From a bacterium (GTDB lineage Bacteria; Chloroflexota; Dormibacteria; UBA8260; Bog-877): a stretch of DNA of 33,028 nt. Shown here piece after piece: positions 1-33,028 of the stretch. The position numbers and the translations under genes are program-made. Below the pieces are notes generated by a model. That model was not told where the DNA came from and made no database searches. It saw nothing but the letters and a program-made list of their open reading frames with translations. The stretch lies in assembly GCA_021817025.1 (NCBI GenBank), contig JAKAWF010000006.1, forward strand, positions 1-33,028, in the 5' to 3' direction. The stretch's first letter is position 1, and each line of letters begins with the position of its first letter.

Positions 1-745
1 ACCGGCAACCCCCGAAGTCGTGGAGGTGGAGCCGCGCTCCGTGCCGAGGTTCTTGTTGTAACACTTCGGGACTCGCTCGACCCCATGGCTGAAGCCAGGG
101 GCTTGCGCTCGCACGAGGTCAGGCAGGGCCACGGCGCGGGCGCGGCCTGGGCTCATTGGCTGGATGTCATCCGGCCGGATCGACGGACCCGCAACCGAGC
201 CCCCCGGCGGGAGGGACGACTGCGGCATCGAGAAATCTGGCCTGGTGATCTGGGACCGGGCCGAGGGTCTCGACGCCCATTCGGGTTTCATATGTTCTGC
301 AACGAAGGTGGTCCGCCAACGGTTCAAACTGGCCGGGTTCCGCCGACCGCCGCCGCGGGCAGCGGCCGCCGCCAACCGTGATCGCACCAAGCTCGCACCC
401 GGGGCGCGGGCGCCTCCCACCCATCTGAGGCCCGGCAAAGGCGGCGGGAGCCCGTGGGTCTGGAGCGCCGACCAGACCCCGCAGCGCGCCCTCCCCCCTC
501 TCCAGGAGGAGGGCCAGCCCTCCGCCGACCGCCGGATGCGCCCCCGACCTCGCCGATCCCGCAACGATTCCTTCGATCCAGCCCCAAATGGTGACCTGAC
601 AGCTCGGCTGCGCCTGGGCCACTTCAGGGGACCCGCTCCCCAAGGTTCGAGGACCGGTCCCGGCGGCTCGGACCGCAGCTGGTGCCATGCCCGGCCCGGG
701 GAGTTGGAGCCGCCGCCAGCCCCTGATTGAACCGAATCCACCGGA
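1..745. other. gene-poor region with no convincing coding sequence
   Basis: Several frames stay open here on both strands, but the translations are Arg/Pro/Gly-rich with no recognisable domain, as expected from GC-rich DNA lacking stops. In frame 2 the first 61 bases read as a possible last stretch of an upstream protein (ending ...SVPRFLL, stop at 59-61). That is plausible but too short to support. A small hairpin, GGAGGG/CCCTCC, sits at 508-523 without a T-tract. I see no tRNA, rRNA, RNase P RNA or tmRNA signature. Confidence 0.5.
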
Positions 746-805
746 GTGGCGTTGAAGAGACAGCAAACCGCCCCCGGGTGGCCACCAGTGACGACGATCA
801 GGAGA

Positions 806-2113
806 ATGAATTTGTTGGGCAAGATCAAACTGGGATTCGTGGTGAGCCTCTTGGCCCTCCTGGCATCGGCCACCGTGGCGTCAGCCGCCAGCCCCATTCA
901 ACTCAGCTCCTACCGCAGCACCCTGGTGGGCTCGGTGGTGGCGCCGAACGGAGACGTCAATCCCTACGGACTGACGGTCGTGCCGACCACCGTCGGCAAC
1001 CTGGTGGCGGGTGATGTCCTGGTCGCTGACTTCAACTCAAGCACTACCCCCGGGGCCGGCACGACCATCTTGGAGGTCAACCCAACCACCGGGACCTCAA
1101 GCGTTTTCTTCCAGGGAAGTGCCACCAATGGCGTGGTGGGACCGGTCGGGATCGCGATCAACCCCGTCAACGGCATCGTTTGGCTTGGTGACTACGGACC
1201 GGCCAACTCGGCAGGGACCTACAGTGGTGCGGCCAGCGACGTGGTTGCGGTCAAGCCCACGGGCACCGTCCTGGCAACCTTCAACAACACCACCACCGGC
1301 ACCACGGACTTCAATGGGGTCTGGGGTCAGGCGGTCAGCGACGTCAACGGGCAGGTCGCCTTCTACTGGACGAACGCCGGCGACGGCACCACCGGAACCG
1401 GTGGCGGTCAGGTCTGGCGGCTCAACCCCAACCCCACGGGAACCAAGAACGGCCAGCCGCTGAACGCCACCTACACACTGATTGCCTCAGGGCTTGACTC
1501 CAGCCCGGCCGGTACCACCGCCGCCACCACCGTGGGACCTCAGGGCATGGCCTACGATCCCGCCAACGGGAACCTGTACGTGACCGAGGACTCGTCCAAC
1601 CAGATGGTGGCGATCCCAGGCGCCGCCACCGCCACCAGCGCGACCACGACGAAGCCGATCCTTGCGGGGACGCCCCTGAATTCGCCCCAAAACGTGGTGG
1701 TGGATCCCACCTCCGGGAACTTGGTCGTGGCCAATGGGGCCGGCAACAACGACCTCATCGAGCTGAGCACCACAGGCCAGGTGTTGAGCACTCTGAACGT
1801 CGACTCGACCGCTCCCGCCGGTGCCCTCTTTGGCCTGGCGGCGATCGTGGTCAACAACCAGTTGGCCCTCTACTACGGGAACGCCGACAGCAACAACCTG
1901 TACTTGCTGAGTGCGCCGGCTGCCGCAGCGACTCCCACTCCGACCGCCACCCCCACCGCGACCCCACTGGTGCCGGTGCCGACGACCGGTGCGGGCATAG
2001 GCGGATCCCCCGGCGGCCCGCTGCTGCTGCTGGTCGGGGGCCTGGCCATCGCGGCGGGCGTGGTCACAATGGGGGTCTTCCGGAGTCGGCGGCGGGCCGA
2101 CTCGCAGCGGTAG
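806..2113 (+). CDS. secreted beta-propeller-like surface protein with VPTTG cell-wall-anchor tail
   Basis: A predicted exported, wall- or membrane-anchored protein of about 435 aa. It starts with a Lys-containing n-region, a hydrophobic core (GFVVSLLALLASATVASA) and an Ala-x-Ala type cleavage site. The middle has spaced NHL/SMP-30-like beta-propeller phrases (NPYGLTVVP, GPVGIAINPVNGIVWLGD, GPQGMAYDPANGNLYVTED, SPQNVVVDPTSGNLVVANG). A Thr/Pro linker (PTPTATPTATP) follows, then VPTTG, a hydrophobic segment and an RSRRR tail, the architecture of an LPxTG-type sorting signal. The start is uncertain: ATG 806 lies only 1 nt after AGGAG (800-804). TTG 812, 7 nt after that SD, gives an ideal signal peptide; GTG 788 or 746 are also in frame. 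Ligand and function are unknown. It stands alone, with no operon partner. Confidence 0.75.
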   Translation: MNLLGKIKLGFVVSLLALLASATVASAASPIQLSSYRSTLVGSVVAPNGDVNPYGLTVVPTTVGNLVAGDVLVADFNSSTTPGAGTTILEVNPTTGTSSVFFQGSATNGVVGPVGIAINPVNGIVWLGDYGPANSAGTYSGAASDVVAVKPTGTVLATFNNTTTGTTDFNGVWGQAVSDVNGQVAFYWTNAGDGTTGTGGGQVWRLNPNPTGTKNGQPLNATYTLIASGLDSSPAGTTAATTVGPQGMAYDPANGNLYVTEDSSNQMVAIPGAATATSATTTKPILAGTPLNSPQNVVVDPTSGNLVVANGAGNNDLIELSTTGQVLSTLNVDSTAPAGALFGLAAIVVNNQLALYYGNADSNNLYLLSAPAAAATPTPTATPTATPLVPVPTTGAGIGGSPGGPLLLLVGGLAIAAGVVTMGVFRSRRRADSQR

Positions 2114-2126
2114 AGCGCGCTCTACC
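2109..2126 (+). terminator. perfect inverted repeat over the stop codon of the surface protein gene
   Basis: GGTAGAGCG/CGCTCTACC is a perfect 9+9 palindrome. As RNA it folds as a 7-bp stem with a CGCG loop, and the TAG stop (2111-2113) lies inside the stem. No T-run follows, so it may be an inefficient terminator, an mRNA 3'-end stabiliser or a protein-binding palindrome. Confidence 0.4.
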
Positions 2127-2532
2127 CAGGCCAAGTCGGGGGTGGAGCCGGCGCCGCCGCTCCACCCCCGCGACCGACCTTCCCGGCGGTCGCCATCTCA
2201 GCGGACTCTTGGTGCCGACTGGGACAGGAACGTCTCGAGCCGGCCCCCATCGGTCCCGGTCGGCCCGGACGTGAAGCCGTTGGGGCTCGTCTTGGTAGCG
2301 GATGACAATCCCCGCCCGGAGGTGGAATCGCAAGCCGGGCGTAGGCGTGGAAGTCCTGGTCGGAAAATCAGAATTCATCTGGCGTCGGGCCGGCTCTGAG
2401 AATCCAGAGCCGAGCCAGGCCTGGGCCGGGCTGGACCGTCGGACCCAGGCGGTGCCCGGAACTCGAGACCGGGGTGCCTCGGGAGCGGCAGCCAATACCC
2501 GAGCGTGCGCCGATGTCGGTCGGCACTGGGAA
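2127..2532. other. intergenic region, no gene seen
   Basis: About 400 nt between the surface-protein gene and tRNA-Leu. Open frames on both strands have no recognisable content. A 5-bp hairpin (GCCGA/TCGGC, 2509-2524) lies just 3' of the minus-strand tRNA and might aid its 3'-end formation, but there is no T-tract. Confidence 0.4.
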
Positions 2533-2618
2533 TGGTGCCGAGACCGGGAGTTGAACCCGGACGAGCTTGCGCTCACTGCCCCCTCAAAGCAGCGTGTCTA
2601 CCATTTCACCACCTCGGC
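2533..2618 (-). tRNA. tRNA-Leu (anticodon GAG), CCA encoded
   Basis: Read on the minus strand, this is an 86-nt class II tRNA. The acceptor stem pairs GCCGAGG with TCTCGGC. The D-arm contains GTGAAATGGTAGAC. The anticodon stem CTGCT/GGCAG encloses the loop TTGAGGG (anticodon GAG, leucine). A long variable arm (TGAGCGCAAGCTCG) precedes a T-arm with GGTTCAACTCC. Discriminator A is followed by encoded CCA at 2535-2533. The long variable arm and A73 are typical leucine identity elements. Confidence 0.97.
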
Positions 2619-2627
2619 GCTGGCCCG

Positions 2628-2633
2628 ATCTTA
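2628..2633 (-). promoter_or_regulatory. candidate -10 box for tRNA-Leu
   Basis: TAAGAT on the minus strand, ending 9 nt before the tRNA 5' end. No good -35 hexamer at the expected distance. Confidence 0.35.
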
Positions 2634-2758
2634 GCGAATGCCGGCGCACCCCGGGGGCGACGCGGCATACCCGCGGGGTTCCACCGACTGGAGCCGCTCC
2701 GGATTGTCGTGATGACTCGCTCGCGCCACGACGCGTGGAGGGCGTGTTATCGTGACGG

Positions 2759-2916
2759 TGTCTTCGGGGCAGGGTGAGAATCCCGACCGGCGGTGACAGC
2801 CCGCGAGCGGAGCCAGGCGTGCGCTTGGCCGAGCAGGATCCGGCGCAATTCCGGAGCCGACAGTCAGAAGAGACAGGCCCGGCGGTCTGCCCTTCGAGTC
2901 TGGATGGGAGAGGACA
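2759..2916 (+). promoter_or_regulatory. FMN riboswitch (RFN element)
   Basis: The conserved RFN blocks are all present in order: TCTTCGGGGCAGGGTGA, AATCCCGACCGGCGGT, AGCCCGCGAGC, GCAGGATCCGG, AATTCCGGAGCCGACAGT and GGATGGGAGAGGA. The P1 helix forms between 2759-2765 (TGTCTTC) and 2910-2916 (GAGGACA), with one G-T wobble. It senses FMN and represses the downstream riboflavin genes. The output is discussed under the hairpin just before ribD. Confidence 0.96.
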
Positions 2917-2917
2917 A

Positions 2918-2967
2918 GCCTGGATCGACGCGCTCCAGGCCCAGCTCCCTGCCCCTCTAGCAGGGAG
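2918..2967 (+). promoter_or_regulatory. riboswitch expression platform: hairpin plus SD-sequestering hairpin
   Basis: Directly after the aptamer are a 7-bp hairpin (2918-2924 with 2934-2940) and a perfect 8-bp hairpin, CTCCCTGC (2945-2952) with GCAGGGAG (2960-2967). The right arm of the second contains the ribD Shine-Dalgarno AGGGAG, 4 nt before the ATG. No U-run follows, so control is most likely translational. GGGAG in the aptamer 3' strand (2906-2910) could instead pair with CTCCC (2945-2949) and free the SD when FMN is absent; that alternative pairing is inference. Confidence 0.75.
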
Positions 2968-2971
2968 AGAG

Positions 2972-4081
2972 ATGGCTGGACCGGCGAGAGCGAACCCTGG
3001 GTTCGAGCCCATGCAGAGGGCTCTGGAGCTGGCCGCCCAAGCGGACTTCGCCACCGCGCCCAATCCGATGGTGGGTGCGGTGGTGGTGAGTGGTGGCGAG
3101 GTTGTCGGTGAGGGCTTCCACCAGCGAGCGGGCGAACCCCACGCCGAGGTGCTCGCTCTCGCTCAGGCGGGTGAGCGGGCGCGAGGCGCTGAGCTCTGGG
3201 TGACCTTGGAGCCATGCTGCACCACGGGCCGGACCGGGCCGTGCACGAGCCGGGTGATCGCAGCGGGAGTGGCCCGGGTCCACGTCGCCATGGTTGACCC
3301 CAATCCCGCCGTCGCTGGGGCTGGACTGGGGGAGCTTCGGAAGGCCGGAATTGAAGTGGTCGTCGGGGAGCGCCGCGAGGAGGCGGCGCGGCTGATCGAG
3401 TTCTACTCGGAGTGGGTGCGCACCGGGCTACCCTTCGTAACCCTCAAACTGGCCATCAGCCTGGACGGCAAGGTCGCGACCGCGCAGGGCGAGTCGCGAT
3501 GGATCACCGGGGCGGAGGCGCGCGCCGACGGGCACCGGTTGCGCCACGCTCACGATGCGATCCTGGTGGGGGTTGGGACGGCTCTCGCCGACGATCCGGA
3601 GCTGAGCGCTCGGGCCGGCTTCGAAGGCGGGCGGCAGCCGCTGCGGGTGGTGGTCGACAGCAACTTGCGGCTGCCACCCTCGGCCCGCCTCCTGTACTCG
3701 GCGGGCGCACCGGTCCTGATCGCCACCGTGGCGGGAGCGGACCCGGAACTCCGCCGCGGGCTGGAGGCGGTGGGGGCCGAGGTGCTGGAGCTTCCCGCGT
3801 CCGGGGGTGTGGTGCCGCTCAGGGAGCTGCTGGTGCGCCTGGCCGGACGTGGGGTGATCAGCCTGCTGGTGGAGGGAGGGCCAACGCTGTTGGGGGCGAT
3901 GCGGGCGGAGGGCTTGGGCAACCGGGTGGTGGCCTACGTGGCTCCGATCGTGCTGGGCGGGGTCAGCGCCCCCGGGCCCTTCGGCGGCGCCGGCGCGGTC
4001 CAGCTGGCGGCTGGCTGGAGGCTGCACTGGACGGAAACGGCAAGGGTGGGGCCCGACTTGCGTCTCACCGCGGAGGTTTGA
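2972..4081 (+). CDS. ribD: bifunctional diaminohydroxyphosphoribosylaminopyrimidine deaminase / 5-amino-6-(5-phosphoribosylamino)uracil reductase RibD
   Basis: Carries out the second and third steps of riboflavin synthesis from GTP: deamination of the pyrimidine, then NADPH-dependent ribose reduction. The N-terminal cytidine-deaminase-type domain has the zinc ligands in HAEV (His57, Glu59) and the Cys82/Cys91 pair (PCCTTGRTGPC). The C-terminal reductase domain begins near residue 150 (FVTLKLAISLDGKVAT, then SRWITG) and has the family motif LLVEGGPTLLGA. The length (369 aa) is normal. ATG 2972 is chosen because it follows the sequestered SD AGGGAG. The reading frame is open further upstream, but that part lies inside the riboswitch. 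First gene of ribD-ribE-ribBA-ribH; ribE starts 1 nt after its stop. Confidence 0.95.
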   Translation: MAGPARANPGFEPMQRALELAAQADFATAPNPMVGAVVVSGGEVVGEGFHQRAGEPHAEVLALAQAGERARGAELWVTLEPCCTTGRTGPCTSRVIAAGVARVHVAMVDPNPAVAGAGLGELRKAGIEVVVGERREEAARLIEFYSEWVRTGLPFVTLKLAISLDGKVATAQGESRWITGAEARADGHRLRHAHDAILVGVGTALADDPELSARAGFEGGRQPLRVVVDSNLRLPPSARLLYSAGAPVLIATVAGADPELRRGLEAVGAEVLELPASGGVVPLRELLVRLAGRGVISLLVEGGPTLLGAMRAEGLGNRVVAYVAPIVLGGVSAPGPFGGAGAVQLAAGWRLHWTETARVGPDLRLTAEV

Positions 4082-4082
4082 C

Positions 4083-4727
4083 TTGTTCTCGGGCATTGTC
4101 TCGACGGTGGGCCGGGTGGAGGCGCTCCCTCACGCTCTGCCGGGGCGGCTGGTCATCGGCCACTCTCGGGAGTGGATCGCGGGTGACGTCGGCGACAGTG
4201 TGGCGGTCAGCGGATGCTGTCTCACCCTGATCGACTCCGGGCCCGCCCGGATCGCGGTCGAGGTCATTCCGGAGACCCTGCGCCGGACCACCCTGGGGGG
4301 GTTGGGGATCGGCGACCGGGTGAACCTGGAGCAGGCGCTGCAGCTGCAGAGCGCGGTCGGCGGACACCTGGTCAGTGGGCACATCGACGCCCAGGGGCGG
4401 ATCCTCGCCGTCGACCCGGAGGAGAACGCCGTCTGGCTGGAGATCGAGGTCCCGGCTCCGGTGGCTCGTTACTGTGTGCCCCAGGGCTCGATCGCCGTCG
4501 ACGGCTGCTCGCTGACCCTGGTCAGCGTCGCGGACGGGCCCGCGGATGTGGCCTCGATCAGGGTCTCTCTGATCCCCCACACAGTGGCCGGCACCATCGC
4601 ATCGGGATACCACCCAGGCGACTTCGTCAATCTGGAAGCCGACCAGATCGCGAAATTGGTGGAGCGCCTGGTGGCGCCGCATCGGGCACGTCCCGAATCA
4701 GCCGGCCCCGGGCCTGAGGCGAGGTGA
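4083..4727 (+). CDS. ribE: riboflavin synthase, alpha subunit
   Basis: Dismutates two 6,7-dimethyl-8-ribityllumazine molecules into riboflavin and the pyrimidine precursor, the last step of the pathway. The sequence begins MFSGIVSTVGRVEA, the hallmark N-terminus. It contains the two homologous lumazine-binding halves: the first with GCCLTLI and GGHLVSGHIDAQGRI, the second with IAVDGCSLTLVSV. At 214 aa it has the normal length. It starts at TTG 4083, 1 nt after the ribD stop, so translation is probably coupled to ribD and hence to the riboswitch. The C-terminal ~15 residues are Pro/Arg-rich and not part of the fold. Confidence 0.94.
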   Translation: MFSGIVSTVGRVEALPHALPGRLVIGHSREWIAGDVGDSVAVSGCCLTLIDSGPARIAVEVIPETLRRTTLGGLGIGDRVNLEQALQLQSAVGGHLVSGHIDAQGRILAVDPEENAVWLEIEVPAPVARYCVPQGSIAVDGCSLTLVSVADGPADVASIRVSLIPHTVAGTIASGYHPGDFVNLEADQIAKLVERLVAPHRARPESAGPGPEAR

Positions 4728-4734
4728 CCTGAGA

Positions 4735-5964
4735 GTGCCCATAACCCCGATTGACGACGCCGCCAAGGCCTTCGCCCAGGGCCAGTTCGTGATCATCATG
4801 GACGACGAGGAGCGCGAGAACGAGGGGGACCTCTGCGTTGCCGCTCAGACCATGACCCCCGAGCAGGTCAACTTCATGATGAGAGAGGCAAGGGGTCTGA
4901 TCTGCGTGGCGATGGAGGGACCCCGTCTCGACGAGCTCGAACTGCCCCCCATGCTCGATCACAACACCTCCCGCTTCAGCACCGGCTTCGCGGTCTCGGT
5001 GGACGCGGCCGCGCCCGAGGTCACCACCGGGATCAGCGCTGGGGACCGTGCGGTCACGATCCGGGCGCTGGCGGATTCTGAGTTCCAGGCGACCGACTTC
5101 GTCCGCCCGGGGCACATCTTCCCGCTGCGCGCCAAGCCGGGTGGGGTCCTGGTGCGGGCCGGCCACACGGAGGCGGTGGTCGACCTTGCCAAGCTGGCGG
5201 GGCTGACGCCGGCCGGGGTTCTCTGCGAGATCGCGAGCGGCGACGGCAGCATGGCGCGCCGGCCGGAGCTGGAGCGTTTCAGTCGCCGCCACCACATCCC
5301 GATCATCACCATCACCGACCTGATCGCCCACCGGCGCCAGCGGGAGCGGCTGCTGGACCGCGGGCCTCAGACCGAAATCCCCACCGAGTCGGGGCCCTGG
5401 CATGCGATCGGATTCGCGGACCGGATCACGGGGGCGGTCCACGTGGCGCTCTTCCTGGGCGAGCTGCCGCTACCCGAGCCGGTCCTGGTCAGGGTCCACA
5501 GCGAGTGCCTCACCGGCGATGTCTTCGGCTCGCTGCGCTGCGACTGCCAGGCCCAGCTGCACCAGGCGATGCGCCAGATAGCGAGGGCCGGGAGCGGGCT
5601 CATCGTCTACCTCCGCCAGGAGGGCAGGGGAATCGGCCTGATGGACAAGCTGCGGGCCTATGCCCTCCAGGACGAGGGCCGGGACACGGTGGAGGCCAAT
5701 CTCGAGCTGGGATTGCCCGCCGACAGCCGCGACTATCAGATCGGGAGTCAGATAATCACCGATCTAGGCATCCATCGGCTGCGGGTGATCAGCAACAACC
5801 CCCGCAAGTACTACGGCCTTCAGGGCCACGGCCTGGAAATCGTGGAACGGGTGCCGATCGTGATCAGGCCCAACCGCCACAACGCTCGCTATCTGGCCAC
5901 CAAGCAGGAGAAGATGGGCCATCTCCTGGGCGAGCCGGATGGGGACAATGGAGATCATCCATGA
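4735..5964 (+). CDS. ribBA: bifunctional 3,4-dihydroxy-2-butanone-4-phosphate synthase / GTP cyclohydrolase II
   Basis: Supplies both precursors of riboflavin. The N-terminal RibB domain (about 1-200) makes the four-carbon unit from ribulose 5-phosphate and shows the acidic active-site stretch DDEERENEGDL, the RPGHIFPL motif and the HTEA motif. The C-terminal RibA domain (about 205-400) opens GTP. It has the zinc-binding cysteines in HSECLTGDVFGSLRCDCQ, the RQEGRGIGL loop and the SNNPRKYYGLQGHGLEI end motif. It starts at GTG 4735. Its stop overlaps the ribH start (ATGA at 5961-5964). The length (409 aa) is normal for the fusion. Confidence 0.95.
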   Translation: MPITPIDDAAKAFAQGQFVIIMDDEERENEGDLCVAAQTMTPEQVNFMMREARGLICVAMEGPRLDELELPPMLDHNTSRFSTGFAVSVDAAAPEVTTGISAGDRAVTIRALADSEFQATDFVRPGHIFPLRAKPGGVLVRAGHTEAVVDLAKLAGLTPAGVLCEIASGDGSMARRPELERFSRRHHIPIITITDLIAHRRQRERLLDRGPQTEIPTESGPWHAIGFADRITGAVHVALFLGELPLPEPVLVRVHSECLTGDVFGSLRCDCQAQLHQAMRQIARAGSGLIVYLRQEGRGIGLMDKLRAYALQDEGRDTVEANLELGLPADSRDYQIGSQIITDLGIHRLRVISNNPRKYYGLQGHGLEIVERVPIVIRPNRHNARYLATKQEKMGHLLGEPDGDNGDHP

Positions 5965-6434
5965 GACAGATCCAAGGGGTTCTGGACGGCCGCGGGTTGA
6001 AGGTCTGCCTGGTCGCGGCCCGTTTCAACGAGACCATCGTGGAGCGACTGGTGGAGGGCGCTCGCCGGGCCCTGCTGCAACACGGGGTGAGCGAGGACGA
6101 CATCCAACTCATCTGGGTGCCGGGCGCTTTCGAGATCGCGGTGGCGGCAGCGGAGCGGGTGCAGCGGGGAGGAGTCGACGCCCTGGTGGCGCTGGGAGCC
6201 GTGATTCGCGGGGAGACCCCCCACTTCGAGTACGTCGCCCAGGGGGTGGCCTCGGGAATCGCCGAGCTCGGGGTCCGCCACCGGGTGGCGATCGGCTTCG
6301 GAGTCCTCACAGTCAACACCGTTGAGCAGGCCGCCGAGAGGGCCGGAGGCAAGCTCGGGAACAAGGGCTGGGAGGCCGCCGGTGCCGCCCTGGAGCTGGC
6401 CTCTGTGCTGCGCACCATCAGAGGTGAGAGCTGA
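5961..6434 (+). CDS. ribH: 6,7-dimethyl-8-ribityllumazine synthase
   Basis: Condenses the RibD-pathway product with the RibB product to form lumazine, the substrate of RibE; family members assemble into pentamers or 60-mer capsids. The sequence has the family motifs ARFNE (N-terminal ring), WVPGAFEIA, ALGAVIRGETPHFEYV (with the active-site His) and FGVLTVN. At 157 aa it has the normal length. It begins at ATG 5961 in a 4-nt overlap with ribBA. Last gene of the operon; the convergent rpmB follows. Confidence 0.96.
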   Translation: MRQIQGVLDGRGLKVCLVAARFNETIVERLVEGARRALLQHGVSEDDIQLIWVPGAFEIAVAAAERVQRGGVDALVALGAVIRGETPHFEYVAQGVASGIAELGVRHRVAIGFGVLTVNTVEQAAERAGGKLGNKGWEAAGAALELASVLRTIRGES

Positions 6435-6560
6435 GCAGGTGATGGCACGACTCGCCTGGACCTCCGTCGCCCCGCGCCGAGGGTCCGGTCAGGCCCGGTT
6501 CGGCCAGCCCCAGGGCTTCATCAGCGCTCCTCGGACGGCGCTCGCCGTGCGCAGGTCGGT

Positions 6561-6752
6561 TCAGGCGGACTTGGTGGCGGTGCGCAGGCAGCGAGTGCAG
6601 ACCCGCATCTTCTGCGCCATGCCGCCCCCCTGGGGAGCGATGTGGGCGGTGACCAGGTTGGGCATGAACCTGCGCCGGGTGTGCACCTTGGAGTGGCTGA
6701 CGTTGTTGCCCGCCACCGGGCCCTTGCCGCAGATCTCGCACCGCTTGGCCAT
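6561..6752 (-). CDS. rpmB: 50S ribosomal protein L28
   Basis: A small basic ribosomal protein of 63 aa on the minus strand. The sequence starts MAKRCEICGKGP and ends with VCTRCLRTATKSA. The two CxxC pairs (CEIC and CTRC) mark the zinc-binding form of L28. The VSHSKVHTRRRFMPN core is diagnostic. ATG at 6752-6750 is preceded by GAGG with 5-nt spacing. It diverges from asp23, the arrangement also known from Firmicutes, and converges with the riboflavin operon. Confidence 0.96.
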   Translation of the reverse strand: MAKRCEICGKGPVAGNNVSHSKVHTRRRFMPNLVTAHIAPQGGGMAQKMRVCTRCLRTATKSA

Positions 6753-6825
6753 GGCAACCTCAAGTGATCACTGAGTGGAGGGGCCAGGTCCCAGGACGGC
6801 CCCGAAGTATGATTCCGGGCGCAGT

Positions 6826-6897
6826 TTACCAGTCGCGACCGGAACGCGACTCTCTCAGCTCAGCCCTCGCCCGGCACCAAGCATAGTCTGTTAGGCA
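6826..6897 (+). promoter_or_regulatory. probable asp23 promoter, leaderless type
   Basis: Between the divergent rpmB and asp23 starts. A -10-like hexamer TAGTCT (6884-6889, or CATAGT 6882-6887) ends 8 nt before the asp23 ATG, and there is no SD, suggesting that transcription begins at or next to the start codon. No strong -35 hexamer is visible. For rpmB, a CATACT hexamer lies on the minus strand nearby (plus-strand AGTATG, 6807-6812). Confidence 0.35.
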
Positions 6898-7284
6898 ATG
6901 CCAACTGGCAATCCCCTGATTCAAACCCATCCGCTAGGCTCGGTCGAGCTCTCCCCGCGCGTGATCTCGGCGCTGGCGGCGAGGGTGAGCGCCGAGTGTT
7001 ATGGGGTGGCGGGGATGGCCGCCCGGGGCCTTCGTGACGGCATCGCGGAGCTGCTGAACCGAGAGAATGTCGAGCGCGGAATCGATCTCCGCATGGAAGA
7101 CCAGGGCATCGGTGTCGACCTATTCATCGTGGTCGAGCACGGGGTGAGGATTCTGGAGGTGGCCCACAACCTGATGAGCGCGGTCGGCTACAGCCTGCAC
7201 CACAATCTGGGCGTGAGGGTGCTCGAAGTGAACGTCAACGTCCAGGGCATTCAGCCCCCGCGCGTCCCCGGGGAGGTGGCCTAG
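6898..7284 (+). CDS. Asp23/Gls24 family envelope stress protein (YloU-like)
   Basis: A 128-aa Asp23-family protein. The N-terminal phrase SVELSPRVISALAARVSAECYGVAGMA and the C-terminal GVRVLEVNVNVQGIQ are characteristic of the family. It has no signal peptide or membrane segment. In Firmicutes, relatives (YloU, Asp23, AmaP partners) are linked to the cell envelope and alkaline stress, and YloU sits immediately before the DhaL-type gene yloV, exactly as here. The ATG has no SD (see upstream promoter). It abuts the next gene with no gap (TAG then ATG). Confidence 0.88.
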   Translation: MPTGNPLIQTHPLGSVELSPRVISALAARVSAECYGVAGMAARGLRDGIAELLNRENVERGIDLRMEDQGIGVDLFIVVEHGVRILEVAHNLMSAVGYSLHHNLGVRVLEVNVNVQGIQPPRVPGEVA

Positions 7285-8949
7285 ATGGCGGCAACGACGG
7301 TGCCCGCAACGGTCACCGGGGCGGGCCTCCGGCTGGGGCTGGCCAGAGCTCTGGAGCGGCTGGCCCAGCAGCGGGACCGCATCAACGACCTCAACGTCTT
7401 CCCGGTCCCCGACGGGGACACTGGCACCAACATGCACCTGACCCTTGCGGCCGCGCTGGCTGAGGCCAACCACCTCCCAGCCCAGGCCTCGGTGGCTCAG
7501 GTGGCCCAGGCGGTCGCCCATGGATCCCTGATGGGCGCGAGGGGGAACTCCGGCGTGATCCTGTCCCAGATCCTCCGCGGCGTCGCCGGCGGCTGCGACC
7601 AGCAGGCGGAGATGGGCCCCGACGTCCTTGCCCGGGCGCTGCGGGAGGGGGTCGCGGTGGCCTACCGGGCGGTCAAGCGACCGGTGGAGGGGACCATCCT
7701 CTCGGTGGTGAAGGACGCTGCCGCAGCCGCTCAGGTGGCGGCCGCGGACGGCAAGCCCACCGCCGAGGTGCTCCAGGCCGCTGTCGGCGAGGCCTGGGAC
7801 GCGGTGGAGCGCAGTCGCGACCAGCTGGAGGTACTGCGCCAGGCCGGAGTGGTAGATGCGGGAGGATTCGGGCTGGCCGTGATCTTCTCCGCGCTGGCGG
7901 AGGTGATGACCGGGTCCGATGACATCGGCCTCCTGGGCCCGGAGCTCGGTCGGCCGAGCTCCAACGGGGCCGGGGTCGAACCGCTTGGGGTGCTGGCGAC
8001 GGAGATTCCGGTCGGCGGGTTCGGTTATTGCACAGAGTTCAGTCTGGTCGGCTCCGAGCTCGACCCCCTCGAGGTCAGGGCACGGCTCGGCAGTGAGGCC
8101 GACGATGATTCGGCGCTGGTGGTCGGAGACCCTGGTCTGATGCACGTTCACATCCACACCCAGGAGCCCTGGGAGGTGCTGACGAGGGCCGCCACGCTGG
8201 GCAAGATCGAACGACTGAAGGTCGAAGACATGACCACCCAGCACCACGAGGCGCGGCTGCGGGTTGGCTCCGGCGCCTGCAACGAGGGGAGGCTGGCGGT
8301 CGGGGTGGTGGTGGTGGCGCCCGGCTTCGGGTTTCATCAACTGCTGCTGGGGCTGGGGGCCGCTGCCGTGGTGGAGGGAGGGCAGGGAATGAATCCCTCC
8401 ACCGAGGACTTGCTCAAGGGGATCGACGAGGCCCAGGCCACCCAGGTGCTGTTGCTGCCGAACAATCCCAATCTGATCCTGGGTGCCGAACAGGCGGCCC
8501 GGGTCAGCCGTCATGAGGTCAAGGTGGTTCCGGCGCGCAACCTCCCTCAGGGCATCGCCGCCCTGCTGGCCTTCGATCTGGACGCTCGCCTCGAGGTCAA
8601 CCGCCAGCGCATGCAGCGGGCGATGGCGGAGGTGCACGCCATCGAGGTGACCAACGCCGTCAGGGACAGCCAGTACCAGGAAGGGGAAATCGCCAGGGGT
8701 GATGTGATCGCGGTCCTGGACGGTCAGCTGGTGGCGGCCGGGGCGGACCTGGACGAGGTCGTCCTGGGGGCGCTCTCCAAACTGCCGGAGGACTCCCTCG
8801 AGGTGGTCACCCTCTATCGGGGCGCGAGCGTCCAGATCGGCGACAGTGAGCGGCTGGAGGCGCGGATCAGGGAGCGTTTCCCCCGTCTCGAGGTGGAGCG
8901 CCACGATGGGGGCCAGGCGCTCTATCCCTACATAATCTCGGCCGAGTAG
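7285..8949 (+). CDS. fakA: fatty acid kinase catalytic subunit FakA (YloV, DhaL/DAK2 domain)
   Basis: A 554-aa DAK2-domain protein. The N-terminal DhaL domain (about 1-210) has the nucleotide-binding motif NDLNVFPVPDGDTGTNM (Asp43, Asp45) and the HGSLMGARGNSGVILSQ phrase. The middle (about 220-330) and the C-terminal DegV-like region (about 330-554, including GMNPSTEDLL and LLPNNPNLILGA) match the YloV/FakA layout. FakA phosphorylates fatty acids bound to a DegV-type FakB partner, giving acyl-phosphate for phospholipid synthesis. The next gene is a DegV protein, 2 nt downstream, which supports a FakA-FakB pair. The specific lipid role is inferred from the family; the DAK2 identity is clear. 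Confidence 0.9.
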   Translation: MAATTVPATVTGAGLRLGLARALERLAQQRDRINDLNVFPVPDGDTGTNMHLTLAAALAEANHLPAQASVAQVAQAVAHGSLMGARGNSGVILSQILRGVAGGCDQQAEMGPDVLARALREGVAVAYRAVKRPVEGTILSVVKDAAAAAQVAAADGKPTAEVLQAAVGEAWDAVERSRDQLEVLRQAGVVDAGGFGLAVIFSALAEVMTGSDDIGLLGPELGRPSSNGAGVEPLGVLATEIPVGGFGYCTEFSLVGSELDPLEVRARLGSEADDDSALVVGDPGLMHVHIHTQEPWEVLTRAATLGKIERLKVEDMTTQHHEARLRVGSGACNEGRLAVGVVVVAPGFGFHQLLLGLGAAAVVEGGQGMNPSTEDLLKGIDEAQATQVLLLPNNPNLILGAEQAARVSRHEVKVVPARNLPQGIAALLAFDLDARLEVNRQRMQRAMAEVHAIEVTNAVRDSQYQEGEIARGDVIAVLDGQLVAAGADLDEVVLGALSKLPEDSLEVVTLYRGASVQIGDSERLEARIRERFPRLEVERHDGGQALYPYIISAE

Positions 8950-8951
8950 CG

Positions 8952-9797
8952 ATGACGGTCAGGGTCGTCACCGACAGCACCTGTGACCTCCCGGAGGCCG
9001 TTCGGCGCGCCGCCGGGGTGGTGACGGTCCCGCTGCGAGTCCACTTCCAAGACGAGGTGTTCCGCGACCGGGTGGATATCAGCGATGCCGAGTTCGTGAG
9101 CCGGCTGCAGTCGGGCAGGGTCCCGCCGAGCACCTCGCAGCCGCCACCCGGGGAGTTCGAGTCCGTTTACCGGGAGCTCCTGGGTGACAGCCGAGACGAG
9201 GTGGTCTCAGTCCACATAGCGTCCGCCCTCAGCGGGACCTTCAGCTCCGCCAGCATCGCCGCCCAGACGGTGGATCCCGCTCGCATCCACGTGGTCGACA
9301 GTCGCACCGTCAGCCTCGGCACGGGGTTCCTGGTGCTGGAGGCGGTAGAGCGGGCGGCCAGGGGGGAGACGGCGGAGGAGATCGTCCGGTACTTGGAGAC
9401 CATGCCGTCTCGGGTGGGGATCATCTGTCTGCTCGACACTCTGCGCTTCCTGCTGCTGGGCGGACGCATCGGCAAGGTGCGGGCGATGCTGGGCACCGCC
9501 CTGTCGATCAAACCCGTGATCGCGCTCGGTCCCGATGGCTCCGTGGTACCGGTGGGGCGGGTGCGAAGCCGTTCCGCCGGCGTCAAGAGGATCTCGGAGC
9601 TGCTCGCCGAGCACCACCCCCTGGCCCGCTGCGGACTCATCTACGTGGGGGCCAAGGAGGACGCGCTGGCGCTGGCGGAGCGGACTCAGCGGACCTATCC
9701 AGATATGGAAATCCTGCTCGATCACGCCAGCCCGGTGTTGGCCACCCACACCGGGCCGGGGACGATCGCCTACTGCTACCTTGAGGCCGGCCGGTAG
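8952..9797 (+). CDS. DegV family fatty-acid-binding protein (FakB-like)
   Basis: A 281-aa DegV protein. It begins MTVRVVTDSTCDLPE, the typical DegV start, and has the lipid-head-group motifs PSTSQPPPGEFE and SALSGTFSSA, then VDSRTVSLGTGFLV and the C-terminal HTGPGTIA. Family members bind a fatty acid and present it to FakA for phosphorylation. Its position 2 nt after fakA makes it the likely cognate FakB. The ATG follows the fakA TAG closely, so translation is probably coupled. Confidence 0.92.
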   Translation: MTVRVVTDSTCDLPEAVRRAAGVVTVPLRVHFQDEVFRDRVDISDAEFVSRLQSGRVPPSTSQPPPGEFESVYRELLGDSRDEVVSVHIASALSGTFSSASIAAQTVDPARIHVVDSRTVSLGTGFLVLEAVERAARGETAEEIVRYLETMPSRVGIICLLDTLRFLLLGGRIGKVRAMLGTALSIKPVIALGPDGSVVPVGRVRSRSAGVKRISELLAEHHPLARCGLIYVGAKEDALALAERTQRTYPDMEILLDHASPVLATHTGPGTIAYCYLEAGR

Positions 9798-9834
9798 TCG
9801 ACCCGGTGCCAAGGCGGCTGCGGGCACCGCCCCG

Positions 9835-11901
9835 GTGGCCGCCGTCCCCGCCGCACCGGGTCTGGACACGCCGCTGGCCCAGCTGCCCCGGATGTCGCAG
9901 GAGCGACTGCAGGGGTTGAGGCGGCTGCGGCTGACCACGGTCAGGGACCTGCTCTGGCATCTGCCCCGCCGGCACGACGATCAGCGAGAGCGCGTGCGTC
10001 TGGCTGAGCTGGCTGTCGGCAAACCGGCCACCGTCGAGGTGGAGGTGGTGGCGCTGCGTCCCCGGCGGGCTCGCTACCGGCGCATGGAGCTGCTGGAGGC
10101 GGAGGTGGCGGACGCCAGCGGGATCGCCCAGGTGATCTGGTTCAACCAGCCGCACCTGCGCCACCTGCTGCACCCGGGCGACCGGGTCACCCTCCACGGC
10201 AAGGTGACCCGCAGCAAGCGCGGCGGGCTGCAGCTCCAGAATCCGGACGTGGAGCGAGAGCGCAAGTGGGTGGGCCAGTCCAGCGTGGGGGTCCTGGTCC
10301 CCACCTACCCCGAGACCGCCCACGTCACCTCTCGGTGGCTGCGCGCGCAGGTGGCCGCGCTGCTGCCCCTGGCCGAGGGGATCGAGGAGACCCTGCCCCC
10401 TCACGTCAGGGATCCCGAGGGCCTGATCCCACTCGCCTTGGCCCTGCAGAAGATGCACTTCCCGGATGATCAGGAACAGCTGGAGCTGGCCCAGCTCAGA
10501 TTCGGCTTCGAGGAGCTCTTCTACCCTCAGCTGGCGGCGCTGCTGGCGCGCCGGCAGCGGCTGGCGCGGACCGGGACCAGGAGCCCGTATGACGTGGGGG
10601 TCGCCCGCGGGTTCGTGAGCGGGCTGCCCTTCAAGCTCACCGACGACCAGCGGCGGGCCGCGCACGAGATCCTGATCGACATGGACCGGCCGTCGCCGAT
10701 GAACCGTCTCCTCCAGGGTGATGTGGGCGCCGGCAAGACGGTGGTGGCGGCCATGGCCGCGCGGATGGCCATCGCCGCGGGACACCAGGTGGTGCTGATG
10801 GCCCCCACCGAGATTCTGGCCCGCCAGCACCATCAGACTCTGCGCGAGCTGCTCTCCCCGGCGGGCATCTGGCCCCGCCTGCTGGTGGGCAGCACCAAGC
10901 TGGCCCAGCGGCGCGAGATCCTGGGGGGGCTCGCGACCGGTGCCGACAAGCTGGTGGTGGGGACCCATGCCCTGATCGAGGACGAGGTGCGCTTCCCCCA
11001 GCTGGGGCTCTGCATTGTGGATGAGCAACACCGGTTTGGAGTGGCTCAGCGGTTGCGGCTGCGGGACAAGTCCGACGTCAACCCCGACTTCCTGTCCATG
11101 ACCGCCACTCCGATCCCACGCTCCTTGAGTCTGACCCTGTACGGCGACCTCGACGTCAGCCAGATTCGCCAGCTGCCTCCCGGCCGGCGTCCGATCGAGA
11201 CCAGGCTGGTGGAGCCGGAGCGACGGCAGGAGGCGTACGACTTCATTCGAGCCGAGATCGCCGCCGGCCGCCAAGGCTTCATCATCTGCCCTCTGATCGA
11301 GGACTCGCCCGCGGGCGAGGTGCGCTCGGCCACCGCCGAGTACGAGCGGCTGCGCACCGAGGTGCTCCCGGATCTACGCCTGACCCTGCTGCACGGACGT
11401 CTGCCCGCCCGCGAGAAGGCGGAGCGGATGGACGCCTTCGCGGCCGGCCAGTTCGACCTCCTGGTGGCGACCAGTGTGATCGAGGTCGGAGTCGACATAC
11501 CCAACGCCACCGTGATCGGGATCGAGGATGCGGATCGGTTCGGGCTGGCTCAGCTGCACCAGTTTCGAGGGCGCGTCGGGAGGGGTCAGCACGAGTCGCA
11601 CTGCCTGCTCTTCGCCGGGGCCGGCGACCCCGGTGCCCGGCGGCGCCTGGAAGCGCTGATCGACCATCAGGATGGCTTCGCGCTGGCGGAGATCGACCTT
11701 CGACTGCGGGGAGCCGGCGACCCCTACGGGCTCCGCCAGCACGGCTTCCCGGAGATGCGGGTGGGAGATCTGCTCGACGATGGATTGCGGGAGCGAGCCC
11801 GCAGGGCCGCCGAGCGGGTGCTGGCGGCTGATCCCAAACTCAGCGATCCCGTGCTGCGCCGGGGCATTCACGGCTACCAGGTGGTGTTCGAGTTCGACTG
11901 A
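9835..11901 (+). CDS. recG: ATP-dependent DNA helicase RecG
   Basis: Reverses stalled replication forks and processes Holliday-junction-like structures. The N-terminal wedge/OB part begins at TPLAQLPRMSQERLQGL and contains VRDLLWHLPRRHDD. The helicase core has Walker A GDVGAGKTVVA, then MAPTEILARQH, the RecG form of motif II (VDEQHRFGVAQR), MTATPIPRSL and motif VI (LHQFRGRVGRG). The length of 688 aa matches the family. The start is uncertain: GTG 9835 is chosen because it precedes the first conserved block; TTG 9781 is in frame and would overlap degV. It closes the asp23-fakA-degV-recG run. Confidence 0.95.
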   Translation: MAAVPAAPGLDTPLAQLPRMSQERLQGLRRLRLTTVRDLLWHLPRRHDDQRERVRLAELAVGKPATVEVEVVALRPRRARYRRMELLEAEVADASGIAQVIWFNQPHLRHLLHPGDRVTLHGKVTRSKRGGLQLQNPDVERERKWVGQSSVGVLVPTYPETAHVTSRWLRAQVAALLPLAEGIEETLPPHVRDPEGLIPLALALQKMHFPDDQEQLELAQLRFGFEELFYPQLAALLARRQRLARTGTRSPYDVGVARGFVSGLPFKLTDDQRRAAHEILIDMDRPSPMNRLLQGDVGAGKTVVAAMAARMAIAAGHQVVLMAPTEILARQHHQTLRELLSPAGIWPRLLVGSTKLAQRREILGGLATGADKLVVGTHALIEDEVRFPQLGLCIVDEQHRFGVAQRLRLRDKSDVNPDFLSMTATPIPRSLSLTLYGDLDVSQIRQLPPGRRPIETRLVEPERRQEAYDFIRAEIAAGRQGFIICPLIEDSPAGEVRSATAEYERLRTEVLPDLRLTLLHGRLPAREKAERMDAFAAGQFDLLVATSVIEVGVDIPNATVIGIEDADRFGLAQLHQFRGRVGRGQHESHCLLFAGAGDPGARRRLEALIDHQDGFALAEIDLRLRGAGDPYGLRQHGFPEMRVGDLLDDGLRERARRAAERVLAADPKLSDPVLRRGIHGYQVVFEFD

Positions 11902-11998
11902 CGGCACCGGGAATGGCCGGCGTCGAGGGGGTGAGGGTCGAGCACACCCACTCCAGGGTGGGCCCGGGAGGCGCTCGGGGTCGCGTTGCTGGGCGTCA

Positions 11999-12013
11999 CC
12001 CCGCCGGGCGGGG
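11999..12013 (+). terminator. candidate terminator hairpin after recG
   Basis: CCCCGC (11999-12004), loop CGG, GCGGGG (12008-12013). There is a perfect 6-bp stem but no T-tract. A weaker hairpin, CACCC/GGGTG, lies near 11945-11960. The 208-nt gap shows no gene. Confidence 0.3.
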
Positions 12014-12109
12014 CGCCTTCGAAGAGCGGGCCGGCCTGGCCCTCGGCCCACAACCGGATCCTGAGAACGAGAAGGATTCGGCCGTTGCCCGCGACTCACA
12101 ATCGAATCC

Positions 12110-13588
12110 ATGCGGAGCTTGGCCCGTCGGTACCGTCAGCGGCAGCGCGGTCTCCGGATGGGCGCTCCCGTGGCCGTGTTGCTGGCCGTGGCGGCGGTGA
12201 TTGCGCTGCTGGTGCTGCCGACGCCGGCGCTGGCGGTGCAGTTCAAACCGGAGCGGCCGCCCGCGGCCGGCCTGCCCTGGCTCTCGGTGGTCGGGCGCCG
12301 CATCGTCAACAGCCAGGGTCAGCAGGTGATCCTGCGCGGCTTCAACGACGACGCGCTGCTCCAGACCGGCTCCCGGGCGCTGCCGCCGCCCCTCAAGGCG
12401 ACCAGTGCGGCCCTGATGGAGGCAGAGGGGTTCGACGTGGTCCGGGTGCCCATCTCCTGGTCATTGCTGGAGCCGCGCCTGGGTCACTTCAGCCAGTCCT
12501 ACCTGGCCCGCATCGAGGCCATGGTCGCGCTCTGCGCGCACTATCGCTTGTACGTGGTCCTGGACATGCACACGGTGGACTTCGGGGTGGCTTTCGGTGG
12601 CAGTGGGGCCCCCGCCTGGCTCCGGGTGCCGGGCGTTCCCAACTGGCACTTCCCCGGGCTCGACCGCGACTGGCAGCGGGCCCTGTCACCGGCGGTGAAC
12701 GCTGCCCTGGTCACCTTCTGGACCGATCCCGGCTGGCAGCGACTCTACTGGCAGGCCTGGAAGTACGTTGCGGCCAGCTTTCGCGACAACTCGAACGTGG
12801 CCGGCTACGACCTCTACAACGAGCCCCATCCGCTGCCAGTGCCGCCCGGCATCTTCGGGCCTCGCCTGCTCTGGCCCTTTTACGCCAATGGGGTTGGCGA
12901 GATCGCCCAGGTTGACCCCAACCACCTCTTCATCTTGGAGGGGAACCTCCTGGGTGACCTGGCCACCTCGGTGAGGCCCATCGAGGCGCCCGATCTGGTC
13001 TACTCGACCCATCTCTATTCTGGGAGCATCGTGGCCCCCACGTTCACCGGCAATCCGCAGCCGCTCCAAGCCGAGCTCAGGCAGGGACTCTCCGAGGCGG
13101 CTCAGATGGGGGCGCCCTTCTGGTCGGGCGAACTAGGTATCAGTCGCAAACGGCCCCTGGCGGCGACCTGGGCCGATGAGGAGATCGCCCTCTCCAACCG
13201 GTACCTCACCGGGTGGGCGTGGTGGCAGTGGGATGACAACGACTATTGGGGCGTGAGCCAGGACGCCGGGCCGCCCGACATGAGCTGGCTGCGGGTGCTG
13301 GCCCAGCCCTATGTCAGGGCCGCGCCCGGGAGGCTGGGCTCGATGTCGTATTCCCCATCCACTGGGGTGCTTGCGGCCACCATCTCGGGAGCCTCGGTCG
13401 GACAGGATGTCGAGGTGTCGTGGCCGAGCACGGATGGAGCTCCCCGCCTGGATGGCGCCTGCGTGATGCTGGCCGGCGCGCCGGCGGCAGGTGCTGGTGT
13501 GATCTGGCTGCGGCTGCTGGCTCCCGCCTGCTCCTTCACGGTGACGGCATCCGGTCCCGCCCCGGCGCTCTCGGGGAAGTCCGGCTGA
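12110..13588 (+). CDS. secreted glycoside hydrolase family 5, endoglycoceramidase-like
   Basis: A 492-aa exported GH5 TIM-barrel enzyme. The N-terminus has an Arg-rich n-region and a hydrophobic stretch ending TPALA, a signal peptide or membrane anchor. The barrel shows DVVRVPISWSLLEP, YVVLDMHTVDFG, the acid/base motif YDLYNEPHP and the nucleophile strand FWSGELGIS, then WAWWQWDDNDYWG. The LDMH and GAPAWL phrases and the long insertion before the NEP motif resemble endoglycosylceramidases more than cellulases. The C-terminal ~100 residues look like the small beta-sandwich common in that group. Substrate is not provable from sequence. ATG 12110 lacks an SD and has CACAAT 7 nt upstream; ATG 12158 is an alternative. 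It stands between housekeeping genes and may have been acquired. Confidence 0.85.
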   Translation: MRSLARRYRQRQRGLRMGAPVAVLLAVAAVIALLVLPTPALAVQFKPERPPAAGLPWLSVVGRRIVNSQGQQVILRGFNDDALLQTGSRALPPPLKATSAALMEAEGFDVVRVPISWSLLEPRLGHFSQSYLARIEAMVALCAHYRLYVVLDMHTVDFGVAFGGSGAPAWLRVPGVPNWHFPGLDRDWQRALSPAVNAALVTFWTDPGWQRLYWQAWKYVAASFRDNSNVAGYDLYNEPHPLPVPPGIFGPRLLWPFYANGVGEIAQVDPNHLFILEGNLLGDLATSVRPIEAPDLVYSTHLYSGSIVAPTFTGNPQPLQAELRQGLSEAAQMGAPFWSGELGISRKRPLAATWADEEIALSNRYLTGWAWWQWDDNDYWGVSQDAGPPDMSWLRVLAQPYVRAAPGRLGSMSYSPSTGVLAATISGASVGQDVEVSWPSTDGAPRLDGACVMLAGAPAAGAGVIWLRLLAPACSFTVTASGPAPALSGKSG

Positions 13589-13683
13589 AATAGGGCGCGG
13601 CGCCACTCGCCGCCTTGGGTGTCGTCTGGAGGCGGGCCAACCCAGCCGAAACCGGTCCGGGCCCCGCCCCGTTCCACCTGAAG

Positions 13684-13750
13684 AGGAGGATCCCCGTCGG
13701 CCGTGTTCACACAACCCAAGGAAAACTCCTTGTGCGCAAGCTCAAACTGA
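13684..13750 (+). promoter_or_regulatory. translation-control region before the carboxypeptidase gene: strong SD, short leader ORF, SD hairpin
   Basis: A full SD AGGAGG (13684-13689) precedes GTG 13703, which opens a 15-codon ORF (MFTQPKENSLCASSN, stop 13748-13750). This ORF runs across the start codon of the next gene (GTG 13732) in another frame. The carboxypeptidase's own SD AAGGA (13718-13722) pairs with TCCTT (13727-13731) in a 5-bp hairpin. Ribosomes on the short ORF would melt that hairpin. The SD-to-GTG spacing of 13 nt for the short ORF is long, so this is a hypothesis. Confidence 0.3.
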
Positions 13751-14931
13751 TCGCGGCGCTGGCGGTCGTGGTGGCCCTGGCGCTGGGCGCGTTCCAGCTG
13801 TTGCGCCCGGTTCCCCGGCTGGAGCTGCTGACGGTCGGCCCGAGCGCGGTCACGGTGCCGGGCGCAGCCGGACAGCTGCCGTGGCCCACCACGGGCGAGG
13901 CCGACGTCGCGGTGGCCGGGATCGGAACCCTGGGCTCGTCGGGTGGGGATCAGCCCGAGGCCATCGGCAGCCTGGCCAAGATCATGACCGCGCTGCTGAT
14001 CCTGAAGGCCCATCCCCTGGGCGCGGGGGCCTCGGGCCCGGAGTTGACCATGACCCCCCTGGATGTCGCCACCTACCAGGCCGACCGCGCCGACAGCGAC
14101 TCGGTGGTGGCGGTCGCCGCGGGGGAACAACTCAGCGAGCTCCAGCTGCTGCAGGCGCTGCTGCTGCCATCGGGCGACAACATCGCCACCGTGCTGGCCG
14201 ACTGGGACGCCGGCAGCCAGAGCGCCTTCGTCGCCGAGATGAACCAGATGGCCGCCAAGCTGGGGCTGGCGCACACCCACTACGCCGATGCCAGCGGGGT
14301 CTCCCCGGCGACGGTCAGCGACGCCCAGGATCAAACCCGGCTGGCTGAGCTGGCGATGGCGAACACCACCTTCGCCAGCATCGTGGCGCTGCCCCAGGTG
14401 ACCCTGCCGGTGGCCGGGCTCGCCTATAACGTCAACGGCTTGGTCACCCATGACGGGATCGTCGGGGTCAAGACCGGATGGACCCCAGAGGCGGGGGGCT
14501 GCTACGTCTTCGCCGCCACCCGAGTGGTGGCGGGGCGCTCGGTCACGATCATCGGATCGGTGCTCGGCCAGGGCGGCACCAGCAACCTCACCACCGCGCT
14601 CAACTCCGGGGAGAGTCTCATCAACGCCACGGCGGGCATGCTCACCGACCTGATCGTGGTCCCGGCCGGTGCGGTGGTGGCGCGAGTGGACTCCCCATGG
14701 GGAGCAGCGGTTGCGCTGCCGGCGGACCGGGGCATCACCCTGGTGGGCTGGCCCGGTCTGGTCTTCCACCTCCAGCTCCAGGCCCTGAGGCTGGGCCGCA
14801 CCCTGAGCCGGGGGACGATGGTGGGCGCTCTCCAGGTCAGAGTCGGCACCGTGGTGCTGGCCCGGGAGGAGCTGCGCAGCCCGGGTGCGATCGCGGCGGC
14901 CTCTGTGCGCTGGCGACTGACCCGGGTCTGA
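13732..14931 (+). CDS. D-alanyl-D-alanine carboxypeptidase (PBP5-type, peptidase S11)
   Basis: Trims the terminal D-Ala from peptidoglycan pentapeptides at the outer face of the membrane. All three active-site motifs of the serine penicillin-binding fold are present: SxxK in GSLAKIMTA, SxN in PSGDN and KTG in GVKTGW. The N-terminus (VRKLKLIAALAVVVALALGAFQLL) is an uncleaved anchor or signal peptide. The C-terminal part after residue ~300 is a short beta-rich domain. At 399 aa the length is normal. GTG 13732 is chosen for the AAGGA SD 9 nt upstream and the immediate signal sequence; the frame is open to 13615. No C-terminal amphipathic anchor helix is obvious. Confidence 0.92.
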   Translation: MRKLKLIAALAVVVALALGAFQLLRPVPRLELLTVGPSAVTVPGAAGQLPWPTTGEADVAVAGIGTLGSSGGDQPEAIGSLAKIMTALLILKAHPLGAGASGPELTMTPLDVATYQADRADSDSVVAVAAGEQLSELQLLQALLLPSGDNIATVLADWDAGSQSAFVAEMNQMAAKLGLAHTHYADASGVSPATVSDAQDQTRLAELAMANTTFASIVALPQVTLPVAGLAYNVNGLVTHDGIVGVKTGWTPEAGGCYVFAATRVVAGRSVTIIGSVLGQGGTSNLTTALNSGESLINATAGMLTDLIVVPAGAVVARVDSPWGAAVALPADRGITLVGWPGLVFHLQLQALRLGRTLSRGTMVGALQVRVGTVVLAREELRSPGAIAAASVRWRLTRV

Positions 14932-14939
14932 CCCCGGCT

Positions 14940-14955
14940 CCGCCGGCTGCGGCGG
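14940..14955 (+). terminator. candidate terminator hairpin after the carboxypeptidase gene
   Basis: CCGCC/GGCGG stem with a 6-nt loop, starting 8 nt after the stop. No T-run. Confidence 0.25.
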
Positions 14956-14997
14956 TGGCCTCAACCGCGCCCCGCGACCGGCGCCCCGCCCCGTGCG

Positions 14998-15639
14998 ATG
15001 CTACGCGTGTTGTCCGCACATCCACGCTCGGTCGCCAGATCCAGGGTTCGGGGCCAGACATCGCCGGGAGCCAGGCTCACCGGTGGTGAGGCCGCCGGCC
15101 GTCACCTCCTGACCCTGCCGGATCCCGGGTTGCGGGCCACTACGGGGTTGGTGCGGGCGGCCCTGGGCAACATCCTGGGGACCCGCCTGGTCTCGGCCCG
15201 AGTGGTGGACCTGTTCGCCGGGGCAGGGAGCCTCGGGCTCGAGGCACTGTCGCGTGGGGCTGCCATGGCGACCTTCGTCGAGTTGCAGCGGGCTCATGCC
15301 GAAGTGATCGAGGCCAACCTTGAGATGCTGGGCTTCCAGGCCCGGGCCGAGGTGGTGGTGGCCGATGCGCTGGCCTGGGCCCGCCGCCCCCAACCCGCCC
15401 TCGGCTCTGCGGATGTGGTGCTCCTGGATCCCCCCTACCGGGATCGCGGGCCCGCGCTCTGCCAGGCGGTGGTGGCCCAGCTCGGGGTGGTGGCCGAGCA
15501 GCTGCCGGAGTGGAATCCCGTGGTCGTGGTCGAGCACCACCGGCAACTGGCCCTGCCGGCCACCCCCGGGGCGCTAAATTGCGTGCGTACGGCTCGCTAC
15601 GGCACCACCGAACTCTCCTTCTATCAGAGGCGCACATGA
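14998..15639 (+). CDS. rsmD: 16S rRNA (guanine(966)-N2)-methyltransferase RsmD
   Basis: A SAM-dependent methyltransferase acting on 16S rRNA of the small subunit. The core begins LTGGEAAGRHL, equivalent to the usual RVIxGxxKGRxL start, then LRATTGLVRAALGNIL. SAM motif I is VVDLFAGAGSLGLEALSRGA. The catalytic motif is LLDPPYRD. The ATG at 14998 gives about 28 residues before the conserved region, with no closer ATG/GTG/TTG except 15007 and 15010. The stop overlaps the coaD start (ATGA at 15636-15639); the rsmD-coaD pairing is common in bacteria. Confidence 0.92.
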   Translation: MLRVLSAHPRSVARSRVRGQTSPGARLTGGEAAGRHLLTLPDPGLRATTGLVRAALGNILGTRLVSARVVDLFAGAGSLGLEALSRGAAMATFVELQRAHAEVIEANLEMLGFQARAEVVVADALAWARRPQPALGSADVVLLDPPYRDRGPALCQAVVAQLGVVAEQLPEWNPVVVVEHHRQLALPATPGALNCVRTARYGTTELSFYQRRT

Positions 15640-16145
15640 CAGCTGCGGTCTACCCCGGTAGCTTCGACCCCATCCACCAGGGTCACCTGGACGTGATCGA
15701 GCGGGCCGGACAGATCTTCGACCGGGTGGTGGTGGGGGTGTTGGACAACTCCCTCAAGGAATGCCTGTTCAGCGCCGAGGAGCGGGCTCAGCTGGTGCGC
15801 GAGAGCCTGCCCCCTGGCAGCCCCGTGGAAGTGGTGCACTTCTCCGGGCTGGCGGTCAGCTTCGCCGTCTCGCAACAGGCAGGGGTGATCCTCCGAGGCC
15901 TGCGGGCGGTGTCGGATCTCGACAGCGAGTTCCAGATGGCGCTGATGAATCGGCGCCTGGAGCCCAGGGTGCACACTGTGTTCATGACCACCAGCTTCGC
16001 CAACGTCTACCTGAGCTCATCGCTGATCAAGGATGTCTGTGCCCACGGCGGCAGCATCGACGGGCTGGTGGCGCCGGGGGTGGCGCTGGCGCTGCGGCGC
16101 AAACTGGCCCCGGCGGCGGGCTCCAAGCCAGATCCGGTCCGTTAG
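15636..16145 (+). CDS. coaD: phosphopantetheine adenylyltransferase
   Basis: Catalyses the penultimate step of coenzyme A synthesis, ATP + 4'-phosphopantetheine to dephospho-CoA. The N-terminus is MTAAVYPGSFDPIHQGHLDV, with the HxGH nucleotidyltransferase motif at residues 14-17. LRGLRAVSDLDSEFQMALMNR and the second nucleotide-binding motif SSSLIKDV follow. At 169 aa the length is typical. AGAGG (15626-15630) serves as SD. The frame is open upstream, but ATG 15636 is fixed by the conserved start and the 4-nt overlap with rsmD. The C-terminus is slightly extended and basic. Confidence 0.96.
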   Translation: MTAAVYPGSFDPIHQGHLDVIERAGQIFDRVVVGVLDNSLKECLFSAEERAQLVRESLPPGSPVEVVHFSGLAVSFAVSQQAGVILRGLRAVSDLDSEFQMALMNRRLEPRVHTVFMTTSFANVYLSSSLIKDVCAHGGSIDGLVAPGVALALRRKLAPAAGSKPDPVR

Positions 16146-16155
16146 AGGAGGCAGG

Positions 16156-16689
16156 ATGAGCGACATGTCGGACGAATTCGACCTCGAGCCGGAGCCGGTA
16201 TCGATCATTGACATGCTCGACCGACTGGAGTCGCTGGTCAACCAGAGCCGGCGGGTGCCGCTCACCCCCAACATCGTGGTCAACGAGGAGGAGATCCTCG
16301 ACGTGCTGGACCAGATCCGGGTCGGCATGCCCGAGGAGATCAAAGAGGCCCGCATGGTGCTGGAGACCAGGGAGTCACGGTTGCGGGAGGCCCAGGAGCA
16401 GGCTGAGCAGATCGTCGCCGCCGCCCAGGAGCGGTCCGAGCGGCTCACCGACGACCACGAGGTGACCCGTCGGGCGACGGCTGAGGCAGACGCCATTCTG
16501 ACCGACGCCAGGGAGCGGAGTCGCAAGATGCGGCGGGATGCCGACGACTATGCCCGGGAGCGCATGGAGGAGCTGGAGACGCAGCTGTCCACCGCCCTCT
16601 CCCAGGTTCGAAGGGGAGTGGAGGCACTGGAGGCTGGACGCGAGGGCTCGTCCGAGGACAAGCCGAAGGGGCGGGGCAGGCGGCGCTGA
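16156..16689 (+). CDS. coiled-coil protein, DivIVA/ATPase-stalk-like
   Basis: A 177-aa soluble protein. Residues 1-60 include IIDMLDRLESLVNQSRRVPLT and NIVVNEEEILDVLDQIRVGMP. From about residue 65 to 150 it is a charged heptad-like coiled coil rich in Glu, Arg, Gln and Ala. The tail is basic (KPKGRGRRR). An excellent SD (AGAGGAGG) stands 4 nt before ATG 16156. Similar proteins, often labelled 'ATPase' or V-type subunit H-like, sit next to coaD in Chloroflexi-like genomes; a scaffold role related to division or growth is possible but not shown. No enzymatic motif is visible. Confidence 0.8.
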   Translation: MSDMSDEFDLEPEPVSIIDMLDRLESLVNQSRRVPLTPNIVVNEEEILDVLDQIRVGMPEEIKEARMVLETRESRLREAQEQAEQIVAAAQERSERLTDDHEVTRRATAEADAILTDARERSRKMRRDADDYARERMEELETQLSTALSQVRRGVEALEAGREGSSEDKPKGRGRRR

Positions 16690-16712
16690 GCTGGCCTGGA
16701 CGCCGTGCCTGA

Positions 16713-16728
16713 TAGACTCCTTTGACAA
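16713..16728 (+). promoter_or_regulatory. candidate leaderless promoter -10 before rpmF
   Basis: TAGACT (16713-16718), preceded by TG in an extended -10-like context, ends 10 nt before the rpmF ATG, which has no SD. Confidence 0.3.
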
Positions 16729-16905
16729 ATGGCTCTTCCCAAGGAACGGATTCCCAAAGCTCGCCGTGACCGGCGCCGGTCGCACCTCGCCCTGGCGGCA
16801 CCCACGCTGGCGCCGTGCCCGCGCTGTCGGCAGCCACGCCGACCCCACACGGTGTGCGCCAACTGCGGGCACTACAAGGGGCGCGAGGTCATCGCGACTG
16901 AATAG
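16729..16905 (+). CDS. rpmF: 50S ribosomal protein L32
   Basis: A 58-aa protein starting MALPKERIPKARRDRRRSH, the L32 N-terminal pattern (usually MAVPKRKxSKxRRxxRRxH). It has a zinc ribbon made of CPRC (30-33) and CANC (43-46), ending GHYKGREVIATE. The conserved YKGREV end is diagnostic. No SD precedes the ATG. L32 usually lies just before plsX and fab genes; here fabD follows 22 nt later. Confidence 0.93.
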   Translation: MALPKERIPKARRDRRRSHLALAAPTLAPCPRCRQPRRPHTVCANCGHYKGREVIATE

Positions 16906-16927
16906 CCCGGCACCTCGGACCGGAGGG

Positions 16928-17890
16928 GTGGGGAACTCGATCGAAGGCTCGGTGGCGCTGGTATTCCCGGGTCAGGGGGCACAGGTGCCGGGAATGGGGG
17001 CGGAGCTGATCGAGGCGGGGCTGTCCCTCTCGCTGCTGGATGTCGCTCGCAGTGGGGGTGTGGATCTACCTCGCTTGCTGGTCGAGGGTACGGCCGAGGA
17101 GCTGCGCCCAACCGAGGTCGCCCAGCCTGCTCTTTACTACTGCGGGGTCGCTCTCGGCCTGTGGCTGCGGGACCAGGGCTTGGATCCGGGAGTGGCTGCC
17201 GGCCACAGCCTGGGCGAGTACTGCGCCCTGGTGGTGGCCGGAGCGTTGGAGGCTGAGGAAGGGATGGGCCTGGTGCTCCAGCGAGGCCGGCTGATGGCGG
17301 GTGCGCCCGAGGGTACAATGGCGGCCGTGCTCGGCCTTCAGCTTGAGTCGCTCCAGCAGATTTGTCGGGACGTTTCCGCGGACGGCACCTGCTGTGTGGT
17401 GGCCAACGACAACTGTCCGGGCCAGGCCGTGATCTCGGGCTCCCGCGAGGGCGTGGCGCTGGCCTCGGACCGGGCCCGGGAGGCGGGTGCGCGGCGGGTC
17501 GTCCCGCTCAACGTGGGCGGGGCCTTCCACTCCCCCCTCATGGAGGAGGCGGCGCGTGAATTCGCCACCGTGGTGGATGGCATCACGATCCGCGAGCCGG
17601 CGTTCCCGGTGGGGGCCGGCGCCCAGGGGCAGATGGTGTCGAGCGCGGCTGACATTCGCCAGGGACTGCGAGAACAGCTTCAGAGCCCGGTGCGCTGGAC
17701 GGAGCTGGTGAGGGCGATGTCGATGGCGGGCGTGACCACCTTCTTGGAGTGCGGACCGGGCAACACGCTGGCTGCCCTGATCAGGCGGACGGTGGAAGAC
17801 GTGACCGTGCTGCCCGCCGCTTCCCCGGCCCAGGCGAAGGCTGCCATTGGCCTTCTGCGGGGTGGTCCGGCTCTTCCGGGGATGGCATAG
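16928..17890 (+). CDS. fabD: malonyl-CoA:ACP transacylase
   Basis: Loads malonyl units onto acyl carrier protein for fatty-acid elongation. It has the oxyanion Gln motif VFPGQGAQVPGMG, the nucleophile motif GHSLGEY, the Arg-containing LVLQRGRLM and the catalytic His in FHSPLM, then ECGPGNTLAALIRR near the end. At 320 aa the length is normal. The start is uncertain: GTG 16928 gives MGNSIEGSVALVFPGQ, while GTG 16952 (SD GAAGG 4 nt upstream) would give MALVFPGQ. The partner acpP lies about 400 nt downstream; plsX, fabH and fabG are absent from this cluster. Confidence 0.94.
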   Translation: MGNSIEGSVALVFPGQGAQVPGMGAELIEAGLSLSLLDVARSGGVDLPRLLVEGTAEELRPTEVAQPALYYCGVALGLWLRDQGLDPGVAAGHSLGEYCALVVAGALEAEEGMGLVLQRGRLMAGAPEGTMAAVLGLQLESLQQICRDVSADGTCCVVANDNCPGQAVISGSREGVALASDRAREAGARRVVPLNVGGAFHSPLMEEAAREFATVVDGITIREPAFPVGAGAQGQMVSSAADIRQGLREQLQSPVRWTELVRAMSMAGVTTFLECGPGNTLAALIRRTVEDVTVLPAASPAQAKAAIGLLRGGPALPGMA

Positions 17891-18294
17891 GAGAGCCCGG
17901 GCTCCTCCCTTCTACAATGAGTTTCAGCTTGCCCCGGCGCAGAAGTCAGGCAGCGGCGCTGGCGTCCCCGCCATCAGGCGTTCGATGAAGTCGTTCGTAC
18001 GCCGGCTGGTGGGGGGCGGTCAACCCCATGCGCCTGCTGTCCCTGGGCCGGGCGGGCTCGTGTCGGCTGACCGCGATCTCGCAGCGGGTTCTGCCCGAGG
18101 AGGGGGCGGGGAAGGCTTTACCGTATTGCCCGGTGAGCGTCTGAGCGGGGCCCGGCCAGCGGGTCAGACGGCCACCGACCTTGATCGAGAGGGGCATCGG
18201 GCCAGTTCGGATAGGGAAGTCGCGGAGACTTTGAGGACAACCCCGGCACAGCCGGGCAGCACGGCGACCGAAGGTCGTCCAACGAGGGGTAAAG
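17891..18294 (+). promoter_or_regulatory. fabD-acpP intergenic region with structured acpP leader
   Basis: About 400 nt without a recognisable gene; a long open frame crosses it but its translation is low-complexity. A 12-nt palindrome GAGCCCGGGCTC (17893-17904) follows the fabD stop and may act as a weak terminator. Two perfect hairpins precede acpP: CCCGGC-ACA-GCCGGG (18242-18256) and CGACC-GAA-GGTCG (18265-18277), the latter ending 6 nt before the SD. A promoter is expected here, but no -35/-10 pair is clear. Confidence 0.4.
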
Positions 18295-18543
18295 ATGGCA
18301 GACATGACTTGGGACAGCTTCAGGGCGATAGTGGTCGAGCAGCTCGGCGTCGAGGCCGATCAGGTGACCCCGGAGGCGAACTTCGTGGAGGATCTCAACG
18401 CGGACTCGTTGGATCTGGTGGAGTTGATCATGGCCTTCGAGGAGGCCTACGGCATGGAGATTCCGGACGAGGACGCGGAGAAGATCCAGACGGTGGGGCA
18501 GGCCTGGGACTACGTGAAGGAGCACTCGGACCTGGCCAGCTGA
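18295..18543 (+). CDS. acpP: acyl carrier protein
   Basis: The 82-aa acidic carrier of fatty-acid intermediates. The phosphopantetheine serine is in the motif [19 protein letters not shown], followed by the typical helix III region ([19 protein letters not shown]). ATG 18295 has SD GAGGGG with 5-nt spacing. It lies between fabD and rnc, the common acpP-rnc-smc order. Confidence 0.97.
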
Positions 18544-18569
18544 TCGGCGGGGCCCCGACCTCGGCACCA

Positions 18570-20108
18570 GTGGCGGCCAGGCGGCGCCGCTCCTCCGCTG
18601 GTGCCGAGGAGATGGCCAGGCAGGCGGTGGAGGCCGAACGTCGCTTGGATGACCTGCAGGAGCGGCTGGGCTTCCAGTTCAAGCGCCGCGAACTGCTCAG
18701 GGAGGCCATGACCCACACCTCCTGGATCAACGAACGCGGTGACCAGGGCCGCGACAACGAGCGCCTCGAGTACCTGGGAGATGCGGTCTTGGAGCTGGTG
18801 GCCGGAGAGTATCTGTTCAGCCGCTTTCCCACCTACGACGAGGGGCAGCTCACCCAGATGCGCTCGTCGCTGGTGAGCACCGTGGCCCTGGCCAGGCTGG
18901 GGGAGCAACTTCTCTTGGGGGAGACCCTCCGCCTGGGTCGAGGGGCGGCCAAGTCGGGTGCGCGGCGCCTGACCTCGCTGCACGCCAATGCCTTCGAGGC
19001 GCTGGTGGGAGCGATCTTCCTGGACCAGGGCTATCGTCGGGCGGGCAAGGTCTTCTTGTCTCGGATCGGGGATCTCAGCGCCTGGACGGATCCGAACTTC
19101 AAGGGACGCCTCCAGGCGCTGGCCCAGGAGCATTACGGAGCCGCTCCGCAGTACAGGACGGCCCCGGCCGCCGGCGACCCCAGGTCGCGGGTGTACGTGT
19201 CGCAGGTCTCGGTGGAGGGTCACGGCCAGTTGGGGGAGGGGCGGGGTGGCACCAAGCAGGCGGCCGAGCAGGCCGCCGCCCGAGCCGCCATCGACATCAT
19301 GGTGGCCCCGGTCTCCAAGAAGCGGCGGCGCCGGGCCGTCCCGGTGGCGAAATCCACCTCACCGCCCGCCATCTGGGCGGCGCCACCACCGGCCAGCGGG
19401 TCAGCCGAGGAGCCGGAGCTGGCGTCCTCTCCCGAGGTCGGTCGGGGCGCCGCCTCCGTCCCGTCTGCTGGGGCCGAGGCGGGAGCGCCAACTGTTGCGG
19501 CGGGGGATGACCAGGCCGCGGCTGGCGAACTCGTGCCATCCAAGCGCCGCCGCCGGCGCCCCACCAGGAGCCGGAGCGCCGGCGCCGAGGCTGCGGCCGT
19601 ACCGATGGAGCCTGCGGCCCCTCCAGTGGACCCGCTCCCGGTGGTGGTCGACGAAGCCCCCGCCAAGCGCCGGCGCCGGCGCTCCACCAGGGGCCGGAGC
19701 GCCGGCGCCGAGGCTGCGGCCGTACCGATGGAGCCTGCGGCCCCTCCAGTGGACCCGCTCCCGGTGGTGGTCGACGAAGCCCCCGCCAAACGCCGGCGCC
19801 GGCGCTCCACCAGGGGCCGGAGCGCCGGCGCCGACAGCGCGGCCATCCCGATCGAGTCCGTCGCTCCTTTGGTCACCCGGACCCGGGCGATCGGAGAGGG
19901 CGGGCCCGCCAGGCGGCGCCGCCGGCTTCCCGCGGGCGGCCGGATCGTGGACGCATCGATTGCGGCCCGCCCCGACGGGACGTCTGATCTGGAGTCCAAG
20001 GTGGCGGTCGAGGAGCAGCCTGCCGACGGGTCCGCTCGCAAACGCGCCCACCGTGGCCGCCGCGGCGGGCGCCGGCGGGCCGGGGGCAGCGTGACGCCGG
20101 CTCCATGA
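18570..20108 (+). CDS. rnc: ribonuclease III with long basic repeat-containing C-terminal tail
   Basis: Cleaves double-stranded RNA in rRNA and mRNA processing. The endonuclease domain (about 20-165) has the signature NERLEYLGDAVLEL and the second catalytic block HANAFEALVGAIFLD, where Glu is kept and the Asp seen in E. coli is Asn, a known variant. The dsRNA-binding domain (about 175-246) runs from NFKGRLQALAQEHYG to GGTKQAAEQAAARAAI. Instead of ending there, as usual at ~230-250 aa, the protein continues for ~260 residues rich in Arg, Pro and Ala with a 41-aa tandem repeat. GTG 18570 is the first start after acpP; ATG 18612 is an alternative. The stop overlaps the smc ATG (ATGA). Confidence 0.93.
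   Translation: MAARRRRSSAGAEEMARQAVEAERRLDDLQERLGFQFKRRELLREAMTHTSWINERGDQGRDNERLEYLGDAVLELVAGEYLFSRFPTYDEGQLTQMRSSLVSTVALARLGEQLLLGETLRLGRGAAKSGARRLTSLHANAFEALVGAIFLDQGYRRAGKVFLSRIGDLSAWTDPNFKGRLQALAQEHYGAAPQYRTAPAAGDPRSRVYVSQVSVEGHGQLGEGRGGTKQAAEQAAARAAIDIMVAPVSKKRRRRAVPVAKSTSPPAIWAAPPPASGSAEEPELASSPEVGRGAASVPSAGAEAGAPTVAAGDDQAAAGELVPSKRRRRRPTRSRSAGAEAAAVPMEPAAPPVDPLPVVVDEAPAKRRRRRSTRGRSAGAEAAAVPMEPAAPPVDPLPVVVDEAPAKRRRRRSTRGRSAGADSAAIPIESVAPLVTRTRAIGEGGPARRRRRLPAGGRIVDASIAARPDGTSDLESKVAVEEQPADGSARKRAHRGRRGGRRRAGGSVTPAP
19542..19835 (+). repeat. 123-bp tandem repeat (41 codons) inside the RNase III tail
   Basis: Unit 1 is 19542-19664, unit 2 is 19665-19787, and unit 3 is partial from 19788 to about 19835. 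Units 1 and 2 differ at only three positions near their start that I can see. Each encodes a KRRRRR-type basic patch, SAGAEAAAVPMEPAAPP and a DPLPVVVDEAPA acidic end. The near identity at DNA level points to recent duplication and possible copy-number variation. Confidence 0.93.
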
Positions 20109-23100
20109 GGATCAGTCGGCTCCAGGTTCAGGGGTTCAAGAGCTTCGCCACCAGGTCCGAGTTGGAGCTGGGGCCCGGGATCACCGCGGTGGTGGGTCCC
20201 AACGGCAGCGGCAAGTCGAATCTGGTGGATGCGATCCGCCTGGTGCTGGGAGGGGCGAGCGCCCGGGAGTTGCGGGGTCAGCGGCTCGAGCAGGTGATCT
20301 TCGGGGGCGGAGAACGTCGGGCTGCCTTGGGCATGGCCGAAGTCACCCTGGTGTTCGACAACGAAGACAGTCGGCTCCCGGTCGAGGACGTCGAGGTGGC
20401 CCTGACTCGGCGGGTGTACCGGGACGGTACCAGCGAGTTCCGCCGCAACGGGGCCCGGGTGAGACTGCGGGACCTGGGCCGACTGCTGGACGCCACCGGG
20501 CTCACCCAGGCCGGCTATTCGGTGATCGCCCAGAATGACATCGAGGCCATCATCAGAGCCACTCCCGCCCAGCGGCGGCACCTGGTGGAGGAAGCCGCCG
20601 GAGTCCGCGGTGCACAGTCGCTGCTGGATGACAGCCGAGCTCGGCTGCGATCCCTGGACCAATGGCTCGAGGGCTCCGCCGGTCGACTCGCGGAGCTCCT
20701 CCCGCGGATCGACTCCCTACGGGAGGAGGCGGCCGCGGCTGAGGAGGCCTCGGGGCTCCGCAGCCGTCTGGGCCAGCTCCGGGGCAGCCTGGAGCGGGCG
20801 GCCTGGTTGGCGGCGGTGGCGGCGGCCCAGAGAGTGGAGCGGCAGCTGCAGACGGGGCTCAAGCGTCGCGAGCAGGCCGCTCTGGAGTTCAGTGAGTACG
20901 ACATCCACTATTCCCAGCAGCGCCAACTTCTGCAGCAGGCCCAGGCCAGCCGGCTGGAGCTGGAGCGGCGGGCCGGGCAGCTGGCGCTGCGTCGGCAGCA
21001 GGTCGAGTCGGCCGGCGAGCGCTGGCTGGACCGTGCCCAACAGGCGGCGGCTGCCCGTGAGGCGGCGGCCCGGCAGCGCAGTGAGGTGCAGGAGGACGTT
21101 GAAAACCTCCGCCCACCCATGGCCTCCAAGGCGGACCCCTTGGCGCTCCAGGCCCAGAAGCGGCTCGAGCGCACGGAGCTGGAGCGCGATCTGGCCCAGC
21201 TGATGGCACGCCGAGACGAGCTTCAGACCCTCCTGGTCGCCCGCGACCAGGAGGCTCGCAGGCTGCGCCTGGAGCTGAACGACCTCAGCCGCCGACGGGT
21301 GGAGGCCGGGGCGTTGCTCAGCTCCCTGGAGGTGCGCGCGGAGCGCACGGCGCAGGCCAGCACCGCACTCGCCAGCCGCGTCGAGGAGGCCCAGGCGCAG
21401 CTCGGGCAGGCTCGGGCGCAGGTGGTCGCAGCCGAGTCGGCGGCGAAGGATGAGGCCGCCGAGCTGGAGCGAGCCGTCCGCTCCGAGGCGGCCGCTCTGG
21501 AAGTGCTGCGGTCAGCCGAACACGCCGTCTCCAAAGTCACCCAGGCCGAGCGTGAGGCGGCCGCCCAGGTGGCGGCTCAGAAGGCGGTCCTGGCCAGCCG
21601 CCGCGAGGGTCGCTCGATCGCCGAGGCGGCGGGGCGCGGCGAGCTCAAGGTGCGTCCTCTGGGGTCTTCCCTGCGAGCTCTCTCGGCGGAGGACGGTCGC
21701 GCCGTCGAGGCTGGACTCGGCCAGCTGGTGGCGGCCCTGATCGGTTCGGCGGATCAGGCGCGCTCCGCCCTCGGCAAGGCGGGGGGCGCGGCCGAGTTGG
21801 TCTGCTGGCCGGTGCCGGGCCCGGAGCTGACCCAGCCCTCCGCTCTCCCGGGATGCCGGCCGCTGATTTCGGTGGTCCAGGGGTCCCCCGAGGACCTGGC
21901 GGTGGTGGGACGCGTTTGCCACGACGTGGGCTTGACTGAGAGCCGGGCCGCAGCCGGCCTGTGGCTGGAGCGCTTCCCCAATGGCAGGGCGGTGCTGCCT
22001 GACGGCGCTGTCGTCGGGGTCGGGCTGGAGATCACCCCGGCGCTGGCCGAGGGCGACCTGGAGGCATTCTCCAAGCTGGATTCCTGGCTCCTGGAGGTGG
22101 AGCGCCAACGGGTCGAGCTGGAACAGGCGCAGCTGCGGTTGGACTGGGCCCGCAAGCAGCACCAGGGGCAGCGCACCCGAGTGGACCGCTCGCGCGCCAA
22201 GGCCTCCAGCAGCGCCGCTCAGCTGGAGGCGTCCAGGCGCGAGCAGGGTCGGCTCGAGGATCAGCTGGCGGAGTTGCGACGGCGTCTTGACGAGGTCGGT
22301 GGGGAGCTGGCCGCGGAGCGTCACCAGCTCGCCGACGGCGCTGCCGACGAGGCCACCCTGGGCCTGGAGCTGGAGCGAGTGGCGGTGGTGCTGGAGAGCG
22401 TCGAGCGGGACGCCGAATCGCTGAGGGGCGACCTGGGAGGCCTCGCGGCGCCGGCCAGGACCGCCGGTGAGAAGCTCGAGGCGGTGCGTCTCGAGCTGGC
22501 CGAGCTGGAGATGGAGGCCCGGGCGCGGTTGCAACGGGAGGAGGCGCAGGCGCAGCGCCTGGCCCAGCTCGAGGAGCGAGGGCGGGCCGCTGAGCAGCGG
22601 CTGAGGGAGGCCGAAGGGGCTGCCCTCGTCGCCCTGGCGATGGCCGCCCAGGCGGAGGCTACAGCCCGGGATCTGGCGGGCGAGCTTGCCGGGGTGCGAG
22701 AGCAGGCTCAGCTGGGCCTGGCCGCCACGGATCCGCTGCAGCAGCTGGCGGGCCTGGAGCGGACGAGGGCCGAGTTGGAGGCGGCTCTGGCCACGGCCAG
22801 CACCTCCGTCAACCTGCTGGAGCAGGAGCTGTCCGGCCAGCGCCGACAGGTGGAGCATTTGCGGGGCCAGCTCGGGCCCCTCCTGAACGCCACCGAGGAC
22901 ACCGCGGACGATGGGGCGCGGAGCCCGGAGCGGGTGGCCCAGGAGATCAGCCGCATGGAGAGGCGCCTGACCGGGCTCGGCCCGGTCAACGAATTGGCGC
23001 CGCAGCAGCTGGTGGAGCTCCTTGCTCGCACCGAAGGTCTCCGGTCGGCCCATGAGGACACCGCCGCCGCGCGCCAGGACCTGGAGGCCGTCATGGCTCG

Positions 23101-23626
23101 CCTGGAGGGGGTGAGCAGCGGCCGCTTCGAGGAGACCCTGGCTCGCGTGACCCGGGAGTTCGAGCTGGTGTGGCGGGAGCTGTTCGGCGGCGGCCGGGCG
23201 ACTCTGGTCTCGACCGGTGGGGATGGAGCGACGGGAGTGGACCTGGAGGTCCAGCCCCAGGGCAAGCGGGTCATCCCGATGGCGCTTCTGTCGGGAGGCG
23301 AGCGCGCTCTGACCGCCCTGGCCCTGGTGCTGGCGCTGCAGGAGGTGTCACCGAGCCCGTTCTACGTGTTCGACGAGGTCGACGCGGCACTCGATGAAGT
23401 CAACGTCGCCAACTTCGCCCGCCTGCTGAAGAGTCGGGCGGCCCGCAGCCAGTTCCTGGTCGTCACCCACAGCCTGACGACGATGGCGATGGCCTCCCAT
23501 CTCTACGGGGTGACCCAGGACGGCCGGGGATCCAGCCGGGTGCTCTCGGTGCGGCTGGCGGACGACGGCCAGACCCTGGAGGAGGCGGTCTCCCCCGATC
23601 TCGCGGGGGCTGGCCTGCTTGGCTGA
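20105..23626 (+). CDS. smc: chromosome partition protein SMC
   Basis: The 1173-aa condensin ATPase that organises and helps segregate the chromosome with ScpA/ScpB. The N-terminal head has Walker A GPNGSGKSNLVDAI (about 31-44). Long Ala/Glu/Arg-rich coiled coils (about 170-500 and 650-1000) flank a globular hinge (about 500-645). The C-terminal head has the ABC signature LLSGGERALTALAL (about 1061) and the Walker B/D-loop YVFDEVDAALDEVN. The length is normal. It starts within the rnc stop (ATGA) and overlaps the ftsY start by 8 nt. Confidence 0.97.
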   Translation: MRISRLQVQGFKSFATRSELELGPGITAVVGPNGSGKSNLVDAIRLVLGGASARELRGQRLEQVIFGGGERRAALGMAEVTLVFDNEDSRLPVEDVEVALTRRVYRDGTSEFRRNGARVRLRDLGRLLDATGLTQAGYSVIAQNDIEAIIRATPAQRRHLVEEAAGVRGAQSLLDDSRARLRSLDQWLEGSAGRLAELLPRIDSLREEAAAAEEASGLRSRLGQLRGSLERAAWLAAVAAAQRVERQLQTGLKRREQAALEFSEYDIHYSQQRQLLQQAQASRLELERRAGQLALRRQQVESAGERWLDRAQQAAAAREAAARQRSEVQEDVENLRPPMASKADPLALQAQKRLERTELERDLAQLMARRDELQTLLVARDQEARRLRLELNDLSRRRVEAGALLSSLEVRAERTAQASTALASRVEEAQAQLGQARAQVVAAESAAKDEAAELERAVRSEAAALEVLRSAEHAVSKVTQAEREAAAQVAAQKAVLASRREGRSIAEAAGRGELKVRPLGSSLRALSAEDGRAVEAGLGQLVAALIGSADQARSALGKAGGAAELVCWPVPGPELTQPSALPGCRPLISVVQGSPEDLAVVGRVCHDVGLTESRAAAGLWLERFPNGRAVLPDGAVVGVGLEITPALAEGDLEAFSKLDSWLLEVERQRVELEQAQLRLDWARKQHQGQRTRVDRSRAKASSSAAQLEASRREQGRLEDQLAELRRRLDEVGGELAAERHQLADGAADEATLGLELERVAVVLESVERDAESLRGDLGGLAAPARTAGEKLEAVRLELAELEMEARARLQREEAQAQRLAQLEERGRAAEQRLREAEGAALVALAMAAQAEATARDLAGELAGVREQAQLGLAATDPLQQLAGLERTRAELEAALATASTSVNLLEQELSGQRRQVEHLRGQLGPLLNATEDTADDGARSPERVAQEISRMERRLTGLGPVNELAPQQLVELLARTEGLRSAHEDTAAARQDLEAVMARLEGVSSGRFEETLARVTREFELVWRELFGGGRATLVSTGGDGATGVDLEVQPQGKRVIPMALLSGGERALTALALVLALQEVSPSPFYVFDEVDAALDEVNVANFARLLKSRAARSQFLVVTHSLTTMAMASHLYGVTQDGRGSSRVLSVRLADDGQTLEEAVSPDLAGAGLLG

Positions 23627-24551
23627 CCCACCTCCCAAGGCGCGCTGGTGGCGGCGCATCCCTGGCAGGCTGGACCGGGTTGGCAGCGGCCTGGGACATC
23701 AGCTGCGCAGCCGGCTGAGCCTGGGTCGAGGTGCGGGCGAGGAGGTGTACGAGGAGGTCTTCGAACTCCTGCTGGCGAGCGACTGCGGGGTCGGGATCGC
23801 CGAGGCCCTGGTTTCAGGGCTGCGTCTGCGGGCCACCAAGGAGAGGCTGAAGGACTCCTCCCAGCTGCTGGGCGCGTTGCGGGCGGAGATGGGGGCTCAG
23901 CTGGCCGGGCGCAATCGGGAACTGGCGCTGACGGGGGCGCCGTGCGTGTGGCTGGTGGCTGGGGTCAATGGCTCCGGTAAGACCACCACCATCGCCAAGA
24001 TGGCCTGGCGGCTGCGGGCGCAGGGGATGACCCCACTGGTGGCGGCGGCGGACACCTTTCGGGCGGCGGCCATCGATCAGCTGCGTCGGACGGTTGCGCC
24101 CACCGGTGCCGAGGTGGTCGCCCACCAGCCGGGAGCCGACCCGGCGGCGGTGGTCTTCGATGCCATCGCGGCGGCCCGAGCTCGCGGCCGGGAAGTGGTC
24201 CTGGTGGACACCGCGGGGCGGCTTCACACCAAGGAGAATCTGATGCAGGAGCTGGGCAAGGTCCGGCGGGTGGTGGCGGCCCAGCTGCCCGATCAGCCGG
24301 CGGAGTCCCTGCTGGTACTGGACGCCTATGTCGGCGCCAACGCCATCGCCCAGGCGCGATCCTTCGGGGAGGTGATCGGAGCGACCGGGCTGGTGCTCAC
24401 CAAGCTCGATGGCAGCGCCCGGGGCGGCTACGTGTTTCAGGTGGAGCGTGAGCTCGGACTGCCGGTCAAGTTGGTGGGCGTGGGGGAGGGGATTGAGGAT
24501 CTGCAGGACTTCGATCCCGAAGCCTACGTGGACGGGTTGTTGGCGGACTGA
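23619..24551 (+). CDS. ftsY: signal recognition particle receptor FtsY
   Basis: The membrane-associated SRP GTPase receptor that delivers nascent membrane proteins to the translocon. The NG domain shows G1 GVNGSGKTTTIAK, DTFRAAA, G3 VDTAGRLHTKENLMQEL, G4 TKLDGSARGG and the closing GVGEGIEDLQDFDPEAYVDGLL. At 310 aa it lacks the acidic A domain of E. coli, as in many Gram-positives. A short basic/aromatic N-terminus (KARWWRRIPGRL) may bind the membrane. The usual LDATTGQNA reads LDAYVGANA, a small deviation. TTG 23619 overlaps the end of smc. Confidence 0.96.
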   Translation: MADPPPKARWWRRIPGRLDRVGSGLGHQLRSRLSLGRGAGEEVYEEVFELLLASDCGVGIAEALVSGLRLRATKERLKDSSQLLGALRAEMGAQLAGRNRELALTGAPCVWLVAGVNGSGKTTTIAKMAWRLRAQGMTPLVAAADTFRAAAIDQLRRTVAPTGAEVVAHQPGADPAAVVFDAIAAARARGREVVLVDTAGRLHTKENLMQELGKVRRVVAAQLPDQPAESLLVLDAYVGANAIAQARSFGEVIGATGLVLTKLDGSARGGYVFQVERELGLPVKLVGVGEGIEDLQDFDPEAYVDGLLAD

Positions 24552-24654
24552 GCGCGGCCCTCGTGGGCCGACCCCGGCCCCCAACCTGAAGCGTTCGCCG
24601 CGTGCTCTGGTGGGGCCGTCGCCTGGATCCCACCGCTCTGAGGGGAGTTCCAAC

Positions 24655-24683
24655 TTGCCACCCCGGGCAAACGCCCCTAACCT
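24655..24683 (+). promoter_or_regulatory. sigma-70-type promoter before ylxM
   Basis: -35 TTGCCA (24655-24660), 17-nt spacer, -10 TAACCT (24678-24683). The start codon TTG follows 9 nt after the -10, so the transcript would be leaderless or nearly so. A small AAGGC/GCCTT hairpin overlaps the start. Confidence 0.55.
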
Positions 24684-24692
24684 GTAAAGGCT

Positions 24693-25025
24693 TTGGCCTT
24701 AACACTTGATGGGATAGCTGGATCCAGGCTCCGGCGGCAGCGGCTGCTCGACGCCTACTCGCCATCGCTGACCGGGCGCCAGCGCGAGGCGCTGCGGCTC
24801 CATCTGGAGGAGGACTGGTCAGTGACCGAGCTCGCCCAGGCGTGGACGATCTCCCGGGCCGCGGCCCACGACCTGCTCCGCCGTGGTCTGCAGCGGATGG
24901 AGGAGATGGAGAGCCAGATTGGACTCTGCCGTCGGCTCGAGGAGGCCGAGCAGGATCGCCGGGCCCTGGAGTCGAAGGTGGCCCAGCTGGAGCTGCAACT
25001 GCAGCACTTGGGGCAGCGCGGCTGA
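24693..25025 (+). CDS. ylxM: YlxM/p13-family DNA-binding-like protein of the SRP locus
   Basis: A 110-aa protein with a sigma-70 region-4-like helix-turn-helix: LTGRQREALRLHLEEDWSVTELAQ then ISRAAAHDLLRRGLQRMEEME, matching the UPF0122/YlxM family. A coiled-coil tail follows. The family lies immediately before ffh and has been reported to modulate SRP activity. Apparent start TTG 24693, with no proper SD. The stop overlaps the ffh ATG (TGATG). Confidence 0.88.
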   Translation: MALTLDGIAGSRLRRQRLLDAYSPSLTGRQREALRLHLEEDWSVTELAQAWTISRAAAHDLLRRGLQRMEEMESQIGLCRRLEEAEQDRRALESKVAQLELQLQHLGQRG

Positions 25026-26392
25026 TGTTCGACACGCTCACGGACAAGCTCGGAGTCGCCTTCAAGCGCTTCACCGCCAAGGGCCGCCTGACCCCCGCTG
25101 ACGTCGAGCTCGGTCTTCGTGAAGTTCGTCTGGCCCTGCTGGAGGCGGACGTCAACTACAAGGTGGCTCGTGAGTTCGTCGACCGGGTGCGGGCGCGGGC
25201 GGTCGGCTCGGATGTGCTGGAGAGCCTGACCCCGGGTCAGCAGGTGATCAAGATCGTATTCGAGGAGTTGGTGACGTTGCTGGGCGGCGACGACGCGGCG
25301 ATCAGCTACAGCCCCGAGCCGCCCACCACCCTGATGCTGGTCGGACTGCAGGGGTCTGGGAAGACCACGACCGCAGTCAAGCTGGCCCTCCTGGTGCGCC
25401 GGGAGGGGCACCGCCCGATGCTGGTGGCGGCCGATCTGCGGCGGGCTGCGGCGGTCGAGCAGCTCCAGACCCTGGCCGGCGACCAGCAGCTGAGCGTGCT
25501 GGTGGCCGACGACTCCAAGGGGATCGCTAGAGGGGTGAAGCAGGCGGTGGCGGAGGCCAGGCGCCAGGGCGCGGACGTGGTGATCGTGGATACGTCCGGT
25601 CGCCTGCACCTGGATCAACCCCTGATGGAGGAGCTCAAGGCCATCCGATCGGCGACCACCGTCCACCATTCACTGCTGGTGGTGGACGCGATGACCGGCC
25701 AGGAGGCGGTGCGGCTGGCCGGGGCGTTCAAGGATGACGTCGGGATCGACGGCGTGCTCCTCACCAAGCTCGACGGCGACGCGCGAGGTGGGGCGGCCCT
25801 CTCGATGCAGGCGGCGATCGGGCTGCAGGTCTGGTACTGCGGGGTGGGGGAGCGTCCGCGCGACCTGGAGGCCTTCCACCCGGAGCGGATGGCGAGGCGC
25901 ATTCTGGGCATGGGTGATGTCCTAACCCTGATCGAGCGCAGCCAGGACGAGATCAGCCCCGAGGAGGCTCTCTCGGCCCAGGAGCGGATGCGACAGGGTC
26001 GGCTGACCCTGGACGACTTCGTCAGCCAACTGCGTCAGATTCGCAAGCTCGGGCCCCTGGAGTCCGTGCTTGGGATGATGCCCGGGGGACGAGAGCTGAT
26101 CCGTGCTCAGGGCACGGCCCTGCCCGACGAGAGCCAGCTGCGCAAGCTGGAGGCGATCGTGCTGTCCATGACTCCTGAGGAGCGCCGCCGCCCCGAGCTG
26201 GTGGACTCCTCGAGGCGGCGCCGCATCGCCGCCGGCAGCGGCACCAACCCAGTGGATGTGTCGCGTCTGATCAAGAGCTTTGATCGCATGCAGTCGATGA
26301 TGCGGAGTCTGACCGGGGCTGGGGGCAAACGCCGTCTGGCCCAAGAGCTGTTCAAGGGTTCCGGGGGCGGCCTCCCGCTCTTGAAGGGATGA
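25025..26392 (+). CDS. ffh: signal recognition particle protein Ffh
   Basis: The SRP54 homologue, which binds signal sequences of nascent chains and 4.5S RNA. The N domain begins MFDTLTDKLGVAFKRF. The G domain has GLQGSGKTTTAVKLA, DLRRAAAVEQL, DTSGRLHLDQPLMEEL (Ser in place of the usual Ala in DTAGR) and TKLDGDARGGAAL. The M domain (about 325-455) carries the GMMPGG loop and MTPEERRRPELVDSSRRRRIAAGSG, the RNA-binding helix-turn-helix. At 455 aa the length is normal. ATG 25025 shares its A with the ylxM stop. No SRP RNA gene is seen in the window. Confidence 0.97.
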   Translation: MFDTLTDKLGVAFKRFTAKGRLTPADVELGLREVRLALLEADVNYKVAREFVDRVRARAVGSDVLESLTPGQQVIKIVFEELVTLLGGDDAAISYSPEPPTTLMLVGLQGSGKTTTAVKLALLVRREGHRPMLVAADLRRAAAVEQLQTLAGDQQLSVLVADDSKGIARGVKQAVAEARRQGADVVIVDTSGRLHLDQPLMEELKAIRSATTVHHSLLVVDAMTGQEAVRLAGAFKDDVGIDGVLLTKLDGDARGGAALSMQAAIGLQVWYCGVGERPRDLEAFHPERMARRILGMGDVLTLIERSQDEISPEEALSAQERMRQGRLTLDDFVSQLRQIRKLGPLESVLGMMPGGRELIRAQGTALPDESQLRKLEAIVLSMTPEERRRPELVDSSRRRRIAAGSGTNPVDVSRLIKSFDRMQSMMRSLTGAGGKRRLAQELFKGSGGGLPLLKG

Positions 26393-26447
26393 CCAGGATG
26401 AGCGCGGAGGGCAGCTCGGCCGCCCCCGCAGATGAAGGAGATCAACT

Positions 26448-26975
26448 GTGGCAGTGAAAATCAGGCTGAAGCGGATGGGGGCCAAGAAGCGCCCCTTCTA
26501 TCGCGTGGTGGTGGCCGACGCCAGGTCTCCCCGCGACGGGCGCTTCATCGAATCGGTCGGCTACTACGACCCCCTCCCCGATCCGGCCGTGGTCAAGCTG
26601 GACGATGAGCGGATCCGGCACTGGATGGGAACAGGGGCCCGGCCCTCCGACGTAGTCCGGGAGCTCATGGAGCGGCAGGGGCTGCTGCCGGCGTCGCCCC
26701 GCCCGGTGCGGGCCAAGGCGGCAGCCGCGGCCGTCGCTCCTGCGGTGGGGGCCGAGAGCACTGCCAAGGCTGCGGCCGAACCCGAGCCAGCCGTGGCGGA
26801 TGCGCCCGAGGCAGTGGCCGCGGATGCGTCCGAGGCAGCGGCTGAGACCGCGGCGGCGGCCGACGAGGTGGAGCCTGGGGATGCGGCGGTGGCCGCCGGC
26901 GAGCACGACGGCGCCGTCGAAGAGGCTGTGCTCGAAGGCGGCCTACCGTCCGCGGCGGAGTCGGGTGGGGACTGA
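26448..26975 (+). CDS. rpsP: 30S ribosomal protein S16 with long acidic Ala/Glu-rich tail
   Basis: The first ~80 residues are S16 ([48 protein letters not shown]). The following ~90 residues are Ala/Glu/Asp/Val-rich ([20 protein letters not shown] and similar), low-complexity and strongly acidic. S16 is usually 80-90 aa, sometimes longer in Actinobacteria. GTG 26448 is set by the strong SD GAAGGAG 7 nt upstream. The ffh-rpsP gap is 55 nt. Confidence 0.96.
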
Positions 26976-26978
26976 CCG

Positions 26979-27218
26979 ATGCCGGACTATGGGCAGCTGG
27001 TCGGATACATGGTCAGCCAGATTGTCAGCGACCCGGCGGCGGTGGTGGTGGAGGTGGAGCAGGAGGGACACCGCGCGGTCGTCCGGGTGCGCACCGCTCC
27101 CCAGGATCTGGGCAAGGTCATCGGGCGCAACGGCCGCCACATCGACGCGATTCGCATGGTGGTGAGGGCGGCCTCACTCCGCTCCCGGGATTGGGTGCAT
27201 GTGGAGGTGCGCGATTGA
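26979..27218 (+). CDS. khpA: KH-domain RNA-binding protein KhpA (YlqC)
   Basis: A 79-aa single KH domain. It contains LGKVIGRNGRHIDAIR, the GxxG loop with flanking helices, and the closing RDWVHVEV strand. KhpA, with KhpB, binds many RNAs in Gram-positive bacteria and affects cell division and ribosome-related functions. The gene order rpsP-khpA-rimM is standard. It starts 3 nt after the rpsP stop, and its stop overlaps the rimM TTG. Confidence 0.94.
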   Translation: MPDYGQLVGYMVSQIVSDPAAVVVEVEQEGHRAVVRVRTAPQDLGKVIGRNGRHIDAIRMVVRAASLRSRDWVHVEVRD

Positions 27219-27730
27219 TCGCTGGCCCGGAGTGGGTGCGGGCGGCCCGGGTGGTCAAGCCGCACGGGGTCGATGGTGAGGTGTGCCTGGAAATGCTGGG
27301 TGGTGGCCCCCGGCGGCTGACCCCGGGCAGCGAGGTGCGATCGCCCCGGGGGGTCCTGCATGTCGACGGCATCCGAGAGTCAGGCAAGTTTGTCCTCGGG
27401 CGCCTGTCGGGGATATCCGACCGCGACGCGGCGGCCAGTCTCTGTGGCGGCTATCTGGAGGTGGCGGGAGACCAGTTGCGGCCGCTGCCGGACGGCGAGT
27501 ACTTCCACTTTCAGCTGATCGGGCTGGAGGTCAGAGACCAGAGCGGTCGCGTCCAGGGCGAGCTGATCGAGGTGGAGAGCTATCCCGCCAACGACGTCTA
27601 CGTGGTGCGCACCGGGCGGGGCGAGCTGAGGATCCCGGCGGTGCGGCACGCGGTCACGGGCATCGATCTGGAGGGGCGGGCCATGACCGTTGCCAGCGCC
27701 TTTCTGGAGGACCCTGTCGATGCGCTTTGA
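27215..27730 (+). CDS. rimM: ribosome maturation factor RimM
   Basis: Helps 30S head assembly around S19. The N-terminal domain has VRAARVVKPHGVDGEVCLE and the C-terminal PRC-barrel domain starts near GEYFHFQLIGLEVRD and ends with RGELRIPAVRHAVTGIDLEGRAMTV. About 171 aa, normal. TTG 27215 is inferred from the TTGA overlap with khpA; GTG 27236 would cut into the conserved start. It overlaps trmD by 11 nt. Confidence 0.92.
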   Translation: MIAGPEWVRAARVVKPHGVDGEVCLEMLGGGPRRLTPGSEVRSPRGVLHVDGIRESGKFVLGRLSGISDRDAAASLCGGYLEVAGDQLRPLPDGEYFHFQLIGLEVRDQSGRVQGELIEVESYPANDVYVVRTGRGELRIPAVRHAVTGIDLEGRAMTVASAFLEDPVDAL

Positions 27731-28490
27731 CGTGGTCACCCTCTTCCCCCAGATTTTCCCCGGGCCGCTCGCAATCGGCGTGGTGGGTCGGGCGCTGGAG
27801 GCCGGCTCAATTCAGATCGAGACCCACGACCTCCGCCAGTGGGGGCTCGGGGCGCACCGCCAGGTCGACGACATCCCGTTCGGGGGAGGGCCCGGCATGG
27901 TGCTGCGGCCCGAGCCGCTGTTCGCGGCGGTGCGGGCGGTGGAAGGGATCCCGGGGCTGGAGCCACCGCACACGATCCTGCTCTCGGCCCACGGACGCCG
28001 GCTGGCCCAGGGGGTGATTGAGGAACTCAGCAGCCTTCCCAGGCTCCTGCTGGTCTGCGGCCGCTATGAGGGCGTTGACGAGCGGGTCCGTCTGGGCCTG
28101 GGTCTGGACGAGATCTCGGTGGGCGACTTCGTGGTCAGCGGAGGTGAGCTGCCGGCGATGGTGCTGATGGAGGCTGTCGCCAGGCGCCTGCCCGGCACTC
28201 TGGGAGATCCCGCCTCGGCCGTGGACGAGAGCTTCGCCGAGGGCCTGCCGGAGTATCCCCATTACACTCGACCCGCCGTCTTCGAGGGCTTGCAGGTGCC
28301 GGCGGTGCTGCGCAGCGGCGATCATGCGAAGATCGCCGCCTGGCGCAGCGAGGCAGCCCTGGAGCGCGCCCGGCGGTTGCGGCCTGACCTCTTGACAGGG
28401 GATGGCCCGGGCGAGGGGGTGATATCAGTCGATCTTGAGCGAGAACCGGGAGCGGCCAGGGCCGGAGCCGGGACGGGAGGAATGCCATGA
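27720..28490 (+). CDS. trmD: tRNA (guanine(37)-N1)-methyltransferase TrmD
   Basis: Methylates G37 next to the anticodon, preventing frameshifts. A SPOUT-fold enzyme with deep-knot motifs: [45 protein letters not shown] and [24 protein letters not shown]. The C-terminal helical domain includes [12 protein letters not shown] and [10 protein letters not shown]. At 256 aa it carries a short Gly/Ala-rich end. The stop overlaps the rplS start (ATGA). Confidence 0.97.
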
Positions 28491-28942
28491 ACGTCATCGA
28501 TCTCCTTGAGGAGGAGCAACTCAGGGACGACGTCCCGGAACTTCGCCCCGGGGACACGGTCAAAGTCCACGCCAAGGTGGTGGAGGGCACCCGCGAACGC
28601 ATCCAGGTGTTCGAGGGAGTGGTGATCGGGCTCCACAGCGGCGGCGTCCGCCGCTCGGTCACCGTGCGCCGCACCGCGCATGGGGTTGGGGTCGAGCGCA
28701 CCTTTCTCGTGCACTCGCCGCGGCTGGCCATGATTGAGGTGGTCCGCCACGGTAAGGTGCGCCGGGCCAAGCTCTACTACCTGCGCGGCAGGGTCGGCAA
28801 GCGGGCCAAGATCAGGGAGCGGCGCGAGGTCACCGTCAAGGCGCCAGTCCCAGCTCAGGTCGCCCAGGTGGTGGAGGCCCCGGTGGAGGTGGCGACCGTC
28901 CCCAAGAAGCGATCCCTGCGACCGCACCGGAAGGCGGAGTGA
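28487..28942 (+). CDS. rplS: 50S ribosomal protein L19
   Basis: L19 lies at the 30S-50S interface. It shows [50 protein letters not shown] and the closing [21 protein letters not shown]. The core ends near residue 115. A further ~35 residues (Val/Pro/Ala then a basic [10 protein letters not shown] end) extend it to 151 aa. Start ATG 28487 in the trmD overlap. Last gene of the ribosomal/SRP run before the mobile element. Confidence 0.97.
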
Positions 28943-28958
28943 GGCAGGGGAAGTCCGG

Positions 28959-28975
28959 CTGGCGCACCGTGCCAG
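28959..28975 (+). terminator. candidate hairpin after rplS
   Basis: CTGGC/GCCAG with a 7-nt loop, 16 nt after the stop. No T-run. It overlaps the segment that would serve as guide if the adjacent region encodes an omega-RNA. Confidence 0.25.
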
Positions 28976-29000
28976 GCCATAAACTTGAGTCGTCAACCAC

Positions 29001-29020
29001 CCCGTCCTGACGGACGGGGC
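29001..29020 (+). repeat. left-end hairpin of the IscB element
   Basis: A perfect 8-bp stem CCCCGTCC/GGACGGGG with loop TGAC (29009-29012), followed by CTTGTG. A second hairpin, GCGGC-TCT-GCCGC, follows at 29029-29041. Confidence 0.8.
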
Positions 29021-29380
29021 TTGTGAGGCGGCTCTGCCGCTGACCAGGCTCCATCCAGCAGGGAAACGGTTGACCAGACCAAGGCATCAAGAAGGGAGTT
29101 GACCAAGGTGTCTACGTTGCACGTTAGCGAGAAATTCCACCGAGCCGCGCTTCCTCAACGGCTTGCTCCGGAACTCGCGCCAGCAGACAACCCCAGGGGT
29201 GGGGATGAAACCGGGCGCGAGCGCGGGGGCATCGTCCCCGCAACTGGCGTGCAACTTCGTCAAGGGGAGATCGGGGTCGGGCTCAACCACCCGCCCCGGC
29301 GTCACTCTGCGGAGCCGGGCCAGTCCGGCGAAGCCGAGGCTCGGGGCCCTGCGGTCCCACCCACCACGGCGGCCAGGGGG
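29001..29380 (+). ncRNA. candidate omega-RNA of the IscB element
   Basis: The 380 nt between the left end and the iscB start hold no conserved protein but many short hairpins. These include AGCCG/CGGCT (29143-29163), GCGGGG/CCCCGC (29223-29241), CGGGG/CCCCG (29272-29298), GCCGG/CCGGC (29314-29329) and CCGA/TCGG (29334-29344). In known IscB systems the guide RNA scaffold is encoded exactly here, with the guide taken from the DNA just outside the left end. A frame in phase with iscB is open through it from 29099 but is not protein-like. Assignment rests on position and structure, without a covariance search. Confidence 0.55.
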
Positions 29381-29383
29381 TTC

Positions 29384-29962
29384 GTGCTCGACCGGCACGG
29401 CCGCCCGCTCATGCCCTGCCATCCGGCCCGGGCGCGCAGACTGTTGGCCATCGGTCGGGCGGCGGTGGCCCATCCCACGCCGTTCGTCATCCGGCGCAAG
29501 GACCGGACCGCGGCAAGTTCCGAGGTCGCAGGCGTCGAGGTCGGCATCGACCCAGGCGGCAGGGCCACCGGCATCTCGGTGTTCCAGACCACGCTCCCCG
29601 GACGGGTGGGGCTGGTCTCGATCGAGGTCCAACATCGGGGACAAGCTATCCAAGAGAAGATCGTCCAGTGGGCGCCGGTCGTCGCCATTCACCAGGAGCT
29701 GGGCAGCTTCGACCTGCAGAAGATGCAGAACCCGGAGATCTCCGGCGTCGAGCACCAGCACGGCACGCTCGCCGGGTTCGAGACCCGCGAGTACCTGCTC
29801 GCCAAGTTCGACCGGACCTGTGGAAGTTTCAACGTCCGCACCAAGGATGGTTGTGCCCAGGGGATCTCTCACAGGTACTGCACCATCCTCCAGCGAGCCG
29901 ACGGCTGGGGATGGTCGCAGCAAAGCGAAGGAGTGGCGAATGCGGTCCAACAGCCAGCCTAA
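29384..29962 (+). CDS. miniature IscB-like protein lacking bridge helix, HNH and RuvC-III
   Basis: A 192-aa relative of the RNA-guided nuclease IscB (usually ~400-500 aa). Residues 1-30 form the PLMP domain (VLDRHGRPLMPCHPARARRL). RuvC-I is VGIDPGGRATG with Asp56, and HRGQAI follows. At about residue 93 the sequence jumps (EKI to VQWAPV) past the Arg-rich bridge helix. RuvC-II is HQELGSFDLQKMQNPEISGV with Glu105, then REYLLAKFDRTC. At Cys146 it jumps again to GSFNVRTKDGCAQGISHRYC and LQRADGWGW, the C-terminal end of IscB. HNH and RuvC-III (with its catalytic residue) are absent, so it should be nuclease-dead. Both junctions keep the frame. GTG 29384 has CAGGGGG upstream; a TTG at 29099 is in frame but lies in the RNA region. 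It differs from IsrB, which lacks only HNH. Confidence 0.85.
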   Translation: MLDRHGRPLMPCHPARARRLLAIGRAAVAHPTPFVIRRKDRTAASSEVAGVEVGIDPGGRATGISVFQTTLPGRVGLVSIEVQHRGQAIQEKIVQWAPVVAIHQELGSFDLQKMQNPEISGVEHQHGTLAGFETREYLLAKFDRTCGSFNVRTKDGCAQGISHRYCTILQRADGWGWSQQSEGVANAVQQPA

Positions 29963-29986
29963 CCGCAGCAGCCGGGCGCTCCCCCT

Positions 29987-30006
29987 CCCCGCCCTTGCGG
30001 ACGGGG
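29987..30006 (+). repeat. right-end hairpin of the IscB element
   Basis: CCCCGCCC/GGACGGGG, an 8-bp stem with one C-A mismatch and loop TTGC (29995-29998), followed by CTTCTG. It matches the left-end hairpin and ends 22 nt before the next gene. Confidence 0.8.
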
Positions 30007-30028
30007 CTTCTGTCGCTGGGGCACTCGG

Positions 30029-31180
30029 GTGATCGAACCATCCACGCCTAAGATCGACCGGGTACTGGTGGTTTCGCGTCCTGCCGCCCGCTCCGAGGCG
30101 ATGCAGCGGGCGCTGGACAAGCGGGGCCTGGCCGTGGCGCCCTTCGAGTCCAGCGCGGCTGCCGCCGCCGCTCTCGACGGGACCCCGGTGGAGGCCGTCC
30201 TGATCGACGTGGTCGGCGAGGATGCCGACCTGGTGCCCCTGATTCGCCAGATCCGTAGCAGCATCCTCCACGCCGCCATTCCGGTGGTGCTGGCGGTCGC
30301 GGATCCCGATTCCCCACTGGTTGCGGCGGCGCTGGATGCCGGCGCCAGCGAACGGGTGCTAAGGAGCAGCCCGGCGCAGGCGCTGGCCGACATCCTGCAA
30401 TCCCGGATCCAGGCTGCGGCCTCCCCACTGCGGCCGAGCAAGGGCGGCGGCGAGCTCTGGGTCGTCTGCGGGCCCCGTGGGGGGGTGGGCCGGACCATGA
30501 TCGCGTCCAACCTGGCGGTTCTGGCGGCGGACAGCTCCCGGGTCGCGCTGGTGGACAACGTGCCTCGCTTCGGCAGCGCGCTGGTCGCCTTCAACCTCCC
30601 CCCCCAGACCCCCACCTGGGTTGAGCTCACCACGGTTGGTCCTGACGAGGAGATATTCGACCGCTTGCCGCGGCACCCCAGTGGTGTTTCCGTGCTGCCG
30701 GCGCCTTCCCGGCCCGAGCTCGCGGATTCCGTCGCCCCGGCGGCCGTGGGGGCCATGATCATGCGCCTCACCCATGCGGCGGAGCTGGTGGTCGTTGACC
30801 AGGGGGGCCGCCTCGACAACGGCGGGATCGACATGCTGGAGAGCTCCGATCACATGGTGGTGGTGGGGACTCCCGACAACCCGGGCGTCTACGCGCTGCT
30901 GGCCTGGCTGCGGATCTGCGACCAATTGAGGATTCCCCGCAAGCGCATCTCAGTCCTCCTCAACTGTGTGCTTCCCTACCACCAAGTTGACGCCGACCGG
31001 GCGGCCAAGGTATTGGAGCAGCCGGTGCTCACGGTGCCCCACGCCGGCCTGGACGGGGTGAGGTCCCTCAGCGGTGGCGAGCCGCTGGCGTGGCGCCATC
31101 CCGGCCACCGCTGGGTGAAGTCGCTGCGAGGGACCTTCGAGCAGATCTCGCCGCTCGCGGCAGCCAAGCTCAAGCACTGA
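30029..31180 (+). CDS. CpaE/TadZ-like ATPase with atypical receiver domain
   Basis: A 383-aa protein. Residues 1-125 resemble a response-regulator receiver (RVLVVSRPAARSE ... AVLIDVVGEDAD ... GASERVL), but the acidic pair after strand 1 is missing. Residues 135-380 are a MinD/ParA-type domain with WVVCGPRGGVGRTMIASNLAVLAA. The deviant Walker A KGGxGKT appears as RGGVGRT, both Lys replaced by Arg. The strand ELVVVDQGG is the Walker B equivalent, and LLNCVLPYHQVD follows. CpaE/TadZ proteins localise type IV (Tad) pilus assembly; no tad genes are visible here, so its partner is unknown. GTG 30029 has only a weak SD (GGGG) and lies 22 nt from the IscB right-end hairpin. Confidence 0.8.
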   Translation: MIEPSTPKIDRVLVVSRPAARSEAMQRALDKRGLAVAPFESSAAAAAALDGTPVEAVLIDVVGEDADLVPLIRQIRSSILHAAIPVVLAVADPDSPLVAAALDAGASERVLRSSPAQALADILQSRIQAAASPLRPSKGGGELWVVCGPRGGVGRTMIASNLAVLAADSSRVALVDNVPRFGSALVAFNLPPQTPTWVELTTVGPDEEIFDRLPRHPSGVSVLPAPSRPELADSVAPAAVGAMIMRLTHAAELVVVDQGGRLDNGGIDMLESSDHMVVVGTPDNPGVYALLAWLRICDQLRIPRKRISVLLNCVLPYHQVDADRAAKVLEQPVLTVPHAGLDGVRSLSGGEPLAWRHPGHRWVKSLRGTFEQISPLAAAKLKH

Positions 31181-31183
31181 GGG

Positions 31184-31207
31184 GGACTGTCCCAGCGGGG
31201 ACAGTTC
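31184..31207. terminator. terminator hairpin between convergent genes
   Basis: ACTGTCCC (31186-31193), loop AGCG, GGGACAGT (31198-31205), extendable by two more pairs including a G-T. It lies just after the CpaE-like stop and before the 3' end of the minus-strand reductase, so it could serve both. No U-run on either side. Confidence 0.5.
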
Positions 31208-31231
31208 AGCCCGTGGACTGGCGGCGGCCGC

Positions 31232-32011
31232 TCATTCCACCCCGGTTGGGGCCTTGCCCTCGGGCCAGTACTGCTCCTCCAGGATCTCGCCGTCGGCGAG
31301 GCCGCGGCGTCGCATCACCGCCCTGGCGGTGGAGATCATGCCCGGGTGGCCGCAGAGATAGACCAGGCCCTGATCGGGCGCGATGCCGAACCGGTCCGCG
31401 TACTTTCTGAGCACGTCCTCGGCCCGCCCCCTCTCCCCCTGCCATTCCGGCTCGTCCCAGGGTCGGCTGATGGTGGGTACGTACTGAAAGCCTGGCAACC
31501 GAGATTCGAGATCCACCATCTCCTGCCGGTATCCGAGTTCGTGGGAGCGGCTCGCTCCCTGCAACAGCAGGATCCTGGGAGGTGGGGGCGCGCCGTGCGG
31601 GCGGAGCGCGAGCTGGCGCAGGGCGCTGGCGAAGGGTGCGACGCCGGTGACGGTGGCCAAGAACAGGTGGACTCGATCAGGCTCCAGCCCGTGGCGGAGG
31701 AACAGGCCCTTGGGGCGCTTTCGCATCAGCACCCGATCGCCACCATCCAGCCGCTGCAGGTGGGGCGTCAGAGCCCCGCCGGGGATCATCTCGATGAAGA
31801 ACTCGAGCTCGCCCTCCTCGGGCGCGGAGACGATCGAGTACGGCCGCTCCAGAACCTTGCCGCCGAGGTCGACGCCCAGGGTGGCGTACTGGCCGGGTCG
31901 GAAGACGAACGGAGTCTCGGGCCGAACCCTGATCGCCCACAGTTCGGCGGAGAAGTCGCGTCGCTCGGTGATCACACCGGAGTCGTACTTGTCGGAAACC
32001 TGGCTCGGCAA
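31232..32011 (-). CDS. fpr: ferredoxin--NADP(+) reductase
   Basis: A 259-aa FAD-dependent reductase of the FNR superfamily that moves electrons between NADPH and ferredoxin or flavodoxin. The FAD-binding barrel has RPGQYATLG and RPYSIVSAP. The NADP domain has TGVAPFASALRQL, ILLLQGASRSHELGY and VYLCGHPGM, and the C-terminus EEQYWP stacks near the flavin. The start is TTG 32011 (minus strand); GGAGG stands 12 nt upstream, rather far. It diverges from topA across a 157-nt gap. A -10-like TACACT lies on the minus strand at 32055-32050. Confidence 0.9.
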   Translation of the reverse strand: MPSQVSDKYDSGVITERRDFSAELWAIRVRPETPFVFRPGQYATLGVDLGGKVLERPYSIVSAPEEGELEFFIEMIPGGALTPHLQRLDGGDRVLMRKRPKGLFLRHGLEPDRVHLFLATVTGVAPFASALRQLALRPHGAPPPPRILLLQGASRSHELGYRQEMVDLESRLPGFQYVPTISRPWDEPEWQGERGRAEDVLRKYADRFGIAPDQGLVYLCGHPGMISTARAVMRRRGLADGEILEEQYWPEGKAPTGVE

Positions 32012-32116
32012 TGGTTGTGCGTGCCTCCACGGAAGTGCTGGACAGGGCCAGTGTAGCCAGGCCCTGACGGGTGCCGCGCCCAGATTGAGATTGGAGAGGT
32101 GCGGGAAGGCTGTTGG

Positions 32117-32122
32117 TAGAAT
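32117..32122 (+). promoter_or_regulatory. candidate topA promoter (extended -10)
   Basis: TAGAAT preceded by TGG (an extended -10 TGn arrangement), 46 nt before the topA ATG. TTGGAG at 32091-32096 is a poor -35 with a 20-nt spacer. Confidence 0.45.
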
Positions 32123-32168
32123 CGCCAGGCTTCACTGCCATCGACCTCAAGGAGCGCTTTCCAAACCG

Positions 32169-33028
32169 ATGCCCGCCCGGACCCTGATCATCGTCGAATC
32201 CCCCAGCAAGGCCAGGACGCTCACCAAGTTCCTGGGCGGCGGCTATGAGGTGAAGGCCTCGATGGGCCACGTCGTGGACCTGCCCAGATCCAAGCTCGGC
32301 ATCGACGTCGACCAGGACTTCGCCCCTGACTACACCGTGATCAAGGGCAAGGAGAAGCAGCTCGCCGAGCTCAAGACGGCGGCCAAGAAGTCCAGCCGGG
32401 TGCTGTTGGCGGCCGACCCCGACCGGGAAGGGGAGGCGATCGCCTGGCACATCGCCAATCAGTTGAAGTTGCGGGACCCGGAGCGGATCGTCTTCCGCGA
32501 GGTCACCCAGCCGGCGGTGGAGGCCGCGTTGCAGCAGCCTCGTCCCATCGACCGCAACCTGGTCGACGCCTACCAGGCGCGGCGCGCCATCGACCGTCTG
32601 CTCGGCTACAAGCTGAGCCCGCTGCTTTGGCGGAAGATCCGCAAGGGGCTCTCCGCGGGCCGGGTGCAATCGGTCGCGCTGCGGCTGGTGTGCGATCGCG
32701 AGGACGAGATCGACAGCTTCGTGCCCAAGGAGAGCTGGAGCCTGGACGCGGTGCTGGCCACCCGCGCTCAGGCTCAGTTCACCGCGCGATACCAGGGAAA
32801 GGGAGAGGCTCCCAAGCGTCGCCGTGGCGCCAAGGCGCCTGCGGAGGACGAGGACGACCGCAGCGGGCTCAAAGACGAGGCGGCTACCAAGCAGGTGCTG
32901 GCGGAGCTGGAGGGCGCCGATTTCCAGGTCTCCTCGGTGGAGCGTCGCCGGGTCCGTCGCAACCCATCGCAGCCCTACACCACCAGCACCATGCAGCAGG
33001 ATGCCTCCTCGCAGCTGCGCTTCAGCCC
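32169..33028 (+). CDS. topA: DNA topoisomerase I, 5' part (truncated by window end)
   Basis: A type IA topoisomerase that relaxes negative supercoils. The first ~286 residues are present. The TOPRIM domain has IIVESPSKARTLTKFLGGGY, MGHVVDLP and AADPDREGEAIAWHIA (the DPD metal-binding motif). The core then shows VDAYQARRAIDRLLGYKLSPLLW and LSAGRVQSVALRLVCDRE, and PSQPYTTSTMQQDASSQLRF just before the edge. The active-site Tyr region lies beyond the window. A charged insert (PKRRRGAKAPAEDEDD) follows residue ~210. SD AAGGAG is 14 nt from the ATG, rather distant. Confidence 0.96.
   Translation, partial: MPARTLIIVESPSKARTLTKFLGGGYEVKASMGHVVDLPRSKLGIDVDQDFAPDYTVIKGKEKQLAELKTAAKKSSRVLLAADPDREGEAIAWHIANQLKLRDPERIVFREVTQPAVEAALQQPRPIDRNLVDAYQARRAIDRLLGYKLSPLLWRKIRKGLSAGRVQSVALRLVCDREDEIDSFVPKESWSLDAVLATRAQAQFTARYQGKGEAPKRRRGAKAPAEDEDDRSGLKDEAATKQVLAELEGADFQVSSVERRRVRRNPSQPYTTSTMQQDASSQLRFS

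Follow-up and report, generated by a model that had tools for sequence, protein, structure and literature searches.

In solved IscB complexes, Arg residues of the bridge helix anchor the seed of the guide, the REC linker and the RuvC/WED portion accommodate the heteroduplex, and the WED and TI domains bind the TAM duplex, as described in a structural report in which deletion of the REC linker also abolished IscB editing in human cells (PMC9640706). The PLMP domain contacts the terminal hairpins of the omega-RNA in both IsrB and IscB (PMC9581776, PMC9640706); these contacts are characterized as mainly sequence-independent (PMC9640706), and nicking by IsrB was abolished by removal of either the PLMP domain or the last strands of TI (PMC9581776). 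Here, we describe an open reading frame (ORF) in which the PLMP domain of an IscB and its final TI strands are both kept, whereas two internal blocks between them are missing. It lies in a window of 33,028 nucleotides, the whole stretch of DNA analyzed, from a Candidatus Dormibacterota contig. With a probability of roughly 0.86, we regard it as belonging to a HEARO/IscB element in the chromosome of a Candidatus Dormibacterota bacterium, a non-autonomous copy with internal deletions and a recent remnant.

An IscB reading frame with two in-frame internal deletions

The ORF and the blocks that it retains are as follows.

29384..29962, forward strand: internally deleted IscB ORF of 192 aa, an open frame recognized by Pfam and NCBIfam matches and by a profile of its relatives
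29384..29668, forward strand: retained block 1, holding the PLMP domain and the D56-bearing RuvC-I strands, placed by alignment; ten-residue blocks from residues 1 to 90 have pLDDT values of 60–85
29669..29821, forward strand: retained block 2, RuvC-II segment with E105, extending to the first HNH cysteine; residues 89–135 have pLDDT values below 50
29822..29959, forward strand: retained block 3, an incomplete TI barrel with four of the six strands that P0081 has in its model, placed by alignments and models

Translation of the ORF runs from a GTG at 29384 to a stop at 29962 with no internal stop, and its G+C content by codon position (0.69, 0.49, 0.84) resembles that of the coding neighbors. 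Joined to the open frame upstream of it, the ORF matches Pfam RRXRR at 1.4e-31 and the NCBIfam IscB model at 150 bits, below the equivalog cut-off of 175 bits. The 192 residues find matches in eight solved IscBs, of which TbaIscB, the top one, aligns in two pieces, and a profile of full-length relatives (120 sequences, those listed among 7999 scored) aligns them as three pieces with breaks at model positions 188 to 235 and 290 to 489. These breaks, together with 40-row alignments, bear out the description in the earlier note of an IscB that has lost two internal segments without losing its frame. Junction 1, which that note had put near 29660 and equated with loss of the bridge helix, falls at 29668/29669, where Q95 is followed by W96; the P0081 counterparts are residues 186 and 237, and the 50 intervening residues (187–236), comprising the Arg-rich bridge helix and the linker, are absent. 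Junction 2, expected near 29820, falls at 29821/29822 between C146 and G147 (P0081 287 and 507). The HNH domain and RuvC-III have gone, as the note proposed, and with them the counterparts of P0081 H409 and D412, the RuvC-III residues matched to OgeuIscB; the deletion is nevertheless larger than envisaged, removing 219 residues (P0081 288–506) that also include the WED region and two of the six TI strands. Loss of WED is judged from position, between RuvC-III and TI, where the solved IscBs hold that domain. Junction placement is uncertain by a few residues, chiefly at junction 1.

The PLMP domain, the RuvC-I Asp (D56, 29549-29551) and the RuvC-II Glu (E105, 29696-29698) are all kept, in agreement with the earlier note, but the C-terminal segment that it also listed as conserved proves to be only part of a domain. 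Identity to P0081 is 67/91 in block 1, 42/50 in block 2 and 30/42 in block 3. Judged by its protein, the ORF displays one of five IscB features, a PLMP domain with the RuvC-I Asp, and fails the other four: the bridge helix, the HNH domain with the RuvC-III His/Asp, a complete TI barrel and an equivalog score are missing. It does not fit IsrB either, in which HNH is absent but the bridge helix, a complete RuvC and TI are kept (PMC9581776).

Structure prediction for the 192 residues with AlphaFold2 and 40 sequences gave a mean pLDDT of 58.3 and a pTM of 0.35; the control, P0081 modeled with the same 40 sequences, gave 68.5 and 0.62. Mainly residues 1–88 fold. Residues 174–192, like the stretch listed above for block 2, have pLDDT values below 50, and the sole folded piece of the TI remnant is a hairpin at 149–161 around a block of pLDDT 79; in the P0081 model the C-terminal barrel has six strands, the first two of which are deleted in the window. 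The blocks that hold the RuvC-II strand at 240–246 of P0081 have values of 92 and 79; those of its equivalent in the 192-aa protein have 35 and 28. The sequence following this strand (P0081 251–270) is low in both models and was discounted from the contrast. A fold search with the low-confidence 192-aa model returned IscB or IsrB chains in its first nine rows, at TM scores of 0.24–0.27. In terms of these models, the product, if made, is most likely a PLMP-RuvC-I fragment with a largely disordered remainder.

The omega-RNA, the element ends and their setting

Around the ORF lie the further parts of the element and its two neighbors.

28487-28942: rplS, the upstream neighbor of the element
28992..29272, forward strand: omega-RNA (HEARO, RF02033), whole-model match of 77.6 bits, E 3.4e-14, against a curated cut-off of 83
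28997..29025, forward strand: left-end hairpin of the element, 83% identical to 29984-30012 over 29 nt; folds as a hairpin
29108..29383, forward strand: open frame that runs on into the ORF, a putative N-terminal extension that overlaps the omega-RNA; translation uncertain
29984..30012, forward strand: right-end repeat matching the left-end hairpin (repeat family D1, inverted pair I1)
30029-31180: CpaE-like gene, so labeled in this analysis, weakly matching response-regulator and ParA-type models at scores below the Pfam cut-offs

By its RNA and its ends, this element of about 1.0 kb, set between rplS and the CpaE-like gene, belongs to the HEARO/IscB elements. Omega-RNA scores of five relatives are 104.9, 103.5, 95.0, 90.8 and 53.9 bits, the lowest being that of L056, which is also under the curated 83 yet adjoins a long open IscB frame. 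A reading of 77.6 bits as decay of the omega-RNA was rejected, as this score lies inside the relatives' range of 53.9–104.9. Similar left and right element ends were seen by eye at L037, L059 and L001. In the window, a 50-nt fold around the right-end repeat favored other pairs, and read-through at this repeat resembles the C-terminus of P0121, a close IscB relative from a Candidatus Dormibacteria genome. A third copy of the repeat, 69% identical and located within the ORF at 29589-29617, is probably due to chance.

The frame is likewise open upstream through the omega-RNA in P0010, P0011, P0081, L056, L059 and L001, an actinobacterial/Dormibacterial group of IscBs in which it reads as a conserved extension of the form MSTLxxSEKTHQxxLPQ, and the GTG at 29108 fits the start of these relatives' extensions. 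In the P0081 model the extension (residues 1–79) has pLDDT values below 50. Conservation of the upstream frame may denote a translated extension or may merely reflect conservation of the omega-RNA. The presence of RQGE for GRGE in the extension was considered as a sign of decay and rejected; P0081 has the same change. As a separate observation on this protein family, L056, L059 and P0059 carry a CxxC...CxxC insert between the bridge helix and RuvC-II, perhaps like the REC-like zinc finger reported for CzcbIscB (PMC13180657).

Genes for S16, RimM and TrmD lie further upstream. The best named relatives of TrmD belong to Candidatus Dormibacterota, at 79% and 75%; compared with 296 and 198 genomes, two largely overlapping sets from the class to which L001 and L056 belong, TrmD reached no more than 58%. 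On this contig, the neighbors look like housekeeping genes and no partner gene is evident beside the ORF; a scan for promoters and terminators found none, and PADLOC detected no system. Elsewhere in the window, a tRNA-Leu (gag) gene occupies 2533-2618 on the minus strand, and an FMN riboswitch at 2756-2919 (80.2 bits; gathering score 66.2) heads an apparent riboflavin gene set from ORF 2774-4081 onward, the genes being named by inspection.

Distribution of the architecture and deletions in relatives

The earlier note made its proposal depend on homologs with the same two junctions, and none was found among the protein, genome and viral relatives or among the plasmid and phage matches listed. 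A search of 5.8 billion proteins for lengths of about 105–336 aa sharing five-residue words with the ORF product reduced 176 candidates to 34 hits, one of which is the window itself; no same-junction protein is present among the other 33. The nucleotide searches supplied 128 loci, namely the best 80 of 185 genome-contig relatives and 48 viral-contig loci. No same-junction locus occurs among the 105 of these for which junction 1 could be assessed, where at least 40 extra residues are present in 97, 10–39 in 3 and fewer than 10 in 5; 21 loci could not be judged and 2 gave no hit. Junction 2 was measurable in 47 of the 128, where the gap is 150 residues or more in 44 and fewer than 10 in 3, and 79 loci had no C-terminal piece. 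Six loci with odd values (L043, L105, L108, L059, L031 and L103) proved on reading to have misplaced gaps or mispaired pieces. As for plasmids and phages, none of the matches listed (10 of 55 records and 3 of 3, respectively) has the window architecture by match span: each of these 13 spans at least 135 nt beyond a match lacking the junction-1 insert. The double deletion is a singleton within the searches run. Among the papers listed from one open-licence library, no title or opening portion of an abstract describes an IscB that is nuclease-dead or internally deleted in nature, although titles and abstract openings are not proof of absence.

Other deletions are present among the relatives. Whereas 28 of the 33 protein hits match the profile as one piece, the remaining 5 match it as two pieces with in-frame deletions, which remove about 142 model positions in P0003, 48 in P0009, 129 in P0015, 312 in P0020 and 301 in P0031. 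Among the loci, L047, from a Streptomyces lacrimifluminis isolate, has a true large deletion that differs from those of the window: it keeps the bridge helix and continues from there with sequence that precedes the TI domain. L020 and L039 show shorter losses. At the L047 breakpoint NRTRP stands next to DRCGF, and RTRP(D) is present at both places in the proteins of relatives, which might point to a repeat-mediated deletion but is not conclusive as to mechanism. In-frame internal deletion of IscB thus recurs, with unrelated breakpoints. The earlier note calculated that two chance deletions would both keep the frame in about one case in nine; the figure is right for chance, but a reading of ORFs, like the protein databases, shows only the frame-keeping survivors, and the argument therefore carries little weight. 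A note of caution follows for the field, as in-frame IscB deletions are frequent enough (5/33 hits) to bar a claim of a new architecture from one sequence.

Readings of the deleted frame and comparison with known systems

Tests for constraint on the retained residues are ambiguous. The window departs from the consensus at 2/21 retained columns conserved at 99%, 3/54 at 95%, 4/66 at 90% and 5/81 at 80%, and 2, 11, 18 and 50 of the 120 full-length relatives, respectively, are as bad. Changes unique to the window outnumber those unique to P0081 by 19–25 to 12–16 over seven outgroups (one-sided binomial 0.02–0.26, below 0.05 with one of the seven), for example 23:14 with P0061 as outgroup; the corresponding counts are 16–21 to 14–20 against P0121, including 18:18, and 23–27 to 7–14 against P0050. 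The window forms a tree clade with P0137, P0121 and P0081, for which there is no support value. Its terminal branch of 0.225 is the sixth longest of 46 (median 0.110), and its root-to-tip distance in the midpoint-rooted tree is 0.24 against a median of 0.53. These values suggest at most a mild excess in rate, which would fit a gene that had still been functional not long ago and is not itself evidence of decay. As the earlier note observed, no stop or frameshift has accumulated in the 192 codons. Some 3.5% of random substitutions in the ORF would create a stop, and the probability of remaining stop-free without selection is 0.66, 0.36 and 0.13 at 0.02, 0.05 and 0.1 substitutions per site, or 0.31, 0.05 and 0.003 if a rate of indels is assumed as well. 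A frame can therefore stay stop-free without selection at low divergence, and a recent loss of function would explain why this one is open.

Of the two readings put forward in the earlier note, the recent remnant has the better support. A full-length IscB of the P0081/P0121 type would have suffered two internal deletions, its frame kept by chance; the leftover protein would be unlikely to form a guide-bound, TAM-reading complex, and the gene would drift. With the omega-RNA and both ends still recognizable, the copy could move or could serve an intact IscB in trans. Against the remnant one may cite the two in-frame deletions, the lack of a stop, the conserved sites that are mostly kept, a relative-rate excess that is small or absent except against P0050, the root-to-tip distance below the median, the G+C content by codon position and the retention of PLMP and the final TI strands, all of which also fit a recent deletion. 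As the bridge helix, the linker, RuvC-III and the WED region were lost together, binding of a guided target by the 192-aa protein appears unlikely by analogy with the solved complexes; contact of its PLMP part with the omega-RNA is possible on the same analogy.

That last possibility underlies a reading in which the PLMP-RuvC-I fragment binds only the omega-RNA and thereby inhibits the cell's intact IscBs or serves them as an RNA-holder. Residues 1–88 are the best-folded part of the model and PLMP contacts the omega-RNA in the solved complexes, but the architecture was not found elsewhere in the protein, genome and viral searches and the contacts to the terminal hairpins are described as mainly sequence-independent, making this reading a very improbable one. 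It would be as surprising if selection in Dormibacterota maintained a minimal PLMP-RuvC-I protein of the IscB family that holds the omega-RNA, cuts nothing, and acts either by repressing a guided site or by keeping intact IscBs in check. We attach equally little credence to an assembly artefact, in which segments from different IscB copies would have been joined in the contig. Only one contig is known to carry the protein and IscB elements can be multi-copy, but all three blocks show about the same closeness to P0081 and both junctions keep the frame. The multiplicity is illustrated by the Nitrospirae MAG FK3.bin81, a single bin with several IscB copies that supplied six of the best 80 genome loci (L003, L006, L015, L016, L026 and L029).

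The least probable reading, which overlaps that of a selected RNA-holding protein, is the TldR-like binder raised in the earlier note, a domesticated nuclease-dead mini-IscB that binds the omega-RNA and, leaving the DNA uncut, represses a guided target: the frame is open, PLMP and most conserved sites are kept and a recognizable omega-RNA adjoins the ORF, but the parts that hold the guide and TAM are deleted or, in the case of TI, broken, residues 89–135 are unfolded in the prediction, the protein is a singleton in the searches run, the element ends are still present, rplS and the CpaE-like gene look like housekeeping neighbors on this contig, and a large deletion with the RuvC-I Asp and RuvC-II Glu intact would be unlike the RuvC mutations reported for TldRs. 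As a remnant, the element is ordinary. Were the protein to function, the Cas9 lineage would have in it a remarkably small guide-RNA-associated member, and it would be a test of how little protein an omega-RNA needs.

Set beside the closest known systems, the element shares with the full-length IscBs P0081, P0121 and P0050 PLMP, the RuvC-I Asp, the RuvC-II Glu, the end of TI, an upstream omega-RNA and similar ends, and differs from them in being without the bridge helix, linker, HNH domain, RuvC-III, WED region and first TI strands. Other deleted IscB ORFs (P0003, P0009, P0015, P0020, P0031 and L047) resemble it in having in-frame losses, each with its own breakpoints. IsrB, the OMEGA nickase, is likewise without HNH, but it keeps a phosphate-lock loop and WED in addition to the bridge helix, RuvC and TI (PMC9581776), parts that are missing or broken in the window. 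The engineered TID-less R-IscB has had TI removed, a domain that is broken in the window; unlike the window, it has the bridge helix, RuvC, HNH and P1D in place, and its binding of single-stranded targets persists (PMC12991159). With TldR the window shares the idea of a nuclease-dead transposon protein beside a guide RNA. TldRs descend from the TnpB lineage, retain guide RNA and DNA binding and have associated non-transposon genes (PMC13418256); their RuvC mutations, on our comparison, contrast with the large deletion in the window, in which the RuvC-I Asp and RuvC-II Glu are intact.
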